NCBI RefSeq assembly: GCF_010747475.1
Contig: NZ_VSLZ01000001.1
Location: forward strand, 1,240,001-1,304,000
Source: Halorussus sp. MSC15.2
GTDB taxonomy: Archaea; Halobacteriota; Halobacteria; Halobacteriales; Haladaptataceae
Reading direction: 5' to 3'
DNA: 64,000 bases
The notes beneath the pieces are model-generated. The model did not search any database, was not told the DNA's origin, and saw only the letters and a program-made list of their open reading frames with translations. How positions within the stretch are numbered: position 1 is the first letter of the stretch; every line of letters starts with the position of its first letter. Shown here in pieces: positions 1-64,000 of this stretch. The translations under genes and the position numbers were made by a program.

Positions 1-98
1 CCCGCAGAGAGACGAGAGCGGACCCGCCGAGAGAAGCGGTAGCGATGATGGAGAACTCCGAAATGGACGACCGCCTCCGGGCGCTAGGGTACAAATAG
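1..98 (+). CDS. 3' end of an unidentified gene (partial)
   Basis: One frame is open from the first bases to a TAG at 96-98 and would encode a charged tail ending in MDDRLRALGYK. C-termini of the form RLRxLGY are common on haloarchaeal sulfatase/phosphodiesterase-like proteins, so this may be the end of such an enzyme, but about 32 residues without a domain cannot prove it. The following 118 bases before the shikimate kinase start hold no gene. Open frames are frequent by chance in DNA this GC-rich, so confidence is low. Confidence 0.35.
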   Translation, partial: RRETRADPPREAVAMMENSEMDDRLRALGYK

Positions 99-216
99 GC
101 TGACGAACGGAGAGGGACGAGCGGCGGACCCGAGTTCTCCGATACCACTCCCCTCGTCCGGTGAGGCGATTGCACGAACCACCAGCGTCAATACGCACCG
201 CGAGAGAGTCCCGAGC

Positions 217-1089
217 ATGGACGGCCGCGCGTCTGCGTTCGCGGCGGGGACGGTACTGAACGCCCTCGCCTGCGGCAAGGGGTCGGCGTTCGCCATCGAC
301 GCCGAGACGACCGCCGAGGTCGAACTCGACGACTCGGGCGTCGTGACCGGCGAGGTCGCGGAAGACCCCGACGCCGACACGGCTCTGATAGAGCGGTGCA
401 TCGAACTCGTCGTCGCGGAGTACGCGGCGGACGCGCCCGACGCCGACGGAATTTCGGGCGGCCACGTTCGGACCGAGAGCGAAGTGCCGATGGCGGCCGG
501 ACTCAAGAGTTCCAGCGCGGCCGCGAACGCGACGGTACTGGCCGCGCTCGACGCGCTCGGAGTCGCCGAGGAGGTGTCCCGCGAGGACGCCTGTCGACTT
601 GGCGTGCGGGCGGCCCGCGACGCCGGTGTGACCGTCACGGGCGCGTTCGACGACGCCAGCGCGAGCATGCTCGGGGGCGTCACCGTCACCGACAACCGGA
701 CCGACGAACTGCTCGCGCGCGACCCCGTCGAGTGGGACGTGTTGGTCTGGACGCCGCCCGAGCAGGCCTTCAGCGCCGATGCCGACGTCGCGCGGTGCGA
801 GCGACTCGCGCCCGTCGCCGAACTGGTCGCCGACCTCGCGCTCGACGGTCGCTACGCCGACGCGATGACGGTCAACGGGTTCGCCTTCACGGCGGCGCTC
901 GGGTTCTCCGCCGACCCGATGGTGGAGGCGCTCCCCGACGTGCGCGGCGTCTCGCTGTCGGGGACCGGCCCGAGTTTCGTCGCGGTCGGCGAGCGCGCGG
1001 TGCTAGAACAGGTTCGAGACAGATGGAGTCAACGAGAGGGTACCACATGGCTGACGACGACACAGAACGACCCCGCCCGGACGAGATGA
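217..1089 (+). CDS. aroK: Shikimate kinase, archaeal GHMP type
   Basis: Phosphorylates shikimate at the 3-hydroxyl with ATP, the fifth step of the shikimate pathway, in the cytoplasm. The 290-residue protein is of the archaeal GHMP-kinase type, unrelated to the bacterial P-loop AroK. The N-terminus (DGRASAFAAGTVLNALA) is typical of haloarchaeal homologues, and the ATP-binding GHMP motif PMAAGLKSSSAAANA lies near residues 90-105. A late GTGPS motif (SLSGTGPSFVAVG) marks the C-terminal GHMP domain. The 3' end overlaps the chorismate mutase start by 43 bp, implying translational coupling and one operon. The ATG at 217 matches the usual N-terminus. Confidence 0.93.
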   Translation: MDGRASAFAAGTVLNALACGKGSAFAIDAETTAEVELDDSGVVTGEVAEDPDADTALIERCIELVVAEYAADAPDADGISGGHVRTESEVPMAAGLKSSSAAANATVLAALDALGVAEEVSREDACRLGVRAARDAGVTVTGAFDDASASMLGGVTVTDNRTDELLARDPVEWDVLVWTPPEQAFSADADVARCERLAPVAELVADLALDGRYADAMTVNGFAFTAALGFSADPMVEALPDVRGVSLSGTGPSFVAVGERAVLEQVRDRWSQREGTTWLTTTQNDPARTR

Positions 1090-1352
1090 ACCTCGCGGAA
1101 CTCCGCGAGGAGATAGAGAGCATCGACCGCGAGATAGTCGAACTCATCGCCCGCCGGACCTACGTGGCCGAGACGGTCGCGCAGGTCAAAGACGAGCGAG
1201 ACATGCCGACGACCGACGAGGACCAAGAGCAGCGCGTGATGGACCGCGCGGGCGAGAACGCCGAGCAGTTCGACGTGGACGCGAACTTGGTGAAAGCGAT
1301 TTTCAGACTGTTGATAGAACTGAACAAGGTGGAACAACGAGAGAGTAGGTAG
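1047..1352 (+). CDS. Chorismate mutase (AroQ class)
   Basis: Rearranges chorismate to prephenate, feeding phenylalanine and tyrosine synthesis. The 101-residue protein is a stand-alone AroQ-fold helical domain: LAELREEIESIDREIVELI then RTYVAETVAQVK, with the usual Arg/Lys active-site positions, and a C-terminal helix VKAIFRLLIELNK. The ATG at 1047 is preferred over an in-frame ATG at 1023 because GAGGG lies six bases upstream. It overlaps the end of aroK in another frame, so the two are very probably co-translated. Prephenate dehydrogenase lies 15 kb away in this window. Confidence 0.9.
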   Translation: MADDDTERPRPDEMNLAELREEIESIDREIVELIARRTYVAETVAQVKDERDMPTTDEDQEQRVMDRAGENAEQFDVDANLVKAIFRLLIELNKVEQRESR

Positions 1353-1681
1353 CCTGAGTCGGGCGTTTCAAGGCCTTCTACCGCCGGTAGATTCGTCGAT
1401 TCTTCTTTCGGCAGTCGCTCTGTAAACGATGTATAATGCAAGACTACTCTCGGTGGCTGGCGATGTCCACCAATACGACGACCGACATGAATTGTGAAGC
1501 GCACGCTCATGTACTTCCATCTCAACCAAACCACAGTATCAGGAAAGGGATGGAAATTATCCTTTATACGGCCGACAACCACCCAACCCCGCCTGGGCGC
1601 CAAATCACGTTCGAGATTCCGGAACGTCAGCAGTCAACGAGTACTACGTTCGAGGACGCAACGAACGTCACCCACACCGTT
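1353..1681. other. Intergenic stretch, AT-rich, no supported gene
   Basis: This 329-bp gap separates the 3' ends of two convergent genes. Sampled 60-base lines are 43-53 percent GC against about 70 percent in neighbouring coding DNA. Short open frames on both strands have no recognisable protein character. I see no tRNA or clear hairpin. Confidence 0.5.
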
Positions 1682-2506
1682 TCAATCCTCGTGTTTGGTC
1701 CGTACTGTCTCAACCCATTCTGACTTCTGAGCGACTGTTGTCCCATACCCTGATGCCGTGATACGGATTGTGTGCGTGGCCACGTACTGGGGTTGGTCAA
1801 GGGTGCGATTATGACGATAGATGTCCGCTTTGAGCGTGAACTCGCGGAGTCGGCCCTGTTCATCGACAACGAGTGACGCTGTGATGTTCGTGTAGTCCTC
1901 AGACGGGATTTCACGCAGTCGCAGGTTGCTCTTCGCTGGGACTGTGATGTTGGTAGCGGTATACCTTACGTACCCTGTTTGCAAGCCTGCATAGGTGAAG
2001 TTCATCACCTCGATGAACGAAAAGGCGGTGTCGTCCTCTCCAATCCGTGGATTCGCGTATGCCGACACGTTCCGCCGTGGCGCCTCTATCCCAAACTTAT
2101 GGTCTTCATCATCATGGGATTGATAAATCATATCGTCGATTGAGGCATTGTAGTAGCCCTCGTATTCTTCCTCTCCAGTAACTACTTTCCGCAGCGTCTG
2201 GTTGCCAAACTCAAGCCAATACGTCTCCGTTGTGCTTCTGTTCTCTTCGTACGCACCATCCCGTCCTTGGGTTTCAGTGACGGCAGTATGCACCGTGACT
2301 GTCATCGACCCACTGTTTTCCGCGTGTTGACTATGCTGAGTTTCTGCAATCGATGCATTCACGTTTGTTTTCGTATACCCCTCCGGGAATATTGGGGTGG
2401 CGGTGGTACTAGGGTGGGACGTACTGTTGGGTCTAGTGGAGAGAGTCCCTTGACAACCAGCAAGGAGAAGCATACCTGCCAGAAGAATTGGAAGCTTTTC
2501 ACTCAT
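1682..2506 (-). CDS. Secreted lipoprotein of unknown function
   Basis: The 274-residue protein begins with a short hydrophobic signal ending in a lipobox (LLLAGCQG, Cys18), so it should be lipid-anchored outside the membrane. The rest is polar, Thr/Asn-rich and carries many N-x-S/T sequons, consistent with an N-glycosylated surface protein. It resembles the large group of haloarchaeal lipoproteins with a LolA/LppX-like beta fold (for example the stretch ASLVVDEQGRLREFTLKAD), but I do not recognise a specific function. Sampled GC is 42-55 percent, clearly below the flanks, which suggests transfer or relaxed selection. No operon partner is evident. Confidence 0.75.
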   Translation of the reverse strand: MSEKLPILLAGMLLLAGCQGTLSTRPNSTSHPSTTATPIFPEGYTKTNVNASIAETQHSQHAENSGSMTVTVHTAVTETQGRDGAYEENRSTTETYWLEFGNQTLRKVVTGEEEYEGYYNASIDDMIYQSHDDEDHKFGIEAPRRNVSAYANPRIGEDDTAFSFIEVMNFTYAGLQTGYVRYTATNITVPAKSNLRLREIPSEDYTNITASLVVDEQGRLREFTLKADIYRHNRTLDQPQYVATHTIRITASGYGTTVAQKSEWVETVRTKHED

Positions 2507-2985
2507 TTATATGTTATAATCGTGTATGTTCCACTTATGTAGAACCTATGGGTCTGAACGGGGTTCGCATTGTTAGCAGGGTGAGCGACTCCATCCTCAC
2601 CGATTTCACGGAAGACGAAGAAGTGACCGAAGGAAAATCAAATCACATAAACTAATTTAGTTTTTGCTAGGGTTTGAATCAGTCGTTGGTATACCCCCAC
2701 GCTTCGTTTATAATTGAGCGCGATACAGCCATTGCCCGGTTGATTCTAAAGAGATTCCTGAAAATTCGAGGGAGAATCCATACGGGACTTCAGCTACTTG
2801 AACGAGGTGGAGCGACGAGAGAGTCGATAGCAGGTAACTATCCAAGTTCTCCGAACTCTCCTCTCTACCGATTGGTCGAAGGTTGGGGCAGTTCACGCAG
2901 TAGGCAGAACTGTGAGACGTTCCACTGGACTCATTGCCGTTCTTGGAGGGGCGATTATTAGTAACCTTAGCAACAACTATACCGT
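2507..2985. other. AT-rich divergent intergenic region
   Basis: This 479-bp spacer lies between a leftward lipoprotein gene and a rightward membrane-protein gene, so it must hold both promoters. GC falls to about 37 percent around 2641-2700. A perfect inverted repeat AAACTA-ATT-TAGTTT sits at 2649-2663 and could be an operator. Two overlapping open frames (2674-2961 plus, 2708-3055 minus) show no family features and are not called. Confidence 0.45.
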
Positions 2986-3498
2986 ATGGCATTCCAGTCC
3001 GACCGACTTCACGACCTGATTCTCGGTGTGGAGCGGTCAAGGTCACGACGGGCACTCGCTCTAGGAGGCGTGTTTCTCATCGCCGGTCTGACGTTGGAGT
3101 ACCTTCTCTTCGTCACGAAGTTCGAGAACGGGGTCGTCGAGGTGCTACACGAGGTGTTCCTCCTCAATGAATACGTACCTAATTGGCACGCGACCGGTGC
3201 GTTCTTCGTTATCGGCCTCGCCGCACTTCACGCCTATCTGAACGAAGGGTACCTCCCGAGCGTACTCCTTGGATGGAGCCTCGTCTACGGAAACGTCATC
3301 TGGACGATTGGGTCTCTCCAGAGAATTGAGAACTACTACCTCGACCCCGTTGCGGCGTTCGGACGCACGTTCCCCGAAGCCGTCGTCCTCGCCACGCTCG
3401 GGTTCGTTATCGGTATCGGTCTCCGTCAAGCGCGGAAGCGTCGGCGAGACCACGCTATACCGCAGTCAGACCAAGCAGAGGCTCACTCTACCGGTTGA
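2986..3498 (+). CDS. Small multi-pass membrane protein, unknown function
   Basis: The 170-residue protein has about four hydrophobic segments: residues ~22-43 (ALALGGVFLIAGLTLEYLLF), ~69-86, ~92-110 (LPSVLLGWSLVYGNVIWTIG) and ~128-146, followed by a basic, hydrophilic C-terminus. That layout indicates an integral membrane protein with a cytoplasmic tail. I recognise no family. It stands alone on its strand, with an AT-rich spacer upstream and a long non-coding stretch downstream. Its composition is nearer the haloarchaeal norm than the preceding lipoprotein. Confidence 0.7.
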   Translation: MAFQSDRLHDLILGVERSRSRRALALGGVFLIAGLTLEYLLFVTKFENGVVEVLHEVFLLNEYVPNWHATGAFFVIGLAALHAYLNEGYLPSVLLGWSLVYGNVIWTIGSLQRIENYYLDPVAAFGRTFPEAVVLATLGFVIGIGLRQARKRRRDHAIPQSDQAEAHSTG

Positions 3499-3926
3499 AT
3501 TTTCGGAGGGAAACGATACCATCACAGCGGCCGGACTCGGCCAGCAATAAGTACGTGTCTACTATTCGTTCGTAGGAGTCGTCACGAGCGGGTCGTAAGC
3601 GGTAACGTAGACGAAATCTGTAACGTCGGTCCGGAGCCTGAACGAGGCGAACAACGAAAGAGCGAGTAACGATTAAAGTTCACGGACCTGTTCTAATTGT
3701 ACTCCCCGGTTCGGTGGCTGTGACTCTCTCTACCTCCTGAAAGGTGACCCTCTCTCCTCCAATCCAGTCGAGCGGGACGGAGTCAGTTCCGGTTGCTCCC
3801 AACGTGGACTCGTCTCCGTACAACGGGCCGACACCTTCGCTTCGAGAAGGGGCCGATACCTCGCCGGTCCAGTCCCAAAGTCGTCGAGGGAGCGGACCAT
3901 CGAGAGCGGTTCGGCGCACGTCGTAG
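3499..3926. other. Intergenic region, no supported gene
   Basis: This 428-bp gap lies between convergent genes. A minus-strand open frame at 3680-3958 would overlap the end of the GAF gene but has low-complexity, non-family sequence. A short AT-rich patch (AGTTCACGG..TCTAATTGTAC, about 3675-3700) may be terminator-like. Nothing else is evident. Confidence 0.4.
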
Positions 3927-4352
3927 TCAGAGACGCTGGGCGATTCGTGCGCCAACACGCATCAATCGGTCGCGCTCCGTCGGCGTGAACTCGTACGGCT
4001 CAAGTTTGGCGATTCCGAGGGTTCCTTCGAGCGTGCCGCTCAACCCGATAATCGGAGCGGCGATGGACCCTTCCAACATCGTCTCGCGCGCACCGGGTTC
4101 GACGACGCCGGAGTCGTCGGTCTGTAGGTTGCATACCTGCACCGGTTCCCGACGCTCGGCCGCCAGCCCCGCCATGCCTTTGCCGAACGGAATCGTCTCG
4201 ATTTCGGCGACGACGGTATCCGGGATTCCCTCCTGAGCCACGAGCGTCAGTTCGTCGCCCTCCGCCCGATGGAGGGTCCCCGAGGTGCAGTCGAACTCCT
4301 CCAAAACGTCGCGCAGAAGCGCCGTCGGGGTCTCGTCGTTCCGCCGCGTCAT
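3927..4352 (-). CDS. GAF-domain protein
   Basis: The 141-residue protein is essentially a single GAF domain: an N-terminal helix (LLRDVLEEFDCTSGTLHRAEG), the central strands (LTLVAQEGIPD, IPFGKGMAGLAAERREPVQVCNL), and the closing segment SIAAPIIGLSGTLEGTLGIAKL. GAF domains sense small molecules or serve as dimerising modules in signalling. With no attached output domain it is probably a stand-alone sensor or a partner of another regulator. FGKGMAG and the preceding residues match the ligand-pocket region of the family. It lies 58 bp downstream of the sugar-dehydrogenase-like gene on the same strand, so cotranscription is possible. The ligand is unknown. Confidence 0.8.
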   Translation of the reverse strand: MTRRNDETPTALLRDVLEEFDCTSGTLHRAEGDELTLVAQEGIPDTVVAEIETIPFGKGMAGLAAERREPVQVCNLQTDDSGVVEPGARETMLEGSIAAPIIGLSGTLEGTLGIAKLEPYEFTPTERDRLMRVGARIAQRL

Positions 4353-4410
4353 AGCACGTCGTTCTCCGGTTTCGTGGACGGTCGGTACTGCACGAGTCTC
4401 CTCTCACCGT

Positions 4411-5979
4411 TCAGTAGGCTGTCGGGGTGACTCTCCAAACCACTCCGGTTTCCCGGTCCCATTCGACCGGGAGGTGTCCTTGCGCGATTCGGGCGCGGTT
4501 GATTCGTTGGACGCCGAAGTCCACGATGTACATAGCGCCGTCGGGTCCGAACTTCACGTCGTACGGTCGCTCGAGTCCCTCGCCGACTCGGCCTTGCTTC
4601 GATGCTGGCCCCGGCTTTGCATTCTGGACGAACGCCCGCACGTCCTGTCTCCCCTCGCCGTCAGTGTCGATGACGGCGATTCGACACCCCGCCGGCTTGT
4701 CTCGGAGTGGGTTCGTGGTCCACGAGAGGTCGCCGTACTCGGGGACGAACAGTTGACCGGCGTACTCGTCCCAAGACGAGGGCGCGACGTCCGGTTTCGA
4801 CGGTGACGCGTTCACCTCGTGCAGGCCGGCAACGAGCGACTCGTCCGGCTGTTCCAGACCACTTGCCTCGTGGTCGATGAGAAAAGACAGCTCTTGGGGC
4901 TGTCGTTCGCCGTCGATGTACGGTTGGGCAATCGTGGAGTTGGTGGGTTGGTATTTCGGACTCGTGACGGGGTCCATGTTGGCCGTGAAATCCGGCCAGC
5001 CGTACCACGCGCCCTCTCGGACCCGGTAGGTGGCGTCGTAATTGTCCACGATAGGCCGCCCGGGAGCGTTGTCGTACCCGTTTTCGGCGACGAACATCTC
5101 GCCTCGCTCGTTCCACGCGATGCCGACTGCATTACGTAGGCCCCACACGAGGGGTTCGACGGTAGCTTCCGCGTCTTGGGGGTCGAACGCGAGGATGGAG
5201 CCGCCGCACTTATCGCGGCCTTCGATTACCTGACCGGGTTCCGTTTCGGTCCCGAACGGGACGAACGCTCCCGTCAGCGCGGTTCCCGATTCCCCGTCTC
5301 GGAAGTCGGGAAGTTCGATGTTCACGCCTCTGAGGACGATGTCCTCCGCTACGGTCGGGTGGCCGTCCGGGGCTTTCTGCACGAACGGAATCATGACTTG
5401 GTCCATGAACCCGGAGTTGCCCGCGATGCCGGAGCAGACGTACATCTGTCCGCCGCTGTCCACTCGAATGTCGTTGAGCTGATGGTCCGACTTGGCGTCG
5501 ACGATGCCGCCGAGAATCGGCGTGCGCTCCCCGTCCAGCGTCACCTTGGACACCGCTCCGGACAGGTCCTCCTCGCGGTGCGTGATGTAGAAGGCGTCGT
5601 CGTGCCAAGTCATCCCCGAGATGGCGGGATAAATCTCGTCGTCCAGGTTGACCACCTCCGTCACCTCCCCGTCTTCTAGAAGGAGTATTCGCGCCGACGC
5701 GTCGTCCTCGTCGAGAAATGCTCCGCCTGCTTCAGCCACGTACATGCTCCCCTCGTCGTCCCAAGCGACGGAGGTGGGGTACGTGAGACCGTCCGCTACT
5801 TTTTCGATTTCGTACCCGCCCGGAAGCCGAATCATGGGGAAGCGTGAGGAGGAGTCGAGACGCCAACTGTCCCTCCGGTGGCGTATCGCCTCACGTTGCT
5901 CCGAGAGCATCGTCGAACCGACACTGAGACCGCCAGCCATTGCTTTCCGGGCCAGACCGCGAGATGGTTGTTCTTTCAT
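4411..5979 (-). CDS. PQQ-dependent sugar dehydrogenase-like beta-propeller protein
   Basis: The 522-residue protein resembles soluble glucose/sorbosone-dehydrogenase-type six-bladed propellers. Blade motifs recur: YPTSVAWDDEGSMYVAEAGG, ISGMTWHDDAFYITHRE, LNDIRVDSGGQMYVCSG, LRNAVGIAWNERGEMFVAENG, and PYDVKFGPDGAMYIVDFG. Enzymes of this family oxidise sugars with PQQ, but many archaeal members are only propeller-like, and I cannot confirm the cofactor residues by eye. The first ~50 residues lack an obvious signal peptide and are basic and polar, unusual for a family often exported. An internal start such as the Met before IRLPGGYE is possible. Confidence 0.75.
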   Translation of the reverse strand: MKEQPSRGLARKAMAGGLSVGSTMLSEQREAIRHRRDSWRLDSSSRFPMIRLPGGYEIEKVADGLTYPTSVAWDDEGSMYVAEAGGAFLDEDDASARILLLEDGEVTEVVNLDDEIYPAISGMTWHDDAFYITHREEDLSGAVSKVTLDGERTPILGGIVDAKSDHQLNDIRVDSGGQMYVCSGIAGNSGFMDQVMIPFVQKAPDGHPTVAEDIVLRGVNIELPDFRDGESGTALTGAFVPFGTETEPGQVIEGRDKCGGSILAFDPQDAEATVEPLVWGLRNAVGIAWNERGEMFVAENGYDNAPGRPIVDNYDATYRVREGAWYGWPDFTANMDPVTSPKYQPTNSTIAQPYIDGERQPQELSFLIDHEASGLEQPDESLVAGLHEVNASPSKPDVAPSSWDEYAGQLFVPEYGDLSWTTNPLRDKPAGCRIAVIDTDGEGRQDVRAFVQNAKPGPASKQGRVGEGLERPYDVKFGPDGAMYIVDFGVQRINRARIAQGHLPVEWDRETGVVWRVTPTAY

Positions 5980-6399
5980 TCTGGTTCTCCCTTGCTGGGA
6001 GACGATTGTCGTTATCTACGCGATTAACCCTTGTTGCCAATTATCATCACCCGAAAGACGACAGTCAGCGCCCGTGGTAGGGCCGCGATTCCCTGCGCTG
6101 CTCACAGAGTACCACGCTGGCGACAGTAGAGCGGCGTCCAGAGAACCGATTGACTCCACGCGAGTATGATGCTGCGGCGGTGGACGGGAAGCGGAAAACC
6201 GTCCTAACCGCGAACCACGAGCGGAGACGAACGAGGTTGAGCAACGAGGGACAGGATAGCGTTGTCCGAGAATCTATCCGAAACGGTTCCTCAGCAGTCG
6301 AATACGAGCGGGGGGAACTGAAGTCCCTGTGTAAATACAGACCAGATACCTTCGTACTCAGACAGTAGCTTATACAGTTTTGTCTCCACGTGATTGCGT
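5980..6399. other. Divergent intergenic region
   Basis: These 420 bp separate two divergently transcribed genes and hold both promoters; the TATA element for the rightward gene is listed separately. An open frame at 6150-6368 encodes a low-information, Arg/Glu-rich peptide and is not supported. No repeat or RNA gene was recognised. Confidence 0.45.
6370..6375 (+). promoter_or_regulatory. TATA box of the GNAT gene
   Basis: TTATAC lies 25-30 bases before the ATG at 6400, the spacing expected when transcription begins at or next to the start codon. It supports ATG 6400 over the in-frame TTG at 6394. Confidence 0.6.
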
Positions 6400-6885
6400 A
6401 TGGCCGCTGACCTCACGCTTCGCGCTGCGACGGTCGCCGAGACGGAGGCAATCTTCGTCGTTCACGTCGCGGCTATCGTCGCTCACGGACCGTCTGCCTA
6501 CACCGACAAACAGGTTGCGGCGTGGGCAGCAAAGGCAGAGGGGACCGAGAGATATGTAGACGCCATCGAGGACCCTTCGACCGAACTCGTCGTCGCGGAG
6601 TCCGGTGATTGCGTCGTCGGATTCGGTGAACTCGACGTGGAAAACGGTGGCGTCGAGGCTGTCTTCGTCGACCCGGAGCGTAACGGAGAAGGCATCGGTT
6701 CGTCAATACTGAACCACTTCGAGCAGCGACTGCGGAACGAGGGGTTCGACGTCGTTCGTCTGCGGGCCGTTCTCAACGCCGTCGGCTTCTACGAACGGCA
6801 GGGGTACGAGCGAGTGGAGCGCGTGACGACTACGACTACCAACGACGTCGATGTAGATTCGGTGCGGATGGAGAAACCGCTCTAA
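6400..6885 (+). CDS. GNAT-family N-acetyltransferase
   Basis: The 161-residue protein has the GNAT fold. An N-terminal strand/helix (LTLRAATVAETEAIFVVH) is followed by VVAESGDCVVGFGELDV. The acetyl-CoA-binding motif A is AVFVDPERNGEGIGSSIL (R/Q-x-x-G-x-G/A pattern), and a C-terminal GFYERQGYERV segment is typical of motif B. It acetylates an unknown amine, on a small molecule or protein, in the cytoplasm. The start at 6400 is supported by a TATA box. The closest resemblance is to YafP/ElaA-like single-domain acetyltransferases. No neighbour suggests the substrate. Confidence 0.88.
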   Translation: MAADLTLRAATVAETEAIFVVHVAAIVAHGPSAYTDKQVAAWAAKAEGTERYVDAIEDPSTELVVAESGDCVVGFGELDVENGGVEAVFVDPERNGEGIGSSILNHFEQRLRNEGFDVVRLRAVLNAVGFYERQGYERVERVTTTTTNDVDVDSVRMEKPL

Positions 6886-6918
6886 TATCGACACTCTCGC
6901 CGCCGGACCCGCGGCCCG

Positions 6919-7341
6919 CTACCGCTGTTCGGGTTGCACGGAGCGCCGGGGAGTCGCGGCCGAGTCGGGCGCGGAGTCGTGGTAGAACGAGAGGAGTTCT
7001 TCGAGGAGTACCGCGTCCCGGTCGTGGGGGTCGTAGTGGTGGTCGATGAAGTCCTCGGCGTCTTGGACGTTGCCCCGGAGCGCGTGCTTCCGGATGAACA
7101 GGACGGATTCGAGGAACGAGATACCGTCGCCCTCCGAGGGACCCGCCGAGTCGCGGATGAGTTGGGCTTCGAGTTCCTCGAAGTCCAGCGTCTCGGGTTC
7201 GAATTCGGGGTCGAGTTGCGCGAGGACGTACTCCGAGCAGAAGCGGTGGAACTCGGATTTGCTCTCCACGACGCCGTCATCGACGAGTGCTTCGATTTCC
7301 TCGACCACGGGTTCGGGAAATCGAACGGTACTCTTGACCAT
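6919..7341 (-). CDS. Ribbon-helix-helix (CopG-like) DNA-binding regulator
   Basis: The first ~45 residues (VKSTVRFPEPVVEEIEALVDDG, then SKSEFHRFCSEYVLAQL) form a ribbon-helix-helix fold: one beta strand that inserts in the major groove and two helices for dimerisation. The remaining ~95 residues are acidic and helical (FIRKHALRGNVQDAEDFIDHHYDPHDRDAV) and may bind a partner or effector. It is 140 residues, longer than minimal CopG repressors. It is transcribed divergently from the AN1 zinc-finger gene, so the shared ~170-bp spacer is a plausible operator site for self-regulation. The target is unknown. Confidence 0.85.
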   Translation of the reverse strand: MVKSTVRFPEPVVEEIEALVDDGVVESKSEFHRFCSEYVLAQLDPEFEPETLDFEELEAQLIRDSAGPSEGDGISFLESVLFIRKHALRGNVQDAEDFIDHHYDPHDRDAVLLEELLSFYHDSAPDSAATPRRSVQPEQR

Positions 7342-7514
7342 GTGACTTTGTTCACAGTACCGTCAAATAAACCTTGCTCACAACTGTCTCGTTCGCTCGA
7401 AATCGGTACGAGACCGTCGCAGGACTCGGTAGCGCGACTATCGAGTTCCGTCCCGTCGTCACGACTGCGCGAACCGACCCATACTTCCTTGGTAATCGAT
7501 AATGTAGTTTCTGC

Positions 7515-7688
7515 ATGGCCACTTGTGAGGAGTGCGGCGAGAAACTGGTCGGGGAACGGGGGTGTTCGTACTGTCAGGGCACCTTCTGCCAGCACCACCA
7601 ACTCCCGGAGAAACACGACTGTCCCGGCGTCAAGAATCTGGACCAGACCGGCCACCGGTTCGACAGCGGGTTCGACGCGTCGGAGTAG
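7515..7688 (+). CDS. AN1-type zinc-finger protein, 57 aa
   Basis: This short gene encodes an AN1-like zinc finger: CEECGEKL, then CSYCQGTFCQHHQLPEKHDC, i.e. C-x2-C spaced from C-x2-C-x4-C and His/Cys ligands, enough for two zinc ions. Such tiny AN1 proteins are conserved in haloarchaea and are presumed protein-interaction or regulatory modules; no specific role is known to me. The ATG at 7515 opens directly into the finger, and the frame ends at TAG 7688 after a short polar tail. It is divergent from the RHH regulator. Confidence 0.85.
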   Translation: MATCEECGEKLVGERGCSYCQGTFCQHHQLPEKHDCPGVKNLDQTGHRFDSGFDASE

Positions 7689-7748
7689 ACCGGGTCGGGG
7701 ACCGGGGGCCTGCGGCGTCTGGTGACGACCCGTCGGGGTCCCCGGCGC

Positions 7749-8564
7749 TCAGAACTGCTCGGCGAGTTCGTCCAGCGCGTCGTGATGCTCGGTCGTGTGG
7801 GGAGCGGTCAGCGGTGAGACGCTAATTTTGCCCTCGTAGACCGCCCGGCGGTCGGTGCCCTCCGGGTCGGGCAGGTTGTCGTCCTCCATCTGGCCCCACG
7901 TGTTGTCGTGGAGCGTGACCACGCCGTCCTCCTCTGTGGCGTCCATGTCGTAGACGTGCGAGGGTCGCGTGACGACCATCGGGGTTCGCTGGTCGGTGTC
8001 CACCACGCCGCCCCCACTGTCTTCGACCGCGCTCGCCTCCGAGGGGAGCGGCGCGTTGACGTTGAGGTACTCGGCGTTCTCGAAGACGCCCGCGTCGGGG
8101 GCGCGCTCGACGAGGTAGCGGACCGCCTCGGCGACCTCGGCGTACTCTTCGGGTTCGGTGTCGCGAGGCCACTCGCTCTGGGGGACGTGAAGCGACGCCG
8201 CGATGGCCGGCACACCGAAGAAGGCGGCCTCGACCGCGGCGCTGACGGTCCCCGAGCGACCGAGGACGTACGCGCCGATGTTCGCGCCCTCGTTGCATCC
8301 CGAGACCACGATGTCGGGGTAGGGACCGAGTTCGGCGAGTCCGGCGACCACGCAGTCGGAGGGCGTCCCCTCCACGGCGTAGCCGAGTTCGTGTTCGCGG
8401 ACGGGGACCTCGTAGGTCATCGCCCGGCCGACCGCGCTCTGGTCGTCGGCGGGCGCGACGGTAGTGACGTTGCCGACCGCCGAGAGGGCGTCGTAGAGGG
8501 CGCGGATACCGGGGCTGTCTATCCCGTCGTCGTTCGTCAACAGGATTTCGCGGTCGTCGCTCAT
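7749..8564 (-). CDS. surE: 5'/3'-nucleotidase SurE
   Basis: SurE removes phosphate from nucleoside monophosphates, a metal-dependent survival-protein phosphatase of the cytoplasm. The N-terminus ILLTNDDGIDSPGIRAL carries the twin Asp metal ligands (Asp12-Asp13). VAPADDQSAVGRAMT supplies the conserved Ser. DIVVSGCNEGANIG is the Asn-containing G-x-N-x-G loop, and SGTVSAAVEAAFFGVPAIA the following signature. At 271 residues the length is normal. I start at the ATG at 8564 (MSDDREILL), not an upstream ATG at 8591 that would add a non-conserved tail. Confidence 0.94.
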   Translation of the reverse strand: MSDDREILLTNDDGIDSPGIRALYDALSAVGNVTTVAPADDQSAVGRAMTYEVPVREHELGYAVEGTPSDCVVAGLAELGPYPDIVVSGCNEGANIGAYVLGRSGTVSAAVEAAFFGVPAIAASLHVPQSEWPRDTEPEEYAEVAEAVRYLVERAPDAGVFENAEYLNVNAPLPSEASAVEDSGGGVVDTDQRTPMVVTRPSHVYDMDATEEDGVVTLHDNTWGQMEDDNLPDPEGTDRRAVYEGKISVSPLTAPHTTEHHDALDELAEQF

Positions 8565-8636
8565 GGTCGCAACGTTACGGTGGATGGTCAAAAGTCCTAC
8601 CGCTCCGGGCGGCCGACCGCGCGGCGCTGCACGTCG

Positions 8637-10004
8637 TCAGTCGGCCGTCGGGTCCGCGACCCGGCCGAGGAACAGCGGTGCGTTCGTGGGCCGGTGGCGA
8701 ATCACGAACAGGAACGGCCGGTCGGCCGCGAACGTCGCCGGGTTCAGGGCCGCCGACGTGAACTCGGCTTCGACACCGGTAGCCGCGGCCGCCTCGGTCC
8801 CCTGCTCGTCCACACCGACGTAGGCCTCGTGGACGACCGACCCCAACTTCAGGTTCGCGTCGGCGTCGCCCTCGGCCATTCCGTCGAGGTTCGCCTCGCG
8901 GGTGAACGCGGTCGTCATCCCCATCGCCTCCAGTCGCTTGCTCAGTTCGAGACTCGACCGGAACTCGAATCTGGGGAGTCGGACCTCCACCTCTCGGCTC
9001 TCTGTCGCGTCGAGCAGTTCCCCGAGGCGGTCGGCGTCGAGGCCGCGCTCGAACTCGCGGAACCCGTCGCGGGGCGGTAGGAGGAGGGTCATGTCCGCGT
9101 CTTCGCCCGCGTAGGGGAGTTCCAGAACCTTCACCCCGTCCACCTCGGCGAACGGGAACCGCTCGCTCTGGTGCATCGTCGGCACTTCGACGTTCGTTCC
9201 GTCGAGCGTCGTGAACTCCTTGGGTTCGGTGCTCCCTTCGTCGAACGTCTCGGCCCAGTTCGCCCGGAAGTAGACCGCGTTGGCGAGGACGAGTCGGGTC
9301 CTGTGGTCGATAGTCCCCTCCGGAAACAGTTCGGGTATCTTCTCGCGGGTGCGCTCGGCGACCCACCCGTTGATGGCCCGCCGCGCTTCGTCCGGGTGCT
9401 CGGCGAAGTCCACCCGACCGAGACCCGCGCCGTAGTGACGCTCCAGCGTCCCGAGGAACGCCTCGCGGAAGGGGAACGCCGCCTGCCCCCAGAGCGCGTT
9501 CGCACCGACGAACCAGAAGGGAGCGCCGTCCTCGCCTTCGGTCTCGGTCGCGTCGTCCGTCGTCTCCGTCTCGGCAGTGGTCGTCTGGGGTGCCGATTCG
9601 TCGGCGTCGCCGAGCGGGAGGTCCGCGCGCAGGGCGGCGACCGACCGGTGGAGGTCCTCGCCGGTCGGGGCGAATCGCAGCGTCTCGGCCACGTTCGTCC
9701 GGGTCTCGCCGCGCGCCCCGGCGTAGGTCATGGCGAGCGCGACGCCGAGGCTGTAGGGCGAGACGAACCGATTCTCGGTCGGCGCGTCGTCGGCGAGGCG
9801 GTCGAGCAGCGCGAGACCGAAGTCGATATTTCCGGCGACGTAGCTCTCGGTCGGTGCGTCCACGCCTTCGGGAACGCTCGTCTCGGGGACGCTCACGGGG
9901 TCCGGGGCGGTCCCCGCCGTCGGGGCGGAGTCCGCCGAGACACACCCGGCGAGACCGGCGGCCCCGATACCAGCGAGCGATGCGAGGAGGTTGCGGCGGT
10001 CCAT
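8637..10004 (-). CDS. Lipoprotein serpin (serine protease inhibitor)
   Basis: A full-length serpin of 455 residues. The N-terminus (MDRRNLLASLAGIGAAGLAGC) has a twin-Arg start and a lipobox with Cys21, so it is exported and lipid-anchored. Serpin hallmarks follow: NRFVSPYSLGVALAMTYAGARGET, LVLANAVYFRANWAETFD, MTLLLPPRDG, and the C-terminal FAADRPFLFVIRH. The reactive-centre loop has an inhibitory-type hinge (EQGTEAAAATG) with small residues, so it should insert into sheet A. Counting from the hinge puts P1 near Thr416-Ser417, small residues that would suit subtilisin- or elastase-like proteases. A Thr/Glu-rich insert (~residues 165-182) is likely a surface loop. The target is unknown. Confidence 0.92.
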   Translation of the reverse strand: MDRRNLLASLAGIGAAGLAGCVSADSAPTAGTAPDPVSVPETSVPEGVDAPTESYVAGNIDFGLALLDRLADDAPTENRFVSPYSLGVALAMTYAGARGETRTNVAETLRFAPTGEDLHRSVAALRADLPLGDADESAPQTTTAETETTDDATETEGEDGAPFWFVGANALWGQAAFPFREAFLGTLERHYGAGLGRVDFAEHPDEARRAINGWVAERTREKIPELFPEGTIDHRTRLVLANAVYFRANWAETFDEGSTEPKEFTTLDGTNVEVPTMHQSERFPFAEVDGVKVLELPYAGEDADMTLLLPPRDGFREFERGLDADRLGELLDATESREVEVRLPRFEFRSSLELSKRLEAMGMTTAFTREANLDGMAEGDADANLKLGSVVHEAYVGVDEQGTEAAAATGVEAEFTSAALNPATFAADRPFLFVIRHRPTNAPLFLGRVADPTAD

Positions 10005-10154
10005 GTACGCCGAGAGGACCGACGGGGTTGAGTATCTTGTCGAGAGTGAAACCGGCGTTTCACCTATCACTCGGAACCGGCACACCATCACGAAGGTGAT
10101 TCTCGACTGGTGCGCGCTCTGTACGGCCGCCGACTTGGCGCTCCGTGCAGTTCG

Positions 10155-11516
10155 TCAGTTCCGCGCGGGGTGGTCGTCGGCCAGTCGCGTCCGGCCTTCC
10201 TCCTCGAAGAGGTTCTCCCGGAGTGTCTCGCCCTCGTAGCCCTCGCGGACGAGATCGCGCTCGCGGAGTTCCGGCACCACCATGTCCACGAAGTCCCGGA
10301 GCGTTCCGGGCCGGACGATTTCCTTGATATTGAACCCGTCCACCCCGACGTCCTCGTACCAGTGCTGGAGTTCGTCGGCCACCTGCTCGGGACTGCCCAC
10401 GATGACGGGCGAGGTGGACCCGAGTCCCGCGAACTCCGCGACCTCCTCGACGGTCCAGTCGCGGTCGGGGTCGTTTTTGGTGAACGCGTTGATGGCTCCC
10501 TGAATCGCGTCGGTCTCGATGTGTTCGACTTTCTGGTCGGGGTCCAGTTCCGAGAAGTCGAGGTCGATGAACCCCGCGAGCAGCGCGAGGGTGGCCTCGG
10601 TGTCCACGTTCTCGGCGTACGTCTCGTACTTCTGGCGGGCTATCTCCTCGGTCTCGCCCACCACGGGCGCGATACCCGGGAAGAACAGCAGGTCGTCGGG
10701 GTCCCGGCCCTTCGCCGCGGCCCGGTCGCGCATGTCCTCGACGTAGTCCCGGACGCCCTCCTCGGTGAGTTGGCTGACGAAGACCGCTTCGGCGTTGTCG
10801 GCGGCGAACTCCCGGCCGCGGTCCGACGACCCCGCCTGATACAGCACGGGCGTCCGCTGGGGCGAGGGTTCCGCGCCGTGGGGACCGGGCACGTCGAAGA
10901 ACTCGCCCTCGAAGTCGATGGCCCGGACCTTCTCGGGGTCGGTGTACACCCCGCTGTCGCGGTCCCGGACCACCGCGTCGTCGTCCCAACTGTCCTCCCA
11001 GAGCGCGTAGCAGACGTCCATGAACTCGTCAGCGCGGTCGTACCGGTCGTCGTGGTCCATCCGCTCGTCGAGTCCGAGGTTCCGGGCGGCGCTCTCCAGA
11101 TACGAGGTGACGATGTTGAACGCCACGCGGCCGTCGGTGAGGTGGTCGAGCGTCGAGAGTTCGCGCGCCAACTGGTAGGGGTGGTTGTACGAGGTGGACT
11201 TGGTGACCGCGAACCCGAGGTTGTCGGTGACCGACGCCATCGCGGGGACGAGGTACGCGGGGTCGTTCGACGGCGTCTGTATCGCGTTCTCGATGGCGGT
11301 CTCCCGGTCGCCGCCGTACACGTCGTAGATGCCCCGCACGTCGGCGAAGAACACGCCGTCGAACCCGCCGCGTTCGGCGGTCCGGGCGACCTCCTGCCAG
11401 TAGCCGGCGTCGGTGTAGCGGTCCGACTGGTCGCCCGGCGTCCGCCAGTTGCCGGTCGTGACGTGTTCGACCGAGTTCATCGTGAAGAGGTTGAGGTGGA
11501 TGTAGTCGCTGCTCAT
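10155..11516 (-). CDS. LLM-class flavin-dependent monooxygenase (NtaA/DszA-like)
   Basis: The 453-residue protein belongs to the bacterial-luciferase-like FMN monooxygenases of the NtaA/SnaA/DszA subgroup. Recognisable features are HLNLFTMNSVEHVTTGNWR at the start, the RTAERGGFDGVFFADV flavin-pocket segment, STLDHLTDGRVAFNIVTSY with the invariant GR..NIVTS, and DERMDHDDRYDRADEFMDV. These enzymes use reduced FMN from a separate reductase to oxidise chelators, sulfonates or aromatic sulfur compounds. The substrate cannot be read from the sequence. It is followed, 100 bp upstream on the same strand, by an EamA transporter, which may move the substrate. Confidence 0.9.
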   Translation of the reverse strand: MSSDYIHLNLFTMNSVEHVTTGNWRTPGDQSDRYTDAGYWQEVARTAERGGFDGVFFADVRGIYDVYGGDRETAIENAIQTPSNDPAYLVPAMASVTDNLGFAVTKSTSYNHPYQLARELSTLDHLTDGRVAFNIVTSYLESAARNLGLDERMDHDDRYDRADEFMDVCYALWEDSWDDDAVVRDRDSGVYTDPEKVRAIDFEGEFFDVPGPHGAEPSPQRTPVLYQAGSSDRGREFAADNAEAVFVSQLTEEGVRDYVEDMRDRAAAKGRDPDDLLFFPGIAPVVGETEEIARQKYETYAENVDTEATLALLAGFIDLDFSELDPDQKVEHIETDAIQGAINAFTKNDPDRDWTVEEVAEFAGLGSTSPVIVGSPEQVADELQHWYEDVGVDGFNIKEIVRPGTLRDFVDMVVPELRERDLVREGYEGETLRENLFEEEGRTRLADDHPARN

Positions 11517-11618
11517 TGGTGAGAACCTGTGTTCCGGCGGGTGAAAAGGCGGGGGTACCGGCGAGACGTGCGGCCGACCTCGGACGACGACGGCGTGTCG
11601 TTGCTTCGGCGGCGTCGG

Positions 11619-12545
11619 TCAGTCGTCGGCCCGCACGACGAACCGCCGCGTGTCGCCCGCGAGGTCGGCGATGGCGCGTCGCTTGAGGACGACGAACCCG
11701 GCGAACACGAGGAGGAATCCGAGGACGGTGAGCGCGGTTATCGACTCCCCGAGGACCGCGACGCCGACGACAGTCGCGACGACCGGCACGAGGTAGGCCA
11801 CCAGCGACGTCTCCAGCGCGCCCCGGACTTCGAGGAGCGTGAAGTAGATGACGAAGGCTATCGCGGTGGCGAAGACGCCGAGGTACGCGACCGCTCCGGC
11901 GGCCGCCGCGGTCCGCGGGAGCGCGAACGGTTCGCCGAGACCCGCGCTGACGGCGTGCAGGACCAGCGCGCCCACGAACATCGACCAGCCAGTGAGCGCG
12001 GTCCGTTCGAGCGTCGGCCGGGCGCGCTGTATCAGGACGCCCCCGAGCGCGACGCCCGCGACCTGAAGCAGGATGAGGAGTCTTCCGACGACGTCGTCGC
12101 CGAGCAGGTTCGCGGGGTCTGGCCGGACGATGAGTCCGACGCCGACGAGTCCCAGTACGATGCCCACCGCGCCGCGGGCCGAGACGCGTTCCTCCGGCAG
12201 CAACGCGAGCGCCCACAGCGAGGTCGCAATCGGAACGAGGCTCTGCATGATGGCCGCCACCCCGCTGGGGACGGTCTGCTGACCGACGAAGAGGAAGGCG
12301 TTCGCGGCCACCAGAAACAGTCCGCCGGCGAGGACGGCGCTCGCGCTGGCGCGGTCGGTCGGCCACGGCGCGGTGTCGCGGACGAACGCGTAGCCCAGCA
12401 GGAGCACGGCGGCCACGTCGTACCGGAAGGCGGCGAACAGCACGGGTTCCAGCGATTCGAGACCGACGGAAATCGCCATGAACGAGAACCCCCACAGCAC
12501 GGCGAGCGCGGCGAACAGTCCGACGGTAGCGGTGCGGTCGTTCAC
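11619..12545 (-). CDS. EamA/DMT-superfamily transporter
   Basis: The 308-residue protein is a ten-helix drug/metabolite transporter built from two EamA repeats (roughly residues 8-140 and 150-285). Hydrophobic segments such as ATVGLFAALAVLWGFSFMAISVGLE and GAVAYLGVFATAIAFVIYFTLLEV are typical, the latter ending each repeat. It probably exports an amino acid or metabolite, or imports one; direction and substrate are unknown. It starts with GTG at 12545. Its start is only 7 bp from the end of the ATP-grasp gene upstream, so the two probably share a transcript. Confidence 0.9.
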   Translation of the reverse strand: MNDRTATVGLFAALAVLWGFSFMAISVGLESLEPVLFAAFRYDVAAVLLLGYAFVRDTAPWPTDRASASAVLAGGLFLVAANAFLFVGQQTVPSGVAAIMQSLVPIATSLWALALLPEERVSARGAVGIVLGLVGVGLIVRPDPANLLGDDVVGRLLILLQVAGVALGGVLIQRARPTLERTALTGWSMFVGALVLHAVSAGLGEPFALPRTAAAAGAVAYLGVFATAIAFVIYFTLLEVRGALETSLVAYLVPVVATVVGVAVLGESITALTVLGFLLVFAGFVVLKRRAIADLAGDTRRFVVRADD

Positions 12546-12552
12546 GTCGGTC

Positions 12553-13836
12553 TCAGCAGGAGCAGTAGTACTCTTGGGTGCCGAACTCCGTCGTGAGAAG
12601 CTGGTACGCCGGGGCCGGGTCGGAGGGCCGGTAGACGCCGGTCGTCAGGTCGTCGCTCGCCTCGAAGTCGCCCGACATGAGCGAGAGCCACTCCCCGCGT
12701 CCCAGCACGTCCGCGAAGCCGTCGGTGCCCAGCGCCTTGAGGTAGTCGGCGAGGTAGACCCAGCGCGCGTCCCGGACCTCGTCGGCGTCGTACTCCTCGC
12801 CGACCGTCTCGGCGTAGGCCGCCAGCGGGAGGTTCGCACCCGCCTGCACCGGCAGGGAAATCCACTTCCACGGACGGGTGTTCACGTCGATGAGGACGTA
12901 CTCCTCGCGGTCGCCGTCGTAGAGGAACTCGGCCTCGCTGATGCCGTAGTAGCCCGTCTCGTCGAGGACCGCCAGCGCGTTCTCCTCGACCTGCGGCGCG
13001 TCTGCCCGCTGGACCACGCAGGAGGTGCCGTAGCCCAGCGGGTAGCGGACGCGAGCGTTGCCGACGAAGGTGACGGCCTCGCCCTCGCGGGGGACGTAGG
13101 AGGCCAGCGAGCAGTCCTCGCCCTGCACGGCCGGGACCTTCTCTTGGGCCATCACGCGGATGCCCTCCGCGGCGGCGTTCGCCACCACGTCCTCCAGTTC
13201 CGCCTCGTCGGCGACCTCGATGACGTTCGTGCCGACCGCCTCGGAGAACTTGCGCTTGAGCGCGGGCTTGACGACGAGCGGGAAGCCCAGTCGCTCGGCG
13301 GTCTCGGCGGCGGGGACGCTCTCGCGGTCGTTCCCGGCCGGGCCGGTCTCGCCGCCGGTCTCCGCGGGGTCGGTCTCGGCGATGCGGTAGGTCTCGGGGT
13401 AGGGAACGTCGAGTCGCTCGGCCACGTCGTACAGCGACTCCTTGTCCAGCACGCGGTCGATGGTCGCGCGCTCGGCGAAGGGCAGTCGGACGCCCTCGGG
13501 TTCGGTCCGGGAGAAGGCGTGGACCCACTCGTCCATGCATCCGAACGCGACCGGTTCGTGGTCGAGTTCGGCCGCGAGCGCTTCCACGTCCTCGCGGAAG
13601 CCCTCCTCGTCGTCGAGGGGGTACGTGACCCGTCCCGCGAAGTCCACGGCGTCGGAGTAGGGCGCGACCCCCTTCTCGTTGCGGTCGATGGCGACGACGG
13701 GCACGTCGCGGGCCTTCAGCGCGCGGGCGACGCTCAGGCCGGTGACGTGGGCGTTGCAGACGATAGCTGGCGGGCGGTCGAAGTCGGCGTCCGCGAGCGC
13801 GTCGCGGAGGCCCTCGAACGAGCGAAAGGTAGCCAT
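12553..13836 (-). CDS. ATP-grasp carboxylate-amine ligase
   Basis: The 427-residue protein begins with a pre-ATP-grasp Rossmann-like domain (IVCNAHVTGLSVARALKARD). The ATP-grasp core follows: RVLDKESLYDVAERLDVPYPET, LGFPLVVKPALKRKFSE (ATP-binding Lys), MAQEKVPAVQGEDCSL and the metal-binding EYVLIDVNTRPWKW. It should join a carboxylate to an amine through an acyl-phosphate, as in D-aspartate-ligase-like or CarB-like enzymes. The product is unknown. The start at ATG 13836 gives the natural N-terminus; upstream in-frame ATGs would add about 80 residues of low-complexity sequence. It is probably cotranscribed with the downstream EamA transporter, which could export its product. Confidence 0.88.
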   Translation of the reverse strand: MATFRSFEGLRDALADADFDRPPAIVCNAHVTGLSVARALKARDVPVVAIDRNEKGVAPYSDAVDFAGRVTYPLDDEEGFREDVEALAAELDHEPVAFGCMDEWVHAFSRTEPEGVRLPFAERATIDRVLDKESLYDVAERLDVPYPETYRIAETDPAETGGETGPAGNDRESVPAAETAERLGFPLVVKPALKRKFSEAVGTNVIEVADEAELEDVVANAAAEGIRVMAQEKVPAVQGEDCSLASYVPREGEAVTFVGNARVRYPLGYGTSCVVQRADAPQVEENALAVLDETGYYGISEAEFLYDGDREEYVLIDVNTRPWKWISLPVQAGANLPLAAYAETVGEEYDADEVRDARWVYLADYLKALGTDGFADVLGRGEWLSLMSGDFEASDDLTTGVYRPSDPAPAYQLLTTEFGTQEYYCSC

Positions 13837-13960
13837 ACCGGAGGTTCTCGCCGCGGGCGTTAAAAGCCGTCCGAGTCGGCAAAGTCGTCCGGGGTCTGGG
13901 ATGGTACGACGGTTCGGCGTCGCGTCGATGTGCGGAGAGACTACCGACTCCGACGGCCGA

Positions 13961-13968
13961 CATTTATG
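13961..13968 (+). promoter_or_regulatory. TATA box of the CPBP protease gene
   Basis: CATTTATG lies 27-34 bases ahead of ATG 13995, the expected spacing for a leaderless haloarchaeal transcript. There is no other start candidate nearby. Confidence 0.6.
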
Positions 13969-13994
13969 TCGGTATAGCGAGACGTACCGGTCAG

Positions 13995-14774
13995 ATGGTA
14001 CCCGATACGCCCGGTTCGGGCGTCGCTGGACTCCTCTCAGCTCCCCGCGACCGACTCGAACGAACGGCGGCCGCGTTTTCGGCACTCGAATCCCGGTGGC
14101 TGCTCGCGGCGATAGCGCCGGTGGTCCTGACGGCGGTGGTAATCACTGCCGGGTACGTCGCGTCCGGCGGCGAGGACCCCGGGTTTCCGCCGCAGTTCGC
14201 CACCTTCGTCTACGGTGTGAGCAACGTCGTCGTAATCGGTCTCCTCTACGCTCGGTTCCCGGAGGGGGTGTGGCGTGCGAGCGCGCTCTTTCGGAGACCC
14301 TCGAAGCGCGAACTCGCCGCCGGCGTCCTCGCCACGGCGGCGGGTGTCGCGGTCGGGTGGCCGCTCACGACGCTCCTCGCGGACGCCGCCGGAATCGCCC
14401 GATACACCGTGCCGTCGGTCGTCGTGCCGTTCGGGTTCTCGCCGGTCGGCATCCTCGCGCTGTTCTTCGGGTCGGTCGTCGTCGCGCCGGTGGCAGAGGA
14501 GATTCTGTTCCGCGGACTGTTCGTCGGCGTCGTCCTCGACAGGGGATACAGCCCGTACGCGGCCGCGGCGAGTTCGCTCTTGGTATTCGCCGCGCTCCAC
14601 TCGTTCACCGCCGGGGCCGCCGGCGTCGTGAACGCGCTCCTGCTCGGAGCGCTGCTCACGTGGCTCAGATTCCGATTCGACAACCTCGTGGGCGCGTGGC
14701 TGGTACACGCGCTCAACAATTTACTGGAGTTCCTCGTGGCGATATCCGTGGTTCCGTCGCTGTACGCGCTCTAA
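13995..14774 (+). CDS. CPBP-family intramembrane metalloprotease
   Basis: The 259-residue integral membrane protein has the CAAX-protease/bacteriocin-processing (Abi, CPBP) core. Motif 1 is VAPVAEEILFRGLFVG (the catalytic EExxxR), motif 2 is SLLVFAALHSFTAG (conserved His), and motif 3 is VGAWLVHALNNLLEF (HxxxN). About seven hydrophobic segments span residues ~35 to 255. In eukaryotes related enzymes trim prenylated proteins; in prokaryotes most substrates are unknown. It is monocistronic, with a TATA box at the right distance. A role in protein maturation at the membrane is inferred from family only. Confidence 0.92.
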   Translation: MVPDTPGSGVAGLLSAPRDRLERTAAAFSALESRWLLAAIAPVVLTAVVITAGYVASGGEDPGFPPQFATFVYGVSNVVVIGLLYARFPEGVWRASALFRRPSKRELAAGVLATAAGVAVGWPLTTLLADAAGIARYTVPSVVVPFGFSPVGILALFFGSVVVAPVAEEILFRGLFVGVVLDRGYSPYAAAASSLLVFAALHSFTAGAAGVVNALLLGALLTWLRFRFDNLVGAWLVHALNNLLEFLVAISVVPSLYAL

Positions 14775-14806
14775 ATCACGGCCCGTGGTTCGGGGTAGAA
14801 CCGCTC

Positions 14807-16240
14807 TCACACCGGAATTCGGTCCACGACGGTTTCCTCGTCCACGACCAGATTGTACGCGTCCTCGTCGTCGTTCCACAGCACCAGCACCTGCTCGAAC
14901 GCGAGCAGGTCGCCGTAGTCCGCGGACGCGAGGTCGGCGTTCAGCGAGGTCTCGCGCGTCAACACCGCGAAGTGGTCCTCGGACTCGCTCCCGTCGCTGA
15001 CCTTGAACAGTGGGTTCCGGTCGCCCTCCGCCAGCGAGTGGCTGAGTTTCACCGCCACGAGGTCGATGCGCTCGGTGACGTGGCGCTCCATCTGGGCCAT
15101 CTTCGCCACGTCGTCGGTGGAGGCCGTGAACTCCGCCTTCCGCCGACCGTCGGGACGCAGAATCGAGTAGGAGAACTGCACGTCCGCGTTGACGAACTCG
15201 CCGGATGCGCCCCCGTCCTCGTCGAGTTTGCGCTGGAACGCCGGCACGTCGAGGTCGGGTTTCACGTCGAACGACCACCCGCGGTCGGTCGGTCGCTCGT
15301 CCGGCCAGAGGCGGAGCGTCGGCGAGAAGATGGCGGCCGCTCCGGCGTCGTCGGCCACGGCGCGTTCGACTTGCCGGAGTCCGATGCTGGTCTCGCGGTC
15401 GGCGGGTTCGATTGCGAGGACCGCGCCGTCGTCGGCGAGAGAGTCGAGATAGCGCCGGACGACCGCTTGGGGGTCGTCGAGTTCGTTCAGGACGTTGGCG
15501 AACAGTATCAGGTCGTACTCCGGGTCGTCTCCGGCGTCGGTCCGGCCTTCGGGGTCGAACTCCTCGGCGGTCTCCCGGTGGAGTTGCGGGTGGAAGTTCC
15601 GCCCCGTCTCGGCGACGAGTCGGTCGAACACGTCCGCGGCGGCGTCGCTCGGTTCGACCGCGTCGTACTCCACCAGCGCGTCCTCGGGCAGGTAGTCGGC
15701 GACGCCGAGCGCCGGGCCGCCGACGCCCGCGCCCACGTCGAGAATCCGGAGGTGGCGACCGACCAGTCCCGCTTCGGCGAGTTCGTGGAGAACGTACTGG
15801 ACCACCGCGTAGTTGTCCGGCAGGTGGTATATCGCGTAGCCGAGCGCGGCCGTCTCGTCGTACTCCACCGGGTTGTTCCGGAAGTAGTCTTCCTTGAGTC
15901 GCCGAATCGCGTCGCGGAGTCGGTCGCCCGACTCGCCGGTCTGCCAGTCGGGACCGAACCGCTCGACCAGCAGGTTCTCCAGCGCTCGCCCGTACTCCGG
16001 CGGGAACGCTTCGACGCCCCGGAACGTCGGGGCGACCGACCCCGCTTCCACCGGGACGAACGTGGCGTCGTCGCGCTCCACGAGACCGAGCGACGGGGCC
16101 TCCTCCCGGAGGGTCTGGCGGACGACGCCGGGATGCGGTTGACTGTCGATGTACTCGGCGATTTCGTCGGGGTCTATCGGTCGAACGTTCCGCAGGTACT
16201 TCGCGTTCTCTCGGACCTTCTGGCGTAACTCGTCGTTCAT
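14807..16240 (-). CDS. Rsm22-like small-ribosomal-subunit methyltransferase
   Basis: The 477-residue protein has an N-terminal helical part (NDELRQKVRENAKYLRNVRPIDPDEIAEYI), a Rossmann SAM-binding methyltransferase core (RHLRILDVGAGVGGPALGVADYL; YDLILFANVLNELDDPQAVV; LADDGAVLAIEPADRE), and a C-terminal beta domain. This matches Rsm22-type proteins associated with the small ribosomal subunit, presumed RNA methyltransferases. The C-terminal Cys cluster known from some members is not evident. The true start is ATG 16240, because the frame stays open upstream through the next gene only by chance. It overlaps prephenate dehydrogenase by four bases, indicating translational coupling. Confidence 0.82.
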   Translation of the reverse strand: MNDELRQKVRENAKYLRNVRPIDPDEIAEYIDSQPHPGVVRQTLREEAPSLGLVERDDATFVPVEAGSVAPTFRGVEAFPPEYGRALENLLVERFGPDWQTGESGDRLRDAIRRLKEDYFRNNPVEYDETAALGYAIYHLPDNYAVVQYVLHELAEAGLVGRHLRILDVGAGVGGPALGVADYLPEDALVEYDAVEPSDAAADVFDRLVAETGRNFHPQLHRETAEEFDPEGRTDAGDDPEYDLILFANVLNELDDPQAVVRRYLDSLADDGAVLAIEPADRETSIGLRQVERAVADDAGAAAIFSPTLRLWPDERPTDRGWSFDVKPDLDVPAFQRKLDEDGGASGEFVNADVQFSYSILRPDGRRKAEFTASTDDVAKMAQMERHVTERIDLVAVKLSHSLAEGDRNPLFKVSDGSESEDHFAVLTRETSLNADLASADYGDLLAFEQVLVLWNDDEDAYNLVVDEETVVDRIPV

Positions 16241-17010
16241 GATTCGTCTTCGGTCTCCGGGTTCGCGGTCGTTGCGCTCGCCTCCCGGTACAGGCGGGCG
16301 AACTCCTCGGCGTCGGCGTCGGCGAGGCGGGAAGCGGCGTCCGCGACGCGGTCGGCCCCGTCGAACGTCGCCTGAATCTCGGCGTACACCGACGGCGCGT
16401 TGCCCGTAACTTGGTCGGCGACGGCCGAGAGGTCCTCGAAAATCGGCGTCGTGAGTCCCTCGGGCACGTCGTCGGCCGCGAGCGCGAACGCGAGGACCGC
16501 GGCGTGCGCGCCCGCCTGTACGGTCTCCATCGCCTCGTCGTGGTCCGCGGGGGTGGTCTCGACCAGTCGGTTCCCCGCCGCTTCGAGCGCGTCGAGCAGT
16601 CGGTCGGTGACCGGACCGGACTCGTCGGCGACCACCGCGACGTTCCCCGGCGCGTTGGCGGCCGCGAACAGGGGGTGGAGACTCGCGCGTTCGCGGTCGG
16701 GTGCGGCCGCGGCCATCGCGGCCACGGGGTCGGCCATCTGGCCCGTCACGTCCACGAGCGCACGCTCGGCGTTCGACGCGTGGGTCTCGATGGCCTCGCT
16801 CGCGGCGGAGATGGGCACCGCGACGCAGACCGCGTCGAACCGCTCGTCGGTCGAGGTCGGGACGGCGCGGCCGCCGACCGCCTCTGCGCCCGCCTCGGCG
16901 ACGTCGGGGTCGGCGTCGGCGAACGCCACGTCGGCGTCGCCGAGTTGGCTCGCCGCTACCTCGCCGAACCATCGACCCATCTCGCCCGCACCCACGACGA
17001 GTAGCTTCAT
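16237..17010 (-). CDS. tyrA: Prephenate dehydrogenase
   Basis: Oxidatively decarboxylates prephenate to 4-hydroxyphenylpyruvate using NAD(P), the tyrosine branch. The 257-residue protein starts with the Rossmann dinucleotide motif LLVVGAGEMGRWFGEV, followed by the acidic ADADPD strand end, AVCVAVPISAA, LVDVTGQM and the catalytic-region segment ASLHPLFA. It lacks a fused chorismate mutase, which agrees with the free-standing mutase at 1047-1352. The short length is usual for haloarchaeal TyrA. ATGA overlap with the downstream Rsm22-like gene suggests the two are cotranscribed, an unexpected pairing of amino-acid synthesis and ribosome assembly. Confidence 0.88.
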   Translation of the reverse strand: MKLLVVGAGEMGRWFGEVAASQLGDADVAFADADPDVAEAGAEAVGGRAVPTSTDERFDAVCVAVPISAASEAIETHASNAERALVDVTGQMADPVAAMAAAAPDRERASLHPLFAAANAPGNVAVVADESGPVTDRLLDALEAAGNRLVETTPADHDEAMETVQAGAHAAVLAFALAADDVPEGLTTPIFEDLSAVADQVTGNAPSVYAEIQATFDGADRVADAASRLADADAEEFARLYREASATTANPETEDES

Positions 17011-17066
17011 CGAGAGGGAATAGCCGGTCGGGTCTCAAAAGGGGTTCGCTCCGGTCGGCGTCCCGG

Positions 17067-17462
17067 CTACCCCGTCTCCTCGGCTTCCTCGGCCTCCTCG
17101 TCGAGCGAGACGAACCGACCTTGGTAGACGTTGTACGCCCCGAGGACGAGCACGAGTCCGCCGGTAATCGCGTCGCTCCAGAACAGGAGGTCGGCGGTGG
17201 CTCCGAGGCTGGCGAAGTTCACCGCCGCGACGACCTGCCACGCGCCGACGAGCGCGGTGACGAACGACGCCACGACGCTCACCGACGCGTACTCGCCCGA
17301 CGCCGCGAAGTTGTAGGTCGCCAGCACTATCACCGCACCGCCGACGAGAACGTCGTTCCAGAAGTGCGCCGGTTCGGTCTCGAACGCGACCAGCACCGAG
17401 ACGACGAGCCACGCGCCGAGGAGCGCGTTCGCTCCCGCGACGTACTTGCCGGTCTTGCTCAC
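17067..17462 (-). CDS. SPW-repeat membrane protein
   Basis: The 131-residue protein contains two copies of a helix-pair unit with an N/S-D motif: ANALLGAWLVVSVLV..HFWNDVLVGGAVIVLATYN and ALVGAWQVVAAVN..LFWSDAITGGLVLVLGAYN. This internal duplication is the SPW-repeat architecture, giving four membrane helices and a short acidic tail. Function is unknown. I choose GTG 17462 because no ATG is available near the start of the first repeat. It follows tyrA by 57 bp upstream on the same strand, so read-through from this gene into tyrA is possible. Confidence 0.82.
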   Translation of the reverse strand: MSKTGKYVAGANALLGAWLVVSVLVAFETEPAHFWNDVLVGGAVIVLATYNFAASGEYASVSVVASFVTALVGAWQVVAAVNFASLGATADLLFWSDAITGGLVLVLGAYNVYQGRFVSLDEEAEEAEETG

Positions 17463-17726
17463 GCCGGACGTAGGCCGACCCCGCGGAAAAACGAGTTGGC
17501 CGAAAGCGCATCGGTCGATACGAACCGTCGGACGGACACCGACCACCGATACGGACGAACGGAGGAGTCCCGAACTCGCGGGGTCCGGCGCGTTAGCCGG
17601 ACGCTGGCATCCCCCGTTGGTACGGGTTCGACTCCACCAGCGTTCGGGCACGACTCGGAAGTACCGGTGCCGAGGACGGCGGAAACATTCGCCATCGTTA
17701 CTTACGTGGAGCATAAATACGCTACC

Positions 17727-18221
17727 GTGTCCCCAGATACCAACATAAATATCGGAGGAAAGGAACTCGACCCGGTCCGGGGCGGACTGCTGATGATAGT
17801 GGTCGGGATAGCCGTCGCTGGCTTCGGCGTCTACGACTACACCCAGCAGTCCGACGCGATATCGAACGCTGTCACCGTGAACGCGACGATTACCGGCACG
17901 TCCGTCGAATCGGTTCCCCAGCGCCGCGGCGGTCCCGATTACCGGCCGGAGGTCACGTTCGACTACCGCTACGAGGGAGAGTCCTACACGTCGAGCAATC
18001 TCTATCCGACTTCGTTCGCCTCGAACTACGATACGAAGTCGGCGGCCCAGTCGGCGATAGAGGGGTACGAAGCCGGCGACACGGTCACTGCGTACGTGAA
18101 TCCCGGCTCCCCGGGTAGCGCGTTCCTCAAGCAGAAGAAGTCGAACGGCCCGCTGAAAATCGCGGCGATAGGCGGGCTGTTGGTGCTCATCGGCGGCGCG
18201 TCCGTCCTCCGCGGCTCCTGA
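17727..18221 (+). CDS. DUF3592-type membrane protein
   Basis: The 164-residue protein has an N-terminal helix (RGGLLMIVVGIAVAGFGVYDY), an extracytoplasmic beta-rich middle (PEVTFDYRYEGESYTSSNLYP; YEAGDTVTAYVNPGSPGSAFL) and a C-terminal helix (LKIAAIGGLLVLIGG). That layout matches DUF3592 proteins, whose function is unknown. Start choice is uncertain: GTG 17727 fits the usual distance to the first helix. GTG 17706 upstream and ATG 17793 downstream are alternatives; a CATAAATAC sequence at 17712-17719 could be a TATA box for the latter. It stands alone on its strand. Confidence 0.72.
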   Translation: MSPDTNINIGGKELDPVRGGLLMIVVGIAVAGFGVYDYTQQSDAISNAVTVNATITGTSVESVPQRRGGPDYRPEVTFDYRYEGESYTSSNLYPTSFASNYDTKSAAQSAIEGYEAGDTVTAYVNPGSPGSAFLKQKKSNGPLKIAAIGGLLVLIGGASVLRGS

Positions 18222-18366
18222 CGAACGCGGCCCGACTGGTATCGCCCCCGGCCGACAGCGTGTCCGACCGACAGTGTACTCGACCGGGTTCGCGGGAACG
18301 TGAACGCGCCTGTGTCGGCAGTCCTCGTCTCCCCGTTCCGGAGCGGACTGCGTCGGTCCGTCCGAC

Positions 18367-19557
18367 CTACTGGTTCCACGGCGCTTGGTCCGGGTCCACG
18401 AGACGCCGCCGCTCCTCGATGGCGTCGATTCGCTCCACGTCCTCGTCGTCCAGTTCCACGCCGAGACTGAGCCAGTTCTCACGGAGGTGGTCCTCGCTAG
18501 TGGCCTTCGGGATGGCGGTCACGTCTTTCTCGCGAAGCCACGCGAGGCTGACCTGCTGGGGCGTCGCGTCGTGTTTGTCGGCGACCACCTGCAACGCCTC
18601 GACGTCGGCCACCTCGCCGCGGGCGATGGGGGAGTAGGCCACCAGTTCCACGTCCACGTCGTCCTGCGCGCAGAACTGCCGGAGTTCGGTCTGGGGAAGC
18701 AGCGGGTGCATCTCGACCTGATTGGCGAAGATGGGTTCCTCGGACACCTCGATGGCCTCCTCCAGCAGTTCGACCGTGAAGTTACTCACGCCGATTCGCT
18801 CGATGAGACCCTCTTGGCGGAGTTCCGCGAACGCTTCGAGAGTGTCGGTGGCCTCGTACTCCCCGGTCGGCCAGTGGACGTACAGCAGGTCCACGTACTC
18901 CACGCCGAGTCGGTCGAGGCTCTCCTCGGCGTTCGTCAGGACGTGGTCGTAGTCGAGGTTCTGGGGACCTATCTTCGTCGCCAGAAAGAGGTCCTCGCGT
19001 TCGATTCCGTACTCGTCCACGGCGTCGCCCACCGCGTCCTCGTTGTCGTAGCCCTCCGCGGTGTCGAGGTGGCGGTACCCCATCCGGAGCGCGGTCCGGA
19101 CGCTCTCGACGCACTCGTCGTAGTCGTCCATCTGGTAGGTGCCGAGACCGAACGTCGGCATCCCGTGGGTGGTCGGCGGCGAGAGCGCGGCGACCGCCTC
19201 GTCGATTCCGTCACCCTCGCGCTCCTCCTCGCGAACCTGCTCGCCGGAGACGCTCCCCATGGAACTGGGCTGGTCGGTAGCGCCCCCTGCGTCGGCGCTC
19301 TCGGTTCCTCCGGTGGCCGACTGGTCCGGCCCGCCGGGCATCGCTCGCTCGCGGATTTCGGCCGCCGCCTCGGTCAGCGTCCCCGCTCCCGCGCCGGTCT
19401 CCGCGTCGGCCGGTCCGTCCTCGCGCCGCTTGCCGAGCAGGAACCCCGCGGCGAAGGCGACGGCGAAGGGAAGCCCCTTCCGCAGGCGTCCACCGCGCCC
19501 GTTTCCTGCGCGCTCTCGGTCCCGTCTGTCGTCGCTCTCGGTCTGCCGTCTGAGCAT
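18367..19557 (-). CDS. Aldo/keto reductase with membrane-anchored N-terminal extension
   Basis: The C-terminal ~250 residues are a canonical aldo/keto reductase TIM barrel: PTFGLGTYQM, GYRHLDTAEGYDNEDAVGDAV (catalytic Asp/Tyr), DLFLATKIG (Lys), YVDLLYVHWP (His), and AIPKATSEDHLREN binding NADPH. It should reduce aldehydes or ketones. The unusual part is the first ~145 residues: a basic stretch, one hydrophobic helix (GLPFAVAFAAGFLLGKR) and a Gly/Ala/Glu-rich linker. Ordinary family members start directly at the barrel, so this one looks tethered to the membrane. If the start is internal (e.g. before GSVSGEQVR), the extension would be non-coding; there is no stop in between. Confidence 0.82.
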   Translation of the reverse strand: MLRRQTESDDRRDRERAGNGRGGRLRKGLPFAVAFAAGFLLGKRREDGPADAETGAGAGTLTEAAAEIRERAMPGGPDQSATGGTESADAGGATDQPSSMGSVSGEQVREEEREGDGIDEAVAALSPPTTHGMPTFGLGTYQMDDYDECVESVRTALRMGYRHLDTAEGYDNEDAVGDAVDEYGIEREDLFLATKIGPQNLDYDHVLTNAEESLDRLGVEYVDLLYVHWPTGEYEATDTLEAFAELRQEGLIERIGVSNFTVELLEEAIEVSEEPIFANQVEMHPLLPQTELRQFCAQDDVDVELVAYSPIARGEVADVEALQVVADKHDATPQQVSLAWLREKDVTAIPKATSEDHLRENWLSLGVELDDEDVERIDAIEERRRLVDPDQAPWNQ

Positions 19558-19711
19558 GGAATCCGAGTTCGACGGACGCACACTTGCCGGTTGTGGCAGT
19601 CGGGAGGAACACGGTTCGACGACGCCGATTTCCGGACCGGTGCGCTCCGGACGTCTCTTGCAGGGGTCGTGAGACCTAACCGGCGGGAGACGCAAGCCTA
19701 CGGCGTTCGTT

Positions 19712-20032
19712 ATGATAATCCGCATCTGGCACGGGTGGACGACGCCCGAGAACGCCGAGGAGTACGAGCAACTCGTCGTCGAAGAGAACTACGACACCAT
19801 CGCCGAGAGAACCGGCGACGGCTACCGGGGATTCGAAATCGCACGCCGTGAGCAGGACGGCGACGAAATCAAGTACGTCACTATCACGCGGTTCGACTCG
19901 TGGGACGCCGTCGAGGAGTTCGCGGGAGAGGACTACGAGGAGGCCTACGTCCCGCCGAAGGCACAGGAACTGCTCACCGATTACGACGAGCGCGTGGAAC
20001 ACTACGAAGTCCGAGACGGCGAGGAGGTCTGA
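19712..20032 (+). CDS. Antibiotic-biosynthesis-monooxygenase-like (ABM) protein
   Basis: The 106-residue protein has the dimeric alpha/beta-barrel pattern: an initial strand (IIRIWHGWTTPENAEEYEQLV), a middle YRGFEIARREQDGDEIKYVTITRFDSWDAVEEFAGED segment, and a helix ending in a C-terminal strand. Members include haem-degrading and quinone-forming monooxygenases, but many are of unknown function. The conserved TITRFDSWDAVEEF segment is characteristic of ABM-fold proteins. It is transcribed divergently from the aldo/keto reductase, so the two may be coregulated in redox or detoxification. Confidence 0.75.
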   Translation: MIIRIWHGWTTPENAEEYEQLVVEENYDTIAERTGDGYRGFEIARREQDGDEIKYVTITRFDSWDAVEEFAGEDYEEAYVPPKAQELLTDYDERVEHYEVRDGEEV

Positions 20033-20073
20033 GCGAGCGACCGCGGCCGTGCGAGCGTCAGCGGAACCCCGAC

Positions 20074-21243
20074 TCACACCTCGTCCAAGGCCGCGGCCAA
20101 GTCCGGAATCAGGTCGTCCGGACTCTCCAGTCCGACCGAGAGGCGGACGAGCGAATCGGAGATGCCCGCGGTCTCGCGCTCCGCCGGTGAGAGCGACGCC
20201 GCCGACATGCTCGCGGTGTGTTCGACCAGCGACTCCACGCCGCCGAGACTCATCGCGAGTTCGAACACGTCGAGTTCCTCGACGAACGCCCGGGTCTCGG
20301 CACCGTCGCCGTCGAGTTCGAACGTGACGACCCCGCCGTAGTTGTCCATCTGTCGGGCGGCGAGGTCGTGGTCGGGATGGCTCTGCAGTCCGGGGTAGTT
20401 GACGGCGGCGACCGACTCGTGGTCGGCGAGGAACGCCGCGACCTCCGTCGCGTTTCGCTGGTGGGACTCCATCCGCGCGGGGAGCGTCTTGAGGCCCCGG
20501 GCGACGAGGTAGCTATCGAACGGCGAGAGCGGTGCCCCGAGTACGTCACGGAGTACGAACCCGAACTGCTCGGCCAAGTCGGCGTCCCCGACCGCTATCG
20601 CACCGCCGACCGAATCGGTGTGGCCGTTCACGAACTTCGTGGTGCTGAGGACCGACACGTCGGCACCGAGGTCCAACGGGCGCTGCGCGTACGGCGTGGC
20701 GAACGTGTTGTCCACGACGAGGGTCGCGCCGTGTTCCTCGGTCAGTTCTCCGACGGCTTCGATATCACAGAGTTTCAGCAGCGGGTTCGTCGGCGATTCC
20801 ATCCAGACGAGTTCCGCGGACGGTCCGAGCGCGTCGGCGACGTTCTCGGGGTCGGTCGCATCGACGTAGCTCACCTCGACGCCGAACCCGGTCAGGAACT
20901 CGTCGAACAGTTGCTTCGTGCCGCCGAACAGCGAGTCGGCGGCGACGACGCGGTCGCCCGGACTCAGTAGCGACAGACACACAGTGGAGACCGTCGCCAT
21001 CCCCGACGACGCGGCGAACACGCGGGCCGCGTTCGACAGGTCCGCGAGTCGGTCTTCGAGGCGGTCCCGTGTCGGGTTGCTGTGCCGGGTGTAGGTGTAC
21101 CCCTCCTCTGGATACCCCGCGGAGTCCAGTCCGAACGTCGCCGAGAGGTGAATCGGCGTGACCACGTCCTTCGTGTCGGCCTGCGGTCTCTCTTCCCCCG
21201 CGCCGACTGCGATACTCTCGAAATCGTATTGGTCGTCAGTCAT
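20074..21243 (-). CDS. Cystathionine gamma-synthase/lyase family PLP enzyme
   Basis: The 389-residue protein belongs to the Cys/Met-metabolism PLP family. Motifs are YTYTRHSNPTRDRLE, FAASSGMATVSTV, PTNPLLKLCDIEAV, VVDNTFATPYAQRPLDLGADVSVLSTTKFVNGHTD (PLP Lys in STTK) and SLGGVESLVEHTASM. Reactions in the family include gamma-replacement of homoserine esters to cystathionine or homocysteine and cystathionine cleavage; which one applies is not decidable by eye. ATG 21243 is preferred to an upstream TTG at 21258. It lies 89 bp downstream of aroA on the same strand. Confidence 0.92.
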   Translation of the reverse strand: MTDDQYDFESIAVGAGEERPQADTKDVVTPIHLSATFGLDSAGYPEEGYTYTRHSNPTRDRLEDRLADLSNAARVFAASSGMATVSTVCLSLLSPGDRVVAADSLFGGTKQLFDEFLTGFGVEVSYVDATDPENVADALGPSAELVWMESPTNPLLKLCDIEAVGELTEEHGATLVVDNTFATPYAQRPLDLGADVSVLSTTKFVNGHTDSVGGAIAVGDADLAEQFGFVLRDVLGAPLSPFDSYLVARGLKTLPARMESHQRNATEVAAFLADHESVAAVNYPGLQSHPDHDLAARQMDNYGGVVTFELDGDGAETRAFVEELDVFELAMSLGGVESLVEHTASMSAASLSPAERETAGISDSLVRLSVGLESPDDLIPDLAAALDEV

Positions 21244-21331
21244 TCGTACACTCGTCAAACTCCTCTCTTCATTGTCATAAATGCCGGTCGTTCGACCGCC
21301 GGGCGCCGTCGCCGGACGGTGCGCTTCCGGA

Positions 21332-22692
21332 CTACCGATTCACGGTCGCGCCGAGTTCGTACAGCATCTCGAAGAAGTTGGGGAACGACACGTCCACGTG
21401 TTCGCCCCCGGCTATCGTCGTGGGACCGTCGGCCGCGAGCGCCGCCACCGACAGCGCCATCACGATTCGGTGGTCGCCGCGGCGTCCACCTCGCCGCCGG
21501 TCAGGTCGCTCTCGTCGCCGGCCACGGTCAGGGTATCCTCGGTCTCCTCGGTCTCCGCGCCGAGTTTCGCCAGTTCCTCGGCCATCGCGGACACCCGGTC
21601 GGTCTCCTTGTACCGGACGTGCTCGCAGTTGACGATGCGGGTCTCGCCGTCCGCGACCGCGCCGAGCGCCGCGATGGTCGGCAGGAGGTCGGGGGTGTCG
21701 CCCACGTCCACTTCGACGCCAGAGAGCGACGAGCGCTCGACGGTTATCACGCCGTCGTCGCGGTTCCAGTCCACGTCCGCGCCCATCCGCCCGAGGACGC
21801 CGACTATCTTCGAGTCGCCCTGCGCGCTCGGGTACGCGCCGCCCACGCGGACCGCCGCGTCCTCGTCGGCCGCGACCGCGCCGGCCCCGAGCAGGTACGA
21901 AATCGAGGAGAAGTCGCCGGGAACGTGGTACTCGCCGTCCTCGGGTTCGTAGAACTGACCGCCCTCGACGTAGTAGGTGCCGCCGCCCGCACCCTCGTCA
22001 CCGTCTGCGTCCCCACTGTCGCCCGGGTTCTCACCGTCTCCCCGGCCGCCGAGGTTCCGCTTCCCGGCTTCGACGCCGAACTCGTCCAGCAGTTCGAGGG
22101 TGATATCGACGTAGGGCGCGGACTTGAGTTCGGTTTCGAGTTCGACTTCGACTCCCTCGTCGGTGACCGCTCCGGCCATCAGCAGGGCCGTGACGAACTG
22201 CGAGGAGACGTCGCCGGGCATCGACACCGACCCGCCGGAGACAGGGCCGCCGACGACCAAGGGGGCCTGCCCGTTCGCGCGAGTGCTCTCGGCCCGACCG
22301 CCCAACTCCTCGACTGCTTCGAGTAACGGTCCGTGGGGCCGCGAGCGCAGCGACCCGTCGCCCGTCAGGACCGTGAGACCGTCGGCCAGCGCCGCGGCCG
22401 CCGTGACGAGTCGCATGGTCGTCCCGCTGTTCGCGCAGTCGAGCACGTCGCCGGGCACCTCGGGTCGCCCGTCGAACCCGTCCACGTCGAGGTGGTCTGA
22501 TTCGCGGGTCACGCTCCCGCCGAAGGCCTCCACCGCGCGCATCGTCGCCTTCGTGTCGGCGCTCAGGAGGGGGTCGTAGACGAGCGCACCGCCGGAGTAG
22601 CCCGCGGCCAGAATCGCCCGGTGTGTGTAACTCTTCGAGGAGGGCGCGCGTGCTCTCCCCGAGAGCGTCGATGGTTCGATTTCTACGTCCAT
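21332..22692 (-). pseudogene. aroA: EPSP synthase with a single-base frameshift near the 3' end
   Basis: Joins shikimate-3-phosphate and PEP to 5-enolpyruvylshikimate-3-phosphate. The first frame encodes the N-terminal domain ([39 protein letters not shown]) and most of the second, then hits a stop at 21460 after [12 protein letters not shown]. Adding one base at about 21483 continues as [17 protein letters not shown] and [12 protein letters not shown] to a TAG at 21332-21334, the expected AroA C-terminus including the DHRI motif. Corrected length is 453 aa. An acidic Gly/Asp insert (roughly residues 216-240) looks haloarchaeal. The gene is essential for aromatic synthesis, so sequencing error is more likely than inactivation. 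Confidence 0.88.
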
Positions 22693-22783
22693 GTCCGGCC
22701 CGACGGGTCGGGGGCGTATCAGAATACCGGAGGTGGCAGATTCCCGGACCCGCGGGGGTCACCGGCAAGCGGTGACCTCCCCG

Positions 22784-23232
22784 TTACCGGACCACCGTCA
22801 CGGGCACCGTCGCCCGCCCGACGATGTCCTTGGCGGTGCTGCCGACCAGTCCCTCGTACTCCTCGGAGAGTCCCCGGTGGCCGACGAAGATGGCGTCGAA
22901 CTCCTCGTCGTCGGCGTACTCGGTGATGGCATCGACCGGTTCGCCGTAGAGCATCCCCGTCTCGACCTCGACGCCGGTCTCGTCGCCGATTTCGGCCGCC
23001 TCGTCGAGCGTCCGCTGGGCCTCCGCCTCGGCGTCCTCGATGTCTTCGGAGACGAGTTCGTCGGCGGTCTCCTGATAGCTCATCGGCGGGTCGTCCCCGC
23101 CGTGAAGAACTGCTCGGGGACGACCACGCTGATGGCGATTACCGTCGCGCCGGTCGCGGCCGCCTGCTCGACCGCGTACCGGAGCGCGTCCATGCTGGGT
23201 TCGGAGCCATCGACCGCGACGAGGTACTTCAT
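22784..23232 (-). pseudogene. Universal stress protein UspA, split by a one-base frameshift
   Basis: The N-terminal half (MKYLVAVDGSEPSMDALRYA..ATVIAISVVVPEQFFTAG) ends in one frame at TGA near 23080. The second half (MSYQETADELVSEDIEDAEAE..FDAIFVGHRGLSEEYEGLVGST..ATVPVTVVR) continues in another frame. Adding one base in the C run at 23095-23098 joins them into a normal 149-residue UspA fold with the GHRG-x9-GST nucleotide-binding motif. USPs bind ATP and help survive stress. The length of 449 nt is one short of a whole number of codons, as expected. Most likely a homopolymer sequencing error. Confidence 0.85.
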
Positions 23233-23315
23233 GGTGAATCGTTCGGCGCGAGCGATGATTTGGATTGTGGCCCGCCGAGCGAGTCGGGACCGAGCGAACT
23301 GCCTCACGACTCGCG

Positions 23316-23614
23316 CTATCGTTCGTGGCGTTCGCGACTCCGCTCTTCCGGGGCGGTTCGGCGCTCCCCCGATTCGGTCCGGCCCTCCATCGCGTCGGCG
23401 ATCGCTCGACAGCGCCGACGAACCGGGCCGCGAGGTGGAAGAACCGCCAGAGCAGGTAGGCCCCGAACAGCCAGACCACGAAGGCCACGCCGAGGAGCGG
23501 GCGCGTCGCGATTAGGAGGCTGTACAGGACGACGAGGAGCGCGACGACCCCGAGCGCGATTCGGAGTGCGGTCGAGGGTTCGCGCGCTCGCTTCGAAGGT
23601 TGGTCGGGCGACAT
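23316..23614 (-). pseudogene. Small membrane protein with one-base frameshift
   Basis: ATG 23614 opens MSPDQPSKRAREPSTALRI followed by two hydrophobic segments (ALGVVALLVVLYSLLI; LLGVAFVVWLFGAYLLW) and FFHLAARFVGAVER. The frame then turns into basic nonsense. In the next frame the sequence continues IADAMEGRTESGERRTAPEERSRE to a TAG at 23316-23318, an amphipathic and charged tail often seen on small haloarchaeal membrane proteins. One base added near 23403 gives 99 residues. Function unknown. It lies 83 bp upstream of the UspA gene on the same strand. Confidence 0.65.
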
Positions 23615-23696
23615 ATCTGCGGCGTCGAACGCCCGGACCGAATAGCTTGGGATGCGCCGGAGAAAGTATTTACAGCGTCGCCGAGAGTCGCCGGAC

Positions 23697-24329
23697 GTGC
23701 CACCGTCGAGACGCCGACCTGACGGGTCGCCCAACTCCGCCGCGCGTCGGTCGCCGAGACGCCGCGTCCTCCGCCTCGGCGCGGTCGCCCTCGCGGGGTC
23801 GCTCGCCGGATGTGCGTCCGGACTGCTCCGCGAGGAGGCCGACGAGACGCCCGTCGAATCGACCGAGAGCACCGCGGAACCGCGCGAGACGACCGGCGAA
23901 CCCCACGAGACGGGGACCGACGCCCCCGAATCGAGGACCTCCGACGAACCCACGACCCACCCGGTCGGCGTCGATACGTCGCTCCCGGAGGGGTCAGTCG
24001 AGTTCCCCGACGGGCCGAAGTCCCGGCCCGAGCGCCCGGCGGTCCCGACCGCCGAGTCGGTCGATGCCTACGTCGAGACGTTCGAGCGCCGGTACGTCTA
24101 CAACCAACTCTCCCGCGACGAATCGACCGCGGTCAGTGTCGAGTGCGGCGTCGATTCGGTCGCGGCGTACGGCGACGGCTTCCGAGTCGTCGCGTGGTGT
24201 TCGGCGTCGGCCAGCACCGGCGAGGGCGCGACGACACTCCACGCCGACTACTTCACGCAGTACGCCACCTACTTCGTCGGCCCGAACTCGACGGTCAGAC
24301 GTGACGGACGGTCCGAGGCGCGGGAGTGA
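23697..24329 (+). CDS. Tat lipoprotein, unknown function
   Basis: The 210-residue protein carries a twin-Arg region and lipobox (PRRRVLRLGAVALAGSLAGCASG), so it is exported by Tat and lipid-anchored. A ~70-residue Glu/Thr-rich, probably disordered linker follows, then a ~100-residue globular domain (SVDAYVETFERRYVYNQLSRDES; VVAWCSASASTGEGATTLHADYFTQYATYFVG) found on other haloarchaeal lipoproteins but without known function. I choose GTG 23697 because TATTTA at 23667-23672 lies 25-30 bases upstream; an in-frame ATG at 23652 would add 15 basic residues. It precedes the peptidase gene by 101 bp. Confidence 0.75.
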   Translation: MPPSRRRPDGSPNSAARRSPRRRVLRLGAVALAGSLAGCASGLLREEADETPVESTESTAEPRETTGEPHETGTDAPESRTSDEPTTHPVGVDTSLPEGSVEFPDGPKSRPERPAVPTAESVDAYVETFERRYVYNQLSRDESTAVSVECGVDSVAAYGDGFRVVAWCSASASTGEGATTLHADYFTQYATYFVGPNSTVRRDGRSEARE

Positions 24330-24430
24330 GGTCGGAACGCGAGGTCTGGACACGAGCGCCGCCGAGTCACATCTCCGCACCTCGTTCCGGAACCCGTATC
24401 GTTTTGCCGTTCGCGCGGCTTTCGGTTGGT

Positions 24431-25606
24431 ATGAACCCCGACCTGTCACCGCTCACGGACTCGCTGGCCGAGACCGGCGTGGACGGCTACTTGCTCGACG
24501 CCGACTCGGGCGACTCCGACCAGTTGTACCTCTCGGGCTTCGACGCGCCCGACGCGTTCGTCACGCTCTACACACCGGAGGAGACCGCTCTCCTCGTCTC
24601 GGGACTGGAGTACGGCCGCGCGAAGTCCGAGAGTCGGGCGGACGAGGTGGCCCGCCTCGCCGACTACGACTTTCCCGAACTTGTGAGCGAACACGGCCGG
24701 AGCGAAGCGAAACAGCGCGCGGTCGCCGCGTTCCTCGCCGACCGCGGCGTCGAGTCGGTCGCCGCGCCCGAGCGCTTCCCGCTGGGGACCGCCGACGGAC
24801 TGCGCGAGCAGGGCGTCTCGGTCGAGGTACTGGACGAGGACGTGGTGACCCAGATTCGCGCGACGAAGAGCGACGAGGAGGTCGAACACGTCCACGAGGC
24901 CCAGCGCGCCAACGAGGCCGCGATGCGGGCCGCCGAGGAGATGCTGGCCGACGCCAGCGTCGAGGGCGGCACGCTCTACTACGACGGCGAGGTCCTGACT
25001 AGCGAGCGCGTCAAGGAGGAGATAGAGGTCACGCTCCTGCGCCACGGGTGCGGACTGGACGAGACCATCGTCGCCTGCGGCGCGGACGCCGCCGGGCCGC
25101 ACAACCGCGGGAGCGGTCCGCTCGAAGCGGGCGAGACCATCGTCATCGACATCTTCCCCCGGAACAAGGCGACCAAGTACCACGGCGACATGACCCGGAC
25201 GTTCGTCGTGGGCGAACCGAGCGAGGAGGTCCGGCGGCGCTACGACGACACCCGCGAGGCGTTCGAGGCCGCGCTCGACGCGCTGGAACCCGGCGTCACC
25301 GGGAAGGCGGTCCACGACGCGGTCTGCGACGTGTACGAGGAGAAGGGGTACGACACCCTCCGGAGCGACTCCGCGGCCGAGACGGGGTTCATCCACAGCA
25401 CGGGCCACGGCATCGGTCTCGACGTTCACGAACTCCCCCGCGTCAGTCCCGACGGCGGCGAACTGCGACCGGGTCACGTCGTCACCATCGAACCCGGTCT
25501 CTACGACCCCGAGGTCGGCGGCATCCGCATCGAGGACCTCGTCGTCGTCACCGAGGACGGCTACGAGAACCTGACGGACTACCCGATTCAGTTGCAGGTC
25601 GAGTAG
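24431..25606 (+). CDS. M24 family Xaa-Pro dipeptidase/aminopeptidase
   Basis: The 391-residue protein has an N-terminal creatinase-like domain (MNPDLSPLTDSLAETGVDGYLL) and a C-terminal pita-bread metallopeptidase domain. The five metal ligands are visible: Asp in TIVIDIFPRN, Asp in YHGDMTRTF, His in HSTGHGIGLDVHE, Glu in TIEPGLYDP, and Glu in GGIRIEDLVVV. It should cleave Xaa-Pro bonds in the cytoplasm, recycling proline peptides, with Mn or Co. ATG 24431 fits the usual N-terminus. The gene ends just before the tRNA-Ser region. Confidence 0.93.
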   Translation: MNPDLSPLTDSLAETGVDGYLLDADSGDSDQLYLSGFDAPDAFVTLYTPEETALLVSGLEYGRAKSESRADEVARLADYDFPELVSEHGRSEAKQRAVAAFLADRGVESVAAPERFPLGTADGLREQGVSVEVLDEDVVTQIRATKSDEEVEHVHEAQRANEAAMRAAEEMLADASVEGGTLYYDGEVLTSERVKEEIEVTLLRHGCGLDETIVACGADAAGPHNRGSGPLEAGETIVIDIFPRNKATKYHGDMTRTFVVGEPSEEVRRRYDDTREAFEAALDALEPGVTGKAVHDAVCDVYEEKGYDTLRSDSAAETGFIHSTGHGIGLDVHELPRVSPDGGELRPGHVVTIEPGLYDPEVGGIRIEDLVVVTEDGYENLTDYPIQLQVE

Positions 25607-25685
25607 GCGCGTCTTCTTTCGGTCAAATCGGACGCTCGCGGTGGGGCGAGCGGAGACACCGCTCGCGGACAGGTCGTCGGAAAAG

Positions 25686-25706
25686 CGGTGGGATTGGGAT
25701 TTGAAC
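25686..25706 (-). repeat. Duplicate of the tRNA-Ser 3' end (candidate att remnant)
   Basis: Twenty-one bases here are identical to the tRNA-Ser 3' terminal segment at 25845-25865 (discriminator, acceptor 3' strand and part of the T-arm), in the same orientation and 159 bp away. The 5' half of the T-stem is not preserved, so this is not a second tRNA. Direct repeats of a tRNA 3' end are what tRNA-targeting integrases leave at element borders. No integrase remains in the short interval. Confidence 0.6.
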
Positions 25707-25716
25707 TACGCCGAGA

Positions 25717-25757
25717 CGGTCCGGGCGTGCGGCGCTCCGCGCCGGTCCGGGCGTGCG
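25717..25757. repeat. 15-bp tandem repeat with inner hairpin
   Basis: CGGTCCGGGCGTGCG occurs at 25717-25731 and again at 25743-25757, separated by a perfect hairpin GGCGC-TCC-GCGCC. Flanking GAGACG and CGTCTC (about 25713 and 25760) are complementary, so the whole unit could fold. It lies inside the interval bounded by the duplicated tRNA-Ser 3' end. Confidence 0.5.
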
Positions 25758-25800
25758 ACTCGTCTCCTTCAAATCCGATTCGAATCAGGCGCTCACTAGT

Positions 25801-25823
25801 GGCGAACACACGAGGTGTTCGCC
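25801..25823. other. Perfect 9-bp hairpin
   Basis: GGCGAACAC-ACGAG-GTGTTCGCC forms a nine-pair stem with a five-base loop. It lies just past the tRNA-Ser 3' end on the minus strand and may shape 3' processing or termination. No T-run follows on the minus strand. Confidence 0.45.
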
Positions 25824-25844
25824 GGGTCGTGAGCACCAGAAGTA

Positions 25845-25927
25845 CGGTGGGATTGGGATTTGAACCCAAGAGGCATGACGCCACCTGCTTTCAAGGCAGG
25901 CGCAATAGGCCGCTCTGCCATCCCACC
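25845..25927 (-). tRNA. tRNA-Ser (anticodon UGA)
   Basis: Read on the minus strand this folds as a class II tRNA. The acceptor GGTGGGA pairs with TCCCACC. The anticodon stem CCTGC/GCAGG holds the loop CTTGAAA with anticodon UGA, which reads UCA serine codons. A long variable arm follows (TGGCGTCATGCCTCTT region), then the T-arm with TTCAAAT. The discriminator base is G, as expected for serine tRNAs. CCA is not encoded. Length is 83 nt. Confidence 0.93.
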
Positions 25928-25970
25928 GCGCGGTGAGACGTTTTCCCTCGGTCGTCTAAGAACTGTCGGT

Positions 25971-26726
25971 CTACTCTCGGACTAACTCCGGACCGTCCTC
26001 GCCCTCGGCGACGCGGAGGCCCCACTCGCGGAGCAGCGTCGTGGTGTGTTCGGGGACCGTACGACCGGCGGACATCCGGGCGTTCAGGACGGCGACGAGC
26101 GAGGCGAGGTCCGCGCCGGTCTCGACGGTGGTGTTCGCGGGCAGGAACCCGACTTCGTGGCCCGCGTCGGTGGCGCGAGTCGCCAGCGTCTCGACTGCGG
26201 GCGTGGCGTAGGCGTCCTCGAAGTCGATGGTCTCGGTGAACCCCGTGAAGTGGACCCGGCCGCTCTCGCTCGGGCCGAGGACCACTTCGTTGCGTCGGAG
26301 TTTCATCGCGGCGCTGTCTATCTCCTTGCGCGTGAGCATCGGTGCGGTGCCGGGCGCGACCGCGGCCGACTGCACTTCCTCCTGTTCGAGCAGGTGAGAA
26401 ATCGTATTGCCGGCGCGTGCGGAGACGGTGGACCCGACCTGCACCTCGAAGCGGGCCTCGCCGGGGTCCGCGAGGGCGTCGGTCACGAGCGCGCGGACCT
26501 CGGCCTCGGCCTTCCGGTCGCCGTCGTGGCCCTCGGGAATCATCTCCTCGTCGCGGTAGTTGACCAGCAGTTCGCCACCGCTCCGCTCGACGGCGCGGAC
26601 GGTGTCCTTCAGCGACGCGGCGTAGAGGTCGGCCGCCTCCGCCGGGGAGAGCGGCGACGACTCGGCGAGTCTGGGCAGCACTAACCCCGGCCGTGGCGGG
26701 TCCGCGAAGACGGCGATAACGGTCAT
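25971..26726 (-). CDS. DUF2064 / GT-A-like protein
   Basis: The 251-residue protein starts TVIAVFADPPRPGLVLPRLAE, a strand and P-loop-like turn typical of DUF2064 proteins, which adopt a GT-A glycosyltransferase/nucleotidyltransferase fold. Later segments (GGELLVNYRDEEMIPEG; EVVLGPSESGRVHFTGFTETIDF) match the family, where the classic DxD nucleotide-sugar site is often altered. Function in haloarchaea is not established. It lies downstream of the tRNA-Ser gene on the same strand, with a 44-bp gap. Confidence 0.72.
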   Translation of the reverse strand: MTVIAVFADPPRPGLVLPRLAESSPLSPAEAADLYAASLKDTVRAVERSGGELLVNYRDEEMIPEGHDGDRKAEAEVRALVTDALADPGEARFEVQVGSTVSARAGNTISHLLEQEEVQSAAVAPGTAPMLTRKEIDSAAMKLRRNEVVLGPSESGRVHFTGFTETIDFEDAYATPAVETLATRATDAGHEVGFLPANTTVETGADLASLVAVLNARMSAGRTVPEHTTTLLREWGLRVAEGEDGPELVRE

Positions 26727-26844
26727 ATCCTACCTTCCCGTCGCGCGGCCTTGAAAGTCGCCATTCTGTCCGTCCACGGCCGCGCGGTCTTGACCCGACC
26801 GCGAAAAGACTCGTTTTTTGTCACTGGCGGCCGACCGTCCCAGC

Positions 26845-27048
26845 ATGGACTGGTGGAGACCTCTCGCCGCGCTCTCGGTCGCACTGCTCGCGTTCCTCGC
26901 GCTCGGCGGACTGGCCGGTCTCGTCGGCGCAGTGCTCGGGAATCTCGCCGCGCTCGCGGTCGTCGCTCTGGTACTCGCGGCGGTCCTCGCGTGGAGCAAG
27001 TGGGGAAGTGGCCCGAACCGTTGGCTGTCGAACCCCTACTGGGAGTAA
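26845..27048 (+). CDS. Small two-helix membrane protein, 67 aa
   Basis: ATG 26845 opens MDWWRPLAALSVALLAFLALGGLAGLVGAVLGNLAALAV (hydrophobic, Gly-rich) then a second hydrophobic stretch and a polar end (SKWGSGPNRWLSNPYWE). This should form two closely spaced membrane helices with small-residue packing. Function unknown. It is divergent from the DUF2064 gene and convergent with the uracil-DNA glycosylase gene. A TTG start 27 bases upstream is less likely. Confidence 0.65.
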   Translation: MDWWRPLAALSVALLAFLALGGLAGLVGAVLGNLAALAVVALVLAAVLAWSKWGSGPNRWLSNPYWE

Positions 27049-27060
27049 CGACGCGCGGAC

Positions 27061-27693
27061 TCAGCGACCGCGCCGTCCCTTCGTCTGGCGGTAGTCGCGG
27101 TCCATCAGCGACGAGAAGTGGTCGAGGAACGCCTCTCGCTCGGCGTCGGTCTGGTCGAGCGGGTCGGCCATCGGCACGATTTCGAAGCCCCTGCCGCGGA
27201 TAGTCGTGGCATGGTCATCAGCCGCGTCGAACTCCTCGGCGGGCGCGGTGGTGTATTCGGTCGCGATTTCCGCGAGGGCGCGCTGGCCGACCGGCACAAG
27301 TATCTCCGGGTTTATCATCCGAATCTCGGCGTTGAGGTAGGGTTCGCACGTCCGAATCTCCTCGTCGGTCGGCGCGCGCTCCGGGGTGTGACACCGCGCG
27401 AGGTAGGTCACGAAGGCGTTGTCGAGTTCCGGTTCGTCGTCGCTCGGCAGGGAGTTGTTGAGACCGAGCAGTCCCAGCACGTGCTGGAGGGCCTCGCCGC
27501 GCTCGTCGCCCGTGAAGGGGACGCCGGTCCGGTCGGCCCCCTCGTCGGGCACCTCGCCGACGAACAGGAAGTCCGCACCCACGTCGCCGTACCCGTGGAC
27601 GACCTGCTCGCGAGTCGCACAGAGTTCCGGGCAGTTCTCGCAGTCGGCGTCCATCCCGAAGGGGTTCGAGCGAGTCTGCTGGTTCGCGTCCAT
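27061..27693 (-). CDS. Uracil-DNA glycosylase superfamily protein (Fe-S type)
   Basis: The 210-residue protein matches the family-4/5-like UDGs that remove uracil from DNA in base-excision repair. CENCPELCATREQVVHG supplies the first two Cys ligands of the 4Fe-4S cluster; DFLFVGEVPDEGADRTGVPFTGDERGEAL is the active-site region (motif GExP..GxPF); CHTPERAPTDEEIRTCEPYL supplies the remaining Cys ligands; and PEILVPVGQRAL follows. The usual GEAPG is GEVPD, so activity may differ slightly. Start ATG 27693 gives MDANQQTRSNPFGMD, typical of haloarchaeal homologues. It lies 85 bp downstream of the DUF7504-like gene. Confidence 0.9.
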   Translation of the reverse strand: MDANQQTRSNPFGMDADCENCPELCATREQVVHGYGDVGADFLFVGEVPDEGADRTGVPFTGDERGEALQHVLGLLGLNNSLPSDDEPELDNAFVTYLARCHTPERAPTDEEIRTCEPYLNAEIRMINPEILVPVGQRALAEIATEYTTAPAEEFDAADDHATTIRGRGFEIVPMADPLDQTDAEREAFLDHFSSLMDRDYRQTKGRRGR

Positions 27694-27777
27694 CGTCGGA
27701 ATCGTGGGGACGCCGCGGTAAAAACTGGTCGGAGCGCCCCGTGCGTTCGGCCGAGTGCGTCCGCGCGTTCGGCCCAC

Positions 27778-28680
27778 CTACTCGGTCTGCGGTGTCGCAT
27801 CGCCGCCGACGGCCTTCCGGAAGTAGGGTTCGACGCGCTCGAAGTACTCGCCCGGTGCGATTCGCTCGCGCTCGCGGTCGTACGCCACCATCCCGAAGTC
27901 GGCCAGTTTCGGCAGGTGGACGTGTTTCAGCGACGCCGTCACCTGCTGACGGTCGAGGGAGGTCCGTGCGGCCACGCTGTCGGCGATTTCGGCGATACCG
28001 GTCGATTCGTGTCCGGTCAGTTCGGCGAGGACGTAGCGTCGCCGCGGGTCCGAGACGGCCTCGAAGCAGTCGCTGACCGACGGTTCCGACACCGCCTCGG
28101 TCGTGCTCTCCACGCACTCGACGACCGTGTCGAACAGCGACGCGACCTCTCGAACGGTCGCCCGGTCGTGGACCGCGGGCGTCAGACAGAAGTAGCCGAC
28201 GGTGTCGCGGGCGTCGAGCGACCGGAGCAGGCGTCGGAGGAACTCGACCCCGGTCCCGGCATCCCAGTGGTCGAGGAACTCGGTCACCGAGTCGAAGTAC
28301 GCGACGGTATGGCCGTCGGCGGGCCACGCGTCGAGGTAGCCGGTGACGGCGCTCCGTATCGCCTCGGCGTCTTCGGGGTCAGGGACGCCCCGAACGACGT
28401 TGCGGTCGGTGGGAGTCGTGGCGGTCGCCGACCGCATCTGCTCGCCCACGCTGACGACGCCGACGTTCCGCGGTCGTCGGTCGATTCGCTCGCGCCACGT
28501 TTCGAGCAGTTCCTCCGGCCCCTCGTAGGTGACCGCCAGCGCGTCGGTGGGGTCGTCCACCGAGAGTGCGTCGAACAGGAGGTCGAGCGATGACGCGTCA
28601 CACTGCCGTCGCATGACGAGCGTGTGGGGGTCGGCATCGATGCAAGTCCGCACTAACTTCGTATCTTGCACACCACTCAC
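27778..28680 (-). CDS. DUF7504-like regulator with C-terminal winged helix
   Basis: The 300-residue protein has an N-terminal RecA/KaiC-like alpha/beta part without a clear Walker A (VMRRQCDASSLDLLFDAL; TVAYFDSVTEFLDHW; TVGYFCLTP), as in haloarchaeal DUF7504 proteins. The C-terminal ~95 residues form a winged helix (VSDPRRRYVLAELTGHESTGIAEIADSVA; QQVTASLKHVHLPKLADFGMVAYD), the type used in haloarchaeal transcription regulators. It probably controls transcription, perhaps in concert with the HalOD1 protein encoded just upstream (4-bp gap, same strand). Ligand and target are unknown. Confidence 0.75.
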   Translation of the reverse strand: MSGVQDTKLVRTCIDADPHTLVMRRQCDASSLDLLFDALSVDDPTDALAVTYEGPEELLETWRERIDRRPRNVGVVSVGEQMRSATATTPTDRNVVRGVPDPEDAEAIRSAVTGYLDAWPADGHTVAYFDSVTEFLDHWDAGTGVEFLRRLLRSLDARDTVGYFCLTPAVHDRATVREVASLFDTVVECVESTTEAVSEPSVSDCFEAVSDPRRRYVLAELTGHESTGIAEIADSVAARTSLDRQQVTASLKHVHLPKLADFGMVAYDRERERIAPGEYFERVEPYFRKAVGGDATPQTE

Positions 28681-28684
28681 CTCC

Positions 28685-29005
28685 TCATTCGGCGTCGGAG
28701 ACGGACTCGTCTACGATTCGGACCCGGCCGTCGCTCCGGACGAGGACTTCGAGACCACAGACGCGGAACGTGACCTGCGCGTCCCCTTCGCAGTCGGCGA
28801 AGAGGGCGTCCAGCGCGTCCGGGTCGATGGTCTCCGAGAGCGGGATGACGGTCTGGGTCGGATCGACGCCGGCGACCTCCGCTATCGCTGCGATGACAGT
28901 GTCGCTGACCGTCGTCTGCCCCTTCGGGTCGTACGTCGCGCGGTAGACCCCGGAGCGGTCCGGTGCTTCCGTCAGCCCCGAGCTATCACTGATATCGTTT
29001 TCCAT
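28685..29005 (-). CDS. HalOD1 output-domain protein
   Basis: The 106-residue protein consists of one HalOD1 domain, a haloarchaeal output module often found after response-regulator or sensor domains: VSDTVIAAIAEVAGVDPTQTVIPLSETIDPDALDALF and the strand pair VTFRVCGLEVLVRSDGRVRIVD. Alone, it probably binds a partner in signal output. I start at ATG 29005; a GTG 15 bases upstream is possible. It lies four bases upstream of the DUF7504-like gene and should be cotranscribed with it. Confidence 0.85.
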   Translation of the reverse strand: MENDISDSSGLTEAPDRSGVYRATYDPKGQTTVSDTVIAAIAEVAGVDPTQTVIPLSETIDPDALDALFADCEGDAQVTFRVCGLEVLVRSDGRVRIVDESVSDAE

Positions 29006-29263
29006 GTTACTCTTGGACACGGTTCTCGACCTTGTCTATTGTTACTGTGGTATACGTAATAAATTTACGGCAAATTGGGGGAGATGTCGCGAAGGACTTC
29101 CGGACATCGTAAGTAACCGTTGTCGGGAAATCGGGCCGGTGATAGCGCTACAACGGTTCACGACGATTCGTAACCTCCCATTACGAGAGTCCCATTCACC
29201 GAAAGCGTACCAACGGTTGCCTCCCTTTAATCCCTTCGCCGATGAGCTACCCGTGGGGGTTTC

Positions 29264-29935
29264 ATGACACAACAGACGTCCCGTCGCCGCTTCCTGAAAG
29301 CGGCGGCAGCGACAGGTGCATTGGCCGGTGTGAACGCAACAGTTCTCGCGCAGGGACAGGGCGAGGCCGACCAAGTAATCCTACTCGGCGGGTACACGCG
29401 GGCGTGGCAGGGCTACCGCCTGCCGGGCGAGGCGACCGCCGAGGGGTCGTCGAACCCGACGCTGAACCTGCAGGAGGGCACGACCTACACGCTGATGTGG
29501 GAGAACGGCGACGGCGTGGGCCACAACTTCGCCATTCAGGACGACCAAGGGAACAACCTCGAAGTCCTCGAACCGATTTCGGTCCAGTCCGACACGTTCC
29601 AGCAGATAAACCGGACTCAGGAGGACCAGACCGTCTCGCTCAACATCACGCAGGGGAACATCACCGGGTTCACTAACGTGACGGGAGGTCCGCAGAACAT
29701 GACGGAGGGTCAGCAGAACATGACCGGGGAGGCACAGGGCCAACAGACGACGCTCGAATCGCTCATCGCCAAGACGGAGGTCCTCTCCGAGGAGGGCGCG
29801 GTGCAGGGCGTCCGATTCACCGCCTCGCCGGAGATGGCCCAGTACATCTGTCTGGTCCACCCGAACACGATGGTGGGCGACATCAACGTCGTGAGCGGTG
29901 GCGGCGGCGGTGGCGCAAACAACAGTTCGGCGTAA
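29264..29935 (+). CDS. Tat-exported cupredoxin-like blue-copper protein
   Basis: The N-terminus SRRRFLKAAAATGALAGVNA is a Tat signal. The mature domain has a type-1 copper set: His87 in GVGHNFAI, then Cys196, His199 and Met203 in YICLVHPNTM. It should be an extracytoplasmic electron carrier. Between the ligand loops sits a ~40-residue insert with six N-x-T sequons (residues 116-154), unusual density that suggests heavy N-glycosylation. The C-terminus is Gly-rich. No halocyanin-style membrane anchor was seen. It is monocistronic, pointing toward aroC. Confidence 0.88.
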   Translation: MTQQTSRRRFLKAAAATGALAGVNATVLAQGQGEADQVILLGGYTRAWQGYRLPGEATAEGSSNPTLNLQEGTTYTLMWENGDGVGHNFAIQDDQGNNLEVLEPISVQSDTFQQINRTQEDQTVSLNITQGNITGFTNVTGGPQNMTEGQQNMTGEAQGQQTTLESLIAKTEVLSEEGAVQGVRFTASPEMAQYICLVHPNTMVGDINVVSGGGGGGANNSSA

Positions 29936-30028
29936 CTGACGACTCCGAGACCGGTAGTCGGACCGACCGACTTTTTCTGCGCCTCCGGAAGTGGCGCTCG
30001 TTCGACCGCAGTCGCGCGCTCGGCTACG

Positions 30029-31195
30029 TCACTCGTTCCGGGGACTGTTCGGGTGGTAGTCGGTGTCGTACTCGCCGGGTCGGTCGTCCACGCGGTCGGG
30101 ATTGATGCGACCGCCCAACAGCATGAAGTCCACGAGCGTCACCGCCAGCATCGCCTCCACGACCGGGACGCCCCGGGGCGGAAGCACGGGGTCGTGGCGA
30201 CCGATGACCTGCTCCTCGCGCTCCTCGCCGGTCTCCCAGTCCACCGTGGTCTGGGACTTGGGAATCGAGGTGGGCGCGTGGAGCGTGACCTCGCCGTAGA
30301 TGGGTTCGCCGGTGGTGATGCCGCCCTGGAGACCGCCGTGGTCGTTCTCGACCGGGACGGGGTCGCTCTCCTCCGGGTTCTCCGGGTCCTCGAACTCCCA
30401 CTCGTCGTTGCGCTCGCTCCCGGTGTACTCGCGGGCCTCGCGGCCGAGTCCGAACTCGAAGGCCGTGGAGGCCGGGACGCTCATCATGGCCTGCCCGAGT
30501 CGGGCCTCGACCGAGTCGAACCGCGGCGCGCCGAGTCCGCGCGGGACGCCGCGGGCCTCGAAGTAGATGGACCCGCCGATGGAGTCGCCCTCCTGTTGGT
30601 ACTCGTCGATTCGCTCGCGCATCCGCTCGGCCGTCTCGGGGTGGGCGCACCGGACCTCGTTCTCCTCGCTGTGTTCGAGAATCTGCTCGAAGGAGACCTC
30701 GGGAGCCTCGATGTCGCCTATCTGGTTGACGTGGGCCTTGAGTTCGATTCCCTCGCGCGCGAGCAACTTCTTTGCTATCGCGCCCGCCGCGACCCAGTTG
30801 ACCGTCTCGCGCGCGGACGACCGGCCGCCGCCGCCCCAGTTGCGGGTGCCGAACTTCGCCGAGTAGGTGAAGTCGCCGTGACTGGGCCGGGGCGCGGTAA
30901 CGAACGGTTCGTACTTCTCGGACCGCGCGTCTTTGTTCTCGATGACCATTCCGATGGGCGTGCCGGTGGTGTACCCGTCCTGTAAGCCCGACTTAATCGA
31001 CACGTGGTCGGGTTCGCCGCGACTCGTGGTTATCATCGACTGGCCGGGCTTGCGCCGGTCGAGGTCGGCCTGTACGTCCTCTTCTGAGAGTTCGAGACCC
31101 GCCGGGCATCCCGAGACGGTGACCCCCATCGCCTCGCCGTGACTCTCGCCGAACGTCGTGAACTGGAAGAGGCGACCGAAGCTGTTTCCGTTCAT
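30029..31195 (-). CDS. aroC: Chorismate synthase
   Basis: Converts EPSP to chorismate with reduced FMN, the last common step of the aromatic pathway. The 388-residue protein carries all signatures: GNSFGRLFQFTTFGESHGEAMGVTVSGCPAGLE, DRRKPGQSMITTSRGEPD, RPSHGDFTYSAKFG, RNWGGGGRSSARETVNWVAAGAIAKKLL and NDHGGLQGGITTGEPI, ending with IGRHDPVLPPRGVPVVEAMLA. An acidic insert (WEFEDPENPEESDP) looks haloarchaeal. Its promoter has ATAAATA 25-31 bases upstream. aroK, tyrA and aroA of the same pathway lie elsewhere in the window. Confidence 0.96.
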   Translation of the reverse strand: MNGNSFGRLFQFTTFGESHGEAMGVTVSGCPAGLELSEEDVQADLDRRKPGQSMITTSRGEPDHVSIKSGLQDGYTTGTPIGMVIENKDARSEKYEPFVTAPRPSHGDFTYSAKFGTRNWGGGGRSSARETVNWVAAGAIAKKLLAREGIELKAHVNQIGDIEAPEVSFEQILEHSEENEVRCAHPETAERMRERIDEYQQEGDSIGGSIYFEARGVPRGLGAPRFDSVEARLGQAMMSVPASTAFEFGLGREAREYTGSERNDEWEFEDPENPEESDPVPVENDHGGLQGGITTGEPIYGEVTLHAPTSIPKSQTTVDWETGEEREEQVIGRHDPVLPPRGVPVVEAMLAVTLVDFMLLGGRINPDRVDDRPGEYDTDYHPNSPRNE

Positions 31196-31219
31196 TAGGG
31201 GAACGTTGGAGGGGACCGG

Positions 31220-31226
31220 TATTTAT
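31220..31226 (-). promoter_or_regulatory. TATA box of aroC
   Basis: ATAAATA on the minus strand lies 25-31 bases ahead of the aroC ATG at 31195, consistent with leaderless transcription. Confidence 0.6.
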
Positions 31227-31334
31227 GGTTTGGAGTAGGCGCAAATGGGTCCTGCTCCCCGAGTCGGGTCGGGCACCGACGCGCGAACTGTCACCGACGG
31301 AAGAAATAAGGAACGGCGCGCCGGTCTTCCGCCC

Positions 31335-32315
31335 ATGCTCTTCGCGGGAAGCGACGACGGCGTCTACCGAATCGCCGACGTCCGAGAACCCGGAGAATCG
31401 TCCGCCGAGAAGGTCCTCGACGCCGAGCGAGTGTATCGCCTCTACCAGTCCGACACGGTGGACGGACTGTTCGCAACTGCGGAGTCGGGGCTGTACTACT
31501 CGCCGGACGGGAGCGAGTGGACGCCCCTCGCGCTCCCGGAGGCGAAGGTGTACGCGGTCACCGCCGCACCGTCGGGCGATAGGTTCTACGCCGGGACCCG
31601 GCCCGCTCGCGTGTTCGCCGCCGAGTTTGACGACGGCGTCCCGACCGACGAACGCGACTGGTCGGAGGTCCCCGGATTCAGCGAGTTGCGCGAGCGGGCC
31701 GATTGGGGCATCCCCCGTCACGACGGCGTCTCGCAGGTCCGGAGCCTCCGGACCCACTCGGACGCGCCCGACCGAATCGTCGCCGGCGTCGAGGTCGGCG
31801 GCGTCCACGTCAGCGACGACCGGGGCGAGACGTGGACGGACAGACGCATCGACGGGTTCGACGCACCCCACACCGACGACATCCACCACGTCGCGCTGGC
31901 CGACGCCGAGACGCTGGTCGCCTCGACGGGCAGCGGACTCTACCGCTCCACCGACGTCGGCCGCACGTGGGAACGACTGGACGACGACCACCGACAGCGG
32001 TACTTCCGCGAGGCCTTCGTCCGCGACGGCGTCGTCTACGCCGGCGGCGCACCGGCGTCCTCGGCGTCTTGGGAAGACGACGCCGACCACGCACTGTTCG
32101 AGTCCCGCGACGGTGAGAAACTCGACCGTGTGTCGTCGCCGACGCCGGAGGCGGTCGCACTCGGGTGGTGCGAGACCGACGGCGACGTGTTGACAGCGAC
32201 CCACCGAGGCCGACTGCTCCGGCGCGGGGCCGACGGCTGGCGGGCGGTCGGAACGGTGCCGACGCCCGGCAGCGTGCGCGGTCGGTACCTCCCGTTGTCG
32301 TGGGCCGAACCCTGA
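31335..32315 (+). CDS. WD40/YVTN/BNR-like beta-propeller protein
   Basis: The 326-residue protein contains repeated blades with the BNR/Asp-box motif: SDDGVYRIAD, VHVSDDRGETWTDRR, LYRSTDVGRTWERLD. It is a cytoplasmic-looking propeller without signal peptide. Such proteins are annotated as glycosyl-hydrolase-like or WD40-like repeat proteins; no catalytic function can be claimed. ATG 31335 is supported by AAATAAG at 31304-31310, 25-31 bases upstream. Neighbouring genes do not indicate a role. Confidence 0.78.
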   Translation: MLFAGSDDGVYRIADVREPGESSAEKVLDAERVYRLYQSDTVDGLFATAESGLYYSPDGSEWTPLALPEAKVYAVTAAPSGDRFYAGTRPARVFAAEFDDGVPTDERDWSEVPGFSELRERADWGIPRHDGVSQVRSLRTHSDAPDRIVAGVEVGGVHVSDDRGETWTDRRIDGFDAPHTDDIHHVALADAETLVASTGSGLYRSTDVGRTWERLDDDHRQRYFREAFVRDGVVYAGGAPASSASWEDDADHALFESRDGEKLDRVSSPTPEAVALGWCETDGDVLTATHRGRLLRRGADGWRAVGTVPTPGSVRGRYLPLSWAEP

Positions 32316-32372
32316 CCGTCGCCGACGGCGTGAGACCGAGCGTCCCCATCCCCTCGCCGTGTTCGCGTCTCG

Positions 32373-33395
32373 TTATCCTACCGAGAGCGCGCGCTCCAAC
32401 AGGTCGGCGTCGTAGAACTCTCGCGTCTGGGATTCGCGGGCGTCGTGGACCGCGCGGACCGTCTCGACCGTGTTCTCGAATCCCTTGAACGTCGCCTCGT
32501 CCACCATCTGGCCGTCGATGGACACCGCGCCGGTCCCGTCGTCCTTCGCCTTGGTGAAGGCCGCTATCTTCCGGACCGCTTCGCGGAGTTCGTCGTCGGT
32601 CGGGAGGTGGATGCGATTGGCCTGCTCGGTCTGGTTAGGATGGAGCGACCAACTCCCGTCGAGACCGACCCGCGCCTCGCGCTCGACGTACTCGGCGTAC
32701 TCGTCTCCACTATAGAATGTTACGCCTGCGCGTTCGCGATAGAGGCGGTCGAAGGGACCGCCGATTGCCAGCAGGTCGTTCGCGCTGGCCTCGTTCGACA
32801 TCGCCTCGTAGAGTCCGGGCCACGTCGGTCTCCCGCCGACCTCCCGGCCGCCGAGTTCCGCGGCGTAGTCCACCGGGCCGAAGACGAGCGCCGCGAGGCG
32901 CGCGTCGGTGCCGAGGCGGGCTATCTCCCGGAGGTCGGAGCGAGCGCGCGCGGTCTCTACGATGACGGCCAGTTCGATGTCGTGGCCCGTCTCCTGCGAT
33001 GCGGCCTCGACCGCGGCCTCGGCCGCCTCCACGTCGGCGCGTCGGCCGACCTTGGGGACGACCACGCCGTCGAGGTGTTCGCCGACCGACTCCGCGAGGG
33101 TCGCTATCTGGTCGCGGCCGCGCTCGCTGGCCGACTCGTCGTCGTAGCCCCACTCGACGCGGGGCCAGATTTCCCCGGCGAACTCCGGCGCGTACTCCGG
33201 CAGGAGGTCCCGGACGTTCCGCAGGGCCTCGTCTTTCCGGTCGGGCGCGGTGCCGTCTTCGAGGTCGGGCACCAGCCAGTCGGGTGCCTGCCACCCCTCG
33301 GCGGCGAGACCCGAGCGGAGGTACTTCGCGCTGTCGTCGCGGGCGACGCCAGCGGGCGCGGTCTGGAACGTTCGGCAGAGTCGTGTGGTAGTCAT
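32373..33395 (-). CDS. Malyl-CoA/beta-methylmalyl-CoA lyase (HpcH/HpaI/CitE family)
   Basis: The 340-residue TIM-barrel protein shows CitE-like motifs: LVPDLEDGTAPDRKDEALRNV (metal ligands Glu/Asp), PRVEWGYDDE, VVVPKVGRRADVEAAEAAV, IELAVIVETARARSDL, and ALVFGPVDYAAELGG. In context it should split beta-methylmalyl-CoA into glyoxylate and propionyl-CoA, closing the methylaspartate cycle. It ends a cluster of five same-strand genes ordered glmS-glmE-mal-mch-lyase. The length fits CitE/Mcl-type lyases (about 300-350 aa). Confidence 0.9.
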   Translation of the reverse strand: MTTTRLCRTFQTAPAGVARDDSAKYLRSGLAAEGWQAPDWLVPDLEDGTAPDRKDEALRNVRDLLPEYAPEFAGEIWPRVEWGYDDESASERGRDQIATLAESVGEHLDGVVVPKVGRRADVEAAEAAVEAASQETGHDIELAVIVETARARSDLREIARLGTDARLAALVFGPVDYAAELGGREVGGRPTWPGLYEAMSNEASANDLLAIGGPFDRLYRERAGVTFYSGDEYAEYVEREARVGLDGSWSLHPNQTEQANRIHLPTDDELREAVRKIAAFTKAKDDGTGAVSIDGQMVDEATFKGFENTVETVRAVHDARESQTREFYDADLLERALSVG

Positions 33396-33418
33396 GGTTG
33401 GGTTCTGGTTTCTAATCG

Positions 33419-34519
33419 TCAGTCTCGTCTCCGGACGAGCGCGGTTCGCGTCCCGGAGTAGACCGGTTCGTCGCGCTGGTTGAACGCGACGTGTTCGAAG
33501 GTGACTTCGCCCGCGTCCGGGCCGCCCTCGGGACCGTCCGCGAGGGCCGCGCCGCGGTCGGTCTCCGTCGCGTCGAGGACGCGCGTGAAGCCGTAGACGG
33601 TGTCGCCGACCGTCACGAAGTCGTGGAATCGCTCGTCGTCGCAGGACACCTCGCGGAGGGTCCGCTCGTCCGAGCGAGCGTGCCCGAGCGCGATGGACCG
33701 GGTCACGTCGCCGTAGGCGACGATTTCGCCCGACGGCGAGTCGGCCATCGCGTCGGCGTTGTGGTGTTGCTTGGCGGTGTTGAGCGTCGCCAGTGGAAGT
33801 TGGGCGACGGTCGTGTCGTCGATGGTGCGCCCGCGCTCGTGGCGGTAGGCGACCGCGGCGTCCCGACCGTCGGCCCGGTCGAGCGCGTCCCGGAAGTCCT
33901 CGAAGTAACCGCCTTCGGGCGCGAGCAGTTCCGCCGGGAGGTCAGCGTCGTTACGCTGGGCCTCCGCTGACTCTCCCGCGCCCTGCCCCTCGCCGTCGGT
34001 GGCGAGCGGTTCGCGGCGCGGAATCATGTTCGTCCGCGAGTACGAGAGCAGGCGGTCGCCCGTCGCGGCATCGTAGCCCGTCGTCTCCCACGTCACGATG
34101 CCGTAGGCCGGGTGCGAACTCGACTCGGCCTTCTCCTCGACGACCGACTCCACGCGGAGTTCGGTCCCCGGCGGGACGCCGGGTCGGTGATACCGGAGGT
34201 CTTCGCGCCCGAGGAAGTAGCCGCCCTTCTCGCTCAGGTCCTCGACGCTCGCGCCCATCACGCAGGCCAGCAGGTAGTCGGGGTGGACTGGCACCTCGTC
34301 GTAGCCCCGGGTCCGGGCGACCGAGGGCCGCCAGTACGTCGGGTCGTAGTTGAGCGTCTGCCCGGCCCAGAGTTCCGACCCGTGCCGAGAGAGTCGGAGT
34401 CCCGGGTCGTGTTCGACGGTCTCGCCCTCGGCGAAGTCCTCGAAGCAGTTGCCCTTCTCGCGGGTCTCGGCGCGCTCCAGCGCCGCCGCGAACGCGTCGG
34501 CGTCGGTCCAGTCAGTCAT
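33419..34519 (-). CDS. mch: Mesaconyl-CoA hydratase (MaoC type)
   Basis: Hydrates mesaconyl-CoA to beta-methylmalyl-CoA. The 366-residue protein has two hot-dog/MaoC-like halves: residues ~20-160 (FEDFAEGETVEHDPGLRLSR, WAGQTLNYDPTYWRP, GVPPGTELRVESVVEEK) and ~215-360 (QLPLATLNTAKQHHNADAM; FHDFVTVGDTVYGFTRVLD; VTFEHVAFNQRDEPVYSGTR). A short disordered acidic linker connects them. It overlaps the methylaspartate ammonia-lyase gene by 8 bp and sits 23 bp from the lyase gene, so the operon is tight. The assignment rests on family and context together. Confidence 0.9.
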   Translation of the reverse strand: MTDWTDADAFAAALERAETREKGNCFEDFAEGETVEHDPGLRLSRHGSELWAGQTLNYDPTYWRPSVARTRGYDEVPVHPDYLLACVMGASVEDLSEKGGYFLGREDLRYHRPGVPPGTELRVESVVEEKAESSSHPAYGIVTWETTGYDAATGDRLLSYSRTNMIPRREPLATDGEGQGAGESAEAQRNDADLPAELLAPEGGYFEDFRDALDRADGRDAAVAYRHERGRTIDDTTVAQLPLATLNTAKQHHNADAMADSPSGEIVAYGDVTRSIALGHARSDERTLREVSCDDERFHDFVTVGDTVYGFTRVLDATETDRGAALADGPEGGPDAGEVTFEHVAFNQRDEPVYSGTRTALVRRRD

Positions 34520-35786
34520 CCGCGACCACCCGAGACTGTCGGAGGTCGCGGCGAGCGAGCGCCCGCCGCATCTCGTTCGTGACTATCATGTACCCCTCGT
34601 CGAACCCCATGCCGGGCTTGGCCAGCACCTGCGCGGCGTCGGTGGCGAGCGCGACGTGGGCGCAGGTCCGGGCCGACTCTGCGGTCTCGTTGCACGTCCC
34701 GCCGAGGTACGCGCGGGTGTCGGTCCCCTCGCAGTACCGGACCGCCTCGCCGCTCCGGTGGACCCCGCCGAGGTCGGGCGTCTTGACCTGCACCACGTCG
34801 GCCGCGCCCGCGTCCACGAAGGCCTCCACGTCGGGGAGCGTATTGCACCACTCGTCGGCCACGAGGTCCACCGGGACGCCCGCGTCGGCGAGTCCGTCGC
34901 GGAGTTCGGCCATAGCGTGAATCTGCTCGGCCCGGCCGCCCGCGTCCATCGGCCCCTCGACTTGCAGGGGGTAGGGCGCGGCCGCCGCCCGGAGGTCCGC
35001 GAAGTAGTCGGCGACTTCCGGACGGTCGTAGGGCGGGCCGAACACCTCGCCGAGGACGCCGTACACGTCCACGTGGAATCGGGGCGAGTAGTCCGCGCCC
35101 GCCGGACCGATTTCGGCGGCGCGCGTAGAGAGCCAATCGAGGTACTCGACCAACCGCTCGCCCTCCTCGCCGACCTTCTCGACGCTGTTGAACAGGCCGT
35201 GAGGGAGGACGGGGACGCCCTTCAGCAGCATCTTCTCGGCGTTGTCCCGGCGGGCGTCGCCCGACTGGCCGAACACCGGGACCGGGTCGTCGGCCGGGTC
35301 GGTCCCGAGGGCGTCGGCCAGCGCGTCGGTCTTCGTCGCGCGGCGGGCCGTCGCGGCGGCGTCGAGGAGCGCCTGCGAGACCCCGTACCGGACGGCGGTG
35401 TGCAGGCGCTCGCCGTCGGGACCGTCGAGGTCCGCCAACAGGTCGGCGTTCTCCGCGAACGCCTCGGCGGGTCGGCCGACCAGCGCGTCTGCGACCGTCT
35501 CCTCGACGACCGGGACGAACTCCTCGGCGCGGAACAGCGGGTCGCGCCCGCCCGCCCCGGAGTACTGGACCGCGGCGCAGTCGCCGGTCGCAACCGTGCC
35601 GTCGTCGAGTTCGAGCAGGACGCTTATCGCCTCGCCCGCCTGTCGGACGCGGTCGAATCCGGGGGTGACCGGGTCGCCTCGGTAGGCGGCACCGTCGCGC
35701 TCGGCCCCGCGCTTGATGGCGCGCTGGTCGTCGAAGAAGAACCCCGACGCGCCGGGCACCGCCCGGACCCGCGCTATCGTCGTCAC
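34512..35786 (-). CDS. mal: Methylaspartate ammonia-lyase
   Basis: Eliminates ammonia from (2S,3S)-3-methylaspartate to give mesaconate. The 424-residue enolase-superfamily protein shows the N-terminal capping domain (SGFFFDDQRAIKRGAERDGAAYRGDPVTPG) and a TIM barrel with FGQSGDARRDNAEKMLLKG, PRFHVDVYGVLGEVFG, PLQVEGPMDAGGR, LVADEWCNTLPDV and VVQVKTPDLGGVHRS (catalytic Lys in VKTPD; Asp/Glu metal ligands on preceding strands). Residues near the end (GGTCNETAESARTCAHVALA) match the family. It overlaps both neighbours, with a 4-bp overlap to glmE, implying coupled translation. Confidence 0.95.
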   Translation of the reverse strand: MTTIARVRAVPGASGFFFDDQRAIKRGAERDGAAYRGDPVTPGFDRVRQAGEAISVLLELDDGTVATGDCAAVQYSGAGGRDPLFRAEEFVPVVEETVADALVGRPAEAFAENADLLADLDGPDGERLHTAVRYGVSQALLDAAATARRATKTDALADALGTDPADDPVPVFGQSGDARRDNAEKMLLKGVPVLPHGLFNSVEKVGEEGERLVEYLDWLSTRAAEIGPAGADYSPRFHVDVYGVLGEVFGPPYDRPEVADYFADLRAAAAPYPLQVEGPMDAGGRAEQIHAMAELRDGLADAGVPVDLVADEWCNTLPDVEAFVDAGAADVVQVKTPDLGGVHRSGEAVRYCEGTDTRAYLGGTCNETAESARTCAHVALATDAAQVLAKPGMGFDEGYMIVTNEMRRALARRDLRQSRVVADD

Positions 35787-37216
35787 GCGCCCTCACCTCC
35801 CGGACGCCCGATGAGACGCCCCTCGCTGATGGCGTCCACGTCGTCGGCAACCATCTGGAACGAGCGGTCGCGGTTCTCCGCGCGCGCCCGCCGGTCGAGT
35901 CTGTCGGTGTGAACGTCCCGGAGGTCGGGGTCGAGCGCGAGGTCCCCGAACTGGAGGATGCGGACCCGACCGTCGTCGTCGCGGGCCGGGAGGACCGCGC
36001 TCTCGGCGCTCTCGCTCGGGGCGAAGGGAACGTCGAGTTTCCCCGTGTCGAAGGCCTTCACGACGCCCTGCGCGACGTCCTCGTCGCCCAGTTCGAGTAT
36101 CGTGTCCATCAGCGACCGCGTGGACTTCTCGACGAACTCGCGTTCGCGCTCGACGCCGTCGAGCGCGATGTCCTGCTCGCGCATCATGTCGATGAGCTGT
36201 CTGGTGGTTCGCAGGCCCTCGGCGTTGGCCTCCTTGGTGGGGACGCCGCCGAACTCCTGCGGGGACTTGGTGATGACCTTGTCGGGTTCCGCGATGGCAG
36301 CGGTGGCCGCGCCGAGCGCGATGACGCCGCTGGCGCGGGCCTCGTCCGGCGGGAACCCGCCCATCCACTCGTGGAAGACGGTGGTGACGGTCACGTCGTC
36401 GGGGAGGTACTCCTCGCCGAGTTCGCGGAGCGCCCGCAGCGCCGCGATGTCCTGGACGAGGTTGCCGACCTGCCCGTAGCCGAGGGTGATGCTCCGGACC
36501 CCCTGCGTGGCCGCGAGCATCCCCTCGACCAGCATCACGGCGATGGCGATGCTCGGCGGGACGAGCGTCCCCGTCAGCGGCCCGAACGGTTCGCGGTTTA
36601 TCGTGACGCCGCGCTCGGTGTAGGCCCCGGCGAGGCGGTCCACGTACTGCCAGTGTTCGATGGTCTGCGCGAGGTCGTGCTCCTTGGTGTAGGGGATGTT
36701 GTACGAGACGGGGCCGCCCTCGAAGCTCTGGAAGCCGCCGGCGAACGTGACGGCCGCGAGCAGGCGGGCGTCGGGCGTGCCGTGGCGCACCTCTATCGGC
36801 GCGTCCACGGACTCGATTAGGCTCCGACAGCCCTCGACGCCGTGGTTGACCGCGGGGAACCCGTTGAGGGTGTCCTCGCCGCTCTCGCGGGCCTCTTCGA
36901 GACCCTGCTGGGCCTTCTCGTACTCGTTGTCCCGGGTGTACGAGTCGATGGTCGTCGGGAGCAGGTCGGCGCGCCCGGCGTCTTCGAGGTGGCGCAGCAG
37001 CGTTATCTGGTCGTCGAGTCGCGGGACGCCAGCGCGAGGTTGGAGGAGCGGTCGGTCGGCGTCTTCGAGGACGCGGGCGAACTGCTTGCTCCGCGGGAGC
37101 GACTCGTGGTAGGCGACCGCCTCCTCGAAGTCGATTTCTTCCACCGACCAGCCGGCTCGAATCTGTTCGTCGATGCGTGAGAGGTCCTCTCCGGAGAGTC
37201 TCGTATCGCGTAACAT
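35783..37216 (-). CDS. glmE: Methylaspartate (glutamate) mutase epsilon subunit
   Basis: The catalytic TIM-barrel subunit of the B12-dependent mutase that converts L-glutamate to (2S,3S)-3-methylaspartate. The 477-residue protein has typical segments: LPRSKQFARVLEDADRPLLQPRAGVPRLDDQITLL, GFPAVNHGVEGCRSLIESVDAPIEVRHGTPDARLLAAV, GFQSFEGGPVSYNIPYTKE, PSIAIAVMLVEGMLAATQGVRSITLGYGQVGNLVQDIAAL, and TVFHEWMGGFPPDEARASGVI. It pairs with the small sigma subunit encoded directly upstream (15-bp gap). Length is normal for the family. Confidence 0.95.
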   Translation of the reverse strand: MLRDTRLSGEDLSRIDEQIRAGWSVEEIDFEEAVAYHESLPRSKQFARVLEDADRPLLQPRAGVPRLDDQITLLRHLEDAGRADLLPTTIDSYTRDNEYEKAQQGLEEARESGEDTLNGFPAVNHGVEGCRSLIESVDAPIEVRHGTPDARLLAAVTFAGGFQSFEGGPVSYNIPYTKEHDLAQTIEHWQYVDRLAGAYTERGVTINREPFGPLTGTLVPPSIAIAVMLVEGMLAATQGVRSITLGYGQVGNLVQDIAALRALRELGEEYLPDDVTVTTVFHEWMGGFPPDEARASGVIALGAATAAIAEPDKVITKSPQEFGGVPTKEANAEGLRTTRQLIDMMREQDIALDGVEREREFVEKSTRSLMDTILELGDEDVAQGVVKAFDTGKLDVPFAPSESAESAVLPARDDDGRVRILQFGDLALDPDLRDVHTDRLDRRARAENRDRSFQMVADDVDAISEGRLIGRPGGEGA

Positions 37217-37231
37217 GGTGAAAACGGGGGT

Positions 37232-37672
37232 TCAGGACGTGAGCCTCGCTCGTTCGGCCTCGGACTCCGCGATGTTCATGTCGGCCTTCAGCGCCGCGAT
37301 GGCCTCCGCGGGCTTGGTCTCGGAGTCGAACACCCGGTCGAAACCCATCTCTCGGAAGCGGTCTCTGGTCCGGTCGAACTCCTCCTGACCGACCGAGAGG
37401 TTGCCGCCGATGTAGGTCAGGAGGTCGAGGTCCGCGGCTTCGATGGTTTCGTGGAAGCCGCGGCAGTCTTGCTCGGCGTGACCGTACAGCGAGGAGACGA
37501 GTACGGCGTCACCCTCGTGTGCCTCCGCCGCGCTGACGAACTCCGATTGGCTGGACTGGACGCCGAGGTTGACGACCTCGAAACCAGCCGCGGAGAGCGC
37601 CTGTTCGAGTATCGTGATGCCGACGGCGTGCGCGTCGGACCCGATAACGCCGAGGATGACTGTAGCAGACAT
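37232..37672 (-). CDS. glmS: Methylaspartate (glutamate) mutase sigma subunit, B12-binding
   Basis: The 146-residue protein is a stand-alone cobalamin-binding Rossmann domain. It shows the base-off/His-on motif DAHAVG (DxHxxG, Asp13-His15-Gly18), then VSSLYGHAEQDC and the distal LLTYIGGNLSVG loop that accommodates the nucleotide tail. It completes the mutase with GlmE. ATG 37672 gives MSATVILGVIGSD, the expected start; an ATG 39 bases upstream is unlikely because the TATA-like CTTTAAG at 37697-37703 would fall inside. It is the first gene of the cluster and probably leaderless. Confidence 0.93.
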   Translation of the reverse strand: MSATVILGVIGSDAHAVGITILEQALSAAGFEVVNLGVQSSQSEFVSAAEAHEGDAVLVSSLYGHAEQDCRGFHETIEAADLDLLTYIGGNLSVGQEEFDRTRDRFREMGFDRVFDSETKPAEAIAALKADMNIAESEAERARLTS

Positions 37673-37686
37673 CGAGTAGAACTTCA

Positions 37687-37718
37687 ATGAACAATACTTA
37701 AAGATAATCATTGTTCAT
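37687..37718. promoter_or_regulatory. 9-bp inverted repeat around the glmS TATA box (candidate operator)
   Basis: ATGAACAAT at 37687-37695 and ATTGTTCAT at 37710-37718 are perfect inverted copies separated by 14 bases; centres are 23 bp apart, about two helical turns. The spacer contains the minus-strand TATA box CTTTAAG at 37697-37703, 25-31 bases before the glmS start. A dimeric regulator bound here would compete with TBP. It lies about 55 bp from the divergent mct TATA box, so it could coordinate both transcripts. Confidence 0.65.
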
Positions 37719-37775
37719 GATTAAATCCCTTTAAGGTCATTTGAGGGTGTATGTGTCCCTTCCATACAAACCACA

Positions 37776-37783
37776 TTATTTAT
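37776..37783 (+). promoter_or_regulatory. TATA box of mct
   Basis: TTATTTAT lies 28-35 bases ahead of ATG 37811, giving at most a very short leader. It supports ATG 37811 over the far upstream ATG at 37751. Confidence 0.6.
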
Positions 37784-37810
37784 TGGGAAGGTTTTTGGTC
37801 CGGGTGGGCG

Positions 37811-38989
37811 ATGGCCGGAACGATGCAAGCGCTCGACGACGTGCGCGTACTCGACCTGACGCAGGTTCTGGCCGGACCGTACTGCACCATGCTCCTCTCG
37901 GACCTCGGGGCCGACGTAGTGAAGATAGAGCGCCCCGGCGGCGACCTCATCCGCCCGAACCCGCCGTTCGTGAGCGACGACGACGCCTACGGCGGCTACT
38001 TCCAGAGCGTCAACCGCGGCAAGCGGAGTCTGGAGATGGACCTGACCGACGAGACCGACCGTGAAGACTTCCTCGGACTGGTCGAAGACGCGGACGTCGT
38101 CGTCGAGAACTTCCGGGCCGGGACGATGGAGGGGTTCGACCTCGCGTACGAGACCCTGCGCGAGCGCAACCCCGAACTCGTCTACGCCTCCATCCGCGGG
38201 TTCGGCGACCCCCGAACCGGCGAGACCCACCGACAGGGCCAACCCTCGTTCGACCTCATCGCGCAGGCGCTCGGCGGAGTCATGGAGATTACCGGACAGG
38301 AGGACGGCCCGCCGAGCAAGGTGGGACCGGGCATCGGCGACCTATTCACCGCGACGCTGAACGCGGTGGGCATCCTCGCGGCGCTGCGCCATCGCGACCG
38401 GACCGGTGAGGGCCAGTACGTCGATACCGCGATGTACGACGCCATGATTTCGATGTGCGAGCGCGCGGTCTACCAGCACTCCTACACCGGCGAGGTCCCG
38501 ACCCGTCGAGGGAACTCCCACCCGACGCTGTTCCCCTACAACGCCTTCGAGGCCGAAGACGGCTACGTCGTCGTGGCCGCCTTCGGCGACAACCACTGGC
38601 GGGCGCTCTGCGAGGCGATGGACCGCCCGGACCTCGCGGTGGAGTATCCCGCGACCGCCGACCGACTGGAGAACCGGGAGTCGCTCCGCGCCGAAATCGC
38701 GGACTGGACTGCGACCCTCCCGGCCGACGACATCTGCGACCGCCTCGAAGGGTCGGTGCCCTGCGCGCCCGTGCAGGACGTGGCCGACGTGTTCGAGGAC
38801 GACCACGTCCGCGCCCGCGACATGCTGGTCGAGGTCGAACAACCGGGTGCCGACGAGGAGGTGACCATCGCGGGGTCGCCCATCAAGTTGAGCGAGACGC
38901 CGCCGAAACCGGGCGAGCGCGCGCCATTGCTCGACGAACACCGCGAGGAACTGCTGGGCGAACGAGCGAGTCCGGCCGACGACGACTGA
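37811..38989 (+). CDS. mct: Succinyl-CoA:mesaconate CoA-transferase (family III)
   Basis: Activates mesaconate to mesaconyl-CoA. The 392-residue family III (CaiB/BaiF-type) transferase shows VRVLDLTQVLAGPYCTMLLSDLGADVVKIERPGGD, NRGKRSLEMDL, ADVVVENFRAGTMEGF, YASIRGFGD and VGPGIGDLFTATLNAVG, where the Asp is the catalytic CoA-ester residue, and GEGQYVDTAMYDAM. It is transcribed away from the glmS-glmE-mal-mch-lyase operon; the whole set is the methylaspartate-cycle module for acetate assimilation. Substrate assignment relies on this context; close relatives act on other acyl-CoAs. Confidence 0.9.
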   Translation: MAGTMQALDDVRVLDLTQVLAGPYCTMLLSDLGADVVKIERPGGDLIRPNPPFVSDDDAYGGYFQSVNRGKRSLEMDLTDETDREDFLGLVEDADVVVENFRAGTMEGFDLAYETLRERNPELVYASIRGFGDPRTGETHRQGQPSFDLIAQALGGVMEITGQEDGPPSKVGPGIGDLFTATLNAVGILAALRHRDRTGEGQYVDTAMYDAMISMCERAVYQHSYTGEVPTRRGNSHPTLFPYNAFEAEDGYVVVAAFGDNHWRALCEAMDRPDLAVEYPATADRLENRESLRAEIADWTATLPADDICDRLEGSVPCAPVQDVADVFEDDHVRARDMLVEVEQPGADEEVTIAGSPIKLSETPPKPGERAPLLDEHREELLGERASPADDD

Positions 38990-39064
38990 GACGCTATCGG
39001 AACGCGCTCGGCGTCTCCGACCGGGACAAACCGCTGAAAAGACCGGAAACAGCAGTACTCTCCC

Positions 39065-39394
39065 CTACTCGCTCCTCGTCTTGACTGCGGTCCCCGAGAG
39101 GTTGACCCAGAGCATGCCCTCGCCCATCTCCTCGTAGTCGAACGTCGCGCCGACCACAGCGTCGGCACCGCGTTCCTCCGCCTCGGCGCGGAGGTCCTCG
39201 ATGGCCTCGGTCCGGCCCTTCTCGACCTTCTTCTCGTACGATTCGCTCCGACCGCCGACCACGTCCCTGATGCCGGCGGCGATGTCGCTCACGACGTTCG
39301 CGCCGAGTATCGCTTCCCCGGAGACGACGTCTAGGTACTCGGTCACTTCGCGGCCGTCGAGACTATCCGTCGTCGTGATGGTCACGTCTGCCAT
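39065..39394 (-). CDS. YbjQ/UPF0145 family protein
   Basis: The 109-residue protein matches the UPF0145 (YbjQ) family: VTITTTDSLDGREVTEYLDVVSGEAILGANVVSDIAAGIRDVVGGRSESYEKKVEKGRTEAIEDLRAEAEERGADAVVG region, with signature positions DSLDGR, VSGEAILGAN and ADAVVG. Structures of the family form oligomeric rings; function is not known. I start at ATG 39394; nine upstream codons are not conserved. It is convergent with mct. Confidence 0.88.
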   Translation of the reverse strand: MADVTITTTDSLDGREVTEYLDVVSGEAILGANVVSDIAAGIRDVVGGRSESYEKKVEKGRTEAIEDLRAEAEERGADAVVGATFDYEEMGEGMLWVNLSGTAVKTRSE

Positions 39395-39554
39395 GGGTCT
39401 GCCTGCGTCCGGACGGCCCATAAATTCACGTTAGTCAATAGGTATCTCTCGACAAGGTGTCGAACGCGGCGGCGTCCCCGCGGACTGAGACCGTCCCTGC
39501 GAGTCGCTCGGACGAACGGTAAACTCTTTTTACGGCCCGTCCCACGTTCCGGGT

Positions 39555-39875
39555 ATGGATTGGCCGCACGACCCCGACGGCGAGGAAGGGAGCGAAGGCG
39601 GACGCAAGTACGGCATGGCGATTCTCGCCAAGAAACTCGACGACGAGGAGGACTTCCCGCTCTCGAAGCGGGAGTTCGTCGAGGAACACGCCGACGAACC
39701 GGTTCGCATCAACTACAAGCGCGTCGTCAGCGTCGGCGACATCTTCGAACACGTCGAGGAAGAGGAGTTCGAGACAATCGTGGACTTCCACAAGGCCGTG
39801 GGCGCGGGGATGCGCCGCGGCGGATTCTGGGACTACCATCCGAAGGGCGAGAACCCCGAGAAGAAGAGCGCCTGA
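39555..39875 (+). CDS. Conserved haloarchaeal protein (DUF5785-like), 106 aa
   Basis: A small acidic protein: MDWPHDPDGEEGSEGGRKY, then ILAKKLDDEEDFPLSKREFVEEHADEPVRINYKRVVSVGDIFEHVEEEEF and FWDYHPKGENPEK. It resembles a widely conserved haloarchaeal family (DUF5785), without assigned function; the middle could be a small helical DNA- or RNA-binding fold. A TTTTTA box at 39527-39532, 23-28 bases upstream, supports the start and a leaderless transcript. It is convergent with uridine kinase. Confidence 0.8.
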   Translation: MDWPHDPDGEEGSEGGRKYGMAILAKKLDDEEDFPLSKREFVEEHADEPVRINYKRVVSVGDIFEHVEEEEFETIVDFHKAVGAGMRRGGFWDYHPKGENPEKKSA

Positions 39876-39918
39876 GTCCTGCTCTCGCTGTTTCTGCGTC
39901 GCCGCTCGACGGTCTCGG

Positions 39919-40734
39919 TTACTCGTTCGCGTCGTCGCGCCACTTCTGCTCGTGAGCGTCGGCGTTCGCGTCGTTGCGTTCCGCCTCACCGCGCTTTCCA
40001 TCGCCGAACTCCGAGTCGTCTCGGGTCGCCTCGGCGGTTCCCGGCCCCGTGACCGCGAGGCGTTCGCCGTCGTCGCGTTCGACGCCCTCGTCGCTCAGCG
40101 TCCACGCCGACCCCGAGTCGGTGTAAGTCTCGGCGCGGACCTTCTCTTCGAGGAGGTTGACCGCGACGGCGTTCGCGCCCTCGGGGATGATGATGTCGGC
40201 ACGCTTCTTCGTGGGCGCGACGAACTGCTCGTGCATCGGTTTGACCGTCGAGAGGTACTGGTCGATGACGCCCTCCAAGTCGCGCCCGCGGTCCACCACG
40301 TCGCGCTCGATTCGCCGGAGGATGCGCACGTCGGCGTCCGTCTCGACGTACACTTTGATGTCGAGCATCTCGTTCACGTCCTCGTCGTAGAGCGCGAAGA
40401 TGCCCTCCAAGACGATGACGTCGGTCGGTTCGACCGTGTCGGTCTCCTCCTTCCGGTTGTGAATCGAGAAGTCGTACTGGGGCATCTCGATGGTCTGGCC
40501 CGACAGGAGGGCGTCCATGTGTTCGCGGAGCAACTCCCATTCGAACGCCGAGGGATGGTCGTAGTTGACCTCCTCGCGCTCCTCGAACGCCATGTGACTG
40601 AGGTCCTTATAGTAGTTGTCCATCGGGATGCGCGTCACGGCGTCTTCGACTTCCTCGGTAATCTCGCGGGCGACCGTCGTCTTCCCGGCCCCGGTGCCCC
40701 CCGCGATGCCGACGACGAACGACGGGATGGTCAT
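39919..40734 (-). CDS. udk: Uridine kinase
   Basis: Phosphorylates uridine/cytidine for pyrimidine salvage. The 271-residue protein has a Walker A (VGIAGGTGAGKTTVAREI), MDNYYKDLSHMAFEEREEVNYDHPSAFEWELLREH, the YDFSIHNRKEET lid region, VIVLEGIFALYDEDVNEMLDIKVYVETDADVRILRRIERDVVDRGRDLEGVI, and the closing PTKKRADIIIPEG. The last ~70 residues are acidic, Arg/Asn/Asp-rich and probably disordered, beyond the usual ~210-residue enzyme. The ATG at 40734 precedes the strand leading to the P-loop. Confidence 0.93.
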   Translation of the reverse strand: MTIPSFVVGIAGGTGAGKTTVAREITEEVEDAVTRIPMDNYYKDLSHMAFEEREEVNYDHPSAFEWELLREHMDALLSGQTIEMPQYDFSIHNRKEETDTVEPTDVIVLEGIFALYDEDVNEMLDIKVYVETDADVRILRRIERDVVDRGRDLEGVIDQYLSTVKPMHEQFVAPTKKRADIIIPEGANAVAVNLLEEKVRAETYTDSGSAWTLSDEGVERDDGERLAVTGPGTAEATRDDSEFGDGKRGEAERNDANADAHEQKWRDDANE

Positions 40735-40947
40735 TGGTGAGATGCAGGACTGACTCCCGTTTGAATCCCTCGGAATTGGTTTCTCCCTCTCGTCGCTAGA
40801 GGTGTCTGATTACCGCGAGATTTCCGCGCGCACGCTACGCCGGGGGACGCGTGCTGGCCACAGTCTCGTGCGATATGGAAAACCTGGCGGTGCTCCGCGG
40901 AACCGGGACCCCGGTCCAGCAGTCGCTCGCCGGAAGTAAGTGTACGG

Positions 40948-40975
40948 AAAAGCGCATTCACCCGCCGTGAGGCGG
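40948..40975 (-). terminator. Putative terminator of the cold-shock gene
   Basis: On the minus strand, CCGCC-TCAC-GGCGG forms a five-pair stem about 15 bases past the csp stop, followed after a spacer by TTTT. Archaeal termination needs mainly the T run; the stem may add stability. The wider gap 40735-40989 also holds weaker inverted repeats (ACCGGG..CCCGGT near 40901-40914; GCACGC..GCGTGC near 40830-40853). Confidence 0.4.
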
Positions 40976-40989
40976 CCTGAAAGCGTAAT

Positions 40990-41184
40990 TTAAAGGCGCG
41001 TCAGATTCGTGGCGCGCGGGCCTTTGGGGGCCTGATCGATGTCGAACTCTACCTCAGTTCCCTCTTCGAGGTCGGGGCCGCCGATGTCTTCCATGTGGAA
41101 GAACACGTCGTCGTCCGCGTCGTCCGTCGAGATGAAACCGTAGCCGCCGGTGTCGTTGAAGAAATCAACGTTTCCTTCTGCCAT
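40990..41184 (-). CDS. Cold-shock domain protein
   Basis: The 64-residue protein is a single cold-shock (OB-fold) domain: GNVDFFNDTGGYGFISTDD (RNP1 GYGFIS) and DDVFFHMEDI (RNP2 VFFHM), then VEFDIDQAPKGPRATNLTRL. It binds single-stranded nucleic acid and likely remodels RNA. Its acidic character is typical of halophiles. ATG 41184 is preceded by ATACTTATCC at 41211-41220, a TATA box 27-36 bases upstream. Monocistronic. Confidence 0.93.
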   Translation of the reverse strand: MAEGNVDFFNDTGGYGFISTDDADDDVFFHMEDIGGPDLEEGTEVEFDIDQAPKGPRATNLTRL

Positions 41185-41468
41185 TGCAATTAGACATATG
41201 TTGGTTACGGGGATAAGTATTGTGATGTGCGTATAGTAATTCCGGCCGTGGATGGACGAGTATTTTCCGAAAACCCGGATATATCGAAGAAGTCCGACCG
41301 TACAGTCACTTCGTCCGGTAATCCCGGACGATTCCGCGACCGATTCGGTTCGTATCGAAACTCTCGGAACCCGTTGGCACCGCTCGGCGACCAGTTCGTT
41401 CTCACTTCTGGAACCTCTATCAGAAATAGGATAGCTTATAAGCCGCCGCCACAAATCTCCGCCCAACT

Positions 41469-42227
41469 GTGACGAACGCGCAGGTCACTCTGATTCAGAT
41501 CGACAACTACGGACCGTGGACCGTGACGCCAGAACCGCGTCGGGAAGTGGACCTCCAGACCCTCCAGTCGCGTCTCTACGCCGACCTCTCCCAACTCGTC
41601 GGCAACCGCGAGGGGTACGTCTTCTTCACCCGATTCGACAACATGGTCGCCGTGACGAACGGGATGGACGAGACCGACCACGCCATGATACAGGAGTCGG
41701 TCGGGAACCGCTACCCGGTCACCGTCAGTTTCGGCGTCGGCGCGGACCCGAGTCCGGTCGAGGCGCTCTCCACGGCGACCGAACACATCCAAGACGCCGG
41801 AAGCGCACAGGAGGCCGACCGGACCGAGATTCTCCGTGGCACTTGTCTCGACCCGGACGAGCGGACGGACGACGACGTCCAGATAGCCCACTTCGACGTG
41901 AACGACGCCACCGGGAAGTACACCGACGAGATGAACGCGTTCGACTCGTTCATCCACATCGAACAGGGGTACGCCGAACTGATGCGGTACTTCCGGCGCG
42001 CCCACGGCGGTCTCTCGTTCTTCGTCGGCGGCGACAACGTCATCGCGGTCTCGCCAGACCTCGACGCGGCAGCCTACGAGGACACCGTCCGGCACGTCCA
42101 AGAGACCGTCGAGGTTGAACTGAAAGTCGGCGTCGGACAGGCGGCGACGCCCCAGTCCGCGGGAATGGCGGCCAAGCACGCGCTCGAAGACTGCCGCGAC
42201 GACGGCGACCGCGTCGTCATCGACTGA
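41469..42227 (+). CDS. GTP cyclohydrolase III
   Basis: Hydrolyses GTP to the formamidopyrimidine FAPy nucleotide, the archaeal first step toward riboflavin and F420. The 252-residue protein shows two related ferredoxin-like halves: AQVTLIQIDNYGPWTVTPEPRREVDLQ with RFDNMVAVTNGMD, and VNDATGKYTDEMNAFDSFIHIEQGYAELM with LSFFVGGDNVIAVSP. It ends in KVGVGQAATPQSAGMAAKHALEDCR. It starts with GTG 41469, consistent with TTATAAG at 41436-41442, 27-33 bases upstream, and with the absence of a nearby ATG. No riboflavin gene is adjacent. Confidence 0.93.
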   Translation: MTNAQVTLIQIDNYGPWTVTPEPRREVDLQTLQSRLYADLSQLVGNREGYVFFTRFDNMVAVTNGMDETDHAMIQESVGNRYPVTVSFGVGADPSPVEALSTATEHIQDAGSAQEADRTEILRGTCLDPDERTDDDVQIAHFDVNDATGKYTDEMNAFDSFIHIEQGYAELMRYFRRAHGGLSFFVGGDNVIAVSPDLDAAAYEDTVRHVQETVEVELKVGVGQAATPQSAGMAAKHALEDCRDDGDRVVID

Positions 42228-42583
42228 CCGGGCGAGCCATCGCGGTAGTCGTCTTTCGGCCAGCACTCGTCCTCCGGTACCGTGTCGACCGAGGGTAGGA
42301 CCGGCGTTCGAGTCTCCGTTCGTTCTCGAAACCTACGCCTCGCTATTGGCCCGAACCGCTGCGTCTGTGGAAATGCTCGAAACCTCGCCGCATCGCGGTC
42401 GATGAAACGTCCTGTTACCGGGTTCCACTCCGACTAGTAGCACGCGGTGTCCCCGAGGTCGGGTTCGTCCCCTACGAGCGCGCAGTCCCCCGCATTTTCA
42501 CCTGCTAACTATTACCATAGGTCGCTCGTAGGCTTAAAACTGCCGGGGATACTTTTTAGAGAACCAGTGTCAATCGTTCACAC
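42228..42583. other. Intergenic region, no supported gene
   Basis: The 356-bp gap between two same-strand genes ends in an AT-rich promoter (TTTTTA at 42553-42558) for the CBS gene. A CTCGAAACCT sequence occurs twice (about 42324 and 42379). I found no RNA gene or long hairpin. Confidence 0.4.
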
Positions 42584-43195
42584 ATGGAAGGCGAAGTGAC
42601 CGTCCGGGACGTGATGTCCCGGGAGTACGTCGGGGTTAGCGAATCTGATACGGTCTTGGGCGCGGTCAGACTCATGCACGAGGAGGGCGTCGGGTGCGTC
42701 GTCGTCCTTCGGGGGAGCGAACCGGTCGGCATCGTGACCGAGTCTGACGTCATCGCGTTGGTCGCCGAGGAGGGCGACCCGGCCGAGACGGACGTATCGG
42801 CGGTGATGTCCGAACCGATAGTCTCGGTAGACGCCGACCTCGAACTCCCCGAAGCCGCGGGCACGATGTCGCGCGAAGACATCCGTCGTCTGCTGGTCAC
42901 CAACGACGCCGAAGTCGTCGGCGTCCTCTCGGAACGCGACGTAATCTCGGCGTCGGCCTCGCTGTCGGGTGTCCCGTCGCTGCGCGAGGAGACCACCCTC
43001 GACGTGGGGACCCCTGCCGGTAGTGACAGGATGGGGAGAGAACCGACGAGCAACGAACCCGCCGACGCCGCGGCCGACGGCGACCACCGATACGAGTACT
43101 CCGACCGGAGCATCTGCGAGACGTGCGGAACGCTGAGTAGGGAACTCACCAACGTCAACGGTCAACTCATCTGCGTCAACTGCCGAAACGTGTAG
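42584..43195 (+). CDS. CBS-pair protein with C-terminal zinc ribbon
   Basis: The 203-residue protein has two CBS motifs (VRDVMSREYVGVSESDTVLGAVRLMHEEGVGCVVVLRGSEPVGIV and VSAVMSEPIVSVDADLELPEAAGTMSREDIRRLLV region) forming a Bateman domain that binds adenosine nucleotides. A polar linker and a C-terminal zinc ribbon follow (ICETCGTLSRELTNVNGQLICVNC: C-x2-C and C-x2-C). It is probably an energy-state sensor with a protein- or nucleic-acid-binding tail. TTTTTA at 42553-42558 lies 26-31 bases ahead of ATG 42584, so it is likely leaderless. Confidence 0.9.
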   Translation: MEGEVTVRDVMSREYVGVSESDTVLGAVRLMHEEGVGCVVVLRGSEPVGIVTESDVIALVAEEGDPAETDVSAVMSEPIVSVDADLELPEAAGTMSREDIRRLLVTNDAEVVGVLSERDVISASASLSGVPSLREETTLDVGTPAGSDRMGREPTSNEPADAAADGDHRYEYSDRSICETCGTLSRELTNVNGQLICVNCRNV

Positions 43196-43392
43196 CCTCA
43201 GAGTCGCTGTCGGTCATCGCCCCTCTCCTATCATTTCTGCCATTTAACGCGGAATGTGTGGTTGGGTACGCCCGTCTGACACGATAATTCAACTGTCACC
43301 CGCCTTCTATCTCGTATCCCCGTCTCTTCGGACTGTGAAAAAGCGCAAGACCCAAATAGGTCGGGCTTGCGAGATACGACATATGGTAGGTT

Positions 43393-44870
43393 GTGACAAG
43401 ATGGCAAGAGAGGTGGTGGCACGTGCCACCTAGCACTGGGTTGGCGAACGCGGTCGTGACGGGACTAGTTACGGGCAGTATCGTCGCGCTCGGCGCTATC
43501 GGGTTGGCGCTGGTGTACAACATCGCGGAGGTCCCGAACTTCGCACACGGCGAACTCCTCATGCTCGGGGCGTACATGGCGCTGTTCGTCAACAAACCGG
43601 CGACGGTGCCGGTCTTCGAACTGCTGACGCAGGTGGACGCGCCCGCGAACTCACCGCGGTCGGATTCGCCGTCCTGTTCGTTCTCGCGGCCGGGTCGGCG
43701 CTCGCGTCCGTGTACTTACTCGGCGGAACGTCCGCGCTGAAGGGGTCGTGGTGGCCCGGCGACCCCAGTCCGGCGCTCGCGCTCGGCGTCCACGCGGTCG
43801 CGGCCGCGGCCCTCGGCGTCGTCGTGAGCCTCGGTTTCCCGTCCATCTGGGCCGGACTGTTGCTGTCGGCGCTGGTGCTGGCGTGGGTCGCTCCCTTCCT
43901 CGAGAAAGTCATCTTCCAGAAGTTCCGCGCGAAGGACGCCTCGCTCGCGACGATGCTCATCGTCACGCTGGGACTCTCGTTCGTGCTCCGGTTCGGCACG
44001 CAGGCGTTCTACGGCGGTGAAGTCCGGACCTACGTCGTCCCGCAGGTCGGCAGCGTGTTCGGCTACGACGTGGGCCTGTCGGCGGCGAAGTTCTTCGACC
44101 TGTACGTCACGGGAAGCGGTCTCACGATGCACGTCATCGACACCGGTCCGACTCCGGCCCAACCGATGTTCACCGCGGCCTACTCGTGGCTCGCGGTGGT
44201 CGCGCTCGTCGCGCTGACGCTCGGGGCCGCGTTCGCGGTCTACCGCTGGCGGAGCGGCGGGGACGAGGGGTACGGCACCGGCCACACCATTGGCCCGAAG
44301 ATTAGCGCGGCCGTCGCGGGTATCGCGACGTTCGTCGCGCTGCTGTTCCTGCTGGCCGGCGGCGGGTCGGTTCCCGAATCGTCGTCGTTCTCGACCAGAA
44401 TCCGCCTCTCGCTGATGCGAGCGTCGGTCATCTTCATCGCGGTCGGGATGATGGCGCTGCTCCACTTCCTGCTACAGGAGACCAAACTCGGCAAGGCGAT
44501 GCGGGCGTCCAGCGACAACATCGACCTCGCCAAGATTACCGGCATCAACACCGACCGCGTGATGATGGCGACGTGGATAATCGCCGGGGCGTTCGCGGCG
44601 GTCGGCGGCGTGATGCTCGGGGTCCTGTTCAGCCAGTTGACGGTCAACATGGGGTTCTTCCTCCTGCTCCCGATGTTCGCCGGGGTCATCCTCGGCGGGC
44701 TTCAGTCGGTGTACGGCGCGATTCTCGGGAGCTACATCGTCGGCCTGTCGATGGACGTCGGCATCTACGCGATTCCGGGTATCGGTTCGACCTACCGAAT
44801 CCCCATCGCGTTCGCCATCCTGTTCGTCGTCCTGCTGGTCAAACCCGAAGGAATCACGGGAGGCACCTAA
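43393..44870 (+). pseudogene. livH: LivH-type ABC permease, one-base frameshift
   Basis: Inner-membrane permease of a branched-chain amino acid/amide type ABC importer. The first frame covers LANAVVTGLVTGSIVALGAIGLALVYNIAEVPNFAHGELLMLGAYMALF and ends in nonsense after VDAPAN. The second frame resumes as ELTAVGFAVLFVLAAGSALASVYLL and runs to GGLQSVYGAILGSYIVGLSMDVGIYAIPGIGS. Adding one G at about 43647 joins them into 492 codons. A hydrophobic insert (residues ~240-330) is longer than in bacterial LivH. Start: GTG 43393 or GTG 43423, the latter closer to the usual N-terminus. livM follows two bases later. Confidence 0.87.
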
Positions 44871-44871
44871 C

Positions 44872-46821
44872 ATGGCACTGTCATCCAGCCTCGTCTCGCT
44901 CGGCATCATCGTGGGTATCTACGCGATACTCGCGCTCGGACTGAACATCAAGTTCGGCTACACGGGCCTGCTCGACATCGGGCACGTGGCGTTCTACCTG
45001 ACCGGCGCGTACGTCACTGCGCTGTTGGTCCTGCCGCCGCCCAGCACGCAGCAGTTCGCCACGTACGTGCTCGGGTGGAACTGGCCGTGGCTCCCGGCCA
45101 TCGCGGTCGGGACGCTCGCCGCCGGACTCCTCGGCATGCTGGTCGCGCTTCCGGCGATTCGGTTGCGGGAGGACTACCTCGCAATCGCGGTCCTCGGCAT
45201 CTCGGTCATCCTGAAGCGCATCGTCCAGTCGGAGGGCTGGCTCGCGAACGGTCCGGGTTCGCTCCGCGGATTCAGCCAACCGTTCCGCACGTACTTCCCG
45301 CTGCCCGGCGACACGCTCGGGGCCGCCGCACTCCTCGGGTTCGTCGTCCTCGTCCTCTGGACGGTCGCGACGTATCTCCTCGCGCAGGTCGGCACCGAGC
45401 GCGGGACCGACGTCGCGGCCGACGGTGGAGAGGCCGAGGGTTCGCAGGCCGCGTCGGACGCGCGCTCCGACGGTGGCGTGACCCGGGACCGCACCATCTC
45501 GGGCACCCCCGGTATCGGCGGATGGGTCGTTGACGGTCTGCTCGCGCTGACGATGCTCGGCGTCGGCTACGTCGCGGCCCGACGCTCGCGGACCCGGACG
45601 AGCGACTCCGAACAGCGACTCCTGCTCGGTGCCGGCGCGCTGTTCGGTCTGGCCGCAGGCGCTGTCGCGTGGCAAGCGTTCGAGTGGTGGACGGCCTTCG
45701 GCGTGAACCTCGACTTCGTCTTCGGTCTCGTCGTCTTCGCCGCCGTCACCGCGGGTTTCTACGGCGCGAACCGGCGGTACGCTCCGCTCGCCGGTGCCGT
45801 CACCGCCACGGCGGCCTTCGGAGTCGCGTTCCTCGTGGGCGACTCGCCGATGGTCGCGTTCGTCTTCCTCGCGGCGGCGTCGCTGTTCACGTGGGTGTTC
45901 GGTGCCGTCGCGGTCGTCCGCCGATACAGCGACCTCTCGGGCCGCGACTTCGGCGTCGCGCTCGGTCTCGCGGTCGTGTTCGTCGCGTGTTTCGCTCCGC
46001 TCATCGTCCTCGGCGGCGGGTCGGGCGACGCGATGAGCAGCGTCGGACTGTTCGTCACGATGGGACTGCTCGCCGCGTTCCTCTACGGCGTCTACTACCT
46101 CGGGTCGAACTGGGACCGATTCGGTTCCGGCGTCGAGTTCGTCCGTATCGTCGGTGTCGGCGCGATATGGCTGTTCGTCATCCGGTACTTCGTGATGGCC
46201 AACATCGTCCCGTTCCAGCGCGCCGGGGCGAGCGCGGTCGTGCAGAACAGCGTTCAGAACCTGCTCTGGCTGTTGAAGTTCCAGGGCGGGACCGCCGCGT
46301 TCGACTACACCCGGTTCCTGCTGGTACTCACGCTGGCGTCGCTGGCGATGCTGTACTACCTCTCGGAGATTACGGTCGAGTCGCCGTTCGGCCGGGTGCT
46401 GAAGTCCATCCGGGAGGACGAGGACGTGGCGACCTCGCTCGGGAAGAACACGTTCGCCTACAAGGTCCAGAGCATGATGCTCGGGTCGGCGCTCGCCGGG
46501 TTCGCCGGCGGACTGACCGCCATCTACTTCCAGAGTCTGGTTCACACGATGTTCGCGCCGCGGGTGACGTTCATCGCGTTCCTCGCGCTCATCATCGGAG
46601 GAACCGCCAACAACAAGGGGATGATTCTGGGCGCGACCATCTACTGGGCGTTCCAGAAGGCGACCGCCGACATCGCCGCGTTCTTCCCGACAGCGGCGCG
46701 CTCGTCGGTGCAGGCGCTTCGACTCGCGTTCATCGGCGCGCTCCTCATCGTCATCCTCTACTACCGCCCCGAAGGGCTGTGGGGCGAGAAACGAACCGTC
46801 GCGGAGGTGGCAGAAGAATGA
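44872..46821 (+). CDS. livM: LivM-type ABC permease with large membrane insertion
   Basis: Second permease of the importer, 649 residues against 300-450 usual. The N-terminal core (IVGIYAILALGLNIKFGYTGLLDIGHVAFYLTGAYVTALL; ALPAIRLREDYLAIAVLGISVILKRIV) and C-terminal core (SPFGRVLKSIREDEDVATSLGKN; GFAGGLTAIYFQSLV; AFLALIIGGTANNKGMILGATIYW) are canonical. Between them (about residues 165-440) lies an Asp/Gly/Ser-rich loop and about seven extra hydrophobic segments not found in ordinary LivM. It overlaps livG by 4 bases (ATGA). Confidence 0.9.
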   Translation: MALSSSLVSLGIIVGIYAILALGLNIKFGYTGLLDIGHVAFYLTGAYVTALLVLPPPSTQQFATYVLGWNWPWLPAIAVGTLAAGLLGMLVALPAIRLREDYLAIAVLGISVILKRIVQSEGWLANGPGSLRGFSQPFRTYFPLPGDTLGAAALLGFVVLVLWTVATYLLAQVGTERGTDVAADGGEAEGSQAASDARSDGGVTRDRTISGTPGIGGWVVDGLLALTMLGVGYVAARRSRTRTSDSEQRLLLGAGALFGLAAGAVAWQAFEWWTAFGVNLDFVFGLVVFAAVTAGFYGANRRYAPLAGAVTATAAFGVAFLVGDSPMVAFVFLAAASLFTWVFGAVAVVRRYSDLSGRDFGVALGLAVVFVACFAPLIVLGGGSGDAMSSVGLFVTMGLLAAFLYGVYYLGSNWDRFGSGVEFVRIVGVGAIWLFVIRYFVMANIVPFQRAGASAVVQNSVQNLLWLLKFQGGTAAFDYTRFLLVLTLASLAMLYYLSEITVESPFGRVLKSIREDEDVATSLGKNTFAYKVQSMMLGSALAGFAGGLTAIYFQSLVHTMFAPRVTFIAFLALIIGGTANNKGMILGATIYWAFQKATADIAAFFPTAARSSVQALRLAFIGALLIVILYYRPEGLWGEKRTVAEVAEE

Positions 46822-47822
46822 GCGAGACAGTCGAATCCGAACCCGAGACGCACGGAACTGGCGAAGCGATACTCGAAGTCGAAGGACTGCGAAAGACGTT
46901 CGGCGGCATCACCGCCGTGGACGGCGCGACCTTCGAAGTCGAGGAGGGCACCGTCACGGGTCTCATCGGTCCGAACGGTGCCGGGAAGACGACGACGTTC
47001 AACCTAATCAGCGGGTTCTACGAACCCGACAGCGGGGACATTCGGTATCGCGGCACCGACCTGCAGGACATCATGCGCCCGAGCGACACCGAGCAGGGTA
47101 TCTGGATGGGTGCCTCGGGGATGACGTTCGGCGGCGTCGGCCTCGCGGCCGCGGCGACCGCCGGCGTCTCCACGCTCGGTCTCGGCGGCGCTGCGCTCGT
47201 GGGCGCTGGCGTCGGTGCCGGTCTCTATCAGGCCGAGGAGAAGGTCAAGAACGACTACCTCGACGTGAAGAACAAGCGTCCGTTCCGCGTCTCCCAAGAA
47301 GGTCTCTCCCGGACGTTCCAGCTCACGCGCGAGCTACAGGGCCTGACCGTGCTGGAGAACCTGATGCTCGCGCCACAGGACCAGCGCGGCGAGAGCCTCA
47401 CCAACGCGTGGTTCCGGCGCGGTGCGGTCGCCGAGGAGGAAGCGGCGGTGCGCGAGCGCGCGGTGGAGATGCTGGAGTTCCTCGAAATCGACCACCTCAC
47501 CAACGAGTACGCGGGCAACCTCTCGGGCGGCCAGCGCAAACTGCTGGAACTCGGACGAGTGTTGATGACCGACCCAGACCTCATCCTGCTGGACGAACCC
47601 GTCGCCGGGGTCAACCCCGCGTTGACCGACAAGTTACTGGAGCGAATCGAGAGTCTCCGCGAGCAGGGCTACACGTTCTGCATCGTCGAACACGACATGG
47701 AGGTCATCATGAACCTCTCGGACACCATCATCGTCATGGACCAAGGTAAGAAACTCATGCAAGGCACGCCCGAAGAGGTACAGAACGACCAGCGAGTTGT
47801 GGACGCCTATCTGGGGGGATAA
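46818..47822 (+). CDS. livG: LivG-type ABC ATPase with a hydrophobic insert
   Basis: The 334-residue ATP-binding subunit has Walker A GPNGAGKT (residues 51-58), Q-loop RTFQ (165-168), signature LSGGQRKLLELGRVL, Walker B LILLDEP and the H-loop CIVEHDM. Typical LivG goes straight from the strand after Walker A to the Q-loop. Here roughly residues 90-155 are an added Gly/Ala-rich, hydrophobic stretch (GVGLAAAATAGVSTLGLGG, AALVGAGVGAGLYQAEE) before KNDYLDVKNKRPFRVSQ. It lies in the operon between livM and livF. The effect on assembly is unknown. Confidence 0.92.
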   Translation: MSETVESEPETHGTGEAILEVEGLRKTFGGITAVDGATFEVEEGTVTGLIGPNGAGKTTTFNLISGFYEPDSGDIRYRGTDLQDIMRPSDTEQGIWMGASGMTFGGVGLAAAATAGVSTLGLGGAALVGAGVGAGLYQAEEKVKNDYLDVKNKRPFRVSQEGLSRTFQLTRELQGLTVLENLMLAPQDQRGESLTNAWFRRGAVAEEEAAVRERAVEMLEFLEIDHLTNEYAGNLSGGQRKLLELGRVLMTDPDLILLDEPVAGVNPALTDKLLERIESLREQGYTFCIVEHDMEVIMNLSDTIIVMDQGKKLMQGTPEEVQNDQRVVDAYLGG

Positions 47823-47825
47823 CCG

Positions 47826-48575
47826 ATGGCACTACTCGAAGCCCGCGATATCGTGTCGGGGTACGGCGACGCCCAGATTCTCCACGGCGTCTCGATGGAC
47901 GTCGCGGACGACGAAATCGTCTGCATCATCGGACCGAACGGCGCCGGGAAGTCCACGTTCATGAAGGCCGTGTTCGGTCTCATCGACTGCTGGGAGGGGT
48001 CGGTCACGTTCGACGGCGCGGCCATCACCGACCTCCGGCCGGACGAGATTACTCGCGAGGGGATGTGCTACGTCCCGCAGGTGGACAACGTGTTCCCGAA
48101 TCTGACGGTGCGAGAGAACCTAGAGATGGGCGCGTACATCCTCGACGAACTGCCGGACGACGCCCTCGAAGAGGTGTTCGACCGGTTTCCGATTCTGGAG
48201 GAGCGACAGAACCAGAAGGCCGGAACCATGTCGGGCGGCCAGCAGCAGATGCTCGCCATGGGCCGCGGTCTGATGGTAGACCCGGACCTGATGCTGGTGG
48301 ACGAACCCTCGGCGGGTCTCGCGCCGGACTTAGTGGACGAGGTGTTCCGGAAGATAATCGAGATAAACGAGTCGGGCACGGCCATCCTGATGGTCGAGCA
48401 GAACGCGCGGAAGGCCCTGCGGAACTCCGACCGGGGCTACGTGCTGGAGATGGGCGAGAACCGCTTCGAGGACACGGGCGACGCCCTCCTCGACAACGAG
48501 GAAGTGACCGAACTCTACCTCGGGGCCGGTGGCGGCGACGCCGGCGATACCGGCGAGACGGCGACCGACGACTAA
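47826..48575 (+). CDS. livF: LivF-type ABC ATPase
   Basis: The second ATP-binding subunit, 249 residues and of ordinary length: Walker A IGPNGAGKSTF, YVPQVDNVFPNLTVRENLEMGAY, signature MSGGQQQMLAMGRGL, Walker B LMLVDEPSAGLAP and the H-loop MVEQNA. It starts four bases after the livG stop. With livH, livM and livG it forms a full importer; the binding proteins are encoded on the opposite strand just downstream. The C-terminal tail is Gly/Asp-rich. Confidence 0.95.
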   Translation: MALLEARDIVSGYGDAQILHGVSMDVADDEIVCIIGPNGAGKSTFMKAVFGLIDCWEGSVTFDGAAITDLRPDEITREGMCYVPQVDNVFPNLTVRENLEMGAYILDELPDDALEEVFDRFPILEERQNQKAGTMSGGQQQMLAMGRGLMVDPDLMLVDEPSAGLAPDLVDEVFRKIIEINESGTAILMVEQNARKALRNSDRGYVLEMGENRFEDTGDALLDNEEVTELYLGAGGGDAGDTGETATDD

Positions 48576-48854
48576 CAACCTCTCTTCTCGACCGCGGTTT
48601 CGGCGTTCCGTCTCGTAACCGGCGATAGGTCTCCACGTTCGGACACGACCAGGTAAGTATGGCTCAGCCCTCTCAGGTTAGTCGGACTGGCAGTTCCGGG
48701 ACGGTCTCACTGACTCGTCCGCAACCGCGCGAGGCGTCCGGACGAGATTCGTTCCGTCATCCTACTTCAACCCTCGCGTCGGCGTTCGCCTCCCGCTCAC
48801 CTACCGTCGCTGGACTCGCGGACCGAAAAATCAGCGTCGGTCGTCTAACCTCTC

Positions 48855-50156
48855 CTACGTCGTGGTCGTCGTGGACTGTCCGGAGTCGGAGAGTTTCCCT
48901 TCGAAGAACGACCGCGGAATCGTCTCCAGCACTTTGGTCGAACCGCTCTGGACTTGCATGATGGCGAACTGGTTGAGCGGTTCGAGTCGCTCGTTGAGGT
49001 TGACGGGACTCGACGCGCCCTGATAGTTGACGTCCGCGCCGTTGCCGAGCAGGTCCTTGGCCTTCTGGAACTCGTCGACCGTGACGACCTGCCCGCTGTC
49101 GCTTTCGGGCCGCGAGACCGACCGGATGTTCTTCGCGATGGCAGTTCCCGAGGCCTCGCCCGCGGCCTGAATCGCCAGCGCCTGCAGGAACAGGGCGTCG
49201 TAGGCGTGGGGCGCGAACAGCGTTCCCGCCTGTTCGCCCATCATCTCCTCGAACTTCGTGGCACCTTGGGTCTGCTCGGGGTTCGGCGATGCGAGGTACA
49301 TCCCGTCGGTGATGGATTTCAGACTGTTGAAGAACTCCTTGGAGTTCAGGCCCTCGCTCAGGACCCACTCGCCGCCGTAGCCGCCGTTCGACCACTGCTT
49401 GAGGATGGTACGACCGTTGCCGGGGTAGCCGACGAACCCGACGGCGTCAGGATTCCCGTTGAACACCTTGTCGAGCGTCGAAGTGTAGTCGCTCGACCGC
49501 TTGCTGTAGCCGACCATCGCGGTCGTCTCGCCGTTAAACTGTGCGCTGGCTTTCTCGGCAAGTCCCTGTCCGTAGGGGTTGTCGACGTAGAGGAACGCGG
49601 CCTTGTCCGCCCCGATGTACTTGTCCTCGTTCATGATGCGGCCCATCACGATGCCCTGCTGGCCGTCGTTGGGCGCGGTCCGGCCGAAGTACTTCACGCT
49701 CTTGTCCTGATTGTACCCTATCTGGGCCAATGCGGGCGACGTGCTGGCGTTGCTGACCTGCATCACTTGGTCGGCCGCGACGTTCTGCGCCAACGGGACC
49801 GACACCCCGCTGGAGGCCGCGCCCACGAAGCCGATGATGCCCGCCTCGTTGACCAGCGAGTTGTACTTCTGAATCGCCCGCGCGGGCTTGGTCTCGCTGT
49901 CGGCGTTGTTCATGTTGATTTGTCGTCCGAGCGGTCCGCCCGCGTCGTTGACGTTCTGGGCCGCGAGATTCGCCGCCTTCTGCATCCCGCTCCCGTAGGC
50001 GCTGAGCGCACCCGTGATGGGGAGAATCGACCCCATCTGGATAGCGCCGCCCTGTGTGGCACCTGCGGACGTTGACAGTCCGGTCAACCCGGCCACCCCC
50101 GCGGCCGTCGCGCCCTTCAGATACACCCGTCGCGTCGTTCGGTAGTTCTCTGACAT
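48855..50156 (-). CDS. ABC transporter substrate-binding protein (Leu/Ile/Val type), non-lipidated
   Basis: The 433-residue protein has a Tat signal (YRTTRRVYLKGATAAGVAGLTG) that ends STSAGATQGG without a lipobox Cys, so it is probably released or anchored otherwise. The mature part is a type-I periplasmic-binding fold: IQMGSILPITGALSAYGSGMQKAANLAAQ, GFVGAASSGVSVPLAQNVAADQVMQVSNASTSPAL, SSDYTSTLDKVFNGNPDAVGFVGYPG and APHAYDALFLQALAI. It is close to the neighbour at 50326-51606, a tandem paralog. The substrate is likely an amino acid or amide, not fixed. AATAAAC at 50184-50190 marks its TATA box. Confidence 0.9.
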   Translation of the reverse strand: MSENYRTTRRVYLKGATAAGVAGLTGLSTSAGATQGGAIQMGSILPITGALSAYGSGMQKAANLAAQNVNDAGGPLGRQINMNNADSETKPARAIQKYNSLVNEAGIIGFVGAASSGVSVPLAQNVAADQVMQVSNASTSPALAQIGYNQDKSVKYFGRTAPNDGQQGIVMGRIMNEDKYIGADKAAFLYVDNPYGQGLAEKASAQFNGETTAMVGYSKRSSDYTSTLDKVFNGNPDAVGFVGYPGNGRTILKQWSNGGYGGEWVLSEGLNSKEFFNSLKSITDGMYLASPNPEQTQGATKFEEMMGEQAGTLFAPHAYDALFLQALAIQAAGEASGTAIAKNIRSVSRPESDSGQVVTVDEFQKAKDLLGNGADVNYQGASSPVNLNERLEPLNQFAIMQVQSGSTKVLETIPRSFFEGKLSDSGQSTTTTT

Positions 50157-50325
50157 CTCCGACGTATCACACGACGCGGTACCAATAAACAATTGTGTAT
50201 GCTTACCACGGTCCGTCGGGATAGTTCAATCGAGTCCGGCCAACGACGAAGAAGAGCTGGAAACGGTTCCGTAATTCGATGCCAAAACGAAGTGAAAGAT
50301 GTCACCTCCGGTGGTGACGAGTACG

Positions 50326-51606
50326 CTACAGTTTGCCCTCGAACCACGACCGTTCGATGGTGTCGAGTTGCTTCCGCTTGCCCTGCTGAATCTGCATGAT
50401 GGCGAACTTGTTGAGCGGTTCGAGCGACTCGTTCATGTCCACGGGACTCGACGCGCCCTGATAGTTGATATCCTCCCCGTCGTCGATGAGGTCTTTCGCC
50501 TTCTGGAACTGTCCGGCGTACACTTTCGTCCCCTCTCGGGACATCGACCGGATGTTCTTGGCGATGGCCTTACCGGACGCCTTCCCGGCCTTGTGCATGG
50601 CCAGCGCCTGGAGGAACAGTCCGTCGTAGGCGTGGGCCGCGAACAGCGTCCCGGACTTGTCGCCCATTCCCTCGTTGAACGCCGTCGTACTCTTCTTCGA
50701 CGAATCTGGACTCGGCGACGCGAGATACATCCCGTCGGTGATGGACTTCAGACTGTTGAAGAACCCCTCGTCGTTCAGACCCTCGCTCAGGACCCACTCG
50801 CCGCCGTACCCGCCGTCGTCCCACTGCTTGAGGATGGTCTTCCCGTTGCCGGGGTAGCCGACGAACCCGATGGCGTCGGGGTCGTCCTCGAACAGTTTGT
50901 CGAGCGTCGAGGTGTAGTCGGAGGACTTCTTGTCGTACGGGACCACCGCGGTCGTCTCGCCGTCGAACGCCTCCTTCGCCTTCTTTGCCAATCCCTTGCC
51001 GTACGCGTTCGCGACGTGGAGGAACGCGGCCTTGTCCGCACCGATGTACTTGTCCTCGTTCATCGTACGGCCCATCACGAGACCCTGTTGGCCGTCGTTG
51101 GGCGCGGTCCGGCCGAAGTACTTGACCGTCTCGTCCTCGTTGTAGCCGATTTCGGCGAGCGCTGGCGTCGTGCTCGCGTGACTCACCTGCATCACGCCGT
51201 CGGCGGCGACGTTCTTGGCGAGGGGAACCGACACCCCGCTGGAGGCCGCGCCCACGAATCCGACGATGTTCTGCTCGTTGACCAGCGATTTGTACTTCTG
51301 CTGGGCCTTGCTCGGTTTGGTCTCGCTGTCCTTGTTGTGGACCTTCACCGTCCGACCGAGGGGGCCGCCCGCGTCGTTGACGTGTTCCTTCGCGAGGTTC
51401 ACTGCCTTCTGCATGCCGCCTCCGTAGGCGCTCAGCGAACCCGTAATCGGGAGAATCGAACCCATGTGAATGGGACCGGCACCGCCCTCGCCGCTACCGC
51501 CGCCGGAGATGCTGCCGATGCACCCCGAGAGACCGGTGACGCCTGCAGCACCGAGCGCTGCCGTCGTCTTCAGATACGCGCGCCGCGACTTTTCCGTGCC
51601 TGTCAT
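50326..51606 (-). CDS. ABC transporter substrate-binding lipoprotein (Leu/Ile/Val type)
   Basis: The 426-residue paralog of the preceding binding protein. The signal (KSRRAYLKTTAALGAAGVTGLSGC) has a twin-Arg and a lipobox Cys29, so it is a Tat lipoprotein. The mature part shares long identical stretches with its neighbour (MGSILPITGSLSAYGGGMQKA; GFVGAASSGVSVPLAKNVAAD; TILKQWDDGGYGGEWVLSEG). The differences in ligand-pocket regions suggest different or overlapping substrates. TATAAAAA at 51633-51640 lies 27-34 bases upstream, with a GGTCT-C-AGACC palindrome between it and the start. It probably serves the livHMGF importer. Confidence 0.92.
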   Translation of the reverse strand: MTGTEKSRRAYLKTTAALGAAGVTGLSGCIGSISGGGSGEGGAGPIHMGSILPITGSLSAYGGGMQKAVNLAKEHVNDAGGPLGRTVKVHNKDSETKPSKAQQKYKSLVNEQNIVGFVGAASSGVSVPLAKNVAADGVMQVSHASTTPALAEIGYNEDETVKYFGRTAPNDGQQGLVMGRTMNEDKYIGADKAAFLHVANAYGKGLAKKAKEAFDGETTAVVPYDKKSSDYTSTLDKLFEDDPDAIGFVGYPGNGKTILKQWDDGGYGGEWVLSEGLNDEGFFNSLKSITDGMYLASPSPDSSKKSTTAFNEGMGDKSGTLFAAHAYDGLFLQALAMHKAGKASGKAIAKNIRSMSREGTKVYAGQFQKAKDLIDDGEDINYQGASSPVDMNESLEPLNKFAIMQIQQGKRKQLDTIERSWFEGKL

Positions 51607-51726
51607 AGTCTACCAGAAGGTCTCAGACCGGGTATAAAAAAGTTTGCAACTTGTGAACTAAACACACCCTTTGGTGAAAGTTTACTCGGAGGCGAATTTT
51701 TATTTGTCAGCCAGCCCGACACATAT

Positions 51727-52953
51727 ATGACTCGGGCTATCGGAGTCACGTACATGCCGATAGAGACCCTGGACGACCTCGCCGTCCAAGGGACAACGCT
51801 CGGAGTGCGTATCGACATCAACAGCCCGCTGACCGACGACGGGGACCTCGCCGACGACGCCCGCCTGCGTGCCCACCTCGACACCCTCTCGGAACTCTTG
51901 GACCGGGGCGGCCGGGTGGCCGTCCTCGCCCATCAGGGGCGTCCCGGGGGAGACCAGTTCAGGGACCTCCGCCCGCACGCCGACCGCCTCGACGAACTAC
52001 TCGACGCGCCCGTCGAGTACTCCGACGCCACCTTCTCGGCCGACGCCCGCCGCGCGGTCGAGAATCTGGGGGACGGTGAGGCCGTGGTGCTGGAGAACAC
52101 CCGCTTCTACAGCGAGGAGTACATGCAGTTCCCGCCCGAACGCGCCGGGACGACCGAACTCGTGGACGGTCTCGTCCCCGTGCTAGACGCCTTCGTCAAC
52201 GACGCCTTCGCCGCGGCACACCGCTCGCAACCCTCCATCGTCGGCTTCCCGACTCGGATTCCGAGCTACGCCGGCCGGGTGATGGAGCGGGAACTCGACG
52301 TTCTCGGCGACATCGAGAGCACGCCCGAACCGCGGACTTACGTCGTCGGCGGCGCGAAGGTCCCCGACTCGATGGCGGTGGTCGAGAGCGTCCTCGAACG
52401 GGGTCTCGCCGACGAAGTGCTGACGACCGGCGTCGTCGGCAACGTGTTCCTGCTGGCCGACGGGACCGACCTCGGTGACGCGAGCGCCGACTTCGTCTAC
52501 GAACAGGGCTACTGGGACGAAATCGACCGCGCGGCCGACCTGCTCGAGGAGTACGGCGACCGCATCCGTCTCCCGGTGGACGTGGCGGTCGAACGCGACG
52601 GCGAACGCCACGAACTCTCGGTGGACTCGCTCCCCCCGAAGGAGGACGAGGCCGCGATGGACGTCGGCACGGAGACCATCGACGCTTACGCCGAGGTCGT
52701 CCGGAACTCGGGCACCGTCGTTCTCAACGGTCCCGCGGGGGTCTTCGAGGACGAGACCTTCGCTCGCGGCACCCGCGAACTCTTCGAGACCGCGACGGCG
52801 GCCGACTACAGCATCGTCGGCGGCGGCGACACGGCCGCGGCCATCCGGAAGTACGGTATCGACGGGTTCGACCACGTGAGTACGGGCGGGGGCGCGGCGC
52901 TCAACATGCTCACGGGCGAAGACCTGCCAGCGGTCGAAGCGCTACGCGACTGA
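51727..52953 (+). CDS. pgk: Phosphoglycerate kinase
   Basis: Transfers phosphate between 1,3-bisphosphoglycerate and ADP in glycolysis/gluconeogenesis. The 408-residue protein shows LGVRIDINSPLTDDG, VAVLAHQGRPGG, AVENLGDGEAVVLENTRFY, FVNDAFAAAHRSQPSIVGFP, TYVVGGAKVPDSMAVVESVL, VVLNGPAGVFED and YSIVGGGDTAAAI with HVSTGGGAALNMLTGEDLPAVEAL. ATG 51727 is supported by TTTTTATT at 51697-51704, 23-30 bases upstream; an in-frame ATG at 51754 would match shorter homologues. The GNAT gene starts one base after its stop. Confidence 0.95.
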   Translation: MTRAIGVTYMPIETLDDLAVQGTTLGVRIDINSPLTDDGDLADDARLRAHLDTLSELLDRGGRVAVLAHQGRPGGDQFRDLRPHADRLDELLDAPVEYSDATFSADARRAVENLGDGEAVVLENTRFYSEEYMQFPPERAGTTELVDGLVPVLDAFVNDAFAAAHRSQPSIVGFPTRIPSYAGRVMERELDVLGDIESTPEPRTYVVGGAKVPDSMAVVESVLERGLADEVLTTGVVGNVFLLADGTDLGDASADFVYEQGYWDEIDRAADLLEEYGDRIRLPVDVAVERDGERHELSVDSLPPKEDEAAMDVGTETIDAYAEVVRNSGTVVLNGPAGVFEDETFARGTRELFETATAADYSIVGGGDTAAAIRKYGIDGFDHVSTGGGAALNMLTGEDLPAVEALRD

Positions 52954-53436
52954 ATGGTCTCCGTCGAACTCGGGAGCACGGCTGACGCCGACGCGGTGGC
53001 CGACCGGTGGGTCGAACTGGCCGCCGAGCAGCGCGAGTTCGACTCGCACCTGTCGGCCGACGCGAACCGGTCGGCGATTCGAGAGGCCATCGCCCAGAGC
53101 GCGGTCGCCGACGAACTGCTGGTGGCCAGAACCGACGGCGGCGATATCGTCGGCTTCGTCACCTTCGGGACCGAGTCGAGCAACTACGAACAGGACGTGA
53201 CTCGCGGCGTCGTCCAGAACATCTTCGTCGTGCCCGAGCGACGCGGCGAGGGAATCGGGTCGGAACTGCTTCGCGCGGCCGAACGACGACTCGCCGAGAG
53301 CGGCGCAGACGCCCTCGCGCTGGAGGTGATGGCCGCCAACGACGACGCCCGTCGGTTCTACCGACGCCACGGCTACGCTCCGCATCGAGTCGAGTTGGAA
53401 AAATCGGTCGAAAGCGATACGCTCACAAAGGAGTAG
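52954..53436 (+). CDS. GNAT-family N-acetyltransferase
   Basis: The 160-residue protein has a GNAT fold: an N-terminal strand and helix (VSVELGSTADADAVADRWVELAAEQREFDSH), ELLVARTDGGDIVGFVTFG, motif A NIFVVPERRGEGIGSELLRAAERRL (R-x-x-G-x-G) and motif B LEVMAANDDARRFYRRHGYAP. It acetylates an unknown amine and looks RimI/aminoglycoside-acetyltransferase-like. Its ATG directly abuts the pgk stop codon, so it is probably cotranslated. The tRNA-Thr gene follows 19 bp downstream. Confidence 0.88.
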   Translation: MVSVELGSTADADAVADRWVELAAEQREFDSHLSADANRSAIREAIAQSAVADELLVARTDGGDIVGFVTFGTESSNYEQDVTRGVVQNIFVVPERRGEGIGSELLRAAERRLAESGADALALEVMAANDDARRFYRRHGYAPHRVELEKSVESDTLTKE

Positions 53437-53455
53437 CGAGAACGACGCTGTACGC

Positions 53456-53529
53456 GCCAGGGGAGCTTGGGCGGTTCAAGCACCCGACTTGTAATCGGGA
53501 GTTCGTGGGTTCAAATCCCACCCCTGGCT
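53456..53529 (+). tRNA. tRNA-Thr (anticodon UGU)
   Basis: A 74-nt class I tRNA. Acceptor GCCAGGG/CCCTGGC, D-arm GCTT..AAGC, anticodon stem CCCGA/TCGGG around CTTGTAA with anticodon UGU (threonine ACA), and T-arm GTGGG TTCAAAT CCCAC. The discriminator base is T. CCA is not encoded. Confidence 0.95.
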
Positions 53530-53620
53530 TCGAATTTCCGGCTCGTCTTCTTCGTTGCGGTTCCCGTACAGGCGTCACGTCTCCGAAAAATCACAGCGTC
53601 GAGACGAAAAGCGGGTCGCG

Positions 53621-53974
53621 CTACGCGTAGAACTTCGTCAGTTGGTCGCCGAGGTCGATGGCGGTACTCGGTGTGTCGGGTCCCGACTCCTCCAACCACT
53701 CGACGGTGGCGTCCAGTTCGGGGGTCGGGGCGACCCGCTCGTCGTCGTAGGTCAGGACGCCGGCGTCGGCCAAGCGCGGTAAGTGGTTGTGGTGGAGCGC
53801 GATGCGTAGCCGTCGCCGGGTCGGTCGGTCCGAAGCGTCGGCCGGGCCGACGCCGCGGGCGAGGAGTCGCGTCGTCAGTTGCTGGCGGGAGACGGGACCG
53901 GTTTCGTCGAGGACGTCCACGATGGCGCGTCGGTACTCGTTACTCAGTAGGTCGAACGCGGTTTCGAAGTCCAT
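53621..53974 (-). CDS. Winged-helix protein (DUF7344 type)
   Basis: The 117-residue protein is a stand-alone wHTH: FETAFDLLSNEYRRAIVDVLDETGPVSRQQLTTRLLAR then LRIALHHNHLPRLADAGVLTYDDERV, the layout of DUF7344 haloarchaeal regulators. It likely regulates genes in its neighbourhood or elsewhere; the target is unknown. I start at ATG 53974 (MDFETAF), six codons inside a longer open frame. It is convergent with tRNA-Thr. Confidence 0.85.
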   Translation of the reverse strand: MDFETAFDLLSNEYRRAIVDVLDETGPVSRQQLTTRLLARGVGPADASDRPTRRRLRIALHHNHLPRLADAGVLTYDDERVAPTPELDATVEWLEESGPDTPSTAIDLGDQLTKFYA

Positions 53975-54331
53975 TGGTGGAGTGGCTGGCACGCTACCGG
54001 AGGTACGTGCCGGTGATTAGTCCACTCTCACGGAGGCTTAAGAAACCTCTTGCCGGTTGCAGCAGTTTCGGGTTTTCGGGACACGGTCACTCTCCCCGTC
54101 TGATACTACGCACCGTGAAACGGTCGGGAGTCTGTCGTCGTTTTAAGTGATACACCGTCTTCCGTTCTGGCAGGCGGTGACCGACCGCCTCGACGCGGTT
54201 CCGACTGCCCGTCGGTCTCCGCGTCGAAACGCGAAGCGACCCTGCCCGACGACTCCCGAGACCTGTGACGCGACGGACCTCCGCCGGGCGCACTCTCCTC
54301 GCTCGGCGGCCCGCCGCACGTTTTCGCTCAG
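53975..54331. other. Intergenic region, no supported gene
   Basis: A 357-bp gap ahead of the winged-helix gene (minus strand). It contains GGCTTAAGAAACC near 54037-54049 and CGTTTTAAGTGATAC near 54132-54148, possible promoter elements. Short open frames on both strands are Arg-rich shadows. No RNA gene recognised. Confidence 0.4.
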
Positions 54332-55711
54332 TTACTCGGTCCCGTTTTCGTACGACAGCGCCGCGACTCGACCGTCACCGTACATCGTCAGAATCTCGGG
54401 TGCCGGGTCGTCGTCCATGTCGGCCAGCGTCGGGTTGGTCCAGAGCGGCGTCTCACGCTCGTAGGACGCCAGTATCTCTCCCGAAGTCGGGTCCACGATG
54501 GAAACGCGCCCGTCGTTCGACGCCGCGACGAGTTCGTCGTCGCCGTCGTCGTCCACGTCGCCGAGGACCGGCGGCGGCGTCATCTGGGGGTTGACCGTGG
54601 TCAGACTCGTCGTCCACTCGACGTCGCCCGACGTCGCGTCGATGGCCCGGAGGTTCCCGTCGCGGGCGGTCGCGTACACCTCCGCGGTTCCGTCGCCGTC
54701 ACCGTCCCCGACCGCATCGACCGCGGCGTACGCGCCGAAGGACTGTCGCCAGACCAGTTCTCCGTCGTCGCCGTCGAGGAGCGAGACGTTCCCGCCGGAG
54801 GTGGCCGTCACGAGTTCGGCCGGCGGGTCGTCGTCGGCCTGTCCGGTCGTGAACCACGTCACCGAGTCGCCAGCGCCGACCGAGCGATTCCACGCGATGC
54901 TCCCGTCGTTCTCGAGCATCACGAGTCGTCCGTTGCCGAGCGCGACCGCGAGTTCCGGTGCGCCGTCTCCGTCGAAGTCCTCGACGTACGGTTGTCCCCA
55001 GACGTAGTCGGCCGGAAGTTTCCGCGTCCAGACGGTCTCGGCGTCGGCCACGCCCTGCGAGTCGTTATCGGTCGAGTTGGCGTCCGGCCGGACGACGAAG
55101 ACCGTCCCATGAACGTCCACGACGACGACTTCCGGTCGCGCGTCGCCCGTGAAATTCGCCACGACCGGCCGGGTGTAGCCGTAGGCCGAGAGGTTGCGTC
55201 GGAACTCGGTGTCGCCCGTCCGCGGGTCGAAGGCGGCCACCGTCTTCTCGGTCGACGTGGCGAGGACCTCCGTCACGCCGTCGCCGTCTATATCAGCCAA
55301 CGTCGGGTCGGCGATGGAGTGGATGGTGCAGTTGGCCGGGGGAACCTCGTAGGCCCACCGGACGCCGCCACTCGTTCCGTTCAGCGCCACCAGTCCGCAT
55401 CCCGCAGACTCGTTCGTCACGCCGTTTGCGTGGTCATGACGGTGGCCGTGGCTCTGCCCGCCGCCGGCCGTCTCGCCGCTGATTGGTGCGAAGACGAACG
55501 GTTGGTCGCCGACGGTGCCGCCGACCGCGACGTGGTGATTGCCGGTGATGTTCCTGCCGGTGTCGCTGACCCAGTTGGCGGTGAGCGTCGGGGTCGCTCC
55601 GGAGTCGGTCGTGTCGTCCTGCGCGACGAGCGAGACGGTCGCGCCGACGACCGCGACCGATGCGACGACTGCGAGCGCGACCAGAACCACATTGCGTTTC
55701 GCTGTAGGCAT
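54332..55711 (-). CDS. Exported FG-GAP/PQQ-like beta-propeller protein
   Basis: The 459-residue protein begins with an uncleaved or signal-type helix (NVVLVALAVVASVAVVGATVSLV) and continues with repeated Ca-binding-like propeller blades: PTLADIDGDGVTEVLATS, VVANFTGDARPEVVVVD, YVEDFDGDGAPELAVAL, VDAVGDGDGDGTAEVYATA, VLGDVDDDGDDELVAASN and PTLADMDDDPAPEILTM. This is the FG-GAP/integrin-like repeat family. The His-rich stretch QSHGHRHDHANG (residues ~85-96) could bind metal. It probably sits on the outer face of the membrane; function unknown. Confidence 0.85.
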   Translation of the reverse strand: MPTAKRNVVLVALAVVASVAVVGATVSLVAQDDTTDSGATPTLTANWVSDTGRNITGNHHVAVGGTVGDQPFVFAPISGETAGGGQSHGHRHDHANGVTNESAGCGLVALNGTSGGVRWAYEVPPANCTIHSIADPTLADIDGDGVTEVLATSTEKTVAAFDPRTGDTEFRRNLSAYGYTRPVVANFTGDARPEVVVVDVHGTVFVVRPDANSTDNDSQGVADAETVWTRKLPADYVWGQPYVEDFDGDGAPELAVALGNGRLVMLENDGSIAWNRSVGAGDSVTWFTTGQADDDPPAELVTATSGGNVSLLDGDDGELVWRQSFGAYAAVDAVGDGDGDGTAEVYATARDGNLRAIDATSGDVEWTTSLTTVNPQMTPPPVLGDVDDDGDDELVAASNDGRVSIVDPTSGEILASYERETPLWTNPTLADMDDDPAPEILTMYGDGRVAALSYENGTE

Positions 55712-55871
55712 GATAGGGAAACCACCTGAACGAGGTGCTTCCCCGACACTCGGTGTGCGAGCGAGATAAGCGCCCGCATTCTAAGTCGAGCGCGGTCTCG
55801 AAAGTGGAGGGTCGTCCGCTCGACGTCGGCGTGACTCCCGAAGCCGAGGCGGGGTGACTCGACCGGCCGGG

Positions 55872-56081
55872 CTACTCGAACTTTCCGACGTTCGAGAAAT
55901 CGTCGTCCTCGCAGGACGGGCACTGGTTCGGTTCGGTGATGAAGACGGTCCCGCAACCCTCGCACTCGTACAGGTCGGGGCTGTCGTCTCCGGCGCTCGC
56001 GTCACGTCCGGCGGTATCGGAAGCCGACGACCCCAGCAGGCGTTTGGCTCGGTCGACGGCTGCGGAGAGGAGTCGCTTCAA
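55872..56081 (-). CDS. Small zinc-ribbon protein, 69 aa
   Basis: Starts MKRLLSAAVDRAKRLLGSSASD and contains a C-terminal zinc ribbon, YECEGCGTVFITEPNQCPSCEDDDF (C-x2-C and C-x2-C). The N-terminal ~20 residues form an amphipathic, basic helix. Such small ribbons are frequent in haloarchaea, with unknown roles. It is a separate transcription unit between the propeller and Rieske genes. Confidence 0.8.
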   Translation of the reverse strand: MKRLLSAAVDRAKRLLGSSASDTAGRDASAGDDSPDLYECEGCGTVFITEPNQCPSCEDDDFSNVGKFE

Positions 56082-56215
56082 TACGGGTGGATGCTGACCG
56101 GCGGTACAAAACGTTTGTTGCCGCCTACTGTAACTGACAAGTTACGGGTTTGAACAGTGTCGGCGGTCTTCGGGACTCGACGGAGTGGACGTCCGGCGGT
56201 CGCGGGGACGTTCGG

Positions 56216-57067
56216 TTACTCCTCCGGGCGCGGCAGCGCCACGAACGACAACTCGACGATGCTGAACGGGTCGTACACCGACTGGTGGCACTGGCAGTAG
56301 ATTTCGTTGGCCGCGCCGAACTGCCGACTGTCGGCGAGCGCCTTGAATCCGGGGACGCAACAGAAGTGGGTACACTTGTTCATGTTGGCGAGGAACCCCT
56401 GTTCGGTGGCGGCCGCGAGCCACTGGTCGCCTTGGTCCACCATCTTCTCGATTCGCGTACTCCGGATTAGCTGGACCGGAATCGTGCCGCCGGGTGGCAC
56501 GTCCTGCGAACGCCACGTCACGAGCGCGGGCTTACCGGCCCCGGCCTCGCCGATACCGTTCCCCCAGTCCACGTAGTTGCTGAAGTCCTCGACGTTGACC
56601 TTGTCGCCGGGTTCCACCTGCTCCTGTTGCCACTCGTACGGCGGCGACCCCGCGTACCGGAAGAAGTTGTCTTGGTCGGCGTCGGGTTTGACGCCGGGAT
56701 AGGTCTGGACGCCGCAGTACTGGAACCACTCACTGGAGTAGGTAATACCGCCCAGTTCCATCTCGGCGACCGTCACCTCGCGACCCTGCTCGGTGACGGT
56801 CTCGGGTTCGGGCCACACTCCCTTGACGAATCCGTCGTCGTCTATCTCTATCGGAATCTGGGGCATCCCCCGCGGTGCGGGGCCGGCGACGTTCTCGACG
56901 CCGAAGTACTGGGTGATACCCCCGCCCGCCCCGGTCGGCGCAGTCGCCGCGTTGATGCTCGCTGCCGCCGCGGTGCCGACGCCCGTGAGCGCGGCGCTTC
57001 CCACGACGCCCTTCACGAACCGCCTGCGTCCCGACTCCTCGGGATACTTGTCGTCCTCTTCAGCCAT
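56216..57067 (-). CDS. Rieske iron-sulfur protein, Tat-exported
   Basis: The 283-residue protein has a Tat signal (SGRRRFVKGVVGSAALTG) and a Rieske domain near its end: box 1 CTHFCC (Cys232, His234; Cys237 for the disulfide) and box 2 CQCHQS (Cys258 ligand position, Cys260, His261). This binds a 2Fe-2S cluster with two Cys and two His. It is an extracytoplasmic electron-transfer protein of the bc1-like type. No cytochrome b gene is nearby. A large insert (residues ~50-190) precedes the cluster-binding part. Confidence 0.9.
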   Translation of the reverse strand: MAEEDDKYPEESGRRRFVKGVVGSAALTGVGTAAAASINAATAPTGAGGGITQYFGVENVAGPAPRGMPQIPIEIDDDGFVKGVWPEPETVTEQGREVTVAEMELGGITYSSEWFQYCGVQTYPGVKPDADQDNFFRYAGSPPYEWQQEQVEPGDKVNVEDFSNYVDWGNGIGEAGAGKPALVTWRSQDVPPGGTIPVQLIRSTRIEKMVDQGDQWLAAATEQGFLANMNKCTHFCCVPGFKALADSRQFGAANEIYCQCHQSVYDPFSIVELSFVALPRPEE

Positions 57068-57262
57068 ACTGGACCCCTCTAACTGCGGTCGTATCGCTGT
57101 TAAACATGCTCCCCCACCTGTGTTTTCTGGCGTTCAGCGATAAAAGGGTTGTTGGGGTAGGCACTCGTTTCGACCGCGGCGACGTAGCGATTCGCGGTAT
57201 AGCAGTCGGATTCACTGACAGTAGCCACTGTCTTTTTGGTGTTGCCGTGAGTCTCAACGCGT

Positions 57263-57367
57263 ATGCCCCTGTCAGAAGAAGAACGCGAGCGCATCGAGCA
57301 GTTCGTCGCCACACCCCGCTACGAGCGCACCCCGGAGCAACTCTGTCCCGAAGAGGACGAAGAGTAA
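57263..57367 (+). CDS. Conserved-looking 34-aa micro-protein
   Basis: A short open frame, ATG 57263 to TAA 57367, encoding MPLSEEERERIEQFVATP then YERTPEQLCPEEDEE. The Glu/Arg-rich start and the acidic, Cys-containing end have the look of small haloarchaeal proteins. Its stop abuts the stop of the convergent winged-helix gene. A CTTTTTGG at 57232-57239 might be a weak TATA. No known domain. Confidence 0.5.
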   Translation: MPLSEEERERIEQFVATPRYERTPEQLCPEEDEE

Positions 57368-57592
57368 CTACTCGTCTACCGCGAACTTCCCGTCCCGCTT
57401 CTCCACGAGATTTCGTTCTCTGAGCGTGCGAAGGATGCTGTACAGCGTAATCTTCTCGACGCCGAGGTCGGTCTGTAGTTCGTCTATCGACGCCGCGTCG
57501 GGGAGGAGGTAGAGGTACACCAGTTTCGCGCGCGGCGACTCCAGTTCCGTCGGCAGTTCTCTCGTCGATGTCGTCGGACGTTGAACGCTCAT
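57368..57592 (-). CDS. Winged-helix transcription regulator, 74 aa
   Basis: A small HTH: LESPRAKLVYLYLLPDAASIDELQTDLGVEKITLYSILRTLRERNLVEKRDGKFAVDE. The recognition helix (KITLYSILRTLRERNL) and the following wing resemble TrmB/MarR-like N-terminal domains. It lacks any effector domain. It is convergent with the 34-aa micro-gene, with zero gap. It may act as a simple DNA-binding switch. Confidence 0.78.
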   Translation of the reverse strand: MSVQRPTTSTRELPTELESPRAKLVYLYLLPDAASIDELQTDLGVEKITLYSILRTLRERNLVEKRDGKFAVDE

Positions 57593-57821
57593 CTGAGTGT
57601 TCGATGCGAGTAGTTCGACGATAATAAATCCCTATTACAACAATCGTCGAAATCATCGAAGAGCCGTCCTCGTGCGGCAAATATTGTCGGTCCGTGTGCC
57701 GACGGAGGACCCAAAAGCCGCGACCGACGAGCAGGCCCCTCTCCTCGTCGTTCGAAGACCGTCGCCTCACGAGAGGACGGGAGTACGACTCGTCGGACGG
57801 TTCGCCGGTGTAGGCGGTGGG

Positions 57822-57827
57822 TTTATG
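57822..57827 (+). promoter_or_regulatory. TATA-like element of the 57853 gene
   Basis: TTTATG lies 26-31 bases before ATG 57853, supporting that start over an upstream ATG in the same frame. Confidence 0.5.
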
Positions 57828-57852
57828 TGAAATCGAACGGTACCGACCCACA

Positions 57853-58527
57853 ATGAGTCCACCGCGGGACGACGGCCGGGACCCCGACGAACGCGCCTCA
57901 CTGCGACCTGACGAGGCCACCAGTGCCAACGACGGGTCGGCGCTCTCGCCAGACGAACTCGACATCGAGGACGAGGAGCAGGTGGTCTCGCTGGACCAAG
58001 ACAGATACGTCATCGGAACCGACGACCGGCCCGACGTTCCTGCGAACGATACCGGCACAGGTGCGGCGGACGACTCGGCTGCGGCGTCGGCCGAGTCCTC
58101 GGCGACGGAACGTCCAGCGGCAGACGACCAACACGGAAGCGCACCCGCGTCGGGCGGTAACGTGGACTCCGGCACGGTGAAGCAGTGGCTGGAGGACGAC
58201 CTGCAGGGAGTCAGCGCCGAGTACGGCTTCCACGTCAGCGCGAAAGCCGACGACGCTATCTCCCATCAGCAGATGTTCTCCGACGACGTGGGCACCGTCT
58301 TCGACAGCCTCCTTCGATGGTACGCCCAGCAGTTGACCACCGAGACCGCGGTCGAAGACGTGTTGGGCATCCTGCTCACCGAATCGAACGTTCGAGTTCG
58401 CTACTCGCCGTCGTGTCTCCAGTCCATCCTCGAAGCCTACGACCTCGGCCCGGACGATACCATCGCGGACCTCTTCGAGGCGGTACAGGACGACCGCGGC
58501 ATGGTGTTCCCGCCCGAGAACGTCTGA
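57853..58527 (+). CDS. Conserved haloarchaeal protein near che genes
   Basis: The 224-residue protein has a long acidic, disordered N-terminus (including ALSPDELDIEDEEQVVSLDQDRYVIGTDD) and a C-terminal helical domain (VKQWLEDDLQGVSAEYGFHVSAKADDAISHQQMFSDDVGTVFDSLLRWYAQQL..). The LSPDELDIEDEE..VVSLDQDRYVIG segment resembles a family (DUF7500-like) of haloarchaea; function is unknown. Its nearness to the chemotaxis genes may be incidental. ATG 57853 is chosen because of the TATA element. Confidence 0.7.
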   Translation: MSPPRDDGRDPDERASLRPDEATSANDGSALSPDELDIEDEEQVVSLDQDRYVIGTDDRPDVPANDTGTGAADDSAAASAESSATERPAADDQHGSAPASGGNVDSGTVKQWLEDDLQGVSAEYGFHVSAKADDAISHQQMFSDDVGTVFDSLLRWYAQQLTTETAVEDVLGILLTESNVRVRYSPSCLQSILEAYDLGPDDTIADLFEAVQDDRGMVFPPENV

Positions 58528-58638
58528 AACGACCCGAGACTGACGTCCACACCGTTTTCGTCCCAGACGATACTGACTTAGCTCCGCCGTTCTCGACCGA
58601 AATGCTGGAACCTACTTCGCGGACCCTCGGAAGCAAAC

Positions 58639-59980
58639 CTACTCCGAGTTCGCTGGCGTCGGCGTTTCGGCAGTCGAGGAAGACGCCGCGAGCGACATCC
58701 CCGCGACGAGTAACGGTGTCCCGGCGAGGGCGACGACGACCGCGTACGTCGTCCCCAAGAGGGCGACGAACTGGCCGAACCGCGCGGTCGGCGAGACGAA
58801 CGACGCGAACGGGAGTACCGAGAGCACGAGTCCGACCGTCGCGTCGCGACCGCGAGACGGCGGTTCCCGCGACCGAACGCGTATCCCGCGGGGAAGAGCG
58901 CAAACACGGGAATTAGTCCCGGAAGCCCGGTGAAAACCGAGCGAGTCACTCCGTGGCCGAACGCGAGGGCACCGGCGAGCGTCGCTCCGGCGGCGAGGAG
59001 GACTCCGAACGCGGCGCCCGCGACGAGTCGGCAGTAGGTCGCTCGGTCCCGGAGGGACTTCCGAGAGAGTGACGCGCCGAGCGCGGCGGCGATAAGACCC
59101 ACGCCGAACGCGAATGGGGCCGCCCCGCCGAACAGCGAGAGACCGCCACCGAGGAGCGCGAGGCCTGCAACCAGCACGCCGAGGACGGCGAGGGTGAGAC
59201 CGACGGTGTCGCCGACGAGCGGGCGTTCCGGCGGAACCGGGAGATTCCGGCCCCGAGGGCCGCGACGAGTAGACCGAACACCGAAGCGGGGAGGACCGCG
59301 TAGAGGAGGAGGTTCGTCCCCACGACCGGACCGAGCAGCGACCAGATAGCGAGCGCGCTCGACACCGGTTCGAGAGCGGTGTCGGCCGGGACGAACGTGA
59401 CGAACCCGCCGTCGTCGAACTCCGTGAGCGTCGTCCGTCGGCCGTCGGCCGAAACGGTCGCGCCGGGCACCGTCCGACCGACGCGCATTCCGTCCGGAGC
59501 GACGACGACGAGGCGGTCCGCGCCGAGACCGTCGAGGTTCCGGTAGCCGTACGCCTCGGTGAACGCGCCCGAGCGCAGGACGCCCCCGACCGACCGCTCG
59601 GCGAAGTTGGGTTCGCGGTAGCGCGCGGTCAGGACGCCCGCCGACGAGACGCTCGCGCCGAGGAACTCGGTGTCCCACATCGCGCGGTCGGCCACGTCGG
59701 TCCGGAGACCGGCGTTTTCGCGCAGTCGCTCGACGCCCTCGGAGTCGGCGAGTCGGTTTCGGACGACCCACGTGGCGCTCCCGTTCCCGTGCACCGTGAG
59801 CGTCGCGGTGCTTCGTTCGACGGAGAGGGTGACGCCCTCCGAGGCGGCGGTCGCCTCGAACGACTCTCCGCAGGCGTCACAGAGCGGTCGAGGCGGCGGA
59901 GCAGCGGTCGACGGAACGACCGACCACGCCAGCGACGCGACGAGGAGACAACAGAGGGCGACGCGGATAGCGCGAACCAT
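58639..59980 (-). pseudogene. Signal-peptide membrane protein broken by two one-base frameshifts
   Basis: From ATG 59980: a signal peptide (AIRVALCCLLVASLAWSVVPSTA), an extracytoplasmic domain with CDACGES and PSTAAPPPRPLC, and a first helix (LLGPVVGTNLLLYAVLPASVFGLLVAALGAG). The frame breaks near 59228 and continues in the next as RPLVGDTVGLTLAVLGVLVAGLALLGGG. It breaks again near 58845 and continues as ATVGLVLSVLPFASFVSPTARFGQFVALL to a stop at 58639. Adding one base at each point gives 447 residues with a run of C-terminal membrane helices. Family unknown. Confidence 0.7.
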
Positions 59981-60056
59981 ACGCTCGTCGTCACGTCGCG
60001 CCGACAAGTGCGTTTCCCCGGCGGTCCAATTATCATCTGCGAGAGGCGAGGGCGGG

Positions 60057-60064
60057 TTTTATAA
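60057..60064 (+). promoter_or_regulatory. TATA box of cheW
   Basis: TTTTATAA lies 33-40 bases before ATG 60097 and only 12-19 before an in-frame ATG at 60076. The expected start site near 60087 falls between the two, so 60097 is the better start. Confidence 0.65.
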
Positions 60065-60096
60065 CCTCGGCTTCGATGTTCGAATCAGAGAGCGCC

Positions 60097-60630
60097 ATGG
60101 AGGTTCAGGAGACCGACGTCGAATCCGACGACGGAACCGAACAGACCGACTCGCCGGAAGTCGAAGACGTCCCGACGAAACAGGTCGTGGAGTTCCGACT
60201 CGGCGAGGACTACTGCGCGGTAGATATCGACGAAGTGGACAGCATCGTAGAGATAAAGAAGGTGACGCGAATCCCCCGGACGCCCAACTCCATCGACGGC
60301 GTGATGGACCTCCGGGGCGAGACCACCGCCATCATCAACCCCCGGACGTTCCTCGGCATCGAGGGCGAACCGCCCGAGGGCGATGAACAGAACGTCCTCG
60401 TCCTCGACCGTCCGGACGACAAGCAGAAGATAGGCATCCGAGTGGACGAGGTGCTGGAGGTGACCGACCACCCCGAGAGCAAGATAGACACCGACGAGGA
60501 CCTCTCGGACCTCGACACGCGGGGCATCGAGGAACAGATTTCGCGGGGCATCATCCGCAAGCAGAACGGCGACGGACTCGACCTCGTGGTCTGGTTAGAC
60601 ATCGACGCTATCATAGGACAGTTGAAATGA
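60097..60630 (+). CDS. cheW: Chemotaxis coupling protein CheW
   Basis: Links receptors to CheA. The 177-residue protein has an acidic N-terminal tail (~25 residues) and a CheW SH3-like double barrel: KQVVEFRLGEDYCAVDIDEVDSIVEIKKVTRIPRTPNSIDGVMDLRGETTAIINPRTFLG, QNVLVLDRPDDKQKIGIRVDEVLEVTD, and RGIIRKQNGDGLDLVVWLDIDAII. ATG 60097 is chosen on promoter spacing. It is the first gene of the che group with cheY, cheB and cheA following. Confidence 0.94.
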   Translation: MEVQETDVESDDGTEQTDSPEVEDVPTKQVVEFRLGEDYCAVDIDEVDSIVEIKKVTRIPRTPNSIDGVMDLRGETTAIINPRTFLGIEGEPPEGDEQNVLVLDRPDDKQKIGIRVDEVLEVTDHPESKIDTDEDLSDLDTRGIEEQISRGIIRKQNGDGLDLVVWLDIDAIIGQLK

Positions 60631-60780
60631 CCCGGCACGTCAGTCCCGATTCGAGTCGCCTCGCACCGACCGACCGAGAACGGTGTGTCGTCGGGCGAGT
60701 TCGGACCAGCATCAGTCGTGATAATCGGAGGGGAGAATTTATTTCACCCCGTTTCAAACCAACCGGCAGGTGACTATCAG

Positions 60781-61143
60781 ATGGCGAAAAACGTACTCAT
60801 CGTAGACGATTCGGAATTTATGCGGAATCTACTGCGGGAGATTCTCGAAGAGGAGTTCGAAATCGCTGGCGAGGCCGAGAACGGCGTCGAGGCGGTCGAA
60901 CTCTACGAGGAACACTCTCCCAACCTCGTGATGATGGACATCGTGATGCCGATTCGCGACGGCATCGAGGCCACCACCGAAATCAAGGAGGCCAACCCCG
61001 ACTCGAACATCATCATGTGTACGAGTATCGGTCAGGAAGAGAAGATGAAGGCCGCTATCAAGGCGGGCGCGGACGGCTACATCACCAAACCCTTCCAGAA
61101 ACCGAGCGTGATGGACGCAATCGAGGACGTAATCTCAGCATGA
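60781..61143 (+). CDS. cheY: Chemotaxis response regulator CheY
   Basis: The 120-residue receiver domain has the acidic pair Asp9-Asp10 (LIVDDSEFM), phospho-acceptor Asp53 (MMDIVMP), the Thr/Ser switch (MCTSIGQ) and Lys in YITKPFQKP. When phosphorylated by CheA it acts on the archaellum motor through CheF-type adaptors. ATG 60781 is preceded by AGGTGA at 60768-60773 (a ribosome binding site) and TTTATTT at 60738-60744. It overlaps cheB by ATGA. Confidence 0.95.
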   Translation: MAKNVLIVDDSEFMRNLLREILEEEFEIAGEAENGVEAVELYEEHSPNLVMMDIVMPIRDGIEATTEIKEANPDSNIIMCTSIGQEEKMKAAIKAGADGYITKPFQKPSVMDAIEDVISA

Positions 61144-62180
61144 CCAAAGCCGTCGTCGTCGATGACTCTCACTTCATGCGGACGGTCATCTCCGACATCC
61201 TCGAAGAGGGCGGCATCGATGTCGTCGCACAGGCCGGGGACGGCGAGGAGGGCGTCGAAGCCGTGACCGCCCACGACCCCGACGTGGTGACGATGGACGT
61301 CGAGATGCCCCGGATGGACGGCATCGAGGCCGTCGAGGAGATAATGGAGACGAACCCCGTCCCGATTCTGATGCTCTCGGCGCACACCGAGGACGGCGCA
61401 GACGCGACGTTCGAGGCGCTGGAGAAGGGCGCGGTGGACTTCCTCGCCAAGCCCGGCGGCGAAGTCTCAACGGAGATTTCGGCCCACGGCGACGCGCTGG
61501 TCGAGAAAGTCACGTCCGCGACGCGGGCGGACCCCGAGTCGGTCGACGACGTGAACACCCGGAGCAGTAGCACGCTCGAGACGGACCACGGCTACGTCGA
61601 GAGTCCGACGCTCGTCGTCGGGGCCTCGACGGGCGGCCCGCGAGTCGTCGAGCGCGTGCTGTCGAGTCTCCCGCTGGAGGCCGACCTCCGAGTGCTCGTC
61701 GTCCAGCACATGCCCGACGGCTTCACCGGCCGGTTCGCCGAGCGCCTCGACCGTCGGAGCGAGTACGACGTGCGCGAGGCCGAGGACGGGATGCGCATCG
61801 GCGGCGGCGAGGCGGTCGTGGCGAAGGGCGACTACCACATGGAGGTCGCGGGATACGGAAACGGTCGCCTCCGGATTCGCCTCCAGCAGGACGAGGCGCT
61901 CCACGGCGTGCGTCCGGCTATCGACGTGACGATGGAGACGGCCGCCGAGAAGATAGACGGGCCGCTGACCGGCGTCGTCCTCACCGGCATGGGTTCGGAC
62001 GGCGCGGCGGGCATCGAAGCGATAAAGCGAGCGGGCGGTGCGACGGTCGCGCAGGACGAGGAGACCTGCTCGGTGTTCGGCATCCCGGCCCGCGCCATCG
62101 AGACCGGTTGCGTCGATAGCGTGCGCCCGGCCGACGAGGTGGGGAAGGCGATTCTGGACACGATTCGCGATAACGGGTGA
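61140..62180 (+). CDS. cheB: Chemotaxis methylesterase CheB
   Basis: Removes methyl groups from receptor glutamates and deamidates glutamines. The 346-residue protein has an N-terminal receiver (VVVDDSHFM, phospho-Asp53 in TMDVEMP), a linker (~residues 125-155) and the C-terminal catalytic domain with Ser in VVGASTGGPR, His in VVQHMPDGFTGRFAERL and Asp in GMGSDGAAG. The start overlaps the cheY stop by four bases (ATGA). Length is normal. Confidence 0.95.
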   Translation: MTKAVVVDDSHFMRTVISDILEEGGIDVVAQAGDGEEGVEAVTAHDPDVVTMDVEMPRMDGIEAVEEIMETNPVPILMLSAHTEDGADATFEALEKGAVDFLAKPGGEVSTEISAHGDALVEKVTSATRADPESVDDVNTRSSSTLETDHGYVESPTLVVGASTGGPRVVERVLSSLPLEADLRVLVVQHMPDGFTGRFAERLDRRSEYDVREAEDGMRIGGGEAVVAKGDYHMEVAGYGNGRLRIRLQQDEALHGVRPAIDVTMETAAEKIDGPLTGVVLTGMGSDGAAGIEAIKRAGGATVAQDEETCSVFGIPARAIETGCVDSVRPADEVGKAILDTIRDNG

Positions 62181-62186
62181 TAATAC

Positions 62187-64000
62187 ATGGACGACTACTT
62201 ACAGGATTTCATACGCGAGAGTGAAGAGAACGTCACGGAGTTGAACAACTCCCTGCTCGAACTGGAGGACGACCCGTCCGACGAGGCCGCGATGGACTCA
62301 ATCTTCCGGACGGCCCACACGCTGAAGGGCAACTTCGGCGCGATGGGCTTCCAAGACGAGAGCAACCTCGCACACGCCATCGAGGACCTGCTGGACGAGA
62401 TTCGGCAGGGCCGGATGGAGGTCACGCCCGAGATTATGGACCTCGTGTTCGCGGGCGTGGACGAAATCGACCGCGCGCTCGGTCAGATAGAGGACGACGG
62501 CGAGTCCGACATCGACCCGGACGACACCATCGAGGAGATTCGGGGCGTCATCGAGCGCGGCGAGACGGTCTCGGACGACGCCGACGCGGAGTCCGCGACC
62601 CCGGATTCGGGCGACGACGCGAGTTCCGAATCGACCGGCGACGAGATTCCGGTGGACGAGTTCGAGGACCCCGCGGTGCTGGCCGACGCCGACGGCGACG
62701 TGTTCCACGTGGCCGTGGACATGGGCGACCCCCAGATGAAGGGCGTGGACGCGATGTTCGCGCTCGAAGGACTGGAACGGGACCTCGACCTCCTCGGGAC
62801 GGTCCCCGGGGTCGAGGCCATCAACGACGGCGAGTACGACGACGGCTTCGACGCCTTCGTCGTCGGCGAGAGCGCTGGCGACGTGGAGGCCGTTGTCGGG
62901 TCGGTCGGCAAAATCGACGCCGGGACGGTGACCCCGCTCGACGCGGACGACATCGACGTCGAAAGTTCGACGGATGCGGGCGGCGACGAGACCGGTGCGG
63001 ACGGCGAGGCGGCGACGGACGCCGCTGACGTGAGCGACGCGGACGTCAGCGATACCGACGACACCGACGCAGGCGCTGACGATGCTCCCGTCGACGCCAC
63101 CGAGACCGACGCGGCCGACGAACCGACGGACGCAGACGACTTCACCGATGCCGACGTGGTCGAGACCGCCGATTCGGACGACCCCGACTCAGACGGCGGG
63201 TCCGACGACGCGTCCGCCGAGGAGATAGAGGAGATACAGTCGGTCCGCGTGGACGTGGACCAGTTGGACGACCTGCACGGGCAGGTCGAGCAGTTGGTCA
63301 CCAGTCGCATCAAACTCCGGCGGTCGGTCGAACAGGCCCAACTCGACAGCGCGGAGGACCACCTCGACGAACTCGACAAGATAACGTCGAGTCTGCAGGA
63401 CACCGTGATGGACATGCGGTTGGTCCCGCTGAAGAAGGTCGTCAACAAGTTCCCGCGACTGGTTCGGGACCTCGCGCGCGAGCAGGACAAGCAGATAGAC
63501 TTCGAGATGGAGGGGACCGACATCGAGTTGGACCGCACCATCCTCGACGAGATAAGCGACCCGCTGATGCACCTCCTGCGAAACGCGGTGGACCACGGCA
63601 TCGAACCGCCCGAGGAGCGCGAGGCGGCGGGCAAGCCTCGGGAGGGGACCATCCGACTCCGCGGCTTCCGCGAGCGCGACCGCGTGACCATCGAAGTCGA
63701 GGACGACGGTCACGGTATCGACCCCGACGGCATCCGGTCCAAGGCGGTCGAGAAGGGCGTCATGACCCGCGAGGAGGCCGAGAAGCTCGACACCGAGGAG
63801 GCCCAGAAACTCGTCTTCCACGCCGGGTTCTCGACCAACGACGAGGTGACCGACGTCAGCGGTCGAGGCGTCGGGATGGACGTGGTGCAGGACACCGTCT
63901 CGCGTCTCGACGGCGAGATTCGAGTCGATAGCGCGCCCGGCGAGGGCACGACCATCAGCCTCTCGCTGCCGGTCACCGTGGCCATCGTCAAGGTCCTGTT
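62187..64000 (+). CDS. cheA: Chemotaxis histidine kinase CheA (3' end cut off)
   Basis: ATG 62187 starts six bases after cheB. P1: Hpt helix with phospho-His44 in RTAHTLKGNFGAMGFQ. P2-like region around residues 150-250 (DVFHVAVDMGDPQMKGVDAMFALEGLERDLDL). A ~90-residue Asp/Ala/Thr-rich disordered linker follows. P3 dimerisation (SVRVDVDQLDDLHGQVEQLVTS; TVMDMRLVPLKKVV) and P4 ATPase follow with N-box LLRNAVDHGIE, G1 EDDGHGID and G2 GRGVGMDVV. The window ends just as the ATPase closes (ISLSLPVTVAIVKVL), so P5 is missing. Confidence 0.95.
   Translation, partial: MDDYLQDFIRESEENVTELNNSLLELEDDPSDEAAMDSIFRTAHTLKGNFGAMGFQDESNLAHAIEDLLDEIRQGRMEVTPEIMDLVFAGVDEIDRALGQIEDDGESDIDPDDTIEEIRGVIERGETVSDDADAESATPDSGDDASSESTGDEIPVDEFEDPAVLADADGDVFHVAVDMGDPQMKGVDAMFALEGLERDLDLLGTVPGVEAINDGEYDDGFDAFVVGESAGDVEAVVGSVGKIDAGTVTPLDADDIDVESSTDAGGDETGADGEAATDAADVSDADVSDTDDTDAGADDAPVDATETDAADEPTDADDFTDADVVETADSDDPDSDGGSDDASAEEIEEIQSVRVDVDQLDDLHGQVEQLVTSRIKLRRSVEQAQLDSAEDHLDELDKITSSLQDTVMDMRLVPLKKVVNKFPRLVRDLAREQDKQIDFEMEGTDIELDRTILDEISDPLMHLLRNAVDHGIEPPEEREAAGKPREGTIRLRGFRERDRVTIEVEDDGHGIDPDGIRSKAVEKGVMTREEAEKLDTEEAQKLVFHAGFSTNDEVTDVSGRGVGMDVVQDTVSRLDGEIRVDSAPGEGTTISLSLPVTVAIVKVL

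Follow-up and report, generated by a model that had tools for sequence, protein, structure and literature searches.

An uncharged Gly/Ala-rich insert ahead of the Q-loop in a haloarchaeal LivG ATPase, a candidate membrane-anchoring hairpin

In the textbook account of ABC importers, the ATPase subunits are soluble proteins whose only attachment to the permease is through coupling helices. What, then, could be the role of a long uncharged, Gly/Ala-rich stretch that lies directly ahead of the Q-loop in one such ATPase, the LivG encoded in a window (i.e., the whole stretch of 64,000 nucleotides that was analysed) from a Halorussus-type haloarchaeon?

LivG and its insert

The livG gene (46818..47822, plus strand, 334 aa), delimited by its open reading frame, Pfam matches and alignment with MJ1267, encodes all the expected ATPase motifs, i.e., GPNGAGKTT (Walker A), RTFQ (Q-loop), NLSGGQRK (LSGGQ signature), LILLDEP (Walker B) and VEHD (His loop). 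ABC_tran is matched as two stretches (101.7 bits, cut-off 25) and residues 311-334 form a BCA_ABC_TP_C segment (36.6 bits, cut-off 25.5). The genomic context comprises LivH (frameshifted in the window), LivM and LivF in the operon and a Liv-type binding protein nearby, and on motifs, C-terminal segment and operon context the protein is a LivG-type ABC ATPase (PF00005 and PF12399). The NCBIfam LivG equivalog NF008449 is its top-scoring model, and as the 231 bits over two stretches fall below the curated cut-off of 362, the substrate is not assured; an amino acid or similar compound would be our guess. Where LivG departs from an uninterrupted canonical nucleotide-binding domain (NBD) is the spacing from Walker A to the Q-loop, which is 106 in the Halorussus carriers instead of 38.

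The best match in both sequence and fold is MJ1267 (1g6h, 1gaj, 1g9x), a branched-chain amino acid ABC ATPase that shares the NBD fold, the motifs and the C-terminal BCA_ABC_TP_C segment with LivG but runs from GxDI to the Q-loop without an insert, and that was crystallised as a soluble protein. The alignment of LivG with MJ1267 (1g6h) is interrupted at residues 82/148 with the MJ1267 residues all accounted for, and LivG therefore has ~65 extra residues, 83-147 (47064..47258, plus strand), without counterpart in MJ1267 and all insert-minus LivG. They are placed between the GTDL turn at the end of a strand and the short helix running into the Q-loop. The original prediction of a ~65-residue Gly/Ala-rich insert before the Q-loop is thus borne out by this alignment, by the uncharged run and by conservation; its location at ~90-155 was close to the true site, with bounds off by a few residues.

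In this LivG, 47 consecutive residues are uncharged; when the protein was shuffled 20000 times, the longest such run averaged 17 and never exceeded 45. Across 43 carrier sequences these runs measure 44-50 residues, and none of 122 other ABC ATPases (NBDs) from the fetched loci exceeds 33. Gly and Ala make up 52% of the stretch. To call it strongly hydrophobic, as had been done, is somewhat overstated, given that the Kyte-Doolittle peak over 19-residue windows is moderate (1.5 in this LivG, with peaks of ~1.4-1.8). The approximate insertion energy, from our own approximation of a published scale and its weighting, is ~+0.5 to +1 per hairpin helix, on par with the weakest permease helices. The length, absent charge and aromatic framing of the two segments suit a membrane span; their hydrophobicity is marginal. 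The core of the hairpin (~residues 94-139; 47097..47234, plus strand), defined from hydropathy, conservation, the uncharged run and AlphaFold2, is framed by Trp96 and Tyr137. AlphaFold2, with an alignment of 55 sequences, modelled the NBD well and predicted the insert to be a two-helix hairpin (helices 90-115 and 119-147), with modest confidence (pLDDT 53-62 over most of it) and with the membrane no part of the prediction. No Pfam domain was matched above cut-off on the insert, and the matches of an insert profile to PDB chains were confined to the Q-loop part.

Invariant residues R154-P155, followed by F/Y156, lead on to Gln168 of the Q-loop (47277..47321, plus strand), as seen from conservation and from the alignment with LptB. 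LptB (4p33, 6mjp and others), the ATPase of the LPS exporter, is of the same NBD type by fold and its equivalent pre-Q-loop residues line the coupling-helix groove; unlike LivG, it has no insert, serves an exporter and is a homodimeric ATPase. The pre-Q-loop sequence aligns gap-free among MJ1267, LivF and LptB, and residues 72/73 of LptB correspond to P155/F156 of LivG. When pBPA is placed in LptB, positions 72 and 73 yield crosslinks to LptF/LptG, and the cytoplasm-facing positions 64 and 77 give no crosslink (PMC5082905); L72, H73 and R77 are listed among the coupling-helix contacts in a crystal structure paper (PMC5548808). By homology, the C-terminal root of the hairpin would lie 4-5 residues before the equivalents of the crosslinking residues, at the coupling-helix groove, and the insert would adjoin this groove on the membrane-facing side, which agrees with the earlier proposal that it is placed where the ATPase contacts the permeases.

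Distribution, origin and conservation

The full insert is present in 14 of the 18 sampled genomes of the genus and, at the level of the class, in 36 of 391 haloarchaeal genomes, distributed over 17 of 86 genera. A scan of named genomes recovered 32 insert-bearing loci (L115-L146), and carriers include Halorussus, Halocatena, Natrinema, Halopenitus, Halopiger, Haloquadratum, Haloplanus, Haloarcula, Halobellus and Halorubrum persicum. The spacing from Walker A to the Q-loop is bimodal, i.e., 105-110 in the 32 named carrier loci versus 38 in 48 others (bacterial ones included). Two trivial origins were considered and rejected: a one-off insert is ruled out by its occurrence across congeners, class genomes and the named-genome scan, and a frameshift or assembly artefact by the frame and spacing conserved in the 32 named loci together with low dN/dS. 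Absence from other LivG and a frameshift artefact were also the outcomes that the original prediction had named as its refutation, and neither was observed. When the tree is computed with the insert left out, all of the 34 carriers fall in one clade (support 100/98), consistent with a single gain within haloarchaea. None was seen beyond haloarchaea in the phylum sample or the contig scan, the patterns of which were aimed at the Q-loop flank and could miss distant carriers. Insert-minus haloarchaeal LivFGHM systems (e.g., Halobellus, Halorubrum) share the operon order and gene families and have moderately long permeases (LivH ~370, LivM ~420-460), but they show the spacing of 38, have no hairpin and branch outside the carrier clade. 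The genome that provided the window also encodes a LivG paralogue elsewhere without the insert (L105). A further LivG-like paralogue in this genome (L111:5991-6866, G000:C3) does carry an insert at the site of the hairpin, but one of ~37 residues that is hydrophilic and rich in Asp, Gly and Thr.

Across 25 carriers, M86, E92, G133 and Y137 are invariant, W96 is found in 24 and G105, G129 and G135 in 22-24, and small residues form GxxxG repeats at 101/105 and 129/133. The length is nearly fixed, at 67-72 residues above the canonical spacing. Three sequences have an Arg close to the tip of the core (~94-139), isolated charges occur at its ends, and the tip is polar or charged in the pair of chimeric operons described below; the core is otherwise uncharged. 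Halorussus LivG sequences give a dN/dS (ratio of means) of 0.166 for the insert and 0.127 for the rest, with dS high and partly saturated, and amino acids change about twice as fast in the insert as in the rest of the protein. These sequence comparisons indicate that the insert is under purifying selection.

Operon neighbours and permease length

Extra membrane segments in livH and livM had also been predicted, and they are real. The long-form livM (44872..46821, plus strand, 649 aa), annotated from Pfam and hydrophobic-segment analysis, has a BPD_transp_2 fold split by ~290-330 extra residues (from ~172) with ~8 hydrophobic segments, ahead of the helix leading to the coupling helix; by topology, this addition may lie in an extracellular loop. 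Its AlphaFold2 model is weak in the extra region (mean pLDDT 69.8), a fold search with LivM gave no match at E<=0.001 and a sequence search against the PDB gave none. The LivM proteins of other genera are ~60-90 residues shorter. LivH carries two additions of extra hydrophobic segments. In the window, the long-form livH (43393..44870, plus strand), recognised from its open reading frames and alignment with relatives, is frameshifted near 43640 (ORFs 43393-43740 and 43710-44870), where it differs from Halorussus aquaticus by a single base in length; in relatives the gene is one intact ORF of ~470-492 aa (492 aa in Halorussus aquaticus), and the frameshift may be either a sequencing error or real. 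Downstream of livG, livF (47826..48575, plus strand; ORF, Pfam, NCBIfam) encodes the second ABC ATPase, which is without the insert, and since only LivG has the hairpin, one hairpin per complex is expected. A Liv-type substrate-binding protein gene (48855..50192, minus strand; ORF, Pfam, NCBIfam) is convergent with the operon. A second, adjacent one (50326-51606, minus strand), ~70% identical to it and also convergent, completes a tandem pair that recurs in relatives (e.g., L075, L077).

Long LivM (547-673 aa in 30 named loci) and long LivH accompany the insert in 30 of the 31 named loci with a measurable LivM (L144 is cut by a contig end), the exception being Halorubrum persicum (L131), and LivM beside insert-minus LivG does not exceed 486 aa in 48 loci. 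Owing to the carriers being one clade, this co-occurrence amounts to approximately one event. In two chimeric operons, those of Halorubrum persicum (L131:2459-7601) and of genome G229 (L098:2782-7729), insert-bearing LivG and LivF (the latter ~71% identical to the window group) are combined with a compact LivH (298 aa) and LivM (321-322 aa) that are nearest to Nitrospirota-type permeases (~43-46% identical). No long LivM was found elsewhere in the one-contig genome G229. Given that the insert is kept with compact LivH and LivM, and in G229 without any long LivM, it is independent of the extra permease helices. Faster divergence of the insert beside compact permeases was looked for and not seen: in the chimeric pair it has diverged no more than NBD divergence predicts. 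Between the two chimeric LivG, dN/dS is 0.18 for the insert and 0.04 for the rest, values that leave room for some relaxation of the insert in this pair.

Candidate roles of the hairpin

With moderate confidence, we consider the best reading to be a Gly-zipper hairpin that would anchor LivG to the membrane and to the permease face. A normal Liv-type ABC ATPase would have gained, once in haloarchaea, a Gly-zipper helical hairpin of ~65-70 residues, inserted between the GTDL-ending strand and the short helix to the Q-loop and with both ends in the cytosol. Its two uncharged helices of ~20 residues would pack via their GxxxG faces and would most likely enter the membrane beside the permease, where Trp96 and Tyr137 would mark the cytosolic interface. 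An otherwise peripheral ATPase would thereby acquire a membrane anchor of its own, together with one more contact next to the coupling-helix groove. We regard membrane insertion of the hairpin as likely and its contact with LivH or LivM as putative. An anchor that functions without extra permease helices would be kept beside compact permeases, as the hairpin is. Marginal hydrophobicity, the pLDDT of 53-62 and the tolerance of a hydrophilic insert at the same site in a paralogue argue against a membrane anchor. A stronger version, to which we subscribe only tentatively, would make LivG itself an integral membrane protein, its transmembrane Gly-zipper hairpin beside the Q-loop being a second ATPase-membrane link, restricted to a single ATPase of the pair and transferable from one permease type to another.

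The main rival, unlikely in our view, is that the Gly/Ala-rich two-helix element stays cytosolic and out of the lipid, where it would pack against LivF, the NBD or the cytosolic face of the permease and adjust coupling or high-salt stability. The marginal insertion energy of the small-residue helices, the modest AlphaFold2 confidence and the restriction to one of two ATPases would all suit it, as would the fact that Gly/Ala helices of low charge can lie buried at protein-protein contacts; however, a solvent-exposed uncharged stretch of 44-50 residues would be unusual for an acidic halophile proteome, and two equal helices of ~20 residues framed by Trp and Tyr better match a membrane span. Still less probable is the co-evolved interface put forward in the original prediction, with the LivG hairpin docking on the extra helices of LivH and LivM. 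The association on which it was based holds, as both long permeases stand beside the insert in nearly all operons and LivM is short next to insert-minus LivG, but a single clade with one shared origin, the two genomes that keep the insert with compact, unrelated permeases (one, in a single contig, without a long LivM) and the unremarkable divergence of the insert in these chimeras have weakened it, and a three-insertion interface of LivG, LivH and LivM is not established. That the insert is merely neutral filler in a permissive surface loop, with no particular function, appears very improbable: the hydrophilic Asp/Gly-rich insert at the same place in the paralogue (L111) and the roughly twofold faster amino-acid evolution point that way, but invariant and near-invariant residues, near-fixed length and a fixed uncharged pattern with a dN/dS of 0.17 across many genera argue against it.

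If the anchoring hairpin is confirmed, it would constitute a second mechanical or anchoring link, formed by a conserved hydrophobic element that lies directly ahead of the Q-loop in only one member of the asymmetric ATPase pair. We found no earlier description of a LivG hairpin in the literature searched, with most subscription journals outside its scope. The natural chimera with compact permeases separates the hairpin from the extra permease helices. In the chimeric Liv operons, the binding-protein gene lies upstream and runs in the same direction.
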